52,394 bases of DNA from Prolixibacteraceae bacterium (GTDB lineage Bacteria > Bacteroidota > Bacteroidia > Bacteroidales > Prolixibacteraceae): assembly GCA_017998095.1 (NCBI GenBank), contig JAGODU010000009.1, forward strand, positions 1-52,394, read 5' to 3'. The notes beneath the pieces were generated by a model. That model was given only the letters and a program-made list of their open reading frames with translations, was not told the origin of the DNA and did not search any database. Every line of letters starts with the position of its first letter. Positions within the stretch are counted from its first letter, which is position 1. The position numbers and the translations under genes are program-made. Positions 1 to 52,394 of the stretch are shown piece by piece.

Positions 1-399
1 ATTCTTACAATAAGAATTACAAGCTTCTCATATAAAAACGGTATACCCGATGATCCTTCAGAAAATGGAGGTGGATTTGTCTTCGATTGCAGAGGATTAC
101 CTAATCCCGGCAGACTCCCGGAATATCAAAATTCTTATGGCGATGAAAAAGAAGTAATTGATTATCTTGAACAATTCGATGAAGTAGCTCAGTTTCAAAA
201 TAACGTACGCAATATTACAGCCATTTCAATAAAAGAATATATTTCAAGAGGATTTGACCACCTTTGTGTTAATTTTGGTTGCACAGGAGGCCAACACCGA
301 TCAGTTTACAATGCAGAAAAATATTCAGAATGGGTTAAGAACAATTTCACTGTAAGAATCGTTCTTATACACAATGAAAAATTAAAATCAAATGAGTAA
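1..399 (+). CDS. RapZ C-terminal domain protein (3' part only)
   Basis: Reading frame 1 is open from the window edge to a TAA at 397-399, giving about 132 C-terminal residues; the start lies outside. The segment has the hallmarks of the RapZ C-terminal domain: an early [10 protein letters not shown] motif and, near the end, [10 protein letters not shown] followed by a helix. In Proteobacteria this domain binds a small RNA/ligand (RapZ, controlling glmS), but in Bacteroidetes stand-alone or differently fused versions exist whose role is not settled. Whether an N-terminal P-loop or other domain is present cannot be seen. It overlaps the next small gene by 8 bases, so the two are probably translated from one message. 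Family call is confident; function is not. Confidence 0.8.
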
Positions 400-517
400 A
401 AAAGCCTGCAAAAAAGACGACTACACTATACCTGATAATCCTAAATTCATTTGTAAGAAGTGCAAACGCCTTTCTAAAAAAGAAAATAAAGTTTGCAGTC
501 CTCAAAAATTAACATAA
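392..517 (+). CDS. 41-residue Lys/Cys-rich protein, possible small zinc-binding protein
   Basis: An ATG at 392 overlaps the end of the RapZ-domain gene in another frame and runs 41 codons to a TAA at 515-517. The product is strongly basic (many Lys) and has four Cys: C6, a CKKC pair at C21/C24, and C35, a spacing that could make a single zinc-binding knuckle. The coupled position behind the RapZ domain and the non-random Cys pattern argue that it is real. I know of similar short 'CKKC...C' proteins only as uncharacterised; no function is claimed. It is too short to be judged by codon use alone. Confidence 0.6.
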
Positions 518-555
518 ACCTTTCTAAAAATTAATCGCTTTTGCCATAAATCTCC

Positions 556-563
556 TATATTTG
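556..563 (+). promoter_or_regulatory. Candidate -7 box of ppk promoter
   Basis: TATATTTG matches the Bacteroidetes -7 consensus TAnnTTTG exactly, 39 bases before the ppk ATG. There is no good TTTG at the usual 19-21 base spacing upstream (a TTTG at 540-543 is too close), so this is a half-supported promoter. Confidence 0.4.
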
Positions 564-602
564 AATATTGAGCTGTTTTTTAGGTAACCTAACTCCTGAA
601 AT

Positions 603-2693
603 ATGCCGGAATACAAATATTTCAATCGCGATTTAAGTTGGCTCTCTTTTAATTACAGAGTTCTGGAAGAAGCCAAAGATACTTCTCTGCCACTGTATGA
701 AAGGATAAAATTTCTAGCCATATATTCCAATAACCTTGAAGAGTTTTATCAGGTAAGAGTAAGCTATTACCGGCAGCTTTTAAAAAACGCTGAACTCATT
801 CCTCAAAAAATAGAACAGGTCCAGCCTGCAAAAATACTACACCAGATTAATGAAACTGTTGACAAATACCAACTTGAGTTTCACAACCTTTTTGACAATG
901 AAATTATTCCTGAACTTCAAAAGAATGGTATTTTCTTGTTAGACAGAAATTCTGAACTTTCCGGTCAACAACAAATCGAGATAAAGAATATTTTCACAAC
1001 TGAAATATTAAGCTTGTTGCAACCGGTTCTTCTTCTAAAAAAAAGAATCCGCCCTTTCCTCAAAACCGGCCATGTATATATCGTCATGGAAATGGTTGTC
1101 AATAAGTGCGATCAAAAGAATTCAAAGAAGCAAAGGGTAAGATACGGTCTTATAAAGGTCCCGACAGATCATAACATTTCACGTTTTATTGAACTAACTC
1201 CCGCTGAAGGCAATCATTATATCATGTTCCTTGAAGATGTTATAATGAAACATGCTAACAAGATATTTCCCGGATACACTGTTAATGAATGGTATACAAT
1301 CAAGCTTACCCGGGATGCTGACCTGGAATATGATGAATATGAAGAAGAAGAACTTATTGATGCCATTGAAAGAATCTCTTCAGCAAGAACTCTGGGTAAA
1401 CCAAACAGATTCTTATTTGACAGGAGGATGCCTCATAAGTTTCTAAACTATATGATGCAAACCTTTAAAATAGATAGTGACATTCTTGTTCATGGGGGTG
1501 TATATCATAACTTCAGAGATTTTTTTAATTTTCCCAACCCTGTTTCTCCTAAACTTGAAAATGAAAAGTTAAGTCCACTAAGAATTCCTGAACTTGATAA
1601 CGTTAAATATCTTAGTCGTGCAATTAATAAAAAGGATTTTCTTTTAAATGTTCCTTATCAATCATACGATTATTTCCTGAGATTCCTCGAGCAAGCTGCA
1701 AACGATGATTCTGTTATTGAAATTAAAGCAACACAATATCGTGTAGCGGAAAGATCTGCTGTTGTAAATGCACTTATGAATGGAGCTGAAAATGGTAAAA
1801 AAGTGACTGTATTCGTAGAACTGAAAGCCCGCTTCGATGAAGAAGCAAATCTTCAATATGCGGCTGAAATGAAAAAAGCAGGTATCAATATTTTCTATAG
1901 CATTCCAGGGGTTAAAGTACATGCTAAAGTTGCCCTGGTCATAAGAGATAAAAAAAATAATCCCGGTTCAAAAGATCAGGCATACATTGCAACCGGAAAT
2001 TTTAACGAAAAAACTGCCCGTATATACTGTGATCAGGGACTTTTTACTTCTCACACCGGAATTATAAGCGACCTGAAAAAAATGTTCCGCTTTCTGGAAT
2101 TCCAAAATGAATCAGTCAGGTTTAAACATCTGTTGGTCCCTAATTTTAATCTGATTCATAAATTCGGCCAACTTATAAACCGCGAAATTGAAAATGTAAA
2201 CCAAGGGAAAAAGGGATATATTGTTATTAAAATGAATGGCTTGCAAGACAATCACATGATTGACATGCTTTACAGGGCCAGTGAAGCCGGAGTTCAAATT
2301 GACCTTATAATAAGAGGCATCTGCACAATAAAGACCGGAAAAAAATACAGCAAGAACATAAAGGTAATCAGAATAATAGACCGCTTCCTTGAACATTCCA
2401 GAGTGTATGCCTTTTATAATAACGGCAATCCTATTGTATATCTGGGTTCTGCCGACTGGATGAAAAGAAACCTTTATGCACGTCTTGAATGTGTTTTCCC
2501 GATTTATAATCTTGAATTAAAAAAGGAAATTCTTGATGTGCTTAAAATTCAATTAGCTGATAATGTTAAAGCATCTTTAGTTGGAAAGAATATGGAAAAC
2601 ATTCGCATCAAAAACAATAATTCCCCAGTGCAATCTCAATTGGCTACTTACGAATATTTTAAAAATAAATACCCAAAAACGTTATCTCTTTAA
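603..2693 (+). CDS. ppk1: Polyphosphate kinase 1
   Basis: 696 residues, the usual length for PPK1, which reversibly transfers the gamma phosphate of ATP onto inorganic polyphosphate. The N-terminal domain starts with the typical YFNRDLSWLSFN segment; the two phospholipase-D-like C-terminal domains follow. The phosphorylated catalytic His is visible at about H440 in VHAKVAL, the second conserved His at about H598 in EHSRVYAF, and the signature ATGNFNEKTA lies between them. The start at 603 is the first ATG after a candidate -7 box and gives the expected N-terminus. The stop overlaps the ATG of the following AraC-type regulator by one base, so that regulator is probably translated from the same message, possibly tying it to phosphate or stress state (inference). 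Confidence 0.96.
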   Translation: MPEYKYFNRDLSWLSFNYRVLEEAKDTSLPLYERIKFLAIYSNNLEEFYQVRVSYYRQLLKNAELIPQKIEQVQPAKILHQINETVDKYQLEFHNLFDNEIIPELQKNGIFLLDRNSELSGQQQIEIKNIFTTEILSLLQPVLLLKKRIRPFLKTGHVYIVMEMVVNKCDQKNSKKQRVRYGLIKVPTDHNISRFIELTPAEGNHYIMFLEDVIMKHANKIFPGYTVNEWYTIKLTRDADLEYDEYEEEELIDAIERISSARTLGKPNRFLFDRRMPHKFLNYMMQTFKIDSDILVHGGVYHNFRDFFNFPNPVSPKLENEKLSPLRIPELDNVKYLSRAINKKDFLLNVPYQSYDYFLRFLEQAANDDSVIEIKATQYRVAERSAVVNALMNGAENGKKVTVFVELKARFDEEANLQYAAEMKKAGINIFYSIPGVKVHAKVALVIRDKKNNPGSKDQAYIATGNFNEKTARIYCDQGLFTSHTGIISDLKKMFRFLEFQNESVRFKHLLVPNFNLIHKFGQLINREIENVNQGKKGYIVIKMNGLQDNHMIDMLYRASEAGVQIDLIIRGICTIKTGKKYSKNIKVIRIIDRFLEHSRVYAFYNNGNPIVYLGSADWMKRNLYARLECVFPIYNLELKKEILDVLKIQLADNVKASLVGKNMENIRIKNNNSPVQSQLATYEYFKNKYPKTLSL

Positions 2694-3775
2694 TGGATGT
2701 AATTGCCTGGATAGGATTTTCACAGGCTTTGTTTTCAGGTATTCTGACTATTACCAAAAAAAAACAAAGTATTTCAGATAAACTGCTATCAGCCTGGCTC
2801 TTTCTGCTTGCTATCGAATTTCTTTCTTTTGGAATAGAATCTAAAATATATCCCGACTTTTTATTTCTTACAAATACATTCCTCCTCTTCAACCCGGCTC
2901 TTTACATTTATACCTGCTCTTTAACAAACCCTGATTATAAACTTAGAATAAATCAACTATTGCACATACTACCCTACTTGTTTTTTAAAATTACAGCTTG
3001 GATTATTAAAGAACCTCAGTCTTTTGAAACGTTCTTCGATCCCGACAAAACACTCTGGTTCAGAATTTTATTTACAATATTTGGAATTTCATCATGGGTC
3101 GTGTATCTTACTTTAAGTGTTTTGTTATTAAAGAAACACAGAAAAACTGTTAAAAATGAATTCTCAACAATAGATATTTATATTAATTATGCCTGGCTCA
3201 TGTTTGTGATTATCCTTTATGTAACATACTGCTTTACAGTTTTTATATGGGGAATTACAAATCTGATTTATTACAACACATTGTCCCTTTCAATTTTTAA
3301 TTACTCAATGTTGCTTGTCTTTATTTACATATTTGGATTCTACGGTTTAAAACAGGAAGATCTTTTTAAAAGAAAAAATAATCCATCAATACTGCCTAAG
3401 CCTCAAACTCTTAATATATCAATATCTTCCCGTGAAAAAATCAAAAATTCTTTATTACATTATTTTGAAAAAGATAGCCCCTATCTTAATCCTGATTTGA
3501 ATATGACTCTTTTGTCAGAAAAAATTAAAATACCAAAACATCATATTACTGAAGTTCTTAACAATGACATGGATAAGAATTTCTTTCAATTTGTGAATGA
3601 ATACCGCATTGAAGCAGTTAAAATTAAACTCATCGACCCAAAAAACCCATATTCGATAGAAGCCATTGGATATGAATGTGGATTCAACAGTAAATCAACT
3701 TTTTTTTCTGTTTTTAAAAATATTACCGGGATGACTCCTTCTGAATATAAAAATAAAGCCAACTCCAATTTTTAA
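2693..3775 (+). CDS. Membrane-anchored AraC-family transcriptional regulator
   Basis: 360 residues. The first about 220 residues form roughly six to seven hydrophobic helices, followed by a linker and a C-terminal AraC/HTH_18 DNA-binding domain (about residues 245-355) with the typical ending IGYECGFNSKSTFFSVFKN...TPSEYK. This arrangement of a multi-spanning sensor fused to an AraC domain is common in Bacteroidetes; the ligand is unknown. The ATG overlaps the ppk1 stop (taATG). About 90 bases downstream starts the beta-barrel/MMPL/LolA-like cluster, making this the likely regulator of that cluster (inference from position only). I see no clear operator repeat in the 3776-3862 gap. Confidence 0.85.
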   Translation: MDVIAWIGFSQALFSGILTITKKKQSISDKLLSAWLFLLAIEFLSFGIESKIYPDFLFLTNTFLLFNPALYIYTCSLTNPDYKLRINQLLHILPYLFFKITAWIIKEPQSFETFFDPDKTLWFRILFTIFGISSWVVYLTLSVLLLKKHRKTVKNEFSTIDIYINYAWLMFVIILYVTYCFTVFIWGITNLIYYNTLSLSIFNYSMLLVFIYIFGFYGLKQEDLFKRKNNPSILPKPQTLNISISSREKIKNSLLHYFEKDSPYLNPDLNMTLLSEKIKIPKHHITEVLNNDMDKNFFQFVNEYRIEAVKIKLIDPKNPYSIEAIGYECGFNSKSTFFSVFKNITGMTPSEYKNKANSNF

Positions 3776-3862
3776 AATTTGCACTTGTCATTACTGTCCG
3801 ACTTTTAAATATAAAACCCTTCTTTTAAAACTTATTCGTAATTTGCTTCAAAATGCTTAATT

Positions 3863-5212
3863 ATGAAATACTTAATTTTAACATTTATCTTCATCTTCTT
3901 GCTATTGTCTAATTTATTTTCTCAAGGCTTATTTGAAAGTACAGTACAGGAAAACTCAGGCAACAAACCAGGAGGCCTCAGCTTCAACGGATATGTTCGC
4001 GGATCATCTTTTCTGGCGTCAAAAAAATATGATTATCCAGCAGTTTTTGGAGAGACTTCTCTACAAACCAAAATTAGCACACAAAATCTTATCTTGTTCA
4101 GCGACCTTCGTTTCAGAAGCGGTTATATTTTCAATGAACAAATTAACGAGTTTGAAATTAAAGAAGCTTATGCAGGAATTAAATCAGATTTCTTTGATGT
4201 TTTAATTGGAAATCAAATAATCACCTGGGGAAGAACCGACGGGTTCAATCCAACCAACAACATTTCCCCAAATAATTATTTCTTCCTATCTGCTAATCCC
4301 GATGATCAGAAATTATCAAACTTCATGCTTAGCACTGAATTCAGAATTTCTCCGGCAATTAGTATTGATATAATCGGGATTCCTGTTTTCAAGCCTTCGA
4401 TTTATAAATATGATCTTATTAACAATAATGACAATGCATCATTCACCAATCCTGATTTACCTGATAAAGTTTTTAAAAATGGTTCCTTAGCTGCTAAACT
4501 TGATTTTGAATTCCCGTCTATTGGTTTTTCTTTATCATTTTTCAATGGATACGACCCCTTCTATGGCTTCGACATCAAGAATGTTGAATATTCAATCGGA
4601 TTGCCCGAAATTACTTATATCCCTTCATTTTATAGAAAAACCAGTCTCGGACTTGATTTTACTCTCCCTCTTGGCACATGGATACTAAGAAGCGAAGCTG
4701 CTTACAATTTACCGGAAAACAATGAAAATAAAATGTATATACCTAATAAAGATATATCGTATGTTGTCGGTATTGAACATGACTTCAAAGGCTTTCTAAC
4801 TATCATCCAATATATTGGCAAATACACTTTTGATTATAATCGTCTTGACAAACCTCAACTCACTAATCCTTTGGATCCTCTTGCCTTACTTCAATATGCT
4901 TCTGAAACAATTAATTATGAATCAGCATTGTATAATCGTAAGATTTTCCATCAGCAAAAACAAATGAATCATGCCCTGTCGATAATTATTTCAAAATCCT
5001 TTTTTTACGAAACACTAAATCTTGATCTATCGGGATACTACGACATAAGCTCTAAGGAATATATGATACGACCATCTCTAAAGTGGAATATTAATAATTC
5101 ACTTTCAGCTACTGCAGGATATTCATATATGAATGGTCCCTCACAATCATTATTTTCCTATGCTACTTCTGTTCTCAGCGGAGGATTTATTGAAATTAAA
5201 GCAAGCTTCTAA
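3863..5212 (+). CDS. Outer-membrane beta-barrel protein of an MMPL export cluster
   Basis: 449 residues beginning with a clear signal peptide (hydrophobic residues 3-18, cleavage near LFSQG). The mature part is rich in alternating aromatic/polar strands and ends in IEIKASF, with a terminal Phe as in outer-membrane barrels. An internal segment NQIITWGRTDGFNPTNNISP (residues about 114-133) resembles the WG-x-x-D...NP signature of DUF1302-type barrels that accompany MMPL transporters in Proteobacteria; this similarity is from pattern memory, not a search. The stop overlaps the ATG of the transporter by one base, so the two are translationally coupled. Likely role: outer-membrane partner or receiver in the export pathway encoded next to it. 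Confidence 0.7.
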   Translation: MKYLILTFIFIFLLLSNLFSQGLFESTVQENSGNKPGGLSFNGYVRGSSFLASKKYDYPAVFGETSLQTKISTQNLILFSDLRFRSGYIFNEQINEFEIKEAYAGIKSDFFDVLIGNQIITWGRTDGFNPTNNISPNNYFFLSANPDDQKLSNFMLSTEFRISPAISIDIIGIPVFKPSIYKYDLINNNDNASFTNPDLPDKVFKNGSLAAKLDFEFPSIGFSLSFFNGYDPFYGFDIKNVEYSIGLPEITYIPSFYRKTSLGLDFTLPLGTWILRSEAAYNLPENNENKMYIPNKDISYVVGIEHDFKGFLTIIQYIGKYTFDYNRLDKPQLTNPLDPLALLQYASETINYESALYNRKIFHQQKQMNHALSIIISKSFFYETLNLDLSGYYDISSKEYMIRPSLKWNINNSLSATAGYSYMNGPSQSLFSYATSVLSGGFIEIKASF

Positions 5213-7488
5213 TGGAATTCGAAAAGTTCATATTACGCAACAAACTGTGGTTCATAATCGTACCAATTGTACTTACAATCTTATCTGTCATATTCATGGT
5301 CAGGATAAAGATAAATTCCAATCTGGAATCTTATTTTCCTGACAACCTCCCATCTAAAGTAAGCTCTTCTATTGTTGAAGAATCATTTGGAAACGGAGAA
5401 CCGCTTCTCCTTATTTTTGAAAGTGATGATATCCTTAATTCTGAATCTTTATTAAGAATTAAGAACATCACTTCTAATTTGAAAATGAAGGAATACTTCG
5501 ATGATGTTATTTCGCTCTTCGACATGAAAGATATTAAAGGTGAAGATGGTGCAATGATTGTCGACCCCCTTATAATTGATATCCCTCAGGATAAAAACGA
5601 GACCCAAATCCTGAGAAGTAATATCATCAAAAATGAGCTTGCTTATAAGAATTTTATCTCTGAAGATTTCAGGTATTCACTTGTGTTAATTAACGTTAAC
5701 CAAGGCGCTAATGAAGATTCAGCTATTACTGCCGTACGTGAAATTATTGATAATTATCCGGGCACTGAAAAAACTTACATAAATGGAATGCCATACTTAA
5801 GAGCGGAAATTAACAACAAGATTACCAAAGACCTGATTATCCTTTTGCCTCTCGCCCTTTTGATAATGATAGTCTTTTTCTATCTTTCCTTCAACGAGTT
5901 CAGAGGTGTCTGGCTACCCCTCAGTGTTGTAGTTATTTCCACTGCTGTTTCTATGGCTATTCTTCCTTTAATGAACTGGGAACTAACATTAATCGGTGTA
6001 ATCATTCCTATCATGATGATTGCCATTGCAAATAATTATGGCGTTCATTTGATTGTAAGGTATCAGGAATTCAATGCAGCTCATCCCGGATGGAATATCC
6101 GTCAGATAGTTCTGAAATCTGTCAACGTTTTAAAAAAGCCAATCCTCCTTACAGGCCTTACTACTATTGTTGGAATCTTCGGACTTGTGCTGCACATTCT
6201 TATTCCTGCCCGACAGATAGGTATTATTGGTGCAATTGGAATTGGACTTGCTCTTGTTTTAAGCCTAACTTTCGTCCCTTCATTACTCGCCGGATTAAAG
6301 AAAGGAAAAATTCACAATGAATTTCAAAAGGAAAAGAATGGAGTTCTTGGTAAAATTCTTGAAAGAATTGCAGATTTTATAACAAAAAGTCCGCGAACTG
6401 TAATAGCAATATTTACATTCACCTTACTGGTTTTCGGACTATTAATCAATTTCTTACAAATAGCTCCCGATAACGATAAGGTTTTACCTAAAAATCATCC
6501 TTATAACCAATCTATTTCAATTGCAAACGAACACTTTGGAGGCACTAAATTTCTTTCGGTGATGTTTGAAGGCGACATACAAGATCCTGAACTTTTAAAG
6601 AGAATGGATAATTATGAAAGTGAAATTAAAAAAATAAAAGGAGCAGGTAGTGTCTCTTCAATTACTACTGTCATAAAATTGATTAGTAAAGCCCTGAATG
6701 ACAAAGGAACTGAAGGATATAATGCAATCCCTGAAACTCAGGACGCTGTTGCTCAGTATCTTTTACTTTATTCAATGAACGGCGCCCCTGAAGACCTTGA
6801 ACAATTTGTAAATTTTGACTACACCAGGGCACTTATGAATATTCAGTTTCATGCTACTAATATGAAACAACTGAATAACGTTGTCGATAAGGTAAGTAAA
6901 ATTGTAAAAGATGATCCTGCTTTTTCTGTTGTTTCAGGTTTCAGCCTCACTGATAAAGAAATGTCCGAATCCACAGTTTCCGGACAGATATACTCTCTTA
7001 TATTTGCACTTATTGCTATTTTCCTATTGATAATGTGGATTTTCAAAAGTCCCAAGGCCGGCTTGCTGGGAAGTATTCCTCTTGTTTTTGCAGTGGTTTG
7101 CACATTTGGCTTCATGGGAATACTGAAAATTGAACTAAATATTGTCACAGCTCTCCTTTCGTCAATTTCAATTGGAGTAGGAGTTGATTATACAATACAC
7201 ATGTTCTGGAGATTAAAACTTGAGTTTGAAAACCGGCAATCATATCCTGCAGCAATTAAACAAGCGTTAAAAGTCACCGGCAGAGGCATTGTCATAAATG
7301 CCTTATCTGTAATGCTTGGATTTTCTGTTCTTTTGTTCTCTTCATTTCCATATCTGAAAATGTTTTCAGCTCTGATAATATTGTCATTATCACTCTGCTT
7401 AATCTGTGCCTTAATTTTAATCCCGGCCATCTGCCTGGTAATAAAGCCTTCTTTTTTAAATAACAAAAGTAAAATCAAAAAAATATGA
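5212..7488 (+). CDS. MMPL/RND-family inner-membrane transporter
   Basis: 758 residues with the internal duplication of RND permeases: one transmembrane helix near residue 15-30, a periplasmic domain (about 35-200), a block of five to six helices (about 205-360), then a second copy (helix about 395-415, periplasmic domain to about 590, helices about 595-745). The second half contains the proton-relay motif GVDYTIH (D659, Y660); the matching place in the first half reads NNYGVH (N275, Y276), so one of the two usual Asp residues is Asn. Length and two-fold layout fit MMPL/HpnN-like lipid or hydrophobic-substrate exporters more than tripartite drug pumps, and no membrane-fusion gene is adjacent. 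It starts inside the stop of the barrel gene and its own stop overlaps the ATG of the LolA-like gene by four bases. Confidence 0.88.
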   Translation: MEFEKFILRNKLWFIIVPIVLTILSVIFMVRIKINSNLESYFPDNLPSKVSSSIVEESFGNGEPLLLIFESDDILNSESLLRIKNITSNLKMKEYFDDVISLFDMKDIKGEDGAMIVDPLIIDIPQDKNETQILRSNIIKNELAYKNFISEDFRYSLVLINVNQGANEDSAITAVREIIDNYPGTEKTYINGMPYLRAEINNKITKDLIILLPLALLIMIVFFYLSFNEFRGVWLPLSVVVISTAVSMAILPLMNWELTLIGVIIPIMMIAIANNYGVHLIVRYQEFNAAHPGWNIRQIVLKSVNVLKKPILLTGLTTIVGIFGLVLHILIPARQIGIIGAIGIGLALVLSLTFVPSLLAGLKKGKIHNEFQKEKNGVLGKILERIADFITKSPRTVIAIFTFTLLVFGLLINFLQIAPDNDKVLPKNHPYNQSISIANEHFGGTKFLSVMFEGDIQDPELLKRMDNYESEIKKIKGAGSVSSITTVIKLISKALNDKGTEGYNAIPETQDAVAQYLLLYSMNGAPEDLEQFVNFDYTRALMNIQFHATNMKQLNNVVDKVSKIVKDDPAFSVVSGFSLTDKEMSESTVSGQIYSLIFALIAIFLLIMWIFKSPKAGLLGSIPLVFAVVCTFGFMGILKIELNIVTALLSSISIGVGVDYTIHMFWRLKLEFENRQSYPAAIKQALKVTGRGIVINALSVMLGFSVLLFSSFPYLKMFSALIILSLSLCLICALILIPAICLVIKPSFLNNKSKIKKI

Positions 7489-8258
7489 AAAAACATCTGG
7501 TGCTATTAGTAACAATCCTGCTTTTATCTATAATCAACACTCATGGCCAAAGTGCTCAGGAAATAATGAAGAAATCAAGCGATATTATCTCGCTCGATGC
7601 TATGGAAATGGTTTCTACCCTAAAAATCTTCAATGAAAAGGGTACTGAAAGAACAAGAAAGATGGCTACAATCTCAAAGAAGTTTGGCCAGACAACTAAG
7701 ATGATTATGAAGTTTACAGAACCGGCCGACGTAAGAGGAACTGCCATATTGATATATGATTATGAAAATCAAAATGATGATATGTGGATATACCTCCCCG
7801 CAATTAGAAAATCAAGAAGGGTTGTAAGCAGTGATAAAGGTCGGAATTTCATGGGTAGTGAATTCACTAATTCTGATATGAGCAAGCCAAATCCGGATGA
7901 TTTTTCTTATAAGATTCTTGGTGATGTTACCATCGATTCAAAAGAATGCTGGAAAATTGAATCTACACCCAAATCAGAAGCCCTCAATTCAGAATACGGA
8001 TTCAGTAAAAGAATTTCTCTTGTAGATAAACAAGACTTTCATGTTTTTGAAATTGAATACCATGACTTAAAAGGAAATCTTCAAAGAAAAGAATTACTTA
8101 AAGATTACAAAAAAATGGCTAATGGAAAATATATTTCATGTTATATGGAAATGAGCAATTTACAAAACAAAAGAAAATCTATCCTTTTGATAGATAACTT
8201 CCAGTCAGGCTCTACTGCAACTGAAGCTTATTTTTCTCCGGCCATGCTTGAAAAATAG
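7485..8258 (+). CDS. LolA-like periplasmic 'outer membrane lipoprotein-sorting' protein
   Basis: 257 residues with a signal peptide (hydrophobic residues 5-18, cleavage near HGQS). The body matches the LolA_like family (PF17131 by memory): PADVRGTAILIYDY, then DDMWIYLPAIRKSRRV, GSEFTNSDM and the closing antiparallel strands. Such proteins have the half-barrel fold of LolA/LolB and are thought to carry lipid or lipoprotein cargo across the periplasm. It is not the housekeeping LolA, which is usually shorter and lacks the PAIRK segment. The ATGA overlap with the transporter stop implies coupled translation, which supports a common export route in which this protein carries what the MMPL pump releases (inference). 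Confidence 0.85.
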   Translation: MKKHLVLLVTILLLSIINTHGQSAQEIMKKSSDIISLDAMEMVSTLKIFNEKGTERTRKMATISKKFGQTTKMIMKFTEPADVRGTAILIYDYENQNDDMWIYLPAIRKSRRVVSSDKGRNFMGSEFTNSDMSKPNPDDFSYKILGDVTIDSKECWKIESTPKSEALNSEYGFSKRISLVDKQDFHVFEIEYHDLKGNLQRKELLKDYKKMANGKYISCYMEMSNLQNKRKSILLIDNFQSGSTATEAYFSPAMLEK

Positions 8259-8283
8259 TTTATCGCATTGAAAGCTTTGAAAC

Positions 8284-8730
8284 ATGAAACACATTAACAT
8301 CTACATAAAGTTGATTGTCACCTCTTTGCTTATAACATTGGCAATTTGCAATGGGAATGCTCAAAGCGTTAAATTAATGCTCTCCGGAATCAGAAATAAT
8401 GCCGGAATGATAAAGCTGACAATCTACAATAATGAAGAAAGTTATAAAAAAGAGGTCCCCGATTTGATAAAAGATGTTGCCAAAGACAGTTTAGAAAATG
8501 GCAATCTGACCTTTCGTCTTGATAATCTTTGCTGCGGAATCTGGGGTATAGTGGCAATCGACGACGAAAATGAAAATGGAAAACTCGACAGGAAATTTTT
8601 TATTCCTAAAGAAGGATTCGGTTTTTCAAACTATACTTTCAGTAAGCATTGCAAACCCGAATTTGGAGAATTTTCTTTTCCTGTTACTGAGGGTGAAAAT
8701 ATTATTATAGTAAAGATGTTTTATTTTTAA
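8284..8730 (+). CDS. DUF2141 secreted protein
   Basis: 148 residues with a signal peptide (hydrophobic residues 9-22, cleavage near GNAQS). The mature protein has the DUF2141 signature: a beta-sandwich start KLMLSGIRNNAGMIKLTIYN, then IVAIDDENENGKLDRKFFIPKEGFGFSN, where the Asp/Asn/Gly-rich turn looks able to bind a divalent cation. Family function is unknown; members are often found with outer-membrane or lipid-related genes. It follows the LolA-like gene by 25 bases on the same strand and is probably the last gene of the cluster, although no clear terminator follows. Confidence 0.8.
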   Translation: MKHINIYIKLIVTSLLITLAICNGNAQSVKLMLSGIRNNAGMIKLTIYNNEESYKKEVPDLIKDVAKDSLENGNLTFRLDNLCCGIWGIVAIDDENENGKLDRKFFIPKEGFGFSNYTFSKHCKPEFGEFSFPVTEGENIIIVKMFYF

Positions 8731-8851
8731 AAGTAAATATCAGCAAATCAATTTCTGAGAGAATCTCTGTCAATTTCCAAACTGAAAAAGATTAACCTCC
8801 GTTATTCTTATAAAACTAAAATTAACTTTCGGATTTATAGTACTATCCGCT

Positions 8852-8882
8852 ATTGATTCTAAAAAATTAATAATTAATTTTG
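8852..8882 (+). promoter_or_regulatory. Candidate transketolase promoter
   Basis: ATTG (8852-8855), 19 bases, then TAATTTTG (8875-8882) fit the Bacteroidetes -33/-7 pattern with one deviation in the -33 box. It would give a leader of roughly 70 bases before the tkt ATG at 8962. No other gene lies between it and the preceding stop at 8730. Confidence 0.55.
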
Positions 8883-8961
8883 CAGACCATTTTTAAAAGT
8901 ATTTAATGAATGCTTTAAAATACTATTATTAACTGATCATAATTTAAAAATCATAAAAAAG

Positions 8962-10989
8962 ATGAGCAATACTTTAGTAAACAAAGCTGCGGATAACATT
9001 CGTATTTTGGCTGCTGCCATGGTTGAAAAGGCAAAATCGGGTCACCCGGGAGGTGCAATGGGCGGTGCTGATTTTATCAACATCCTTTATTCTGAATTTC
9101 TCAATTACGATCCTTCTGATATGAAGTGGATCAACCGTGACCGCTTTTTTCTTGACCCTGGTCATATGTCACCAATGCTTTATGCACAGCTTGCACTTGC
9201 AGGTAACTACAGCATGGAAGATTGCTCAAACTTCCGTCAATGGGGCAGTGTGACTCCGGGACACCCTGAAGTAGATGTTGAACGTGGTGTTGAAAATACT
9301 TCAGGACCACTGGGACAAGGACATGTTATGGCAGTGGGTGCTGCTATTGCTGAAAGATTTCTTGTTGCCCGCTTTGGTGAATGGATGGCTCACAAAACAT
9401 ATACTTTCATTTCAGATGGTGGTGTTCAGGAAGAAATTTCACAAGGTGCTGGTCGTCTTGCAGGATATCTTGGCTTAAACAACCTTATCATGTTTTATGA
9501 TTCAAACGATATCCAGTTATCAACTGAAACCAAGGAAGTAACAAAAGAAGATACAGCTAAAAAATATGAAGCATGGGGATGGAATGTTATTACTATCAAC
9601 GGTAATGATGCAGATGAAATCCGTAACGCTTTGAAAAATGCTCAGACTGAAAAAGAAAGACCTACTATCATTATTGGAAAAACAATAATGGGTAAAGGCG
9701 CTGTTAAAGAAGACGGTTCGAATTACGAACGCAAATGTGCAACTCACGGTATGCCACTTGGCGAAGCCGGTGCTTCATTCGAGAAGTCTGTTGCCAACCT
9801 TGGCGGAAACCCTGAAAATCCATTCGTTATATTCCCTGATGTCCAGGAAATGTATGCTAAACGTCGCGAAGAATTGATTAAAGCTGCTGCTCTTAAAAAA
9901 GCTGCTCAATATAAATGGGAAGCTGAAAATCCTGAATTATCAGAAAAACTTAAGAAATATTTCTCAGGGAAAGCACCTGAAATTGATTATGCAAAGATTG
10001 AACAGAAAGCGGGACAAGCTACAAGAGCAGCTTCTGCCAACGTTCTTACAGTTTTTGCTCAGGAAGTTGAAAATATGGTTGTTTCTTCAGCCGACCTTTC
10101 AAATTCAGATAAAACTGATGGTTTCCTTAAAAAAACAAAAGCTTTCACTAAAGGCGATTTCACAGGAAAATTCCTTCAGGCAGGTGTTAGCGAACTTACT
10201 ATGGGTTGTGTCATGAACGGTATGGCTCTTCATGGTGGTATCATTCCTGTTTGCGGAACTTTCTTTGTTTTCAGCGATTATATGAAACCGGCTGCCCGTA
10301 TGGCTGCTTTAATGCAATTGCCGGTAAAATATGTTTGGACTCACGATGCTTTCCGCGTTGGAGAAGATGGTCCTACTCACCAGCCTGTTGAACAGGAAGC
10401 TCAAATTCGTCTGATGGAAAAACTTCAGAACCACAACCATAAAAATTCAATGCTTGTTCTTCGCCCTGCTGACAGTGCAGAAACAACTGTATCGTGGAAG
10501 ATGGCTCTGGAAAACACAGATACTCCTACTGCCCTTATCCTTTCACGTCAGGGAATCGTTGATCTTCCTGCCTCAAAATCGAGGTATGAAGAAGCTCTCA
10601 AAGCCGATAAAGGTGCATATATAGTTTCAGATTGTGAAGGCACGCCTGATATTATTCTTATTGCCAGCGGTTCAGAAGTAAGTACACTCGTTGCAGGTGC
10701 AGCCCTCTTACAAAACGATGGTGTTAAATGCAGAATCGTATCTGTTCCATCTGAAGGTTTATTCCGCTCACAAAGTGAAGAATATCAGAAATCAGTGTTA
10801 CCTGCAGGTGTAAAGAAATTCGGAATGACAGCAGGTTTACCTGTTACTCTTGAAGGTCTTGTTGGCGCCGATGGTAAAGTATTTGGCTTACCATCATTTG
10901 GATACTCTGCTCCTTTCAAAGTATTGGACGACAAGCTTGGATTCAACGGTCAAAACGTTTACAATCAGGTTAAAGCATTATTAGCTTAA
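8962..10989 (+). CDS. tkt: Transketolase
   Basis: 675 residues, the length of a full single-chain transketolase, which moves two-carbon units between ketose and aldose phosphates in the non-oxidative pentose phosphate pathway using thiamine diphosphate. N-terminal motif KSGHPGGAMGGAD, substrate His in DPGHMSPM, and a cofactor region reading FISDGGVQEEISQGAG where many bacteria have GDG-x-x-x-EG; this SDG variant is, from memory, normal in Bacteroides transketolases. The pyrimidine-binding domain (about 355-525) carries FVFSDYMKPAARMAA and THDAFRVGEDGPTH. It has its own candidate promoter and is followed by a strong terminator, so it is probably monocistronic. Codon use is noticeably richer in C-ending codons than its neighbours, consistent with high expression. 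Confidence 0.97.
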   Translation: MSNTLVNKAADNIRILAAAMVEKAKSGHPGGAMGGADFINILYSEFLNYDPSDMKWINRDRFFLDPGHMSPMLYAQLALAGNYSMEDCSNFRQWGSVTPGHPEVDVERGVENTSGPLGQGHVMAVGAAIAERFLVARFGEWMAHKTYTFISDGGVQEEISQGAGRLAGYLGLNNLIMFYDSNDIQLSTETKEVTKEDTAKKYEAWGWNVITINGNDADEIRNALKNAQTEKERPTIIIGKTIMGKGAVKEDGSNYERKCATHGMPLGEAGASFEKSVANLGGNPENPFVIFPDVQEMYAKRREELIKAAALKKAAQYKWEAENPELSEKLKKYFSGKAPEIDYAKIEQKAGQATRAASANVLTVFAQEVENMVVSSADLSNSDKTDGFLKKTKAFTKGDFTGKFLQAGVSELTMGCVMNGMALHGGIIPVCGTFFVFSDYMKPAARMAALMQLPVKYVWTHDAFRVGEDGPTHQPVEQEAQIRLMEKLQNHNHKNSMLVLRPADSAETTVSWKMALENTDTPTALILSRQGIVDLPASKSRYEEALKADKGAYIVSDCEGTPDIILIASGSEVSTLVAGAALLQNDGVKCRIVSVPSEGLFRSQSEEYQKSVLPAGVKKFGMTAGLPVTLEGLVGADGKVFGLPSFGYSAPFKVLDDKLGFNGQNVYNQVKALLA

Positions 10990-11014
10990 TCATATAAACA
11001 TCAACATAAAGCAA

Positions 11015-11048
11015 GGGTGTTATCTTTCGCGGATAACATCCTTTTTTT
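11015..11048 (+). terminator. Rho-independent terminator of tkt
   Basis: Ten-base-pair stem between 11015-11024 and 11032-11041 with one G-U pair, a seven-base loop, and a run of seven T from 11042. It lies 25 bases after the tkt stop. Confidence 0.85.
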
Positions 11049-11051
11049 ATA

Positions 11052-11059
11052 TACATTTG
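11052..11059 (+). promoter_or_regulatory. Candidate -7 box of the acyltransferase gene
   Basis: TACATTTG fits TAnnTTTG and is 16 bases before the ATG at 11076, so the transcript would have a very short leader. The expected -33 region falls inside the tkt terminator and is not a good match (TTTC at 11025-11028). Confidence 0.4.
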
Positions 11060-11075
11060 TCGAAAATATTACAGC

Positions 11076-11873
11076 ATGTACAACAAATATTTTCCGGCAA
11101 ACGAATATCATACTCCGGCTGATAAAAAAAGAAAAATTTGGGATATCCTTTCATTTGGAACCAGTTTGTATTTCAACTATAAGTTTTTCAAATATGTTAT
11201 AAGAAACCGAAACCTTGCCCTTGAAAATAAATACGATACAGCACAATGGGCTTTATGTTCGCATGAAATATTTGAATTTCTGGAAGACTGTGGCGGCAAA
11301 TATCACATTACAGGCTTCGAATATGTAGATCAGGTTAAAGATGAGCCTGTTGTATTTATAAGCAATCACATGAGCACACTTGAAACAATGGTTTTCCCAT
11401 GTCTGATTGCACCGGTTAAAGAAGTTACTTTTGTTGTGAAGATGCAGCTCGTTACCGGAAAACTTTTCGGTCCTATCATGAGAGCCAGAAATCCAATTGC
11501 CGTAAGCAGAAGTGATTCAAGGAAAGACCTTATGACAGTTTTAAACGAAGGTCAGAAAAAACTTAGTGAAGGTACTTCAGTAATAATATTCCCTCAAAGC
11601 ACCAGAACCGAAAAATTTATCCCTGAAGAATTCAATTCTTTAGGAGTAAAACTAGCTCAGAAGGCAGGCGTAAGAGTTGTTCCTATGGCAATTAAAACTG
11701 ATTTCTGGTCAAACGGCAAACTCATTAAGGATTTAGGCCGGGCACAAAGAAACCTCCCTATTTATATAAAGTTTGGTAAACCGATGGAAATTAAAGGTTC
11801 CGGCAAGGAAGAGCACCAATTCATTACTGAATTCATTAAAAAGAATCTGGAGGAATGGAGTTCTGAAAAATAA
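11076..11873 (+). CDS. PlsC-like lysophospholipid acyltransferase family protein
   Basis: 265 residues with the fold signature of 1-acyl-sn-glycerol-3-phosphate acyltransferases: SNHMSTLE (H98...E103), a substrate-binding region around RARNPIAVSRSDSRKD, and FPQSTRT (residues 172-178) followed by GVRVVPMAIKT. Two conserved positions differ from the usual motifs: HX4E instead of HX4D, and FPQST-R instead of FPEGTR. No strong membrane helix is seen, only a mildly hydrophobic N-terminal part, so membrane attachment is probably peripheral. It may act on a lipid other than phosphatidate precursors; general family call is firm, substrate unknown. A short spacing after the tkt terminator and no close downstream gene suggest it is transcribed alone. 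Confidence 0.85.
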   Translation: MYNKYFPANEYHTPADKKRKIWDILSFGTSLYFNYKFFKYVIRNRNLALENKYDTAQWALCSHEIFEFLEDCGGKYHITGFEYVDQVKDEPVVFISNHMSTLETMVFPCLIAPVKEVTFVVKMQLVTGKLFGPIMRARNPIAVSRSDSRKDLMTVLNEGQKKLSEGTSVIIFPQSTRTEKFIPEEFNSLGVKLAQKAGVRVVPMAIKTDFWSNGKLIKDLGRAQRNLPIYIKFGKPMEIKGSGKEEHQFITEFIKKNLEEWSSEK

Positions 11874-12012
11874 AATGTTCCACATTTCTTTAAACTCAAT
11901 TTCAAATTTCATAAAAAGGTTGTTGTAAATAACATCCGAAAAATCGTGTTTCTTTCAAGTCAAAAAAAAAATTTTTCAATCCTTACAACTTTTAATTAAA
12001 AAATAACGTTTT

Positions 12013-12132
12013 ATGGAGGGGGAAATTTCCGTCCCATTTGTATTAAAAGTAGAAAAAGATTTAAAAATATTTCTAATGCCAAGCAACCCTTTACAACTAA
12101 AACTTGTCATTAGATTAGCTATGAAACATTAA
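12013..12132 (+). CDS. Candidate small ORF, 39 residues (weak)
   Basis: ATG at 12013 to TAA at 12130-12132, ending 13 bases before the next gene. The product begins MEGEISVPFVLKVEKDLKI and is of plausible protein composition, but there is no ribosome-binding site, no homolog I recognise, and the leader of the following gene must lie here anyway. It could be a leader ORF or chance. The rest of the 11874-12145 gap is AT-rich with a short GC patch around 12015-12036 and nothing else I can name. Confidence 0.2.
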   Translation: MEGEISVPFVLKVEKDLKIFLMPSNPLQLKLVIRLAMKH

Positions 12133-12145
12133 ACACATTTTTGCC

Positions 12146-12541
12146 ATGAAACGCTTATTAATAATTTTACTATTCTTCACCTCGCTGAATGTTTTCAGTC
12201 AAAGTTACATTACTTTCAGCGGGGTGATTAAAGATTCCCAAACAGGCGAATACGTTAACGGAGTGGATATCTTTGTAAAGGAAAAAACAACCGGCACTCT
12301 TAGTGATGCCACAGGCTCTTTCTTCATGTTCCTGACTGAAGGTGTATATAACATCAAAATTTCAGGAGAAGGTTATAAATCTGAAATAATGACAGTTAAT
12401 CTCACTGAGGACAAATATTTTGAAATAAAACTTAATCCTACTGAAGCTTCCAGAAAGAAAACTACAGGCAGACTAAATAAGAAAAATAATAATCAGGGAA
12501 GTGAAATTGTTCAACATTCTCCAATCGACAACCCTTCATAA
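12146..12541 (+). CDS. Small secreted protein with carboxypeptidase-regulatory-like beta-sandwich
   Basis: 131 residues: signal peptide (hydrophobic residues 4-16, cleavage near VFSQS), then one CarboxypepD_reg-like domain (about residues 23-108) with the pattern FSGVIKDSQTGEYVNGVDIFVK...GTLSDATGSFFMFL...YNIKISGEGY. In Bacteroidetes this domain usually sits at the N-terminus of TonB-dependent receptors (SusC type) or surface proteins; here it is alone, followed only by a basic, Ser/Asn-rich tail of about 22 residues. There is no TonB box or barrel. A terminator follows directly, so it is a single gene. Function unknown; a periplasmic or outer-membrane adaptor is possible. Confidence 0.75.
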   Translation: MKRLLIILLFFTSLNVFSQSYITFSGVIKDSQTGEYVNGVDIFVKEKTTGTLSDATGSFFMFLTEGVYNIKISGEGYKSEIMTVNLTEDKYFEIKLNPTEASRKKTTGRLNKKNNNQGSEIVQHSPIDNPS

Positions 12542-12579
12542 ATAAATATTCAATTTTTCAATTTTCCAATTAAAGCATC

Positions 12580-12607
12580 AAGGCTACTCAATTAGGGTAG
12601 CCTTTTT
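12580..12607 (+). terminator. Rho-independent terminator
   Basis: Stem AAGGCTAC (12580-12587) with GTAGCCTT (12597-12604), nine-base loop, followed by T-rich sequence. It closes the 12146-12541 gene. Confidence 0.75.
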
Positions 12608-12656
12608 GTTTTCTCAAACTTAAAAACTCTCTTTACTTAACTCTAAAAGCAACATC

Positions 12657-12820
12657 AAATATATAAATGAGTCGTACCAGAGTCGTACCAGAGTCTTACC
12701 AAATACTAACCAAACACCATAAGGAAATTTTCTTATGGTGTTTGGTTAGTATTTGGTAAGACTTTGGTCTCTATTTGTTCAGACTTTGACAGTATTTATT
12801 TGTTGTAAAAAAATATATAA
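12657..12820. mobile_element. Possible miniature element: repeat palindrome bounded by 10-bp direct repeats
   Basis: AAATATATAA occurs exactly at 12657-12666 and again at 12811-12820, enclosing the palindromic 11-bp repeat array. This is the layout of a small non-autonomous insertion with a target-site duplication. Against it: the 10-mer is pure A/T in an AT-rich region, so chance is plausible, and the inner ends do not form clear terminal inverted repeats. No transposase is present in the window. Confidence 0.25.
12670..12796. repeat. Palindromic array of 11-bp repeats with a 37-bp perfect stem
   Basis: Left half: consecutive 11-base units start at 12670, 12681, 12692 and 12703 (AGTCGTACCAG twice, AGTCTTACCAA, ATACTAACCAA). 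Right half: units in the opposite orientation start at 12742, 12753, 12764, 12775 and 12786 (TTGGTTAGTAT, TTGGTAAGACT, TTGGTCTCTAT, TTGTTCAGACT, TTGACAGTATT). The halves pair from 12687-12723 with 12732-12768 without a mismatch (36 Watson-Crick pairs and one G-U). It lies between two genes on the same strand, after the first gene's terminator. It could be a protein-binding array, an RNase III-type hairpin, or a decayed mobile repeat. Confidence 0.9.
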
Positions 12821-12931
12821 TTTAAGCACACTTTATAACACTTCATCTATGAAATCTTACAGTCCGTCTTAGTTTTTTTCCTATCAAATAATTATTTGAA
12901 GAACTTTCGTTGAAATTTTAATTTAAAAATT

Positions 12932-13576
12932 ATGAAACACATTATTGTAACAGCAATCATCATTTGCTCAGCCATTTTAAAAGTATTTTCATCAGAGTAC
13001 GAAGAAAAAATGGGAGCAACTATCCAAAAAATGTATCAGTCAAGAAGTGAAACTGAGTTAACTGAAATAGCAGGTCAGTTTGAAAAGATAGCTCCGAACT
13101 CTGAAAGTGAGTGGCTCCCCGGATATTATGCCGCGTATTCTTATTTGAGTATTGTGATCAACAATTATAACATTAGCAACGACAAGAAAATTGAAATACT
13201 GGACAAGTCTCAGAAGCATATTGAAAATATAATGAAGATAAAACCGGATGAATCTGAGATTTATGCCTTGCAGGCTTTTGTATATTTAATGAGTATTATA
13301 AAACCGGAAGAGGGTTATAAATATTCAACCCTGGCAAACGAAAATCTCACTAAGGCAGAAAAATTGAATCCCAACAATCCAAGAATTTATTATCTGACAG
13401 CTTTAAGTTATTTATATACCCCTGAAGATTTTGGAGGAGGAGCAGAAGTAGCAAAACCTTTGTTTGAAAAGGCCGAACAACTTTTTAAAGATGAATCAGG
13501 GAAAGATAAACTTCTTCCATCCTGGGGAAAATATCATAATGGAATGATGTTGCAGCAGTGTGAAGGAAAAAAATAA
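12932..13576 (+). CDS. Secreted TPR-like protein upstream of a LytS/LytTR pair
   Basis: 214 residues with a signal peptide (hydrophobic residues 3-19, cleavage near VFSSE). The rest is helical with TPR-like spacing: ESEWLPGYYAAYSYLSI, then PDESEIYALQAFVYLMSI, then NPNNPRIYYLTALSYLY, about three repeats. The conserved segment YTPEDFGGGAEVAKPLFEKA near the end suggests a defined periplasmic protein family of Bacteroidetes. The sensor kinase starts 30 bases after its stop, so the three genes probably form one unit and this protein may help sense or respond to the same signal (inference). Exact function unknown. The leader region 12821-12931 shows no clear promoter consensus. Confidence 0.75.
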   Translation: MKHIIVTAIIICSAILKVFSSEYEEKMGATIQKMYQSRSETELTEIAGQFEKIAPNSESEWLPGYYAAYSYLSIVINNYNISNDKKIEILDKSQKHIENIMKIKPDESEIYALQAFVYLMSIIKPEEGYKYSTLANENLTKAEKLNPNNPRIYYLTALSYLYTPEDFGGGAEVAKPLFEKAEQLFKDESGKDKLLPSWGKYHNGMMLQQCEGKK

Positions 13577-13605
13577 TATTTTTGCTTTAAACTTATCATA
13601 CCACT

Positions 13606-14676
13606 ATGGTTGTAATTGCCAAAAACAAGGTCAAGCAAACCTCTCGTAAACAAATAATTAGCGGCTTCGCAATAGCGGCTTTTATTTCTATTGCATTTGG
13701 CACTTCCATTTTGATTATTCAAAGTAAAAGCTTTAATCTTCCAATAAAAGAATACCTGTTAAATGCAGGTTATTCTATCTTTTTAGGTTTATTATTGTTT
13801 GCTAATGGTCCGTTATTCCGGCTTGTGGAAAGAGGATGGCTTTCATGGGTTAAACGACCTTTCAGAAGTTTAGTTATTGCATTAAGCTTTCACCTTATCT
13901 ATTCAACAATTGCCATTTTGTTTGTCAACTGGTTGTATTTTATAGTAATCAGTAATCAAAGTTTTAAATTATTTTTTTCCTGGGGAGGTCACTTTATACT
14001 CTTAAGTGAATATGTTATCTTACTGATAATAACAGCAATAATCTATGCTAAATCTTTCTTCAAAGAATGGAGGATAGAAGTAACTGAAGGTGAAAAACTT
14101 AAGCAGGAAGCAATTTCTCTCCAATACCAGGTAATGCAAAACCAGGTAAATCCTCACTTTCTATTTAACAGTCTTAATACATTAGGCTCACTTATAGATA
14201 TTGATACAAAAAAGGCAAAAGAGTTTACCCGGGAGCTTTCATTATTTTACAGAGAGCTGCTCTTCTTCAAGGATAAAGACCTCATTTCATTAAAGGAAGA
14301 GATTAGCTTCCTGGAAAGATATATTTATCTTCAGAAAATAAGATTTGGGGATAATTTTAACGTTGAAATTGATCTTGGCAATAATATTACCGGAGAAGTT
14401 ATTCCAATGTCTGTACAAATGATGGTTGAAAATGCAATAAAGCACAATATCATTTCCAATGAAAGGCCGTTGTCCATTAACATTGGCTTATTGAGTGAAA
14501 ATGAATTATTTGTTGAAAATAATTTTCAACCCAGAGAAAATGTTCAGGGAAGCAACAGAATAGGTTTGAATAATCTTAAAGAAAGATATATGTTTTTGAC
14601 CGGCAAAGAATTAACCATAAACAATGACAGTAAAAAATTCAGAGTTACTATTCCTTTGATCATATTACAGCCATGA
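13606..14676 (+). CDS. LytS/YehU-type sensor histidine kinase
   Basis: 356 residues. Four hydrophobic helices (about residues 17-40, 48-66, 85-110, 125-150) form an N-terminal membrane domain, followed by a coiled linker and the His_kinase domain (PF06580 type) with QNQVNPHFLFNSLNTL holding the phosphorylated His, then an ATP-binding domain with MMVENAIKHNI and GLNNLKERY. Such kinases pair with LytTR regulators; the partner gene overlaps by four bases (ATGA at 14673-14676). The ligand is unknown. The membrane part has no large periplasmic loop, so sensing is likely within the membrane. Confidence 0.93.
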   Translation: MVVIAKNKVKQTSRKQIISGFAIAAFISIAFGTSILIIQSKSFNLPIKEYLLNAGYSIFLGLLLFANGPLFRLVERGWLSWVKRPFRSLVIALSFHLIYSTIAILFVNWLYFIVISNQSFKLFFSWGGHFILLSEYVILLIITAIIYAKSFFKEWRIEVTEGEKLKQEAISLQYQVMQNQVNPHFLFNSLNTLGSLIDIDTKKAKEFTRELSLFYRELLFFKDKDLISLKEEISFLERYIYLQKIRFGDNFNVEIDLGNNITGEVIPMSVQMMVENAIKHNIISNERPLSINIGLLSENELFVENNFQPRENVQGSNRIGLNNLKERYMFLTGKELTINNDSKKFRVTIPLIILQP

Positions 14677-15443
14677 AAATACTGATTGTAGAAGATGAAC
14701 CATTGGCAGCTGCCCAGCTAAAGAAGTTGCTGAAAGAAATAAGGCCCGATTCTGAAGTAGTTGCAATATGCGACACAGTTGAATCTACTGTAAATTGGCT
14801 AAAAGGAAACACTTCTCCTGATTTGGCTTTTTTGGATATACATCTCGGTGATGGATTGAGTTTTGAGATATTTAAAAAAGTAAACTTCGATGTTCCTGTA
14901 ATCTTTACTACTGCTTACGATCATTATGCCATACAGGCATTTAAGGTAAACAGTATTGATTATCTGATGAAGCCTGTTGACAAGGATGAAATTATTGCTG
15001 CCCTGAATAAATATGAACAGCAAAAACAAAAGATTTCAGGGGGTTTAAACGATGGACTTATAAAGAGTCTCATCTCATCAATTGGAATCAATAAAGACTA
15101 TAAAAAGAGGTTTATTGTAAAGATTGGCACACACATTAAGGCAGTAGAAACTGACAATGTAAATTATTTCTATAGCTTTCAGAAAGGAACCTTCCTGAAA
15201 TCGGGCGATGGTAAGAATTATCTTCTGGACCAAACGCTTGAGACAATAGAACAGCTGGTCGATCCGGGTCAATTCTTCAGGATTAACAGGAAATATCTTG
15301 TGTCTCTTAATTCGATAACAGATGTAATTGCATACAGTAATTCAAGGCTAAAATTAAAAGTAGTTAACCAGGAAGAAGATGACTTTCTGGTTGCACGTGA
15401 AAAAGTAAAGCAATTCAAAGAATGGTTTGAAGGGTTACTTTAA
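14673..15443 (+). CDS. LytTR-family response regulator
   Basis: 256 residues: receiver domain (1-120) with the acidic pocket VEDEP, phosphoacceptor D55 in AFLDIHL, Thr in FTTAY and Lys in MKPVDK; then a linker and a LytTR DNA-binding domain (about 150-250) with RFIVKIGTHIKAVE and FFRINRKYLVSLNSI. Cognate partner of the overlapping LytS-type kinase. LytTR regulators bind pairs of about 9-10-base direct repeats roughly 11 bases apart on one helix face, which makes the 11-bp repeat array just upstream of this operon an interesting possible target (inference). Its end overlaps the end of the convergent S9 peptidase gene by nine bases. Confidence 0.95.
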   Translation: MKILIVEDEPLAAAQLKKLLKEIRPDSEVVAICDTVESTVNWLKGNTSPDLAFLDIHLGDGLSFEIFKKVNFDVPVIFTTAYDHYAIQAFKVNSIDYLMKPVDKDEIIAALNKYEQQKQKISGGLNDGLIKSLISSIGINKDYKKRFIVKIGTHIKAVETDNVNYFYSFQKGTFLKSGDGKNYLLDQTLETIEQLVDPGQFFRINRKYLVSLNSITDVIAYSNSRLKLKVVNQEEDDFLVAREKVKQFKEWFEGLL

Positions 15444-17528
15444 CCATCTGTCGAGCCATTTAAAGAAAGTACGCTGCCATAGCAAGCCGTCCTGAGGTTT
15501 CAGCACCCAGTGATTTTCTTCATGGAAGAGAAGAAATTCAGCAGGGATGCCTTTTAGAACAGCGGCATTGTAAGCTGCCATGCCCTGAGTAAACGGAATT
15601 CTGTAATCATTTTCACCGTGAATAACCAGAATAGGCGTATCCCATTTATCAACAAATTTATGAGGTGAAAATTCAAAGGAACGTTGTGCATCCTTATTAT
15701 TTTTATCCCAGAACGGACCTCCCTTTTCCCAGTTTTCAAACCACATTTCATCAGTAGTAAGATACATCTGTTCGAAGTTGAATATACCGCAGTGAGAAAT
15801 GAAAGCTTTAAAGCGTTTATCATGATGACCTGCAAGATAAAATACTGAGTAGCCGCCATAGCTGGCACCAATTGCTCCAAGCCTGTCTTTATCAACCCAT
15901 GGTTCTTTTGTGGCATCGTCAATGGCAGAAAGATAATCTTTGATATTCTGTCCACCGTGGTCTTTGCTTATTTGTTCGAGCCATTCCATTCCAAAGCCGG
16001 GAAGTCCGCGCCTGTTTGGAGCAACAATGATATAGCCATTTGCTGCCATCATTTGAAAGTTCCATCTGTATGACCAGAACTGGCTCACAGTACTTTGCGG
16101 TCCACCTTCACAATAAAGCAAAGTAGGATATTTCTTTGAAGGATCGAAGTCGGGAGGGAAAATGTACCAGACAAGCATATCTTTGCCATCGGTAGTTTTA
16201 ATCCATTTCTTTTCAACCCTGCCCATTTTAATTTGCTGAAGTAATTGCTTGTTTACCTCACTTATGGGAGTATCAGACCCATCATTTATGGAAACAAGAT
16301 AAAGCTCATCGGGTTGAGACATAGATTGCTTACGAGCTATCAGTCCTCCTTCTGCCAATTGAACTGACTTGTAATTGTGAATTCCGTCAGTAAGGCGTTT
16401 TATCTCTTTCGATACAATGTCAACCCGGAAAATTTCATCAGTGGCTTTAATATCACTAATGAAGAAAAGGGATTTACCATCTTCTGCCCAGGTAATAGAA
16501 GCAGCACTTTCTTCGAAATTCTCAAAAAGGTTTATTCTCTCTCTCCCATTGATACCGGCAATAAACAAGCGAGCCTGATCAGATTCATATTCATCGCGCG
16601 CCATGCTTTCCCATGCTAAATATTTACCATCAGGAGAAAAGACCGGGTTTTGGTCGTAGCCCATTATACCTTCAGTAAAATTGATTGTAGTTTTATTTCC
16701 AAGATTATAAATCCAGATTTCCGAATTGGTAGAAACAGTATATTCTTTACCGGCTTTCTTTTTGCAGGTATAAGCAATAAGCTTTCCATCGGGAGAAACA
16801 GAAATTTGTTCGATACCACCAAAAGGTTTCATTGGAGAATCGAATCTTTCACCTTCCATAATATCGAAGGCATCGTGGATTCCTGCTTCATTATAAGAAG
16901 CAATGAAAATATGGTTATAAGTATAATCGTGCCATGAGTCCCAGTGGCGGTACATCAAATCATTTTCAAGCCGGGCTTTGGCTTTGGGAAGATCGGGGTA
17001 AATATCATTAACAGATTGGTCGAGTTTTACAGTTTTAATGATTACAATCTTCTCACCGTTAGGGAAGTATTTAAAATCGGATATGCCGGCTTCAATAAAA
17101 GTAATTTGCTTTTTATCTGAACCATCAGGGTTCATTTCCCAGAGTTGATCTGAGCCTGATTTACCGGAAAGATAGCCAATCTTTTTACCATCGGGTCGCC
17201 ATGAAGCACTTCCTTCATTATCCTTATCGTCAGTTATTTTAGAAGTTTGCTTTTGATTCAAATCATAAATATACAAATCTTTATATCCTTTGTTATCCTC
17301 AATAGAATAATAGGTTACACCATAAAGCACTTTAGATTTATCGGGAGAAACAGTTTCACCGGTAATTCTGCCGAAAGACCATAATAATTCGGGGGTAAGA
17401 ATACCGGAAGTTAAAACAGGTGTTTGAGGTATAAAACCCTTTTCGGAGACAGGTTCTTCTTTGCACGATAACGACATAATTATCAGAGATATAATTAAAA
17501 CTGTGTTTAAAACATTTCGATTAAGCAT
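15435..17528 (-). CDS. S9-family prolyl oligopeptidase / dipeptidyl peptidase-like enzyme, envelope-located
   Basis: 697 residues. N-terminal hydrophobic helix followed by SLSCKE: probably a lipoprotein (Cys about 22), though the lipobox is loose. Residues about 45-400 are WD40-like PD40 repeats (SPDKSKVLYGV, RPDGKKIGYLSG, SPDGKLIAYTC, SPDGKYLAWES) making the beta-propeller; the alpha/beta-hydrolase domain follows with GASYGG (S556), GENDYRIP (D641) and ENHW (H673), the right order and spacing for the S9 triad. It would cut short peptides in the periplasm, typical of peptide-fermenting Bacteroidetes. Convergent with the LytTR regulator gene with overlapping 3' ends. A TATATTTG -7 box lies 23 bases upstream. 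Confidence 0.93.
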   Translation of the reverse strand: MLNRNVLNTVLIISLIIMSLSCKEEPVSEKGFIPQTPVLTSGILTPELLWSFGRITGETVSPDKSKVLYGVTYYSIEDNKGYKDLYIYDLNQKQTSKITDDKDNEGSASWRPDGKKIGYLSGKSGSDQLWEMNPDGSDKKQITFIEAGISDFKYFPNGEKIVIIKTVKLDQSVNDIYPDLPKAKARLENDLMYRHWDSWHDYTYNHIFIASYNEAGIHDAFDIMEGERFDSPMKPFGGIEQISVSPDGKLIAYTCKKKAGKEYTVSTNSEIWIYNLGNKTTINFTEGIMGYDQNPVFSPDGKYLAWESMARDEYESDQARLFIAGINGRERINLFENFEESAASITWAEDGKSLFFISDIKATDEIFRVDIVSKEIKRLTDGIHNYKSVQLAEGGLIARKQSMSQPDELYLVSINDGSDTPISEVNKQLLQQIKMGRVEKKWIKTTDGKDMLVWYIFPPDFDPSKKYPTLLYCEGGPQSTVSQFWSYRWNFQMMAANGYIIVAPNRRGLPGFGMEWLEQISKDHGGQNIKDYLSAIDDATKEPWVDKDRLGAIGASYGGYSVFYLAGHHDKRFKAFISHCGIFNFEQMYLTTDEMWFENWEKGGPFWDKNNKDAQRSFEFSPHKFVDKWDTPILVIHGENDYRIPFTQGMAAYNAAVLKGIPAEFLLFHEENHWVLKPQDGLLWQRTFFKWLDRWLK

Positions 17529-17550
17529 AAGCTAATAATATTATTTGTTA

Positions 17551-17582
17551 CAAATATACCAAAAGAGAGAATTAATGTTCAA
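17551..17582 (-). promoter_or_regulatory. Candidate promoter of the S9 peptidase gene
   Basis: On the minus strand: ATTG/TTG (17580-17582), 21 bases, then TATATTTG (17551-17558), an exact -7 match. The -33 part lies within the 3' end of the upstream synthetase gene, so the peptidase can be transcribed independently. Confidence 0.5.
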
Positions 17583-19632
17583 TACGGATACGCGTATCTA
17601 CGGCAATAATTGAATTACCCTTGCCGAACAAAGGATTTATATCCATTTCCTTAATTTCAGTAGCAAAGCGCAGCAGGCTTGACAATCGGACAAGAATTTC
17701 AGCAAATTTACTTATGCTGACAGTCGGGTTTCCTCTGTAGCCTTTAAAAATCGGATATGACTTTAAATTTTTAATCATAGAATAAGCCTCATCCAATGAG
17801 AGGGGTGCAAGCCCGGAAGTAACATCCTTAAGAACTTCAACAAATATACCACCAAGGCCACATAGCATAATATGCCCGAATCTGTCTTCATATTTGGCAC
17901 CAATGAACAATTCAGTACCTGAAAGCATTTCAGCCATTAAAACTGCTTCGGCTCCATTAATTTTAATCAATCGGTCGTATTCCTTTTTAACTGTTTCAAC
18001 TGATTTAATGTTTAGGCTTACCCCTCCCACATCAGTTTTATGAACAGGACCAACAACTTTCATTACAAGTGGAAAGCCTAATTTAGAAGAACATTCAACA
18101 GCTTCCTCAACTGAATGAACTTCATATTCTTCAGAATAATCTAGTCCAATGCAATTAAAAAGTTTATGGATAACATCAACAGGTTGAAATCCATCTTCAG
18201 TTTTTTCGATAATCCTTCTAATTTCAGGAACATCAATACCTTCAAGAAAAATAGTTCCATCGGAAGGTGAAGGAGTTCTGTAAACCAGAGATAATGCCTT
18301 GCCAAGAGAAACTTCATCGGGGAAGTTAACGTTTCCGTGGGAAATGAAATAAGAGATATCATCTTTAACATTAACGATAGAGGGAAGAATCGGATAAATA
18401 GGTTTAGAACACTCTTTCATTTTCTGATCGAGAACTCGATATACTTCTCTAACGGGGAACAAGCCCGGGCTTCCGTAAATAACAGCCATGGCATCTATTT
18501 CATTGAAATCATTTTCACAGGCATCAATAATTGCATTTAGCTGAACTTCATCGCCGGTGGCAAGAAAGTCGATTGGATTTTCAACAGAAGAGCCGGGATA
18601 AAGCTGGTTTTTAAGATTTTCTTTAGCAGAAGAATCATTAATGCGGGGAATTCTCAGCCCCCCGGATTCCAGAGCATCAGTAAGCATAACAGCCGGGCCT
18701 CCTGCATGAGTAATAATAGCTATATTTCTACCTTTCAGAGGCTTACACATAAAAATACATCCAACTGTGGTTAGTTCTTCACGGCCATAACACCTTACTA
18801 TTCCTGCTTTTCTAAAAAGGGCTTCAACTGCTGAATCGGAACTGGCCATTGCACCCGTATGTGAAACTGCAGCTCTGGAACCGGACACAGAAGAGCCTGC
18901 CTTAATAGCAGCAATTTTGCACCCTTTTTTAATCAAGGAAGAAGCATGGTGAAGAAGTTTATCGGGATTTTTAATGTTTTCAATATAAAGCAGTTTAACG
19001 TTTGGAATTATATCAGGATCATCATTTGTATCGAAATATTCAAGCACCTCTTCAATACCTGTTTGAGTTGAATTTCCAACAGAAATGACAGAATGGAAAT
19101 TCAAGCCTTTAGTGATTGCAGATTCTATAATAAAAACTGCTGTAGCTCCTGAACCAGAAATGAAGTCGACACCCCGGGGATGAATTTTAGGTATTGGTCT
19201 TGTAAAAACAGAAGAATGTGAAGGAGTTACTACTCCTATACAATTAGGTCCGATAAGGCAGGCATCGTATTTATCCACAATATCAAGCAGCTGTTTTTCA
19301 AGCTCTTTTCCATTTTCACTTTCTTCGCTAAAGCCGGCTGAAATAATAATAAAAGCCTTTACATTCTTTTGGGAAGCAAGAATCCTTACTGTTTCAACAC
19401 AAGTCTTAGCCGGAATAGCAATAACAGCAAGGTCTGCACCGGGAATATCATCAACAGAGCGGTAAGCTTTAATTCCCAGAACTTCATCATTATTACGGTT
19501 AACCACCATTAACTTACCGTTATAATTTGTGTCAATAAGGTTTTTTAGTAATTTTCCACCAGGTTTGGTTGTATCGTTAGAAGCACCAACGACGACAATA
19601 CTTTCAGGATTAAAAAGCTGACTGTTTATCAT
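17572..19632 (-). CDS. Acyl-CoA synthetase (ADP-forming), fused alpha and beta subunits
   Basis: 686 residues from the ATG at 19632; an in-frame ATG nine codons earlier (19659) is possible, but MINSQLFNPESIVVVGASND is the usual N-terminus. Order: CoA-binding Rossmann domain (about 1-125), succinyl-CoA-ligase-like domain (about 140-285) with the phosphorylated His at H258 in VSHTGAMA, a second flavodoxin-like part, then an ATP-grasp domain (about 470-685) with KVVGPVHKTDVGGV. It converts acetyl-CoA (or a branched/aryl acyl-CoA) plus ADP and phosphate to acid plus ATP, a substrate-level phosphorylation common in anaerobic amino-acid fermenters, or works in reverse. Substrate cannot be fixed from sequence. 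A stress-protein-like gene is divergent from it, 95 bases away. Confidence 0.9.
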   Translation of the reverse strand: MINSQLFNPESIVVVGASNDTTKPGGKLLKNLIDTNYNGKLMVVNRNNDEVLGIKAYRSVDDIPGADLAVIAIPAKTCVETVRILASQKNVKAFIIISAGFSEESENGKELEKQLLDIVDKYDACLIGPNCIGVVTPSHSSVFTRPIPKIHPRGVDFISGSGATAVFIIESAITKGLNFHSVISVGNSTQTGIEEVLEYFDTNDDPDIIPNVKLLYIENIKNPDKLLHHASSLIKKGCKIAAIKAGSSVSGSRAAVSHTGAMASSDSAVEALFRKAGIVRCYGREELTTVGCIFMCKPLKGRNIAIITHAGGPAVMLTDALESGGLRIPRINDSSAKENLKNQLYPGSSVENPIDFLATGDEVQLNAIIDACENDFNEIDAMAVIYGSPGLFPVREVYRVLDQKMKECSKPIYPILPSIVNVKDDISYFISHGNVNFPDEVSLGKALSLVYRTPSPSDGTIFLEGIDVPEIRRIIEKTEDGFQPVDVIHKLFNCIGLDYSEEYEVHSVEEAVECSSKLGFPLVMKVVGPVHKTDVGGVSLNIKSVETVKKEYDRLIKINGAEAVLMAEMLSGTELFIGAKYEDRFGHIMLCGLGGIFVEVLKDVTSGLAPLSLDEAYSMIKNLKSYPIFKGYRGNPTVSISKFAEILVRLSSLLRFATEIKEMDINPLFGKGNSIIAVDTRIRIEH

Positions 19633-19727
19633 TTCCTGTTTTTTTGTGAAAATTAACAAAAAATGATTAAGGCATATCCTGATTTTTTACATGTAGTCGA
19701 TATTTTAAAATAAAAAGAAGGCAAAAT

Positions 19728-20531
19728 ATGTCAAAAATAGAAGATCAGCGAATACTAATATTTTGCAATGAAAAGAAAAACATAAAGCAGACAATTATTG
19801 ATGCTGCATTTCTGGCATTAAAACTGGAAAAGGAAGTATGTTTCTTTGCATGTTACAACAATGAAAAAGGAAAAGAGCAACTTCAAAAAGAGACATCATC
19901 ATACGCAACTATATTAAAGAAAGACATACCTCAACTCCCTGTTTCAACTTTAGTTTTAAAAGGGAAGCTTTATAAACTTGTACGAGAACTTGGAGAGAAA
20001 TATAATACCATAATGCTTTGCAGTGGAGGGGAAGTAAGCAATTCATATTTAAAAGCTTTTTATAATTCTGGATTTCCTTTTTATTTTTCAAGAGAAGGGC
20101 GAAGTATTGATAAAGCTTTTAAGAGGATAATTATCCCTGTAGATTTCAGAAGCGGGACTAAGGATTCGGTTTTATGGGGAAGTTATTTAGGAAGGTTTAA
20201 TGGCTCGGAAATTACCTTATTTAAGGCAAAGGACAATGATAATGATCTATCGGAAAAAGTAGAAGATGGAATAGCTTCTGCATTAAAACTGTATAATAAG
20301 TTTTCTTTTTCATACAAAGTAACAGAGTCGAATGTAAGCAGCTGGAAAATACATTTAAAAGCAATGGAATTGTCGGATGAATATGACCTTTTAATATTTA
20401 CGGGTAGCTTCAATGTTATTTTGCCGGATTGGATTATGGGGCCATTTGAAAAAAGGATAGTAAATAAATTAAAAGCAACGCCCGTTTTGCTAATCAATCC
20501 ACAGTCAGAAATGTATGTAATCTGCTCTTAA
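19728..20531 (+). CDS. Universal-stress-protein-like protein, two domains
   Basis: 267 residues forming two Rossmann-like halves: residues 1-125 (KIEDQRILIFCNEKKN...ALKLEKEVCFFACY) and 128-262 (FKRIIIPVDFRSGTKDSVLWGSYLGRFNGSEITLFKAK, ending TPVLLINP). The second half has the USP pattern IIIPVDF and a closing PVLLINP, but lacks the complete G-x2-G-x9-GS ATP-binding motif, so nucleotide binding is uncertain. A weak AGAAGG lies 8 bases before the ATG. Divergent from the ADP-forming synthetase gene, with which it may share regulation. Call rests on pattern rather than strong identity. Confidence 0.6.
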   Translation: MSKIEDQRILIFCNEKKNIKQTIIDAAFLALKLEKEVCFFACYNNEKGKEQLQKETSSYATILKKDIPQLPVSTLVLKGKLYKLVRELGEKYNTIMLCSGGEVSNSYLKAFYNSGFPFYFSREGRSIDKAFKRIIIPVDFRSGTKDSVLWGSYLGRFNGSEITLFKAKDNDNDLSEKVEDGIASALKLYNKFSFSYKVTESNVSSWKIHLKAMELSDEYDLLIFTGSFNVILPDWIMGPFEKRIVNKLKATPVLLINPQSEMYVICS

Positions 20532-20629
20532 GAAAGCTTTATTCCTTAGGAATTTAATTAACAATAATACAATTACATTGAAAACTACTGATTTACTATC
20601 AATTACTAAAAGAGGGCAATACATAGAAT

Positions 20630-20734
20630 ATGCTTGTCAAAGAAGAACTGCAATTTGTCACACAAAACAATGCATTAGTCAACACAAAAAGGACACTTGT
20701 AATAAATCAAATAATTGAAACCCAAATATTTTAA
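20630..20734 (+). CDS. Candidate small ORF, 34 residues (weak)
   Basis: ATG at 20630 to TAA at 20732-20734, starting MLVKEELQFVTQNNALV, in the 308-base gap between the USP-like gene and the trkA-type gene. AGAGGG at 20611-20616 is 13 bases upstream, rather far for a ribosome-binding site. No homolog recognised. Apart from this and the terminator at 20811, the gap is AT-rich sequence in which I see nothing. Confidence 0.2.
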   Translation: MLVKEELQFVTQNNALVNTKRTLVINQIIETQIF

Positions 20735-20810
20735 AATTAAAAAAATTGTTTATTACATTGCATTCAATTTAAAATTCTCCTCTCCCCTGTTTTACAATAT
20801 TCGTCTTTTA

Positions 20811-20840
20811 AAATGATCACTCCCCGGTGGTCATTTTTTT
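20811..20840. terminator. Hairpin terminator, probably bidirectional
   Basis: Stem 20811-20820 with 20827-20836 (ten pairs, one G-U), six-base loop; T run to 20840 on the plus strand and TTTTAAAA-type tail on the minus strand. It touches the stop codon of the minus-strand TrkA-type gene and can also end transcripts from the plus strand. Confidence 0.7.
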
Positions 20841-21523
20841 TATAATTCATTTAGTTTTCTTAAATCAGGAAGAGCACCTGCAATAATGAGAATATCTTTT
20901 TCTTTAAGAGGGGCCATTCTATCAAACTTATAATCGACAACATAGTCTTTTGGAGAAAAATTCAGGATTCCGCCTTTTTTAGGAGCTACTTTCACTGCAA
21001 CAATTTTAATCCCAAATCTTTCTTCGGCGTTAATACTATCCAGTGAATGGCCTACATATTTTTTGGGAACATAAATTTCAGCGAGCGCATTATATTCATC
21101 GAATTCATAAACCTTAAGAGCCATGTCGAGATGAAGTTGAGAAATAATGGAATAAGCAGCTTCCTCTTCAGGATGAATAACTTCGTCTATACCAATCTGG
21201 TTTATAATACTTTTATGGATAGGACTGATAATTCTACCAATAATTCTTTTAACATTCAGGTTTTTAAGAATTGCCAGAGTAAGAATGGAAGAGCTAACGT
21301 CTTCGCCGATTGCAACAATAACAGCATCAGTATCATCAAGAGGAAGAGTTTTGACAGCCCTTTCATTAGTAGTATCCATTGACATAGTATGAGTAATAGA
21401 ATCTTTAAATTCTTCTATTTTATCCCAATTGTTGTCGATACCAATAACCTCGTGGCCTTGTTTTGTCAGGGTTACTGCTAAAGTAGACCCAAAATATCCT
21501 AACCCTATTACAATGAATTTCAT
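20840..21523 (-). CDS. Trk/Ktr potassium-uptake regulatory subunit, NAD-binding
   Basis: 227 residues, the size of single-RCK KtrA/TrkA-like gating subunits. RCK_N Rossmann domain begins VIGLGYFGSTLAV with GxGxxG and an acidic residue ending the second strand (GIDN); RCK_C follows from about residue 140 (ALAEIYVPKKYVGHSL). It forms a cytosolic ring that gates the K+ channel subunit encoded immediately upstream (18-base gap on the minus strand). Ligand (NAD(H), ATP/ADP or c-di-AMP) cannot be told. Last gene of the minus-strand group before a terminator. Confidence 0.93.
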   Translation of the reverse strand: MKFIVIGLGYFGSTLAVTLTKQGHEVIGIDNNWDKIEEFKDSITHTMSMDTTNERAVKTLPLDDTDAVIVAIGEDVSSSILTLAILKNLNVKRIIGRIISPIHKSIINQIGIDEVIHPEEEAAYSIISQLHLDMALKVYEFDEYNALAEIYVPKKYVGHSLDSINAEERFGIKIVAVKVAPKKGGILNFSPKDYVVDYKFDRMAPLKEKDILIIAGALPDLRKLNEL

Positions 21524-21541
21524 ATTTTTAAAAATTTCTAG

Positions 21542-23362
21542 TTAATTAATTGACAAATCCCTTTCAGGATATCTAGAATAATTATTTCTTTTAGATATAA
21601 AAATACCGGTTAGCAGGGTCAAAGGCCCTACTCTTCCAATGAACATAAGAATAATGACAATTATTTTCCCTCCGGCGCTTAAAGTTGAGGAATCAGCAAT
21701 ACTTAAACCAACAATAGCAAAAGCAGAAACTGATTCGAAAAGTAGGTGAACCGGATTTTTCAGAGGATCAGTAATTAAGAGTCCCATTGTTCCAATAAAA
21801 ATTATAAGTATAGATAAGAAAATAACAACCAGTACTCTGGATATAGTATCGGTTCCAATTTGAGAATAAGCAACAGTAACCTTATTTCTGCCTTTGATAA
21901 AGTCGATTAAAGAATATATAGCAATTGCAAAGGTTGTAGTTTTAATTCCACCTCCGGTTGAACCGGGAGACGCTCCAATCCACATAAGAAATATCATTAA
22001 GAAAATTGTGGGATAGGTCCACTTTGAAACATCAACAATATTAAATCCACTTGATCGTGGGTTTACACTTCCAAAGAAAGCTTCAGTAATACGAGAAAAT
22101 AAGTTTTGCTCCTGAGTAAAATTGTTATTTTGAAACAAAAAATAAAATACAGCTCCAATAATTAAAAGAATCATTGTTGTCCATAATGACAATCTGTTAC
22201 CAATATTTCCGGAAGCAATATTAGCAGATAAATTATTTCTCTTTGAATGATTGATAAACCTCAAAAATGAATGTTTTAAATAAGTATAAAACATTATCAG
22301 AACCGGAAAGCCAATTCCTCCAAGTATAACTAAAGCAGCTACAGTGAAAATAACCCAGTAATTATGTTGAATTTCAGGAGAAGCAAGACCTCCGGGCAAA
22401 TTGGTAAAACCTGCATTACAAAATGCTGAAATGGAATGAAAAATTGCAAAGAAAATTCTGTTTCCAACGATATCAGTAGAGCTGAAATACAATACCAAAG
22501 CACCGATTGCTTCAATAAGAAAGGTCAATAAAATAATTTTTGTAATTAATTTAATAATACCCCCCAATGTATCAGAAGAAACCATATCCTTTAACATAAG
22601 TCTATCGCGAAAAGATACAGAACCGGTAAAAGCATAGCTGAAAAAACCTGTGAAAGCCATAATGCCAAGGCCGCCAACTTGAATAAGACAAAGAATTATT
22701 ATTTTCCCAATAATTGTAAAAGATGTTGATGTATTCAAAACGACAAGACCGGTTACACAAACAGCGCTTGTAGATGTAAACAACGCATCAAGGTATAAAA
22801 CTGGAACTGTATGTGCAGTTGGAAGCATTAATAAGCCTGAGCCAAACAAGATAAGTGCAAGGAAGCTAAATGCCAGAAGAAGCAGGGGTGAAATTTTAAC
22901 AGTATCAAAAATCTTCAATAATTTGTATAGCTCAGAAATTATGAGAAAGACACAAATTCCAAGCAATGAAATTAATCTCCAGGCAGTTATCCCTGCAATA
23001 TTAAAATCTGCGTTACTAAACAATAAAGAAACCAGCAAAATAGTTGATAGAATAAAAAGAAAACTATCATATATCCATGCAATAACCTTTTTCTTTTTAA
23101 ACTTTAATAATAGCTGTAAATATTTAGAAAAATAAAGAACATAAAAGGAAGCAACATAAAGTTTAAAATAACCGGGGGATAATAAGCTATGCAAACTAAA
23201 TCCAACATTGTAGATAAAAACAGAAATAAAAAACAAACAAGCTAAGACAAAAGTGAAGCTTAAAAAACTATAAAAGTTATCTCCGGCAATTTTTAATTTA
23301 TCCTGAAAGATAAAAAGCCTTTTATAGAATTTTTCTTTTGCGGTATAAAAACGTTTCAGCAT
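21542..23362 (-). CDS. Trk/Ktr potassium-uptake membrane subunit with extra N-terminal helices
   Basis: 606 residues. The core (about 170-600) contains the four pore loops of the SKT superfamily: TSTSAVCVTGLVV, HSISAFCNAGFTN, SVNPRSSGFNI and SVSAFAIVGLS, each with the filter Gly. The first 165 residues are an added block of about four to five hydrophobic helices not present in KtrB (about 450 residues); such longer forms are seen in Bacteroidetes. K+ (or K+/Na+) uptake across the inner membrane together with the downstream RCK subunit. The start at 23362 follows the OmpA-family stop by 15 bases, suggesting a common message. Confidence 0.92.
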   Translation of the reverse strand: MLKRFYTAKEKFYKRLFIFQDKLKIAGDNFYSFLSFTFVLACLFFISVFIYNVGFSLHSLLSPGYFKLYVASFYVLYFSKYLQLLLKFKKKKVIAWIYDSFLFILSTILLVSLLFSNADFNIAGITAWRLISLLGICVFLIISELYKLLKIFDTVKISPLLLLAFSFLALILFGSGLLMLPTAHTVPVLYLDALFTSTSAVCVTGLVVLNTSTSFTIIGKIIILCLIQVGGLGIMAFTGFFSYAFTGSVSFRDRLMLKDMVSSDTLGGIIKLITKIILLTFLIEAIGALVLYFSSTDIVGNRIFFAIFHSISAFCNAGFTNLPGGLASPEIQHNYWVIFTVAALVILGGIGFPVLIMFYTYLKHSFLRFINHSKRNNLSANIASGNIGNRLSLWTTMILLIIGAVFYFLFQNNNFTQEQNLFSRITEAFFGSVNPRSSGFNIVDVSKWTYPTIFLMIFLMWIGASPGSTGGGIKTTTFAIAIYSLIDFIKGRNKVTVAYSQIGTDTISRVLVVIFLSILIIFIGTMGLLITDPLKNPVHLLFESVSAFAIVGLSIADSSTLSAGGKIIVIILMFIGRVGPLTLLTGIFISKRNNYSRYPERDLSIN

Positions 23363-23377
23363 ATAATAATCTATCGA

Positions 23378-25018
23378 TTATTTAAATTCAAACAAATAGA
23401 ATTCAACTCTTCTGTTTCTCATAAGATCATCTTCAGACTTTCCTAAGCTTGCAGGGAAGGATTCTCCAAATGCCATTGTGTAAATTCTTTCTTTGGAAAT
23501 ACCTTTAGACGTCATATAATTAACAATAGTCATCAATCTTTCTTCAGACAATTTTTCATTGAAATCTTCTGATCCAACAGGATCAGTGTGTCCGAACAAC
23601 CATACATTCAAGGTGTTATTTTTTTGCATCAGATCAATCAGTTTATCCACGTTGCCTTTAGAATAATCAGTAAGATTGCTTTTCCCGGTAATGAAATGTA
23701 CAGGAGTCATTTTATGTTCCCTTTTCCATTTAGGACTTAAATGTTCAATCGGGCAACCATTATTTCTAAGAGAACCTGGTTTATCAGGACATAAATCGTT
23801 AATATCAGAAATACCGTCACAATCTTTATCACCGGGACATTCTTCAGATATTGGCATTGGAATTTCTTCATTTAAAAATGAAGAAAATTTTTTAATGCTA
23901 TCAGGACAGCCAAAATTTTCAACAGTTCCTTTCACACCCGGACATCTGTCAATATTGTCAGATACGCCGTCCATGTCAGAATCAAACAATATACCGGGTA
24001 TCTGAACACTTCCGTTTTGATTCATCCCGGGATTAATAAAAATAATATTTACACCTTGAGGATATCCTGTATTAGTTTGAGGCTGAGCCGGTGATTCTGT
24101 TTTTGGTTTCTCTTCTAAAGGGCAACCGGAATTGCTTATTGGTCCTTTTTCATCCGGGCAATCATCTTCTTTATCTGCAACTCCATCATTATCACTATCG
24201 GGGCAACCATTTGTCTTAATACTTCCAATTTCCAAAGGGCAATCGTCTTTAAAATCAGGGATTCCATCTTCATCAGAATCAAGAGGACAGCCTTTATCGT
24301 CAACAACAACTTTATCAGGAGTTCGCGGACACTGGTCATTTCTGTCAGAAACACCGTCATTATCAGAGTCTTTAAATTCACCCAGAGCAAAGCTGATACC
24401 GGCATTTAACCTTAAAAATCTATCTTTTGAATCATCGCTTTTAGCTCCATCCATCCCGACGCAGGTAACCCAAAGATTTGTAAGTTCTATAAAGGCGTTT
24501 ATGTTTTTAGTGATTCTGATTTTAGTACCAACAGAAGCTGAATACATCCAATCATTGCTCATAGAGTATGAATAATCACGCAGAACGCTATCGCCCGGAG
24601 TAAAGCTTTTCCCCCATGTTTTTCCGAATAATTTGCCGCCTCCAATTTTAATATATGGTTTAAGAAAGGCATTCTTTGATATAATCGAGCCATTAGCAAA
24701 TTTACATTCGATATTTCCGGTAAGAGAATACATATCACCTTTCATAGAAAGAATTCCAAGGGAATCATTTTTAGCTGCACTTAAAAAGTTATAACCTCCC
24801 CTGACTCCAAAATTGAATGAAGGAGAAATATATCTGGAAAGTTCAAGGCCATATCCCCCTTGCCATTTATCGAATTTGAATAACTGATCGTCTAATTCTC
24901 CCTTGTATTGAATTGTTCCATAATCAACTGAAACTCCCCATACACTTTCATCGGTCTGAGAGAATGAACAAAGGGGCATCAAAATTATTATTAATAATAC
25001 AGGGACTATTTTGTTCAT
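23378..25018 (-). CDS. OmpA-family outer-membrane protein with thrombospondin type 3 repeats
   Basis: 546 residues: signal peptide (cleavage near CSFSQT), an N-terminal eight-stranded-barrel-like region (about 25-210), then about six Asp-rich TSP type 3 repeats (DSDNDGVSDRNDQCP, DSDEDGIPDFKDDCP, DSDNDGVADKEDDCP, DSDMDGVSDNIDRCP and others, about 215-430) that bind calcium, and a C-terminal OmpA peptidoglycan-binding domain (HFITGKSNL...LFGHTDPVGSEDFN.KLSEERL). A Pro/Gln-rich insertion of about 40 residues splits the repeat row. It links outer membrane and cell wall. Common architecture in Bacteroidetes; placement in front of K+ uptake genes may be only co-transcription. Confidence 0.93.
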   Translation of the reverse strand: MNKIVPVLLIIILMPLCSFSQTDESVWGVSVDYGTIQYKGELDDQLFKFDKWQGGYGLELSRYISPSFNFGVRGGYNFLSAAKNDSLGILSMKGDMYSLTGNIECKFANGSIISKNAFLKPYIKIGGGKLFGKTWGKSFTPGDSVLRDYSYSMSNDWMYSASVGTKIRITKNINAFIELTNLWVTCVGMDGAKSDDSKDRFLRLNAGISFALGEFKDSDNDGVSDRNDQCPRTPDKVVVDDKGCPLDSDEDGIPDFKDDCPLEIGSIKTNGCPDSDNDGVADKEDDCPDEKGPISNSGCPLEEKPKTESPAQPQTNTGYPQGVNIIFINPGMNQNGSVQIPGILFDSDMDGVSDNIDRCPGVKGTVENFGCPDSIKKFSSFLNEEIPMPISEECPGDKDCDGISDINDLCPDKPGSLRNNGCPIEHLSPKWKREHKMTPVHFITGKSNLTDYSKGNVDKLIDLMQKNNTLNVWLFGHTDPVGSEDFNEKLSEERLMTIVNYMTSKGISKERIYTMAFGESFPASLGKSEDDLMRNRRVEFYLFEFK

Positions 25019-25109
25019 TTAAAGATAAAGTTAGTTTGTAGGTAAAAATACAATTTTTTATTTATCAGATTATTAAAGAATTGTATAGATAAAACGGATT
25101 TGAAAAAAT

Positions 25110-25997
25110 TTAAACCAGTACTTCGATCTCTCCGGGTAGCATTTTAACATTAACCGGAGTACAACCAATGAGCTCTCCGTCAATATTAAGAACATGATCC
25201 TCAAGAGGTTCAATTGAAAATTGCTTAATCTGGTAATAACCAACAGCGGGGTGACCAACATGTCTTCCCTTAAAAAGCTTGGTAAATAAATAAAGCATAG
25301 CAGGTCGACCAGCTTTTCTAAGAACGATAAGGCCAATAAGACCATCGTTGGTTTGAGCAAGAGGAGCCATCTTCATTGCCTTACCTGTATTAATAGTATT
25401 ACAACCAAGTATAAATCCGTAATCACCGGCAAGTTTTTGTTTTTCTATTTTAAGTCTAGCCAGACGTGGTTTGTTCCTAATAATTTCAACAATTGAAGCA
25501 ACATTATAACATTGACCTCCAAGCCATTTAAGTTTATTAGCGGTTTGAAGTATTTCAGTTGCCAATCCCCATCCTACAATGTTGAAGCCATAAATAATTT
25601 CCCCTTTAGCTTCAACTTTAGCAATATCAACCTTTCTTGTTCTTCCTGTTAAAATCCTTAAAGCAGCAACTTCAGGATCAAGTGCATCAATATCTCGCAT
25701 AAAAGAGTTGCCTGTACCACCGGGAATAAGACCAATCGGGATTTTTGCCTTATCTTCCCTCTTAAGCATGCCGTTTACAATTTCATGCATTGTTCCATCA
25801 CCACCTATAACACATAAACCGTCGTAATCGGAAAAATCAAGCGAGCCTGCTAATTCGCGGGCATGTCCTGCATACTCAGTTTTTATGACATCTGTTTTCA
25901 GCCCTCCTTTATCAAAAATCTGAAGCACTTTTTCTACAATTAAGTGGCTTTTTTTATTTCCGCTGACAGGGTTATAGATTAGATATACTTTATGCAT
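25110..25997 (-). CDS. Diacylglycerol/lipid kinase family protein (YegS/BmrU-like)
   Basis: 295 residues. DAGK catalytic domain with YNPVSGNKKS near the N-terminus, the nucleotide-binding GGDGTMHEIVNGM and PGGTGNSF, and the C-terminal beta-sandwich ending in VNVKMLPGEIEVLV. It phosphorylates a lipid such as diacylglycerol or a sphingoid/ceramide base using ATP; sphingolipids occur in many Bacteroidetes, so the substrate is open. First gene of the minus-strand group; OmpA starts 91 bases after its stop. A TACTTTTG -7 box lies 34 bases upstream. Confidence 0.9.
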   Translation of the reverse strand: MHKVYLIYNPVSGNKKSHLIVEKVLQIFDKGGLKTDVIKTEYAGHARELAGSLDFSDYDGLCVIGGDGTMHEIVNGMLKREDKAKIPIGLIPGGTGNSFMRDIDALDPEVAALRILTGRTRKVDIAKVEAKGEIIYGFNIVGWGLATEILQTANKLKWLGGQCYNVASIVEIIRNKPRLARLKIEKQKLAGDYGFILGCNTINTGKAMKMAPLAQTNDGLIGLIVLRKAGRPAMLYLFTKLFKGRHVGHPAVGYYQIKQFSIEPLEDHVLNIDGELIGCTPVNVKMLPGEIEVLV

Positions 25998-26031
25998 TTT
26001 ATTTTATTTATGAATTAATATAAGTATTACT

Positions 26032-26039
26032 CAAAAGTA
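26032..26039 (-). promoter_or_regulatory. Candidate -7 box for the lipid kinase gene
   Basis: Minus-strand TACTTTTG fits TAnnTTTG; no good -33 box at normal spacing. The remaining intergenic stretch to 26259 is AT-rich and includes AGTTAA-AATG-TTAACT (26227-26242), a short perfect inverted repeat 18 bases before the next plus-strand gene. Confidence 0.35.
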
Positions 26040-26259
26040 TCTTAAAAATTAAAATTAATCATTTTTATCAGTTATTGTTTATATTAACCAAGCTAAACTA
26101 ATTAAAGGGCCTGGAAAACGAATTTTTGAAGACTGAATTCAAATTAATAAAAATATCAAACACCTGATTTATAAGAACAATAACAAAAGATAAATATAAT
26201 AACATATTTAGAAAGTTATATGTGTTAGTTAAAATGTTAACTTTAATAAAAAAGAAGTT

Positions 26260-27267
26260 ATGAAATCAATATTGCAAGCATTAATAATAGTCATATTAAT
26301 AGGATTAAGCTCAGGTAATGTTTATGCACAAGATAGTGAAAATCAATACCCTAAACCTACTTTTCTTGTAACAAAAAATGATGGAACAGAGTTTCTGGGT
26401 GAGATATTATCACAGGATGCCAGAGAAATACTGATGAAAACAGAAAAAATAGGAGATGTTTATATACCTAAGCATGAAATAAAATCTATAAAAGAAGTCA
26501 ACCCAAAGTTTTATGAGGAGTTTTCAGGAGAAGAGATATTTTCAACAAGATATTTCATTACAACCAATGGATTACCTATAAAAAAGGGTGATAATTACAT
26601 ACTTTGGAATATATATGGTCCTGACTTTCAATTTGGTATTGCTGATAATTTCGGAGTTGGGATAATGACATCATGGGCTGCTATTCCAATTATAGCAAAT
26701 GCAAAGTACAGTATAAAGCTTGGGGAAAATTCAAATGTGGCATTAGGAGTTCTACTAGGAACAGGATCATGGGCATTCCCTGATTTTGGGCTTGCTTTGC
26801 CTTTCGCATCTTACACCTATGGGAACAGGAAAAATAATCTGACTTTTTCAGTAGGTTATGCAGGACTGACATATACAACAGAAAATTATAATCCTATTAC
26901 TAATTTAACGTATGATGAAAAATTCTCTGAAGGAAGGTTATTATTTTCCTTAGCAGGAATGTTCAAGATAAATTCAAAATTCAGTATAGTATTTGATACA
27001 TTTATATCTCCATGGGGACCGGAATTGAATAAAACAGAATGGATATCAAGTGATAAATTTGATCCGGTTACAAATCAATATTTGAATACAACATGGACTC
27101 AAAGAAATTACACGGAGAAGAGTCCCGGCCTGGCTATAATTCTACCCGGTATAAGATGGCATCTTGATTCAAACAAGGCTTTTCAGTTTGGGTTTACAGG
27201 TTTTTACTATGATAATGAGTTTGTCCCATTCCCAATACCTATGGTTCAATGGTTCAGAAAACTTTAA
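26260..27267 (+). CDS. Secreted/outer-membrane protein of unknown function
   Basis: 335 residues with signal peptide (hydrophobic residues 5-19, cleavage near VYAQDS). Residues about 35-75 form a small all-beta domain (FLVTKNDGTEFLGEILSQDAREILMKTEKIGDVYIPKHEIKSI) of the kind seen in front of many Bacteroidetes outer-membrane proteins. The remainder alternates Gly/aromatic strands (about 95-335) like an 8-12 stranded barrel, with repeated FGVGIMTSW, ALGVLLGTGSWAF and FSVGYAGL segments. I do not recognise the family. It is on its own: no gene within 100 bases on the same strand. The preceding inverted repeat at 26227-26242 might be an operator. Confidence 0.65.
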   Translation: MKSILQALIIVILIGLSSGNVYAQDSENQYPKPTFLVTKNDGTEFLGEILSQDAREILMKTEKIGDVYIPKHEIKSIKEVNPKFYEEFSGEEIFSTRYFITTNGLPIKKGDNYILWNIYGPDFQFGIADNFGVGIMTSWAAIPIIANAKYSIKLGENSNVALGVLLGTGSWAFPDFGLALPFASYTYGNRKNNLTFSVGYAGLTYTTENYNPITNLTYDEKFSEGRLLFSLAGMFKINSKFSIVFDTFISPWGPELNKTEWISSDKFDPVTNQYLNTTWTQRNYTEKSPGLAIILPGIRWHLDSNKAFQFGFTGFYYDNEFVPFPIPMVQWFRKL

Positions 27268-27385
27268 ATCATGAAAATTTATATTTAAAGTATCATTTAC
27301 TGTTTAAAAATTCTGTAGTCAAATAACTGTTGTATATCTTTATGCCGTTTTAAATTACAATTATTAACTTTTTAAAATAATAGCC

Positions 27386-28408
27386 ATGACCAAATTTGCA
27401 ACAGTAATTGCTGCGTTACTTATTTTTATATCTACTAATCTTTTAGCACAGACTCAAAAGGATACAATTTACACCTACTACACAAAAACACCTGTTGTTA
27501 TTGACGGGTCGGATTCAGATGCTTGTTGGGCAAAAGCACAATGGCATGCAATGGATCAGGTATGGATTCCATATAATCAAGTAATGGCAGACGGAGATTT
27601 TGAAGGAAGGTACAAAGTCGCCTGGGACAAAAACTATCTATACATTTTAGTTGAAGTTAATGATAATATTTTATCTGATGATCATACAAATCCAACTGAT
27701 AATTATTGGAATGACGATTGTGTAGAGATATTTATTGACGAAGATCGTTCAAAAGGAAATCATCTTAATAGTTATAACGCTTTTGCTTATCATGTAAGTA
27801 TTAAATATGATGCAATTGATGGAGGGACAGGTTCAGCAGTAAACTTGAAAAACAACCTAACAGTTGTCATGGATACTATAGATGAGACAACTTATGTATG
27901 GGAGTTTGCCATGAAGATATACAATTCAACGTTTAAACCATCAAGTCCAGAAAACAGCAGAGTATATTTAACTGCAAACAAGTTAATGGGATTTTCAATT
28001 GCTTATTGCGATAATGATGAAACAAAAGCACGGGAAAATTTTATTGGATCAATGATTATGCCTGAAGCAAATGCAAATGACAACTATATAACTGCTGACT
28101 TTTTTGGTTCAATGTTGCTTGTTGATCCGGATAATGAAAGTACTTCATCTCTAAGAATAAGGGAAAATGAAAAAATGATAAAATTCTATCCAAATCCTGC
28201 TAAAGAAATTATAGAATATACAGTGCAAAATCAAAGTGAAGAACAACTAAAACTAGGTATTTATTCCATAACGGGAGAGTTAGTTCAATCATTAAATCTT
28301 AATGAGAAGCAAGGAATGATAGAAATCGGCAATTTAAACAGGGGAGTTTATTATTTTAGTTTAACTTCCGGATCCTCTACAAATACTGAAGTAATAATAA
28401 AACTATAA
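27386..28408 (+). CDS. CBM9-like domain protein with type IX secretion C-terminal signal
   Basis: 340 residues: signal peptide (cleavage near LLAQTQ), a carbohydrate-binding family 9-like/DOMON beta-sandwich (about 33-240: VVIDGSDSDACWAKAQWH, YKVAWDKNYLYILVEVND, WNDDCVEIFIDEDRSKG), and a C-terminal T9SS type A sorting domain (about 265-340: FYPNPAKEIIEY, LGIYSITGELVQSLNL, LNRGVYYFSLTSG). It should be exported across the outer membrane by the Por system and attached or released at the surface. No catalytic domain is present, so it is a binding protein, or CBM9 here is a structural/heme-type fold. Followed by a strong hairpin. Confidence 0.88.
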   Translation: MTKFATVIAALLIFISTNLLAQTQKDTIYTYYTKTPVVIDGSDSDACWAKAQWHAMDQVWIPYNQVMADGDFEGRYKVAWDKNYLYILVEVNDNILSDDHTNPTDNYWNDDCVEIFIDEDRSKGNHLNSYNAFAYHVSIKYDAIDGGTGSAVNLKNNLTVVMDTIDETTYVWEFAMKIYNSTFKPSSPENSRVYLTANKLMGFSIAYCDNDETKARENFIGSMIMPEANANDNYITADFFGSMLLVDPDNESTSSLRIRENEKMIKFYPNPAKEIIEYTVQNQSEEQLKLGIYSITGELVQSLNLNEKQGMIEIGNLNRGVYYFSLTSGSSTNTEVIIKL

Positions 28409-28415
28409 TATTAAA

Positions 28416-28449
28416 ATACAGGCTGTTCAAAATATTGGACAGCCTGTTT
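28416..28449. terminator. Hairpin terminator between convergent genes
   Basis: Thirteen-pair stem from 28416-28428 to 28437-28449 (one G-U) with an eight-base loop. T tracts on either side are short, but its position between the convergent CBM9 and asnB genes suggests it ends both transcripts. A second weak palindrome lies at 28468-28492. Confidence 0.7.
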
Positions 28450-28518
28450 AATAAAGGTTTAGGAACTCTATTGAAGGTTTTAACCTAAATAGAATAGGTA
28501 TAGAACTAAAATGGGATT

Positions 28519-30186
28519 TTACGCATAACCATTTTCATGTACAGTTTTAACTGCTCTTCCTGAAGGATCTACCATATTTTTAAAAGTTGCATCCCACTCT
28601 AAAGCGATTGGTGTGCTACATGCAACAGATGGAACAGAAGGGACACAAGAAGCAGCAGAGTCGGACGGGAATAACTCATGAAAAAGGGTTCTGTAATAAT
28701 ATTCTTCTTTACTCATAGGAGGATTAATCGGGTATCTTTCAGAAACATTCAACATTTCTTCATCAGTTACGTGAGCAGATGTTATTTGTTTTAACGTATC
28801 AATCCAGCCATAGCCTACCCCATCCGAGAATTGTTCTTTTTGTCTCCAGACAATACTATCAGGCAAATATTCCTCAAAAGCTTTCCTTAAAATCCATTTT
28901 TCCATCTTTCCTTTTCCGGACATTTTATCAACCGGATTAAGTCTCATTGCAACATCCATGAATTCTTTATCGAGGAATGGCACTCTTCCTTCAATTCCCC
29001 AGGCTGCTAAGGATTTATTAGCACGCAAACAATCATAAAGATGAAGTTTATCAATTTTACGTACTGTTTCTTTATGAAATTCTTCAGCATTGGGAGCTTT
29101 ATGAAAATAAAGATATCCACCGAAAATTTCATCAGCTCCTTCACCAGAAAGTACCATTTTAACTCCCATGGATCGTATAACCCTAGCCATCAGATACATT
29201 GGAGTCGAAGCCCTGACAGTAGTTGTATCATAGGTTTCCAAATGATAAATTACATCCCGTATTGCATCCAGACCTTCCTGAATTGTGAAATGAATTTCAT
29301 GATGAATAGTACCAATATGATCAGCAACTTTACGGGCAGCAGCTAAATCAGGTGAACCTTCCAGACCAACTGCAAAAGAATGAAGTTGTGGCCACCAGGC
29401 ATCCTGAGTATTGTTACTTTCAATCCTTTTAGCAGCAAACTTTTTAGCAATTGCGGAAATAATAGAAGAATCAAGGCCTCCGGAAAGAAGTACACCATAA
29501 GGAACGTCAGACATAAGCTGGCGATGAACAGCATCTTCAAGAGCATTTCTTAAAGTCTCAATATCCGATTTTTTTTCTTTTACTTCATCATAATCCATCC
29601 AATCTCGTTTATACCAACGAGTCATTTTACCATCTTTACTTGAAAGATAATGACCTGGTTTGAATTCTTCTATCTTCGAACAAAATCCTTCTAAAGCTTT
29701 TAGCTCTGAAGCGGCATAAAATGTTCCATGACTATCCCACCCTACATATAAAGGAACAATTCCAATATGATCGCGGGCAATCAAATAAACATCGTTTTCA
29801 ATATCATATAAAGTAAATGCAAAAATTCCATTTAAATCTTCAAGAAAGTCAACACCTTTATATCTATATAAAGCCAGAATGACTTCACAGTCTGATTGCG
29901 TAAGAAACTCATATTTATCTTCGTATTCCCGTCTGAATTTCTGATGGTTATATATTTCCCCATTTACAGCAAGCACTAACTTTCCATCTTTACTAAACAA
30001 GGGTTGTTTCCCTGAACTGGGATCCACAATTGCCAAACGCTCATGAGCCAATATAGCTTTATCACCACAATAAATACCTGACCAGTCCGGACCTCTGTGA
30101 CGTAATCTCTTAGCCATTTTCAAAGCTTGGGTCCTTAATGATTGAGGTTCCTGTTTAATATCAAAAATTCCTAGTATACCACACAT
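28519..30186 (-). CDS. asnB: Asparagine synthetase B, glutamine-hydrolysing
   Basis: 555 residues, same as enterobacterial AsnB. The mature N-terminus starts with catalytic Cys2 (MCGILGIFD) of the class II glutaminase domain (to about 190), with AHERLAIVD and NGEIYNH; the synthetase domain carries the ATP pyrophosphatase loop SGGLDSS and the GEGADEIFGGY motif. It makes asparagine and AMP from aspartate, glutamine and ATP. It is the last gene of a minus-strand run glnN-gltB-gltD-asnB, 37 bases after gltD, so it is likely co-regulated with nitrogen assimilation. Confidence 0.97.
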   Translation of the reverse strand: MCGILGIFDIKQEPQSLRTQALKMAKRLRHRGPDWSGIYCGDKAILAHERLAIVDPSSGKQPLFSKDGKLVLAVNGEIYNHQKFRREYEDKYEFLTQSDCEVILALYRYKGVDFLEDLNGIFAFTLYDIENDVYLIARDHIGIVPLYVGWDSHGTFYAASELKALEGFCSKIEEFKPGHYLSSKDGKMTRWYKRDWMDYDEVKEKKSDIETLRNALEDAVHRQLMSDVPYGVLLSGGLDSSIISAIAKKFAAKRIESNNTQDAWWPQLHSFAVGLEGSPDLAAARKVADHIGTIHHEIHFTIQEGLDAIRDVIYHLETYDTTTVRASTPMYLMARVIRSMGVKMVLSGEGADEIFGGYLYFHKAPNAEEFHKETVRKIDKLHLYDCLRANKSLAAWGIEGRVPFLDKEFMDVAMRLNPVDKMSGKGKMEKWILRKAFEEYLPDSIVWRQKEQFSDGVGYGWIDTLKQITSAHVTDEEMLNVSERYPINPPMSKEEYYYRTLFHELFPSDSAASCVPSVPSVACSTPIALEWDATFKNMVDPSGRAVKTVHENGYA

Positions 30187-30223
30187 ACAATTTTAGTTTT
30201 AGAAAATAAAAATATCATCTTGT

Positions 30224-31645
30224 TTATAAGTCCCTTAAAAAATTATCTATCTTTTCAGCAGATTTTCGCCCTGAATCAATTGCCCTGACAACCAGACTAG
30301 CACCCATTACTGTATCTCCTGCAGCAAAAACCTTTGATTTAGAAGTTTGCATAAGTTTATTTACTTCTACATTACCTCTTTTATCATAATTTACACCCAG
30401 GCTATCGAGCAAACCTTCATGAACAGGATGGATAAAACCAAGAGCCAATAAAACTAAATCAGCTTTGATTATTTCAATTTTTCCTGTAGGGAACATCTTC
30501 ATAGACCCATCATCTTGCTTTTTCCATTCAATTTCTTCAATCTCAACACCTTTGATAGTACCCTTTTCACCAAGGAACTTTCTTGAATTCAAACTCCATC
30601 TTCTTTCACAACCTTCCTTATGTGAGCTTGATGTTTTAAGTACATTTGGATACATTGGCCATGGTGTTTCAGGATTAACATTTTCCGGAGGCTGAGGTAA
30701 AAGTTCTATCTGAGTAACTTTCACTGCACCTTGTCTGATAGATGTGCCTACGCAATCAGAACCTGTATCCCCACCTCCTATCACAAGAACTTCTTTGTCT
30801 TTTGCTGAAATCAATTCTGGTACGGGTATTTCTTTTTTAGATACAATTGAATTTTGCTGATATAAAAAATCAAGAGCAAAGTAAATCCCGTTTAAATTTC
30901 TTCCTTCAATTTCAATGTTTCTGGGAACACCTGATCCAATTGCAAGACAAACAGCATCATACTCTTTGATTATCTTTTTAATATCAATATTATTACCAAT
31001 TTCAGAATTAGTCTTAAAAACAATTCCTTCTGCAGACAATAAGTTTAATCTTCTGTCTATTATAGACTTGTTAAGTTTGAAATCTGGAATGCCATATCTT
31101 AGCAGACCACCAATAGCATCACTTTTTTCATATACAACAACGCTATGTCCCTTCTTATTAAGTTGATCAGCACAAGCAAGTCCGGCAGGACCTGAACCAA
31201 TAACTGCAATTTTCTTTCCTGTCCGTTTTTCAGGGATACGAGGTTTAATATATCCTTCAGCGAAAGCATGCTCGATGGTTGCTGCTTCATTTTCCCTAAT
31301 AGTAACTGAAGTCCCGTCAAGTGCAAGCACACAACTTTTTTCGCAAGGTGCAGGACAAACCCGACCTGTAAATTCAGGAAAGTTATTCGTCGAGTGCAAA
31401 GAATCAATAGCTTCTTTCCATTTACCTTTATATATTAAATCCTGCCATTCAGGATTTTTATTTCCTAGGGGACATGCCCAATGACAAAATGGAACTCCAC
31501 AATCCATGCAACGAGATGCCTGTAGAATACGATCTTCAGTATTTAGTACCTGTTCAACTTCTCCATAGTCTGAAATTCTTTCCATTACCGGTCTGTAACC
31601 GGCTTCCTTTCTTTGTATTGTTAAAAATGCTTTAGGATTTCCCAT
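30224..31645 (-). CDS. gltD: Glutamate synthase (NADPH) small subunit
   Basis: 473 residues. The N-terminal iron-sulphur part shows CMDCGVPFCHWAC (C-x2-C-x4-C-x3-C) and CPAPCEKSC, the two [4Fe-4S] cysteine sets of GltD; then FAD/NAD(P)H Rossmann motifs VIGSGPAGLACADQL (about 147-161) and VIGGGDTGSDC (about 290-300), ending with AAGDTVMGASLVV. It passes electrons from NAD(P)H to the large subunit. Start at 31645 gives the usual MGNPKAFLTIQR N-terminus. Lies 39 bases after gltB and 37 before asnB. Confidence 0.96.
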   Translation of the reverse strand: MGNPKAFLTIQRKEAGYRPVMERISDYGEVEQVLNTEDRILQASRCMDCGVPFCHWACPLGNKNPEWQDLIYKGKWKEAIDSLHSTNNFPEFTGRVCPAPCEKSCVLALDGTSVTIRENEAATIEHAFAEGYIKPRIPEKRTGKKIAVIGSGPAGLACADQLNKKGHSVVVYEKSDAIGGLLRYGIPDFKLNKSIIDRRLNLLSAEGIVFKTNSEIGNNIDIKKIIKEYDAVCLAIGSGVPRNIEIEGRNLNGIYFALDFLYQQNSIVSKKEIPVPELISAKDKEVLVIGGGDTGSDCVGTSIRQGAVKVTQIELLPQPPENVNPETPWPMYPNVLKTSSSHKEGCERRWSLNSRKFLGEKGTIKGVEIEEIEWKKQDDGSMKMFPTGKIEIIKADLVLLALGFIHPVHEGLLDSLGVNYDKRGNVEVNKLMQTSKSKVFAAGDTVMGASLVVRAIDSGRKSAEKIDNFLRDL

Positions 31646-31684
31646 GGTATTTATTTTTAAAAAATGCCTTTATCAAATATTTAA

Positions 31685-34600
31685 TTAATAATCATACTCC
31701 ACCTGAGCTATTTTCTTTTTAATAGCTTCAATCTTCTCATCATGAAGAACTTTCTTATATTCAATTGGCATTACTTTAATGAATTTGTCAATGTATTTAT
31801 CCCAATTATCGATTATTCTTTTAGCCATTGTACTTGACGTATATCTGAAATGTGAAGATATTAATCCAAGTAATTCGTGAGCGTCAGCACTATCTTCAAT
31901 AAGTGAAAGTTCTACCATCTCCATGTTGCAGAAATAATCAAAATCCTGGTTTTCATTAAGAACATAAGCTATCCCACCACTCATACCAGCAGCAAAATTT
32001 CGGCCCACATTTCCAAGTACTACTGTCCTGCCTCCTGTCATATACTCGCAGCAATGATCACCGGCTCCTTCTACTACAGCAATAGCTCCACTATTTCTTA
32101 CACAGAAACGTTCGCCAACAATACCGTTGATATAAACCTCGCCAGATGTAGCTCCATAAAGCATAGTATTACCGGAAATAATATTATTTTCCGGTTGATA
32201 AGTTGTTCCTTGTGGAGGTACAACAATAATTTTACCACCTGAAAGACCTTTACCCAGATAATCATTAGCTTCACCTTCAAGACGGAATGTAACTCCTTTA
32301 GCCAGGAAAGCTCCAAAACTTTGTCCGGCAGAACCTTTGAAAGTACAACGAATAGTGTCATTAGGAAGTCCTTTATTACCATATCTTTTAGCTATTTCTC
32401 CTGATAACATTGCACCCACAGTTCTATCAGTATTACAAATAGGTTTATGAAATTCAGAAGGAACGTGAAGTTCGATAGATGGCATTGCGGCTTTAATCAA
32501 CTCTTTATCAAGTACTTTATCAATCTTATGTTCCTGATCTTTTACTTTTCTGATATCAAATTGGGAAGCTTCAGAAGGTACGGCAAGTAATTTGGACAAG
32601 TCAATCTTCTTTGTTTTTTTATTTATTTCTGAAGGGACAAATTCAATAAGATCAGCTCTGCCTATTATTTCATCGAGTTTAGTAAATCCCATTTCTGCAA
32701 GGTGTTCTCTTACATCCTGTGCAAGGAAATTAAAATAGTTAAGAAGGTATTCATACCTGCCTACAAACCTTTTTCTAAGCTTTTCATCCTGAGTAGCTAC
32801 TCCAACCGGACATGTATTCATATGACATTTACGCATCATAACACATCCTAAAACAATCAATGCACTAGTAGCAAATCCAAATTCTTCAGCACCAAGCAGG
32901 GCAGCATTAATAATATCCTTACCTGTTTTTAACTGACCATCAGCTTGTAATTTTACTTGTCCCCTCAGGTTATTCATAACTAAAGTCTGTTGAGTTTCAG
33001 CTAAACCTAATTCCATTGGCAAACCTGCATACTTTATAGAACTTGAAGGACTAGCACCTGTTCCGCCTTCACATCCACTGATAAGAATCATATCTGCTTT
33101 AGCTTTAGCTACCCCGGCAGCAATTGTACCTACTCCGCTTTCAGAAACAAGCTTTACACTTATTCTTGCATTTGGATTAACATTTTTAAGGTCGAATATC
33201 AACTGAGCAAGATCTTCAATGGAATATATATCATGATGTGGAGGAGGTGATATCAAAGAAATTCCAGGAATCGAATGTCGGGTTTTAGCAATAATATTAT
33301 CTACCTTGTATCCCGGCAGTTGACCTCCTTCACCTGGCTTTGCTCCCTGAGCAATTTTAATTTGCAGTTCATCTGCATTGATTAAATATTCAGCTGTAAC
33401 TCCAAATCTTCCGGAAGCAACTTGTTTAATTGCACTTCTTCGGTTTAAACCATCTTCACTAATCTTGAAACGCACGGGATCTTCTCCTCCCTCTCCGGTA
33501 TTACTTCTACCACCTAAAATATTCATTGCAATTGCCATTGCCTCATGAGCATCTTTGCTAATTGACCCGTAAGACATTGCGCCAGTTACAAAACGTTTAG
33601 TTATTTCAGAGACAGGTTCTACATTTTCAACAGGTATTCTTTCTCTTTTTTTAAACTTCATAAAATCCCTTAGAAAAATCGGTTCAGGCTTTGAGTCAAC
33701 CAGATTTGTATATTCTTTAAACTTTTTATAACTGCCAATCCTTGTTGATAGCTGAAGCATAGAAATCGTTTCAGGGTTCCACGCATGCTGTTCACCATCT
33801 TTTCTATAGGAATATATTCCTCTGTTTTCAAGATAATCACTATCACTTTTTACTTCAAAGGCACCATTATGAGTTGCTATTGCTTCTTCAGCAATGTCTT
33901 CAATGTCAATTCCTTCAATTCTCGATGATGTACCCCTGAAATACTTGCTTAGAAGTTTGGAACTTAATCCTACTGCTTCAAAAATCTGAGCACCCCGATA
34001 GCTTCTGATTGTTGAGATTCCCATTTTAGAAATAACTTTCAACAAACCCTTATTAATAGATTTGATGTAGTTTTTTTCAGCTGTATGAAAATCTAACTGT
34101 AATTCATGCTTATTAACCAAATCCTCGAGAATAGCAAAAGATAAATAAGGATTAACAGCTGTAGCACCATAGCCGAACAATAGGGCAAAATGCATTACTT
34201 CACGAGGCTCAGCAGTCTCAACAACAACAGCAATCTGCATCCTTTTTCTTTTCTCAATCAAATAATGATGGACAGCAGAAACTGCCAACAAAGAAGGAAT
34301 AGGAACATTATTTTCGTCAACGCCACGGTCGCTTAAAATGATATAATGGTATTTATCATTAACTGCTTGTTCAGCTTTATGACAAAGCTCGTCAACAGCT
34401 TTTTCCAAAGCAGAAGGACCTTCTGCAGGATTAAACAACATTGGAAGTGTCAAAGCTTTAAAACCCTTATAACGAAGATTCTTTAAAATATCAAATTCTG
34501 TATTGGTCAGTACCGGACTAGAAAGTTTAACCATTTTACAAAGTTCGGGTGATGGTTCAAGCAGATTACCTTCCTGCGCTCCAATATATAAAGTCAAAGA

Positions 34601-36208
34601 CATTACCAGTTCCTCGCGAATTGGATCAATTGGAGGATTTGTAACCTGAGCAAATAACTGTCTGAAATAAGAAAACAATAACTGTGGTTTATTTGATAAA
34701 ACAGCAAGAGGAGCATCATTACCCATAGAAGATACAGGTTCTTTGCCATCACTAGCCATTGGAATCATTAATCTTTCTATATCTTCCCTGCTATAATCAA
34801 ATACTTTTAGATGGTTTTGAAAGTTTTCAATTCCATATTTAACATTTCTTCCTGAAGAAATTGAATCAAGACTTATACGGTTTCTACTTAACCAATCTTT
34901 ATAAGAGTATTCTCTGGATAATTTTTCTTTTAGTTCTGCATCATAAAAAACCTTTCCTTCTTCTGTGTCAATCATTAACATCTTCCCGGGTTTTAATCTG
35001 CCTTTCTCTTTGATTACAGATGGTTCAAATGGGATAACTCCTACTTCAGATGCAACTACAATCATATTATCTTTAGTAATAAGATAACGGGCAGGTCTTA
35101 ATCCATTCCTGTCTAGTAAACCACCGGCATATCTGCCATCTGAAAAAAGTAGTGTTGCAGGGCCGTCCCAAGGCTCCATTAAAATACTATGATATTCATA
35201 AAATGCTTTTAAATCATCAGAAATTGGATTCTTATCATTCCAGCTTTCCGGGATTAACATTGCTAAAGCATGAGGAAGACTTTTACCTGACATTACAAGA
35301 AATTCAAGAATATTATCAAGTGAAGCACTATCGCTCATTCCAGGTTGAATTAATGGCAAGATATCTTTTAAGTCTCCTATATAATCTGACTGTAAAATAC
35401 TTTCTCTTGCTTCAATCCAGAATCGGTTACCCCTGATTGTATTAATTTCACCATTATGTCCCAGGAAACGAAATGGTTGAGCTAAATCCCAGGTAGGGAA
35501 TGTATTGGTACTAAAACGTGAATGAACAAGAGCAAGTCCACTGGTAAAATAAATATTTGACAGGTCAGGATAATACTCTCTTAACTGATGAGAAGTAAGC
35601 ATCCCCTTATAAATCATCCTTCTGGTTGAAAGACTTACTATATAAAAAGCTCGCTTTTGTTTGAGAGAAGATAACAAGGTCGCTTTTTCAATTTTTTTTC
35701 GTACCAGAAATAATTTCCTTTCAAGATCTTCCTGATTAATACCCCCGGTAATAAAAATTTGTTTAATCAATGGTTCATTTGCTCCTGATGTTTCTCCAAG
35801 GATATTACTATTTACCGGAACATCTCTTAAGCTTAGTAAGGTCAAACCCTCTTTTTCTATAATTTCCCTCATCATTTGCAGACAAAGGGAAAATTCCTTT
35901 TGCTCTTTAGGAAAGAAAATTAAACCTGTTCCATATTTACCTTTTTCAGGTACCGGTATTCCTTGAAGCAATATAAATTCATGAGGAATCTGAACTAAAA
36001 TACCTGCCCCATCACCAGACTTTACATCAGCTCCTTCGGCACCCCTGTGAACCATATTCTCAATGACCTGTAATCCTTTTTCAATAATATCATGAGATTT
36101 ACTTCCGTTTATATTTGCCAGTAATCCAACTCCACAAGCATCATGCTCAAATTCAGAAGAGTATAAACCATCCATTAAACTATCTACCTTTTCAATTTTA
36201 CCTTTCAT
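31685..36208 (-). CDS. gltB: Glutamate synthase large subunit
   Basis: 1507 residues from the ATG at 36208 (the frame is open a little further, to a TTG at 36220, which is less likely). A 24-residue propeptide precedes the catalytic Cys25 in HDACGVGLLA of the class II glutaminase domain (to about 430). The central and FMN-binding domains follow, with the [3Fe-4S] motif CVMMRKCHMNTC (C-x5-C-x4-C) and the C-terminal GXGXG beta-helix (about 1250-1500). It transfers the amide of glutamine to 2-oxoglutarate, giving two glutamates. Transcribed after glnN across a hairpin-bearing 74-base gap and directly before gltD. Confidence 0.97.
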   Translation of the reverse strand: MKGKIEKVDSLMDGLYSSEFEHDACGVGLLANINGSKSHDIIEKGLQVIENMVHRGAEGADVKSGDGAGILVQIPHEFILLQGIPVPEKGKYGTGLIFFPKEQKEFSLCLQMMREIIEKEGLTLLSLRDVPVNSNILGETSGANEPLIKQIFITGGINQEDLERKLFLVRKKIEKATLLSSLKQKRAFYIVSLSTRRMIYKGMLTSHQLREYYPDLSNIYFTSGLALVHSRFSTNTFPTWDLAQPFRFLGHNGEINTIRGNRFWIEARESILQSDYIGDLKDILPLIQPGMSDSASLDNILEFLVMSGKSLPHALAMLIPESWNDKNPISDDLKAFYEYHSILMEPWDGPATLLFSDGRYAGGLLDRNGLRPARYLITKDNMIVVASEVGVIPFEPSVIKEKGRLKPGKMLMIDTEEGKVFYDAELKEKLSREYSYKDWLSRNRISLDSISSGRNVKYGIENFQNHLKVFDYSREDIERLMIPMASDGKEPVSSMGNDAPLAVLSNKPQLLFSYFRQLFAQVTNPPIDPIREELVMSLTLYIGAQEGNLLEPSPELCKMVKLSSPVLTNTEFDILKNLRYKGFKALTLPMLFNPAEGPSALEKAVDELCHKAEQAVNDKYHYIILSDRGVDENNVPIPSLLAVSAVHHYLIEKRKRMQIAVVVETAEPREVMHFALLFGYGATAVNPYLSFAILEDLVNKHELQLDFHTAEKNYIKSINKGLLKVISKMGISTIRSYRGAQIFEAVGLSSKLLSKYFRGTSSRIEGIDIEDIAEEAIATHNGAFEVKSDSDYLENRGIYSYRKDGEQHAWNPETISMLQLSTRIGSYKKFKEYTNLVDSKPEPIFLRDFMKFKKRERIPVENVEPVSEITKRFVTGAMSYGSISKDAHEAMAIAMNILGGRSNTGEGGEDPVRFKISEDGLNRRSAIKQVASGRFGVTAEYLINADELQIKIAQGAKPGEGGQLPGYKVDNIIAKTRHSIPGISLISPPPHHDIYSIEDLAQLIFDLKNVNPNARISVKLVSESGVGTIAAGVAKAKADMILISGCEGGTGASPSSSIKYAGLPMELGLAETQQTLVMNNLRGQVKLQADGQLKTGKDIINAALLGAEEFGFATSALIVLGCVMMRKCHMNTCPVGVATQDEKLRKRFVGRYEYLLNYFNFLAQDVREHLAEMGFTKLDEIIGRADLIEFVPSEINKKTKKIDLSKLLAVPSEASQFDIRKVKDQEHKIDKVLDKELIKAAMPSIELHVPSEFHKPICNTDRTVGAMLSGEIAKRYGNKGLPNDTIRCTFKGSAGQSFGAFLAKGVTFRLEGEANDYLGKGLSGGKIIVVPPQGTTYQPENNIISGNTMLYGATSGEVYINGIVGERFCVRNSGAIAVVEGAGDHCCEYMTGGRTVVLGNVGRNFAAGMSGGIAYVLNENQDFDYFCNMEMVELSLIEDSADAHELLGLISSHFRYTSSTMAKRIIDNWDKYIDKFIKVMPIEYKKVLHDEKIEAIKKKIAQVEYDY

Positions 36209-36240
36209 ATAAGCAATCAATTAAGAATTTAAATATTATA

Positions 36241-36266
36241 AGAGCAGCAGTTTAATCTACTGCTCT
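36241..36266 (-). promoter_or_regulatory. Hairpin between glnN and gltB
   Basis: Ten-base arms AGAGCAGCAG (36241-36250) and CTACTGCTCT (36257-36266) pair with one mismatch around a six-base loop. On the transcribed strand it is followed by TTATAATATTT rather than a clean T run, so it may be a partial terminator or an RNA-processing/stability element that sets glnN apart from gltBD-asnB. Confidence 0.5.
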
Positions 36267-36282
36267 TTAATAAATCAAGAGT

Positions 36283-38478
36283 CTATCGAATAAACAATAA
36301 CTCCCTGTATTTGGGTAAAGTCCACATCTCGTTATCAACAATCAATTCAAGTTTATCAATATGATATCTGATTATTTCAAAATAAGGAAGTATGCTGTCG
36401 TGATAAGCCAATGCCTTTTCTTTCTCTCCTTCAATCTTATTAGCTACTTTGCGGGCTTCAACCATTTCATCAACTTTCTCCTTAATAACACTAACATGTA
36501 AAGCTATTTCTTCAATAATCTGACGATCCATTGCTGATAATTCACTTTCTTTTTCAGCGCTATAAACAGATTTAATCTTAAAAACATTGTCCAGAAGCAT
36601 TGACTGGTAACGAGTAGCAACCGGAATAATATGATTTATTGCAAGATCACCGAGTACCCTGGATTCAATCTGAATTTTTTTAGTATAAGTTTCCCATTTC
36701 ACTTCATTTCTTGCGTGAAGTTCTTTTTCAGTAAAAACGTTTAAATCTTCAAACATTTTAACTGTTTCTTCTGATGTATAAGCATCAAAAATTAAAGGAG
36801 CACATGTTTCACAATCAAGACCACGATTAGCGGCTTCAACTTTCCACTCTTCAGAATAACCGTTTCCATCAAATCTGATTGGTTTTGATGTTTTTATGTA
36901 GCATTTTAACACATCAAAAATTGCCTTTTCCTTTTCGATACCAGATGCAATCTTTTTATCTACTTCAGCTTTAAACTCTACCAACTGAGCAGCGACTGCA
37001 GTATTTAGTGCAATCATAGCTGAAGAGCAGTTAGCTGACGAACCTACTGCGCGGAATTCAAAACGGTTTCCTGTAAAAGCAAATGGTGAAGTACGGTTAC
37101 GGTCAGTATTATCAAGAAATACTTCAGGTATATGTGCAATACCCAGGCTAAGTTTTTTCTTGTCGCCCATAATTATTGCATCTTCACTTGAGCTGTTTTC
37201 CAATTTATCCAGAATAGAAGTTATCTGACTACCAAGAAAAGCAGAAATGATAGCAGGAGGAGCTTCATTTGCACCAAGGCGATGAGCATTCTGAGCCGAC
37301 ATAATTGAAGCCTTTAACAGAGCATTATTTTTATATACAGCCATTAATATATTTACAAGGAAAGTAACAAACTGGAGATTTTCCTCAGGAGTTTTACCTG
37401 GTGTCAGTAATCCTACACCTGTATCTGTTCCAAGTGACCAGTTATTATGTTTCCCTGAACCGTTAATTCCTGAAAAAGGTTTTTCGTGTAACAATAAACG
37501 AAAACCATGGCGACGAGCAACTTTTTTCATGATAGCCATTATCAGCAAGTTCTGATCAACAGAAAGATTACATTCTCCAAAAATAGGAGCTAATTCAAAC
37601 TGATTAGGAGCGACTTCGTTATGACGGGTTTTAAGAGGTATGCCATATTTATAACCCTCAAATTCAATATCTTTCATATATGCAGCAACACGACTTGGTA
37701 TAGCTCCAAAGTAATGATCTTCCAGCTGTTGATTTTTAGCTGATTCATGGCCCATTAAAGTTCGGCCGGTAAGCAGAAGATCAGGTCGGGCAGCATAAAG
37801 TCCTTCATCAATGAGAAAATACTCTTGTTCCCATCCTAAATAAGCAAATACTTTTTTAACATTTGGATCAAACATCTGGCAAACAGTTGTTGCAGCTTTA
37901 TCCACTGCTGAAAGAGCTTTCAATAGAGGAGCTTTAAGGTCGAGAGATTCACCTGTATAAGAAATAAAAATAGTTGGAATACATAGAGTGTCGTCAACCA
38001 CGAATGCAGGAGAAGATGGATCCCATGCAGTATAACCCCGGGCTTCAAAAGTACTTCTAATACCTCCGCTCGGAAATGAAGAAGCATCAGGTTCTTGCTG
38101 AGCAAGTAATTTACCCGAGAAATCTTCAATTATTGATTCACCGGGAGTACCATTATAATCTATGAAAGAATCATGTTTTTCGGCTGTTCCGTCAGTAAGA
38201 GGTTGAAACCAGTGAGTATAATGAGTAGCACCCAATTCCATAGCCCACATTTTCATTCCGGTAGCAACACTATCTGCTATTTTACGGTCAAGTGTTATAC
38301 CTTTTTCAACAGCCCCATCCAAGGCTTTAATAACATCTTTAGAAAGATATTTTTCCATCGTAGAGCGAGTGAAAACATATTTTCCATAATAGTCAGATGT
38401 AAATTTAGCAGGAGCTGAGACAGGAAGAGCTTTCTTTTTGAAAGCATCTTCTACTACTTTAAATCTTAATGTTGACAT
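36283..38478 (-). CDS. glnN: Glutamine synthetase type III
   Basis: 731 residues from the ATG at 38478 (an upstream in-frame TTG at 38490 is less likely). GSIII, much larger than GlnA (about 470) and typical of Bacteroidetes. N-terminal GSIII domain (about 60-220) with GGIRSTFEARGYTAWD; catalytic region with LGWEQEYFLID, NEVAPNQFELAP, HEKPFSGINGSGKHNNWS and the ATP-site DRNRTSPFAFTGNRFEFRAVGSS. It fixes ammonium into glutamine. First gene of the glnN-gltB-gltD-asnB run, so the primary ammonium-assimilation enzymes are one unit; the 254-base divergent region towards pyrG should hold its control sites. Confidence 0.96.
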   Translation of the reverse strand: MSTLRFKVVEDAFKKKALPVSAPAKFTSDYYGKYVFTRSTMEKYLSKDVIKALDGAVEKGITLDRKIADSVATGMKMWAMELGATHYTHWFQPLTDGTAEKHDSFIDYNGTPGESIIEDFSGKLLAQQEPDASSFPSGGIRSTFEARGYTAWDPSSPAFVVDDTLCIPTIFISYTGESLDLKAPLLKALSAVDKAATTVCQMFDPNVKKVFAYLGWEQEYFLIDEGLYAARPDLLLTGRTLMGHESAKNQQLEDHYFGAIPSRVAAYMKDIEFEGYKYGIPLKTRHNEVAPNQFELAPIFGECNLSVDQNLLIMAIMKKVARRHGFRLLLHEKPFSGINGSGKHNNWSLGTDTGVGLLTPGKTPEENLQFVTFLVNILMAVYKNNALLKASIMSAQNAHRLGANEAPPAIISAFLGSQITSILDKLENSSSEDAIIMGDKKKLSLGIAHIPEVFLDNTDRNRTSPFAFTGNRFEFRAVGSSANCSSAMIALNTAVAAQLVEFKAEVDKKIASGIEKEKAIFDVLKCYIKTSKPIRFDGNGYSEEWKVEAANRGLDCETCAPLIFDAYTSEETVKMFEDLNVFTEKELHARNEVKWETYTKKIQIESRVLGDLAINHIIPVATRYQSMLLDNVFKIKSVYSAEKESELSAMDRQIIEEIALHVSVIKEKVDEMVEARKVANKIEGEKEKALAYHDSILPYFEIIRYHIDKLELIVDNEMWTLPKYRELLFIR

Positions 38479-38559
38479 AATAACATTCAATACAAGGTTA
38501 ATAAAATCTTTTTATTACTATATGTTGCTTTTAATTATCTTTTTGCAATCACATAGACA

Positions 38560-38567
38560 CAAACATA
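38560..38567 (-). promoter_or_regulatory. Candidate -7 box of glnN promoter
   Basis: Minus-strand TATGTTTG fits TAnnTTTG, 81 bases before the glnN ATG. A TTTG at 38597-38600 is too far (29 bases) to be the usual -33 box, so activation by a regulator is possible. Confidence 0.35.
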
Positions 38568-38622
38568 ACCTATTTGATTTCATTAGCTTCTTATTCCAAA
38601 AAAAAAATTAAATATTTAGCTC

Positions 38623-38645
38623 AATATTAATTTCAAGTTAATATT
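38623..38645. repeat. Inverted repeat in the glnN-pyrG divergent region
   Basis: AATATTAA (38623-38630) and TTAATATT (38638-38645) form a perfect 8-bp inverted repeat with a 7-base spacer, immediately upstream of a candidate pyrG -7 box. Being pure A/T it may be chance, but the position suits an operator. Confidence 0.35.
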
Positions 38646-38651
38646 AAATGC

Positions 38652-38659
38652 TATTTTTG
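38652..38659 (+). promoter_or_regulatory. Candidate -7 box of pyrG promoter
   Basis: TATTTTTG fits TAnnTTTG, giving a leader of about 80 bases before the pyrG ATG at 38745. The -33 region is not a good match and overlaps the inverted repeat at 38623-38645. Confidence 0.4.
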
Positions 38660-38711
38660 CAGATATTTTTAATCTATTATTGATATAAACTACCATTTTG
38701 TCAAGAAATAG

Positions 38712-40379
<1,668 letters not shown>

Positions 40380-40380
40380 G

Positions 40381-40464
40381 TGCCCAGAACAAGACTCGAA
40401 CTTGCACACCCTTGCGAGCACCAGCCCCTCAAGCTGGCGTGTCTACCAATTTCACCATCTGGGC
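40381..40464 (-). tRNA. tRNA-Leu (GAG)
   Basis: 84 bases; class II tRNA. On the minus strand the acceptor stem GCCCAGA pairs with TCTGGGC, discriminator A; the anticodon stem CCAGC/GCTGG encloses a loop TTGAGGG with anticodon GAG; a long variable arm and a T arm with loop TTCGAGT follow. CCA is not encoded. It has a near-perfect promoter and is closed by the shared terminator. Confidence 0.96.
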
Positions 40465-40499
40465 AGTAATTTATAGAACTGTGTTCAGAAGAACGGATG

Positions 40500-40530
40500 C
40501 AAAAGTAAAAAAATACATTTTCCTACCAAA
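40500..40530 (-). promoter_or_regulatory. tRNA-Leu promoter, consensus Bacteroidetes type
   Basis: On the minus strand TTTG (40527-40530), exactly 19 bases, then TACTTTTG (40500-40507). Both boxes and the spacing match the TTTG-N19-21-TAnnTTTG consensus. The -7 box is 36 bases before the mature tRNA 5' end. Confidence 0.85.
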
Positions 40531-40557
40531 AAAAATAATCAAGTTTTAAGAATTTAT

Positions 40558-40884
40558 TTAATCGATTTTTTTTTCATAGATTGTTTTTATTATAATTCCT
40601 TGATTATCAATTTCAAATTTATATGCCTCAACTTTTATAAAAGCCGGACTCATCCTTTGATCTAAAGTCATTTTTCCGGTTCCAATAACAGTCTCTTTAA
40701 CCAGAGTTTCTTTTTCATATACAAAAAGTTTATGACCATTTTCTAAAAAATCCAATCTCTTAGGTTCTCCAAAGTCAGCATATAGTAATTCAACTCCTTT
40801 TCCTACATATTTTCCTGACAGGCTTCTTTGAACAGAACATCCAATAAACCCAAAAATGAATATTAAAAATATTAATTTCTTCAT
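40558..40884 (-). CDS. Small hypothetical lipoprotein
   Basis: 108 residues. MKKLIFLIFIFGFIGCSVQ is a lipoprotein signal with Cys16 (FIGC lipobox). The remaining 90 residues are a beta-rich domain with SGKYVGKGVELLYADFGEPKRLDF and GTGKMTLDQRMSPAFIKVEAYKFEID, resembling no family I can name. Stands alone on the minus strand, divergent from purL with a 150-base gap. No clear promoter found. Confidence 0.7.
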   Translation of the reverse strand: MKKLIFLIFIFGFIGCSVQRSLSGKYVGKGVELLYADFGEPKRLDFLENGHKLFVYEKETLVKETVIGTGKMTLDQRMSPAFIKVEAYKFEIDNQGIIIKTIYEKKID

Positions 40885-40992
40885 CTCAATTAAATTAATT
40901 TCTCTTCGTTCAATACAGTTTAAGGTTTTGTTAACTGAAATTTTACTAATCCCGAAAGATAATCCTTTTTCATTTTAACTTTCGGTTTTTAC

Positions 40993-41000
40993 TATATTTG
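40993..41000 (+). promoter_or_regulatory. Candidate -7 box of purL promoter
   Basis: TATATTTG, exact match to TAnnTTTG, 34 bases before the purL ATG. Only a partial -33 (TTTC at 40968-40971, spacing 21). Confidence 0.45.
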
Positions 41001-41034
41001 CATTTTAAACTTTCTTAATGATAATCTCAACATT

Positions 41035-44000
41035 ATGATTTTATTCTTTAACAATCTGGCTAACAACTTTATTGCTGTTGGCTTAAAAAATCCGCTTTCA
41101 CAACAGGATATTGATAAACTTATTTGGTTGTTTAGTAATGCCAAGTTAGTTGAAAATAATGAAATAAATGGTTGGTTTGTAGGTCCAAGAAAAGAGATGA
41201 TAACTCCCTGGAGCACCAATGCGGTTGAAATTACTCAAAACATGGGCATTTCAGGCATAACTCGCATTGAAGAGTATCATAAAGTTGATAATAAGGAAGT
41301 AAAATACGATCCTATGCTTCAGCATCTTTATGAAAAATTAGATCAGGAGATTTTCAATATTAACAGAAAACCAGAGCCAATAATTTACATCGATAATATT
41401 AAAGAATATAATGATAAAGAAGGACTTGCATTAAGTAACGAAGAAATAGAATATCTCAATTCTGTATCAAAAGAACTTAACAGACCTCTTACTGACAGTG
41501 AAGTATTTGGATTTTCCCAGGTAAACAGCGAGCATTGTCGTCACAAAATTTTCAATGGAACTTTTATTATTGATGGAGTTGAAAAGGAATTATCTCTTTT
41601 CAAATTAATAAAAAAGACAACTGCTACGAATCCAAACAAAATAGTTTCTGCTTACAAAGACAACTGTTCATTTGCTGAAGGTCCTAATGTTAAACACTTT
41701 GCCCCAAGAAATCAGGAAGGTGCTGATTTCTTTGAGCTCAAGGAAATAAAAACAGTTTTATCTCTAAAAGCCGAGACACATAATTTCCCTACTACCGTTG
41801 AACCTTTCAACGGAGCTTCAACCGGTACAGGAGGTGAAATCCGTGACAGGATAGCAGGGGGTAAAGGTGCTTTCCCTATTGCTGGAACTGCTGTATACAT
41901 GACATCATATCCACGAACAGAAAAAAGCAGAGAATGGGAACAGGCTACTGAAGAAAGACCATGGCTTTATCAAACCCCTGAAGAAATATTAATAAAAGCC
42001 TCAAATGGTGCAAGTGACTTTGGAAATAAATTCGGTCAGCCATTGATTAATGGAAGTGTTATGACTTTTGAACACTTTGAAAATGGAAAAAAATATGCAT
42101 TTGATAAAGTAATAATGCTTGCCGGAGGAATTGGATTTGGACGAAAAGAAGATAGCATTAAAGATATTCCGGTGCCAGGTCAAAAGGTTGTTTTATTAGG
42201 AGGTGATAATTACCGTATTGGAATGGGAGGAGGTGCAGTATCTTCAGTTGCAACAGGTGAATATGAAAATTCGATTGAATTAAACGCTGTACAGAGAGCT
42301 AATCCTGAAATGCAAAAAAGAGTTTATAACACAATCAGAGCTCTGGTAGAAACTGATAAAAATCCAATTATTTCAATACATGATCATGGTGCCGGAGGTC
42401 ACTTAAATTGCCTTTCTGAACTTGTTGAATCAACCGGAGGAAAAATAAATATAGATAATCTTCCAGTCGGTGACCCTACCCTATCACTGAAAGAAATTAT
42501 CGGAAATGAATCACAGGAAAGAATGGGTCTGGTTATTAGTGAAGAGAATATTGATACACTGAGAAAAATTGCTGAAAGAGAACGTTCTCCAATGTATGTA
42601 ATTGGTGAAACAACTGACGACATGAATTTTGTTTTTGTGAAAGAAAAAACAAATGAAAAACCAATAAACTGGAAATTGGAACACATGTTCGGAAATCCTC
42701 CTAAAACAATTATGAGTGATAAAAAGTTAGAACCTAACTTTTCTGATTTAGAATATGATATTAATAATATTCAGGAATATGTTGAAAATGTTCTCCAATT
42801 AGAAAATGTATCGTGTAAAGACTGGTTGACAAATAAAGTAGACAGATCTGTTACAGGAAGAATAGCAAAACAACAATGCGCCGGAAAATTACAACTGCCT
42901 CTTAATAATCTTGGAGTTATAGCACTTGATTATTCAGGGACAAAAGGTTTGGCTTCTTCTTTAGGACATGCTCCAGCTGCAGGTTTAATAAATGCAGCCA
43001 ACGGCTCTATATTGTCAATTGCTGAAGCTTTGACAAACATAATTTGGGCTCCAATGTCTGAAAGATTAAAAAGTATTAGCTTAAGTGCAAATTGGATGTG
43101 GCCATGCAAAAACGAAGGTGAAGATGCCCGGATATATGATGCAGTTAAAGCTGCAAGTGATTTTGCATGTTCTTTGGGAATAAACATTCCTACAGGTAAG
43201 GATAGTTGTTCCATGACACAAAAGTATAAGGATGATGTTGTTTATTCACCGGGAACTGTTATCATTTCAGCTTCAGGAGAAGTCTCTGATGTAAAAAAGG
43301 TAATTGAACCTGTTTTGATAAAAGGAAAATCTATTTATTATATTGATTTTTCTAATTCTCCTCTTGAATTAGGAGGAAGTGCTTTTGCTCAAACTATAAA
43401 CAAGTTAGGCAAACACACCCCAACAGTAACTGATTCAGAATACTTCATCAATGCCTTCAATACCGTGCAAGATTTAATTGAATCAGGTTTAATCTTTAGT
43501 GGCCACGATATTAGTGGAGGAGGTTTAATAACAACTCTTCTTGAAATGTGTTTCAGCAATAATGAAATTGGTATTGAAGCAGACTTAACTGAAATAGGTG
43601 AAAATGATATAATAAAACTTTTGTTTTCGGAAAACCCCGGAATAATTATTCAGGCAGATGAAAAGGCTGAAGCTATTTTAGCAAAAAGTGGAATAAAAAC
43701 AATAAAAATAGGTGTCCCAACCTCATCTGAAAAAGTAATTATAACCAATAATTCTAAAGTTTACGAATTCGACATACAATCTTTACGCGACTTATGGTTT
43801 AAAACATCGTACCTACTTGACAGAAAACAAAGTGGAGAAACCAAAGCATTAGAAAGATTTAAAAATTACAAGATAAATGAACTCTGTCCTGATTTCGGTA
43901 ATTTCTCAGGAAAATATACATTATTAGGAATTGATCCTGATCATAAAGTAAAATCTAAAGTAAAAGCAGCAATTATAAGAGAAAAAGGTGTGAATGGTGA

Positions 44001-44712
44001 CAGGGAAATGGCTTATGCAATGTACCTGGCAGGAATGGAAGTAAAAGACATTCACATGACAGATCTCATAACAGGCAGAGAAGACCTTTCTGATATAAAC
44101 ATGATAGTTTTCGTAGGAGGTTTCTCAAATTCAGATGTATTAGGTTCTGCCAAAGGATGGGCCGGAGCATTCAAATATAATGACAAAGCAAGAATTGCTC
44201 TTGAAAATTTCTATAAAAGAGATGATACTTTGAGTTTGGGTATCTGCAACGGATGTCAGTTAATGGTTGAATTGGATCTTGTAAAGCAAGGAAATTCAAT
44301 CAAACCTAAGATGTTGCATAATGAAAGCATGAAATTTGAATCTGAATATATTGATGTAACTATTCAGCCCAACAAGTCAGTCATGCTTGGAAACATGACA
44401 GGGGAAAGATTGGGAGTATGGGTTGCACACGGAGAAGGAAAATTCCTTTTGCCATCCGGTGAGAAAAACTACAATATAGCTGTCAAATATTCTTATTCCG
44501 GATACCCTGGAAATCCAAATGGTTCAGATTTCGACACCGCTGGAATTTGCACTGAAGATGGACGTCACCTTGCAATGATGCCTCATCCTGAAAGAGCTAT
44601 TATGCCTTGGCAATGTCCATATTATCCGGCTGAAAATATTAATGATGATGTTACTCCATGGATGAAGGCATTTATTAATGCAAGAAAATGGATTGAGAAA
44701 AAAATCAGCTAA
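41035..44712 (+). CDS. purL: Phosphoribosylformylglycinamidine synthase (large, single-chain)
   Basis: 1225 residues, the fused PurL type of Proteobacteria and Bacteroidetes. N-terminal PurS-like part with PRKEMITPWSTNAVEITQNM, linker, two AIRS-like domains (HNFPTTVEPFNGASTGTGGEIRD and GKDSCSMTQKY) and a C-terminal class I glutaminase with nucleophile C1071 in GICNGCQLM and H/E in MPHPERA. It converts FGAR, glutamine and ATP to FGAM in purine synthesis. Has its own -7 box and a strong terminator, so it is probably monocistronic. Confidence 0.97.
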   Translation: MILFFNNLANNFIAVGLKNPLSQQDIDKLIWLFSNAKLVENNEINGWFVGPRKEMITPWSTNAVEITQNMGISGITRIEEYHKVDNKEVKYDPMLQHLYEKLDQEIFNINRKPEPIIYIDNIKEYNDKEGLALSNEEIEYLNSVSKELNRPLTDSEVFGFSQVNSEHCRHKIFNGTFIIDGVEKELSLFKLIKKTTATNPNKIVSAYKDNCSFAEGPNVKHFAPRNQEGADFFELKEIKTVLSLKAETHNFPTTVEPFNGASTGTGGEIRDRIAGGKGAFPIAGTAVYMTSYPRTEKSREWEQATEERPWLYQTPEEILIKASNGASDFGNKFGQPLINGSVMTFEHFENGKKYAFDKVIMLAGGIGFGRKEDSIKDIPVPGQKVVLLGGDNYRIGMGGGAVSSVATGEYENSIELNAVQRANPEMQKRVYNTIRALVETDKNPIISIHDHGAGGHLNCLSELVESTGGKINIDNLPVGDPTLSLKEIIGNESQERMGLVISEENIDTLRKIAERERSPMYVIGETTDDMNFVFVKEKTNEKPINWKLEHMFGNPPKTIMSDKKLEPNFSDLEYDINNIQEYVENVLQLENVSCKDWLTNKVDRSVTGRIAKQQCAGKLQLPLNNLGVIALDYSGTKGLASSLGHAPAAGLINAANGSILSIAEALTNIIWAPMSERLKSISLSANWMWPCKNEGEDARIYDAVKAASDFACSLGINIPTGKDSCSMTQKYKDDVVYSPGTVIISASGEVSDVKKVIEPVLIKGKSIYYIDFSNSPLELGGSAFAQTINKLGKHTPTVTDSEYFINAFNTVQDLIESGLIFSGHDISGGGLITTLLEMCFSNNEIGIEADLTEIGENDIIKLLFSENPGIIIQADEKAEAILAKSGIKTIKIGVPTSSEKVIITNNSKVYEFDIQSLRDLWFKTSYLLDRKQSGETKALERFKNYKINELCPDFGNFSGKYTLLGIDPDHKVKSKVKAAIIREKGVNGDREMAYAMYLAGMEVKDIHMTDLITGREDLSDINMIVFVGGFSNSDVLGSAKGWAGAFKYNDKARIALENFYKRDDTLSLGICNGCQLMVELDLVKQGNSIKPKMLHNESMKFESEYIDVTIQPNKSVMLGNMTGERLGVWVAHGEGKFLLPSGEKNYNIAVKYSYSGYPGNPNGSDFDTAGICTEDGRHLAMMPHPERAIMPWQCPYYPAENINDDVTPWMKAFINARKWIEKKIS

Positions 44713-44736
44713 TAAGTCACTTATTAAAATAATTAT

Positions 44737-44765
44737 AAGCCATTTATTACAAATGGCTTTTTTTA
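44737..44765 (+). terminator. Rho-independent terminator of purL
   Basis: Perfect nine-pair stem AAGCCATTT (44737-44745) / AAATGGCTT (44751-44759), five-base loop, followed by a T run. Confidence 0.85.
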
Positions 44766-44887
44766 TATTCAGTATTTTCTTAACTTTCCTATTCAAATAT
44801 CAAAAGGGAATTGTAAATTAGTTTGTTTTCATGGGTATTTTAAATACCCTGATTTTTGAAATAATAAAAATAAAAAGGAGAATCATC

Positions 44888-47299
44888 ATGAAACTACTCT
44901 ATCGTTTTATATGGTTGATTATTGGGATATCCATAATTGTATTCGCAGGTATAAGTATTGTTCATTTCAGAGCTGAGAATGAAATCAAATTAATTAAAAA
45001 CTCTATCAGTCAGGAATATAATATTCAAATAGATAAAATGCTTTCACCTGAAAGGTCTGAAATATTTCAGACCTATAATTCTGAGGTAGGAACATCTGGT
45101 TCAACATATACATTTATTTCCCAACCACAACCAATTCCTGAAATAGTTTCATTTGAACTTGACACTATGGTTATGAGTCATTTCAAAGTTGATGCTATTT
45201 GGTTCTATAAAAATGATGCTTCACTGTTTTATTTTTATTCTCATAGAGGAGTTGATAAAAATCTTTTATCAATTTCACAGGAAGAAATATCTGATATTTT
45301 CGAAAGTGGATATGGTAAAGACTTCTATCTTTCCGGGAATAATAAACTTTACAGAATATTCTCTACTATTATTGGAGACAAATCAAATCCCAAAGGTTAT
45401 ATCTTTTCTGCAACTCACTTAGATAAAAGATGGATTAACTACTTCCAAAAAGAAATTAATAACTCAGACATAAGTTTCAAAAGCAATGATGAAATTTTAG
45501 TGCCTGTATCTAAAAAGGATATAAGAATTGAAAGACCTCTTTTATCATTTGATGGCAGCATTACTCACAAAATGATAGTTGACCTCAAATTACCATTCTT
45601 AGCTTTATGGCAAAATACTTCCTCTTCAGATAATTGGCTTATGTCAGGAGCTATGATTTTAACTGTCATACTTTTAATCCTTGCATTACTATTTTGGGTT
45701 ATCTCTCCATTAAATAAAATTTCTAAATCCCTTGAAAAAGGTAACTCCACAGATATTCAACCCCTAATAAATAATTCTTCTGAACTAGGCAAGGTCGCCA
45801 GAATGATAAGTGATTATCATCTTAAAAATGAAGAAATTGAAGCAAGCGAAAATACCAAAAGACATATTATTGAACAAGTTCAGGTTGGTATTATTATAAC
45901 AGACGCATCTTCAAATCTTATTGTTACTGCTAATCCATATGCGTGTGAATTAATTGACGCTCCGGAAGATGCTGTCCTGGGAAATGTCACTCAAAACTTC
46001 TTTTCATCATTAACAGATGAACAAAAGGAGAAATTAAAGACTACTACTGAAAATATAACCGGATTTGAAAGTTTATTATTTAATTCCAGGGGTGAAAAAA
46101 TCCCAATTCTCAGAAATGTAACCAGAATGTTTATGGATGGTAAACAAGCCATAATGGAAACATTTATCAACTTAAGTGAAATAAAAAATTTGCAAAGCAA
46201 ACTCGAAGAAGAAAAGAAAAAATTAAGCCTTGCTGTTAAAAACTCAGGACTAGTATTTTGTGAATATAATTTTAAAACCGATGAAATTTCACTTCCTGAA
46301 GAATGGATATTTCTTAAAAAAGGAAAATCGGAAAAAAATTCTGATAATATCATTAATAATATTTACCCTTCTGACTTAAAGATTATCACTGATCAGTTTG
46401 ACTCTCTTGAAAAAGGAATAAAAGACACTTTATCATCTGAATTCCGTGTTGTACACCCGGAAAGAGGAATTATTTGGCTTAGTGCATCAGTCCTTATTGC
46501 AAAACGAGATGATAATCATAAACCAAAGCAGTTAATCGGGTTAATTGAAGATATAACAGAAAGAATCAGTATTCAACAAGAGCTTATAAAAGCTAAAGAA
46601 AAAGCAGAAGAATCTGACAGAATGAAATCTGCCTATCTTGGGAATATGAGTCATAAAATTAGAACCCCTTTAAATGCCATCGTTGGTTTTTCAAATCTTT
46701 TAACTGAAGAAGATATTACTCCAAATGAAAAAAGTAACTATGTTAATATTATAAGACACGATACTGAACAAGTATTACATTTGATCGATGATATAATTAA
46801 TATCGCAAAAATTGACGCTAATAAAATGGATGTAAGTATTAAACCATGTAACATCAATAAATTAATATTAGAATTATCTGATTATTATAAAACAAATGAA
46901 AAAACAAATAGAATTGATTTTACCATAAAAACAATGCTTCCCGATGGCAAAGATGTATTGAATACTGATGCCGAAAAATTATATCAGGTTATGAGTAATA
47001 TTCTTAATAATTCTTTCAAATTCACTGAAAAAGGCATAATTGAGCTTGGATATTTTATAAATCCTGTTGAACAAAAAATGATACTTTATGCGAAAGATTC
47101 AGGAATTGGCATTCATGAAGATAACAAAGAAAAAGTATTTAACAGATATTTTCAGGCAGACCAAACGACAGAAGGAACAGGTTTAGGATTATCCATAAGT
47201 CAAAGCATTGTAAAACTATTAGGAGGAAAAATATACTTTGATTCAAAGCTTGGTGAAGGTTCAACATTTTTTATTGAACTACCGATGAAAGAGTCATAA
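44888..47299 (+). CDS. PAS-domain sensor histidine kinase with atypical H-box
   Basis: 803 residues from ATG 44888; an ATG 19 codons earlier (44831) is in frame, but 44888 follows a rare good ribosome site AGGAG at 44877-44881 and starts directly with a membrane helix. Layout: helix 5-25, periplasmic sensor domain (about 28-235), helix about 240-262, a HAMP-like stretch, two PAS domains (about 315-430 and 440-560), HisKA (about 570-640) with H589, and HATPase_c (about 680-800) with the N box NNSFKF, DSGIGI and GTGLGL. The H-box reads SHKIRTPLNA: the acidic residue normally after the His (HE/HD) is Lys. No receiver domain or adjacent regulator, so an orphan kinase. Confidence 0.9.
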   Translation: MKLLYRFIWLIIGISIIVFAGISIVHFRAENEIKLIKNSISQEYNIQIDKMLSPERSEIFQTYNSEVGTSGSTYTFISQPQPIPEIVSFELDTMVMSHFKVDAIWFYKNDASLFYFYSHRGVDKNLLSISQEEISDIFESGYGKDFYLSGNNKLYRIFSTIIGDKSNPKGYIFSATHLDKRWINYFQKEINNSDISFKSNDEILVPVSKKDIRIERPLLSFDGSITHKMIVDLKLPFLALWQNTSSSDNWLMSGAMILTVILLILALLFWVISPLNKISKSLEKGNSTDIQPLINNSSELGKVARMISDYHLKNEEIEASENTKRHIIEQVQVGIIITDASSNLIVTANPYACELIDAPEDAVLGNVTQNFFSSLTDEQKEKLKTTTENITGFESLLFNSRGEKIPILRNVTRMFMDGKQAIMETFINLSEIKNLQSKLEEEKKKLSLAVKNSGLVFCEYNFKTDEISLPEEWIFLKKGKSEKNSDNIINNIYPSDLKIITDQFDSLEKGIKDTLSSEFRVVHPERGIIWLSASVLIAKRDDNHKPKQLIGLIEDITERISIQQELIKAKEKAEESDRMKSAYLGNMSHKIRTPLNAIVGFSNLLTEEDITPNEKSNYVNIIRHDTEQVLHLIDDIINIAKIDANKMDVSIKPCNINKLILELSDYYKTNEKTNRIDFTIKTMLPDGKDVLNTDAEKLYQVMSNILNNSFKFTEKGIIELGYFINPVEQKMILYAKDSGIGIHEDNKEKVFNRYFQADQTTEGTGLGLSISQSIVKLLGGKIYFDSKLGEGSTFFIELPMKES

Positions 47300-47364
47300 A
47301 ACATCAATTTTTTAATAATTGAGGTTATTTATTTAATTTTTTATTCTTTTTTGTCTATAAAAAT

Positions 47365-47395
47365 TTTGAAATGACAAAATCAATATTTTTATTTG
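47365..47395 (+). promoter_or_regulatory. Candidate trp operon promoter
   Basis: TTTG (47365-47368), 19 bases, then TTTATTTG (47388-47395), one mismatch from TAnnTTTG. Transcription would start near 47402, about 12 bases before the leader peptide ATG. Confidence 0.55.
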
Positions 47396-47413
47396 TGCTC
47401 ATAAAATAGAAAT

Positions 47414-47476
47414 ATGACAATTTCAGTTGCAAATATATGGTGGTGGCACAGCTTTAAATTCTCAATCGGAAGTTGA
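47414..47476 (+). CDS. trpL: trp leader peptide, 20 residues with three consecutive Trp
   Basis: ATG 47414 to TGA 47474-47476 encodes MTISVANIWWWHSFKFSIGS. Three tandem Trp codons (TGG at 47438-47446) sit just upstream of overlapping antiterminator and terminator hairpins and 122 bases before trpE, the classic design for ribosome-mediated attenuation: stalling at the Trp codons when charged tRNA-Trp is scarce permits read-through. The random chance of three consecutive Trp codons in a 20-codon ORF at this exact place is negligible. Confidence 0.93.
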   Translation: MTISVANIWWWHSFKFSIGS

Positions 47477-47533
47477 GCAGGCTACTTGTATATTTCAATG
47501 AAAAGATATTTAAAGGCTTGTCGGAACTTCCGG
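47466..47533 (+). promoter_or_regulatory. trp attenuator: antiterminator pairing
   Basis: TCGGAAGTT at 47466-47474 (the last codons of the leader peptide) can pair with AACTTCCGG at 47525-47533, which is the top and descending arm of the terminator. Pairing breaks the terminator. A ribosome stalled at 47438-47446 leaves 47466-47474 free; one that reaches the stop codon at 47474 covers it. A small alternative hairpin CTCAA/TTGAG (47461-47465 with 47473-47477) may be a pause or protector stem. Confidence 0.75.
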
Positions 47534-47550
47534 CGAGCCTTTTTTCTTTT
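47512..47550 (+). terminator. trp attenuator terminator
   Basis: Hairpin from 47512-47525 to 47529-47542, fourteen pairs with two G-U, followed by a T-rich tract to 47550. It lies after the leader peptide and 48 bases before trpE. Confidence 0.88.
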
Positions 47551-47597
47551 TAAAACTTTAAAACAAATATCTAAAACATATTAAACAATCAGATAAA

Positions 47598-49031
47598 ATG
47601 GAAAAAATAAAAGTCAATACAAGATTAATAAGGTTATCGGGAAGCATAGCCGATCTTGTTACCCCTGTCAGTATTTATTTAAAAATAAGAGATATGTTTC
47701 CTAATACTCTTTTGCTTGAAAGTAGCGATTATCATGGTTCTAATAACAGCATGAGCTATATATGTTTTGACGAACTTGCTTGTTTTGAAGTTGCAGATTC
47801 AATTATAACAATAAATCTACCTGGAGAAATTGTTATAAAAGAAAAAACCACTGAGGAAAATAAAGTAACCGACAAACTGCATGAGTTTATTACTCAATTT
47901 GAAATAAATGAAATTAAAGAAAAAGGAATTGTAAATGGCTTATGGGGTTATACCTCTTATGACGCAGTCAAATATTTTGAAACAATTAAACTTCGTGAAA
48001 GAGATGATAATGAAAAATCAATCCCGGAACTCAGATATGCATTTCACAGATATGTCATAGCTATTAATCATTTTAATAACGACATTACCCTTCTTGAAAA
48101 CTGCATAAATGGATTTGAAAGTCAAGCTTCAGATATCTCAAAAATATTATTAAATCAAAATGTAGTAACATTTCAATTTAAAACAGAAGGTAAAGAAACA
48201 TCCAACATCACTGATTCTGTATACATGCAAATGGTTGAAGAAGGGAAAAAACATTGTTTTCTTGGTGACGTTTTTCAAATTGTTTTATCAAGAAGATTTC
48301 AACAAGGATTTTCAGGCGATGAATTTAATGTATACAGAGCATTAAGACGCATTAATCCTTCTCCTTATCTTTTCTACTTCGATTTTAGCAATTTTAAAAT
48401 ATTTGGCTCTTCACCTGAAGCTCAACTCATTGTAAACAAGAGAAAAGCAATTATCAATCCAATTGCCGGAACTTTAAGGAGGACAGGAGATGATGAGAAG
48501 GATAGAAAATTAGCTATTGAATTATCTGCCGATAAAAAGGAAAATGCTGAGCATGTAATGCTTGTTGACCTTGCACGAAATGATTTAAGTCGTAATTCGA
48601 CTAATGTAAAAGTGGAAAATTATAGAGAAGTTCAATATTATTCTCACGTTTTACATCTTGTCTCAGAAGTTAGTGGGCAATTGAATCCAAATACTAATAC
48701 AATAAAAGTTTTTGGAGACACTTTTCCTGCCGGCACATTATCAGGTGCGCCAAAATTCAAGGCAATGGAAATTATCGACAGAATTGAAAATACCAGCCGG
48801 TCTTATTATGGTGGTGCAATTGGTTTTATTGGTTTTAACGGTGACATTAATCATGCAATTACTATACGCACTTTTATGAGCAAAAATAATTTACTTACCT
48901 ATCAGGCAGGTGCGGGTATTGTTTCAGAATCAAAATGTGAAAATGAATTACAGGAAGTAAATAATAAGTTAGGCGCATTAAAGATGGCTATTATTGAAGC
49001 TGAAAAAATAAACAAAGAATTAAGTATTTAA
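47598..49031 (+). CDS. trpE: Anthranilate synthase component I
   Basis: 477 residues, chorismate-binding family. The N-terminal regulatory segment LLLESSDYHG matches the Trp feedback-inhibition site (LLES). The catalytic part has FQIVLSRRF, INPSPYLFYF, SSPEAQLIV, PIAGTLRRTGD, ENAEHVMLVDLARND and FPAGTLSGAPKF. It makes anthranilate from chorismate with ammonia or, with TrpG, glutamine. First structural gene after the attenuator; trpG starts 12 bases downstream. Confidence 0.97.
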   Translation: MEKIKVNTRLIRLSGSIADLVTPVSIYLKIRDMFPNTLLLESSDYHGSNNSMSYICFDELACFEVADSIITINLPGEIVIKEKTTEENKVTDKLHEFITQFEINEIKEKGIVNGLWGYTSYDAVKYFETIKLRERDDNEKSIPELRYAFHRYVIAINHFNNDITLLENCINGFESQASDISKILLNQNVVTFQFKTEGKETSNITDSVYMQMVEEGKKHCFLGDVFQIVLSRRFQQGFSGDEFNVYRALRRINPSPYLFYFDFSNFKIFGSSPEAQLIVNKRKAIINPIAGTLRRTGDDEKDRKLAIELSADKKENAEHVMLVDLARNDLSRNSTNVKVENYREVQYYSHVLHLVSEVSGQLNPNTNTIKVFGDTFPAGTLSGAPKFKAMEIIDRIENTSRSYYGGAIGFIGFNGDINHAITIRTFMSKNNLLTYQAGAGIVSESKCENELQEVNNKLGALKMAIIEAEKINKELSI

Positions 49032-49043
49032 AAAAATAATAAT

Positions 49044-49628
49044 ATGACAACTAATAAAATATTAGTACTCGACAATTACGACTCATTTACATACAACCTT
49101 GTTCACATTATCAAGGAGTTAACTCACGGCTCCAATGTCGATGTTTATAGAAATGATAAGATCTCTGTTGAAGATGTGGGTTTTTATGATAAGATTGTTC
49201 TTTCGCCAGGACCGGGTGTCCCGGATGAAGCAGGCATCCTAAAACAAGTAATCTCAACTTACGGACCAAGTAAAAGCATCTTTGGCGTTTGTCTTGGATG
49301 TCAAGCCATAGCTGAAGTGTATGGCGGACGATTAATCAACCTTAATAAAGTTTATCATGGCATTGCTACTAATGTCAATATAATTGATAATAACGACCGT
49401 ACATTTCGTTGGTTAGTTGACACCATTGAAGCAGGAAGATATCACAGCTGGGTAGTAGATCCTGAATCTATTCCTTCTGAACTCAAAGTTTCAGCTACTG
49501 ATGACGAAGGACATATTATGGCATTGTACCATAAGACTTATGATGTTCACGGAGTACAATTTCACCCTGAATCTGTTCTTACACCAAGTGGTAAACAAAT
49601 AATGGCAAATTTTCTAAATGGAAAATAA
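49044..49628 (+). CDS. trpG: Anthranilate synthase component II (glutaminase)
   Basis: 194 residues, stand-alone class I glutamine amidotransferase. DNYDSFTYNL at the N-terminus, SPGPGVPDEAG, nucleophile C83 in FGVCLGCQA, and the His/Glu pair in VQFHPESVLT. Supplies ammonia to TrpE; not fused to TrpD as in enterics. Lies 12 bases after trpE and 11 before trpD. It could also serve aminodeoxychorismate synthase (PabA), as in other bacteria with a single such gene. Confidence 0.96.
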   Translation: MTTNKILVLDNYDSFTYNLVHIIKELTHGSNVDVYRNDKISVEDVGFYDKIVLSPGPGVPDEAGILKQVISTYGPSKSIFGVCLGCQAIAEVYGGRLINLNKVYHGIATNVNIIDNNDRTFRWLVDTIEAGRYHSWVVDPESIPSELKVSATDDEGHIMALYHKTYDVHGVQFHPESVLTPSGKQIMANFLNGK

Positions 49629-49639
49629 AAAATAATAGA

Positions 49640-50632
49640 ATGAAAGAAATTTTACATAAACTAATCCAACATCGTACTCTTTCAAGAGAAGATGCAAAAG
49701 ATATTCTCATGAATATTGCGGCTCTTAAGTATAACCAATCGCAAGTGACAGCTTTCATGTCAGTATATATGATGAGAAATATAACTCCTGAAGAATTAGC
49801 AGGATTTAAAGATGCTTTAATTGAACTATGTGTTAAGATTGATTTATCTGAATTCAACACAATAGACCTTTGCGGAACAGGGGGAGATGGAAAAAATACT
49901 TTTAATATTTCAACGTTATCTTCATTTGTTTTAGCCGGAGCAGGCTATAAAGTAGCAAAACATGGAAACTTTGGCGTTTCTTCTGCCTGCGGATCTAGTA
50001 ATGTTATGGAGTATTTCGGATATAAATTCACTAATAATGAAGATGTCCTTAAAAGACAAATTGACCAATTCGGATTTACCTATATGCATGCTCCTCTTTT
50101 CCACCCTGCTCTTAAAGCAGTTGGTCCCATTAGAAAGGAATTGGGAATGAAAACTTTTTTCAATTTAATAGGACCTATTGTTAACCCTGCTAATCCTCAG
50201 AATCAGTTAACCGGGGTTTTCAACCTTGAAACTGTAAGACTTTATAATTATCTATTCCAACAAACGGATAAAAAATATACCATCGTTTATTCTCTTGATG
50301 GTTATGATGAAATTTCATTAACATCAAACTTTAAAGTCGTTTCAAACAATGATGATAAAATTTTATCTCCCGAGAAAGTTGGTATGAAACGGTCTTCTGA
50401 GGAACAATTATTCGGTGGTAATACTATAGAGGAAGCTGCAAATATTTTTAAATCTGTTTTATCGGGTAAAGGTTCTATTGCACAGAATAATGTAGTCCTT
50501 ATAAATTCAGCAATGGCAATTAAAACCATTTGTCCTGAAAAATCTATTGAAGTATGCATCGAAGAAGCAAAAGATTCTTTAATGAGTAAAAAGGCTTCTG
50601 CTATCTTTGAAAAAATAATTGAAAATAATTAA
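49640..50632 (+). CDS. trpD: Anthranilate phosphoribosyltransferase
   Basis: 330 residues, normal for TrpD. N-terminal helical domain with LSREDAKDILMNIA; PRPP-binding LCGTGGDGKNTFNIST, then KHGNFGVSSACGSSNVMEY and FFNLIGPIVNPANP. Transfers phosphoribose to anthranilate. Overlaps trpC by one base (TAATG), so the two are coupled. Confidence 0.96.
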   Translation: MKEILHKLIQHRTLSREDAKDILMNIAALKYNQSQVTAFMSVYMMRNITPEELAGFKDALIELCVKIDLSEFNTIDLCGTGGDGKNTFNISTLSSFVLAGAGYKVAKHGNFGVSSACGSSNVMEYFGYKFTNNEDVLKRQIDQFGFTYMHAPLFHPALKAVGPIRKELGMKTFFNLIGPIVNPANPQNQLTGVFNLETVRLYNYLFQQTDKKYTIVYSLDGYDEISLTSNFKVVSNNDDKILSPEKVGMKRSSEEQLFGGNTIEEAANIFKSVLSGKGSIAQNNVVLINSAMAIKTICPEKSIEVCIEEAKDSLMSKKASAIFEKIIENN

Positions 50633-51417
50633 TGATGACGATTCTCGACGAAATAAACAATTTTAAAAAGACTGAAGTTGTTTTAAGAAAAAAACTTATA
50701 ACAATCGATGAGCTTAAGTCTATGCCAAATTATAAAAGGGAAGTTCCATCTTTGTCTGATTTTCTTCTCTCAGAAAAACATACCGGAATTATTGCTGAAT
50801 TTAAAAGAAAATCTCCATCAAAAGATATCATAAACGACCATTCTTCTGTAAGTGATGTTACTACTGGATATGAAAAAGCGAGTGTATCTGCCATTTCAAT
50901 TCTAACTGACTCAAAATATTTCGGTGGAACTATAAAAGATCTTGAGGATGCAGCAAAGGTTGTTAAAATTCCCATTCTTAGAAAAGACTTCATAGTAGAT
51001 GAGTTTCAAATTTATGAGGCTAAGGCAATAGGTGCATCAGCTATTCTGCTTATCGCTGCTTCTCTTTCGAAAGCTGAAATAAATAATTTCGCTCATATAG
51101 CAAGAGAACTTGGACTGGAAGTATTGTTTGAAATTCATAATGAAAGTGAACTCGAAAAAATATCCGATTATGTCAATATCGTTGGAGTAAACAACAGGGA
51201 TTTAAAAACATTTAAAGTAGATATTAACCAATCTATAAGTCTTTCCGGATTAATCCCTGATAAATATATCAAAATTTCTGAAAGCGGAATTAGTGATGCT
51301 TCAAATATAAAAATGCTTAAAAACTACGGCTTTAAAGGATTCCTAATCGGAGAAACATTTATGAAAGAAAAAGATCCGGGAGAAGCTTGTTTAAAGTTTT
51401 CAGAATTATTAAAATGA
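50632..51417 (+). CDS. trpC: Indole-3-glycerol-phosphate synthase
   Basis: 261 residues (260 if the second of the two adjacent ATGs is used). TIM barrel with the catalytic Lys region IAEFKRKSPSKDI, ILTDSKYFGGTIKDL, ILRKDFIVDEFQIYEAKAIGASAILLI, LFEIHNESEL and VGVNNRDLKTF. Ring closure step in Trp synthesis. Separate from trpF rather than fused as in enterics. Its stop is 17 bases before trpF. Confidence 0.97.
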   Translation: MMTILDEINNFKKTEVVLRKKLITIDELKSMPNYKREVPSLSDFLLSEKHTGIIAEFKRKSPSKDIINDHSSVSDVTTGYEKASVSAISILTDSKYFGGTIKDLEDAAKVVKIPILRKDFIVDEFQIYEAKAIGASAILLIAASLSKAEINNFAHIARELGLEVLFEIHNESELEKISDYVNIVGVNNRDLKTFKVDINQSISLSGLIPDKYIKISESGISDASNIKMLKNYGFKGFLIGETFMKEKDPGEACLKFSELLK

Positions 51418-51434
51418 TACTTAAAGCATAAGTC

Positions 51435-52055
51435 ATGATAATAAAAGTCTGTGGAATGGGTAATCCTGAAATAATGTTGAAATTATCTGCATTAGATATC
51501 AATATGCTTGGATTTATTTTTTATAATAAATCTGTCAGATTTGTTGAAGGAAAGATCCATCCTGAAGAACTTCTTAATATCAATGAAAATATTTTAAAAA
51601 CAGGAGTCTTTGTTAATGCTACTGAATCAGAAATATTAAATACAGCAGAAAGATGGCATCTCGATTCAGTGCAGCTCCACAGTAATGAATCTCCTGATTT
51701 ATGCGAAAAATTAAAAAATAAAGGGTTTATTGTTATCAAAGCATTCAACCTGACCGTAAATAATAATTTTAAGGATTTTATTAATGTTTGTGATTACTTT
51801 TTATTTGATACACCTACTGTATTACATGGAGGATCAGGAAATAAATTTGACTGGAATTTAATTAATAATTATAATGAAACAGCACCTTTCCTTTTAAGCG
51901 GTGGCCTTAATGAAAACGATGTTGGAGATATTTTGGCTATAAAACACCCTTCTTTTGCCGGTATTGATATCAACAGTAAATTTGAAATATCTCCCGGAAT
52001 AAAAAATTATAAGATGATATCTGATTTTGTATTAAAACTAAGATTAAAAGAATAA
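51435..52055 (+). CDS. trpF: Phosphoribosylanthranilate isomerase
   Basis: 206 residues; TIM barrel with KVCGMGNPE (general-base Cys near residue 6), [68 protein letters not shown] and [18 protein letters not shown]. Isomerises PRA to CdRP. Diverged but complete. Spaced 5 bases before trpB. Confidence 0.95.
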
Positions 52056-52060
52056 TAGAT

Positions 52061-52394
52061 ATGAATTATTTAGCAAATGATAAAGGTTATTATGGAGATT
52101 TTGGAGGAGCATTTATTCCAGAAATGCTTAAACCAAATGTCGATGCTCTTAATGCATGTTACAAAGAAATTATCAACTCTTATGAATTTAAACAAGAGTT
52201 CATCGACCTGCTTAAAAATTATGTAGGACGACCTTCCCCTTTGTATCATGCAAAGAGATTGAGTGAAATATACGGTGCAAAAATATTCTTGAAAAGAGAA
52301 GATCTAAACCACACCGGATCTCATAAAGTTAATAATACAATAGGACAAATACTCCTTGCAAAAAGAATGGGTAAAACCCGCATTATCGCAGAAA
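52061..52394 (+). CDS. trpB: Tryptophan synthase beta chain (5' part, cut by window end)
   Basis: 111 residues are visible from ATG 52061 to the window edge in an open frame. [19 protein letters not shown] at the start is the TrpB N-terminus, followed by [14 protein letters not shown] and [11 protein letters not shown], where K89 is the pyridoxal-phosphate lysine. trpA presumably follows. Sixth structural gene of the operon trpEGDCFB. Confidence 0.96.

Follow-up and report, generated by a model that had tools for sequence, protein, structure and literature searches.

The window, that is, the whole 52,394-nucleotide stretch of Prolixibacteraceae DNA that was analysed, carries a hairpin element in the gap between a gene for a CarboxypepD_reg-like domain protein (12146-12541, forward strand) and a gene for a TPR-like protein (12932-13576, forward strand; Pfam match below the curated cut-off). 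The latter is the first of a TPR-HK-RR group that continues on the forward strand with a histidine kinase (PF06580, 13606-14676) and a LytTR response regulator (14673-15443). A separate terminator-like hairpin follows the upstream gene (12580-12604, forward strand) and lies outside the element. No ORF of at least 80 aa covers the element which, between the gene end at 12541 and the next gene start at 12932, is short, non-coding and intergenic. Its ends are approximate (12655-12806, unstranded); the outer flanks pair weakly in the fold of 12655-12810, and outside the 37-pair stem complementarity falls off. With 34% GC, the window is AT-rich, and this is the only 11-bp inverted array in its 52 kb. 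Its CTP synthase has its nearest matches in metagenome proteins; relatives with names, among the 120 matches listed, include Bacteroidales bacterium, Prolixibacteraceae bacterium, Roseimarinus sediminis and Sunxiuqinia. Elsewhere in the window, a Bacteroidete tryptophan peptide leader (RF01692, 47394-47522, forward strand) scores exactly at the gathering score, and the gene run directly downstream of it resembles trp biosynthesis, judging the names by eye.

Both arms of the element are built from 11-bp tandem units. The left array (12669-12701, forward strand; TRF period 11, 3.0 copies) comprises three near-identical GAGTCKTACCA units, GAGTCGTACCA, GAGTCGTACCA and GAGTCTTACCA, and thereby repeats GTCGTACC every 11 bp; the form GTCGTACC-N3 recurs in another genome, G399. 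A fourth left unit, AATACTAACCA (12702-12712, forward strand), belongs to the inner zone and keeps the 11-bp ACCA register, in which ACCA stands at 12676, 12687, 12698 and 12709 in exact steps, with an out-of-phase fifth ACCA at 12716. On the right (12741-12795, forward strand), the units TTTGGTTAGTA, TTTGGTAAGAC, TTTGGTCTCTA, TTTGTTCAGAC and TTTGACAGTAT place TTTG at 12741, 12752, 12763, 12774 and 12785, again in exact 11-bp steps, with an out-of-phase extra at 12799 and an additional 22-bp period (TTTGGTTAGTATTTGGTAAGAC/TTTGGTCTCTATTTGTTCAGAC, 77%). Both arrays were recovered independently by TRF. At lag 11, the self-match of the hairpin arms was 0.71 on the left and 0.48 on the right, compared with 0.17-0.30 and 0.23-0.42, respectively, at the other lags from 5 to 21.

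The arms meet at an 8-nt loop (12724-12731). Outward from 12723/12732, 32 Watson-Crick pairs (12692-12723 with 12732-12763, forward strand) are followed by one G.T pair (G12691/T12764) and four further pairs, after which the pairing decays; the stem 12687-12723/12732-12768 therefore holds 36 Watson-Crick pairs and one G.T. The sequence-only reading had described an ordered 11-bp array with inverted arms whose phase runs outward past the stem on both sides, and both features are borne out. Its 37-bp mismatch-free stem stands as 37 paired positions, whereas the unbroken Watson-Crick run is 32 bp. The runner-up perfect stem in the 52 kb measures 13 bp (loops of up to 15 nt). The predicted RNA minimum free energy of 12655-12810 is -75.6 kcal/mol, as against -27.6 +/- 3.8 for 200 dinucleotide shuffles (z -12.6; none equal). 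A 10-bp direct repeat, AAATATATAA, flanks the inverted arms (12657-12666 and 12811-12820, unstranded). It could be a target duplication or AT-rich chance, but 20 of 1000 simulated flanks matched it, which makes it weak as a target duplication.

The window hairpin is not a lone accident, as some other genomes of its order have inverted 11-bp arrays scattered over many sites. The order of G001, to which Prolixibacteraceae locus L015 belongs, was searched for three TTTGGT spaced 11 bp apart, with one mismatch allowed, and 27 of 393 genomes matched. One match was present in 21 of the 27, and such single matches are background, the reversed control giving similar single matches elsewhere; G345 had 10 matches, and G139 and G340 five each. 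BLAST with one element in G345 returned 38 matches, which fall at about 37 places and of which the last few are short. For arrays of TGGTTT-N5, overlapping matches numbered 48 in G340 and 50 in G467, spread over 28 and 32 places, respectively (places counted by hand), and the same pattern gave nine matches in G399. In G471, the TTTGGT pattern matched 133 times at up to two mismatches and 10 times at zero mismatches, and no tandem-armed hairpin was found in 79 kb of its contigs picked for arrays. Inversion is not universal, as the arrays of G471 and G139 (the latter read by eye) seem one-directional. The 11-bp TTTGGT arrays of G139 (L145, L147 and L146, L148, L149) stand beside longer repeats of two types, without a clear inverted arm. 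BLAST of the window element itself against 140 genomes of G001's family gave one 31-base match, to the right flank.

Copies within a genome share a recognizable design; because several pattern loci of one array overlap, sequence duplicates were removed before copies were counted in the arm and end comparisons. The 31 aligned copies of G345 have a common core of about 100 bp with five 11-bp TTTG steps and a short inverted arm. Those of G467 are two facing arrays of CCATGGTTNNT around a nearly fixed apex, and those of G399, about 100-260 bp long where not cut by Ns, have two zones of 11-bp units per arm, mirrored at the apex. Some copies are perfect or nearly perfect palindromes (G345 L365:8606-8692 and G399 L360). 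Since copies elsewhere have the same inverted design, formation of an array that was then folded back as a purely local event, as first proposed for the window, is unlikely. By eye, G399 copies share ends of two types, and subsets of G345 copies share ends as well (e.g., CCGACTTTTTGATAAATT with its complement at the opposite end); as judged from these alignments, the shared ends point to copying. Other repeats were noticed as well: L153 and L154 of G349 hold a MITE-looking repeated element with TGTGGTTTTAATTTGGTGTAGTTTTGGTG between apparent terminal inverted repeats (by eye), and L363-L367 of G345 (100 kb) are unusually rich in heptamer and octamer tandem arrays, with 32 TRF rows of period 7 and 15 of period 8. 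A cobalamin riboswitch (RF00174; L172, 873-1062) lies near one G340 copy.

A further scan looked for imperfect hairpins without assuming a period and retained a hairpin if the best self-match lag of one arm reached z of at least 4. The stretches scanned were of different origin: known matches guided the choice of the G471 contigs and of one G340 stretch out of five, the G467 contigs C6 and C17 were scanned whole, and the G399 and G345 stretches lay away from the matches then listed. Tandem-armed hairpins numbered nine in G467 (392 kb), five in G399 and three in G345 (100 kb each), one each in G340 and G469 (100 kb each), one in the window and one in 743 kb of 80 named loci; there were none in G431, G456 and G436 (100 kb each). 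Across all stretches scanned, 19 of the 21 had period 11, among them 9/9 in G467 (two unit families), 5/5 in G399, 2/3 in G345 and the one in the window. Both arms of the window hairpin are tandem with an 11-bp period; its best lag in the scan was 11 on the left and 22 on the right, and it was counted by its left arm. The two exceptions had periods of 8 (G345) and 7/14 (named locus L027). The units behind the common period are diverse: CCATGGTTNNT and ATATGAAGTTG in G467; GTCGTACC/ATACGTAACAA, TTGTGTGCTTA, AAGGTACACAC and one more family in G399; and TGTCCGCTTGT and ACAATATATGT in G345, besides its TTTGG family. Because the initial choice of carrier genomes relied on patterns with a built-in 11-bp spacing (TTTGGT or TGGTTT core), only families without these cores support the period independently. 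By our reading, 10 hairpins are unconditioned on the period in this sense (three in G467, five in G399 and two in G345). Repeat length, rather than sequence, seems to be what is kept.

One unit is common to the window and a G399 family. The left-arm pattern GTCGTACCN3GTCGTACC was searched in the 140 genomes of G001's family after the unit had been seen in a G399 hairpin found without it. With one mismatch, it gave 55 overlapping matches in G399 (28 listed, at 16 places); four further genomes had a single match each, and the other 135 had none. The reversed control gave none in G399 and matched once or twice in some other genomes, so the single matches in those four carry no meaning. The sequence-only reading had proposed a search for further copies, and the supposition that none exist anywhere fails on these matches. 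In a search of about 1.4 Mb with an nhmmer profile of 19 G399 arms, window positions 12671-12701 ranked first (E 0.023, 14.7 bits), followed by a runner-up at 8.1 bits (E 2.6); inner units are also alike by eye (ATACTAACCAA in the window and ATACGTAACAA in G399). This likeness is short and was tested after being seen, and as a sequence comparison it is suggestive of common descent, not proof.

The pairing of arms was compared within and between copies, and as covariation proof of an RNA structure the results are mixed. In G467, the arms match their own partner less well than those of other elements (26.2 vs 29.7, 22 copies; 0/5000 permutations as low). At the variable dinucleotide of its units, facing units agree in 7 of 82 cases, compared with 18% in shuffles (28 copies, orientation normalised; 6/2000 as low), and in 7 of 54 cases, compared with 13.4, for units 2-4 alone (23/2000 as low); shifts of one or two units show nothing unusual. 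Without the normalisation, the facing deficit was accompanied by a one-step excess (21/61; 7/500 shuffles as high), which vanished after orientation was normalised, while the deficit stayed. In the CCATGGTTNNT-family copies at L259-L327, the innermost variable pair is nearly fixed as TG on the left (27/28) and CC on the right (23/28), and therefore the arms mismatch next to the apex. Outer ends gave different results by genome: own pairing was slightly lower than cross pairing in G340 (9.4 vs 10.6, 17 copies) and higher in G345 (11.8 vs 9.5, 31 copies; 0/5000 permutations as high), probably because the G345 copies fall into end subfamilies. Two further sets were set aside: a G467 outer set that was not de-duplicated (own 7.6, cross 8.5) and a G399 set with only three usable copies (own 70.7, cross 63.3; 831/5000 permutations as good). 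The G467 pattern argues against selection for a perfect stem, be it RNA or cruciform, and for reading of the double strand; there is possibly selection against perfect palindromes in this genome.

Eleven copies of two families are among the TRF arrays of period 11, 22 or 33 in the 392 kb of G467; 10 of them occupy gaps between predicted ORFs, and the eleventh is within one. Divergent genes flank 3 of the 10, as they do 18 of the 63 other gaps of at least 250 bp (sorted by hand), so that placement is like that of other large gaps. Thirty G345 copies lie between divergent (13), convergent (5) or tandem (12) genes; two of these loci are at contig ends, where the context is unsure, and 4/30 overlap a small predicted ORF. 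The neighbouring genes have no common theme: among 98 flanking proteins from G467, G345 and G399, many truncated at the ends of their loci, each family was matched by three at most. Y1 transposase matches occur in 15 of 16 genomes, carriers and non-carriers alike; the carrier G467 has none, and G340 has one (30.8 bits).

A phage or plasmid origin was rejected on the basis of blastn, in which the window element with its flanks gave no match in phages and three short AT-rich right-flank matches in plasmids (E 0.2-0.5), and a G399 element gave none in either. Among viral contigs, TTTGGTN5TTTGGTAAGAC matched 14 (seven kinds by eye, 5/14 sharing one stretch), including an array of four exact units in L010/L011; in phage-like L010 (2963-3006), these are four exact tandem TTTGGTAAGAC, the same 11-mer as one of the window units, with no inverted arm seen. 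Three GTCGTACC units were present in one prophage-like contig, L438, and three CCATGGTT units in none. The L438 array (4949-4978) has four 11-bp units, GTAATACCGCA and then three GTCGTACC-N3, and lies upstream of a short MerR/HTH_17-like gene (below the Pfam cut-off), with a phage integrase gene nearby. We did not count these viral-contig arrays as relatives, since chance alone could supply tandem arrays of a given unit in so large a collection.

The position of the element ahead of a regulatory gene group raised the proposal that it is the operator of the neighbouring LytTR regulator. The element precedes the gene group that contains the LytTR gene, whose start is 1.9 kb downstream, and the best LytTR-like site in the element, ACCAAATAC, scores 3.9 of 13.0. 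Related gene groups were drawn from named genomes (the best 80 of 401 relatives of the TPR gene, identities 33-48%), and a histidine-kinase match was present in 57 of the 80 loci by hand count. The 450 bp upstream of the TPR gene were informative in 78 loci, none of which showed an array or a long stem; if the match begins within the gene, up to about 110 bp of this stretch is coding. The other two loci were uninformative (L048 with 81 bp upstream only, and L070, where the stretch read is not upstream). Among these 78 loci, the longest perfect stem was 15 bp, and the best 33-position lag score was 22 (lag 12, L087), as against 28 in the window. Therefore, the element is not a conserved part of the TPR-HK-RR gene group, for which protein relatives at 86% identity exist; no TPR relatives were found in viral contigs. 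G429, the closest relative by kinase among the genomes searched for the kinase, had no tandem-armed hairpin in 400 kb.

The spacing and the motif argue against LytTR in the same way. According to the available part of one report, LytTR sites are 9-bp repeats, mostly with 12 bp between them, giving a period near 21 bp (PMC6193735), compared with 11 here; the window units are unlike such direct repeats and have no significant LytTR motif match. Against a matrix of 36 sites, mostly from Firmicutes (the one Bacteroides entry in the part of the source used is incomplete and was left out), 1 of 17 unit consensuses beat its shuffles at p<0.05, namely TGTCCGCTTGT of G345 (p 0.01). At most one of the 98 proteins flanking other copies matches LytTR. 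We consider a LytTR operator highly improbable and rejected it as the main reading on loci, neighbours, spacing and motif scores. Of the functional 11-bp period that the sequence-only reading had tied to this regulator, the period stands, as it is common to unrelated families in which the sequence is not, and seems to matter; the LytTR link is not supported, given 0/78 upstream arrays and, on the spacing described in the accessible LytTR text, a mismatch of period.

Three further readings bear on whether the hairpin acts as RNA, as a terminator or not at all. The helical repeat is near 11 bp in bacterial DNA and in dsRNA alike, so the number 11 alone does not decide between them. If the element acted as RNA, it would be a long transcribed hairpin whose 11-bp units, each one A-form turn, present the same face to an RNA-binding protein or RNase; the dsRNA pitch of 11 fits this, as do the extreme predicted folding energies (-75.6 kcal/mol in the window and -173.4 for G399 L360), the outer ends that pair within G345 copies and, by eye, within two G399 copies (L267 and L273), and the (nearly) perfect palindromes in G345 and G399, which a hairpin function also predicts. 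The arms of G467, however, avoid matching each other, the outer ends of G340 pair slightly less with their own partners than across copies, and the G345 signal can arise from linked end types. Nor does any Rfam family cover the window element at gathering score; in 20 other loci, at E up to 0.5, Rfam returned only the cobalamin riboswitch and, well short of their cut-offs, two miRNA models, one of which overlies a G340 element, and a known structured RNA was thus set aside. We regard the RNA reading as unlikely. A transcription terminator or attenuator is very improbable: the scan does rate the core terminator-like, as a loose rule of five T in eight is passed, but the tail after the stem, TATTTGGTAA, has no real U run, and G345 copies lie between divergent genes in 13 of 30 cases and between convergent genes in five. 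With that tail, and with the terminator-like hairpin at 12580-12604 already following the upstream gene, this candidate was rejected.

The array might also be a neutral by-product, made and amplified without function by slippage and fold-back template switching at replication. The left end of the window copy looks freshly slipped (GAGTCKTACCA three times), a conversion tract would fit the sharp edge of its perfect core, the 78 loci have no copy upstream of the TPR gene and the carrier genomes are patchy. Slippage, however, has no reason to pick 11 in unrelated families, as seen in 19 of 21 tandem-armed hairpins; the copies have ends in common; and the G467 arms depart from random pairing in a patterned way. 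A purely neutral origin therefore appears rather unlikely to us.

In the top-ranked matches of the open-licence literature, no description of such elements was found, and comparison with known systems yields partial likenesses. Plasmid parC and iteron arrays are short repeats one helical turn apart that are bound cooperatively; they differ in being tied to par or rep genes, neither of which is seen beside the element. Porphyromonas gingivalis, which we take to belong to the same order as the window organism, is host to the BrickBuilt MITE. Like the element, BrickBuilt is intergenic and dispersed (19 copies in ATCC 33277) and has tandem repeats inside an element with small inverted ends (PMC4596501). 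It differs in its one-directional 23-nt repeats, its leader and tail and its 5' end, GAGACCTTTGCA, and the part of that report available describes no paired inverted 11-bp arrays (PMC4596501). With a unit of 11 bp and no GAGACCTTTGCA end visible by eye, the window element was not assigned to BrickBuilt as there described. REP elements, which are linked with RAYT transposases, are likewise many-copy palindromic repeats, but they measure 20-40 bp and have GTAG or CGTC ends, with no tandem arms mentioned in the text consulted (PMC3733652); they were rejected on the Y1 transposase counts (0 in carrier G467, 1 in G340). TAACTGA heptamer repeats are abundant intergenic direct repeats, some in Bacteroidetes, and differ, in the excerpt available, by their 7-bp unit of one sequence, in direct orientation and mostly next to start codons in the main genome studied (PMC4679880). 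The closest parallels in the form of binding are CarH, which binds 11-bp direct repeats on one DNA face (PMC9304148), and BldC, which forms head-to-tail filaments on 9-bp repeats (PMC5859096). As far as these sources were accessible, their sites resemble the element in tandem direct repeats of variable number; they lie at target promoters, whereas the elements are dispersed inverted pairs to which no such protein is tied.

Taken together, the window hairpin is quite possibly a copy of a MITE-like, dispersed, non-coding element with inverted 11-bp arrays at a short apex, the arms being putative phased protein-binding arrays, and we adopt this reading tentatively. Copies would spread like a MITE, as suggested by the ends that they share. 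The arrays may be read on double-stranded DNA by a putative protein that oligomerises head to tail, with one protomer per helical turn on one DNA face, and the two arms would bring two protein filaments face to face at the apex. This dependence on phase would keep the period at 11 even as the units drift in sequence, duplicate and become homogenised, with slippage adding and removing units; the perfect core of the window copy may have arisen by template switching between its arms. The window hairpin is best regarded as a small and partly decayed representative of a class ruled by the 11-bp step in two facing arms. A wider version of this reading, which we put forward as doubtful, is that the class is defined by period and symmetry, such that any 11-bp unit serves if two arrays face, and that the several unit families of a carrier genome, perhaps each with its own protein, form a chromosome-wide address or anchoring system.

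Sequence is normally the feature by which dispersed bacterial repeats are recognised; here, the common property is the 11-bp, one-turn step together with inverted symmetry. This leads to the prediction that whatever maintains these elements reads helical phase. With 11 copies of two families in 392 kb of G467, they are common enough to shape intergenic DNA, and they could readily be used to test what sets the 11-bp step: a protein, an RNA or a replication mechanism.
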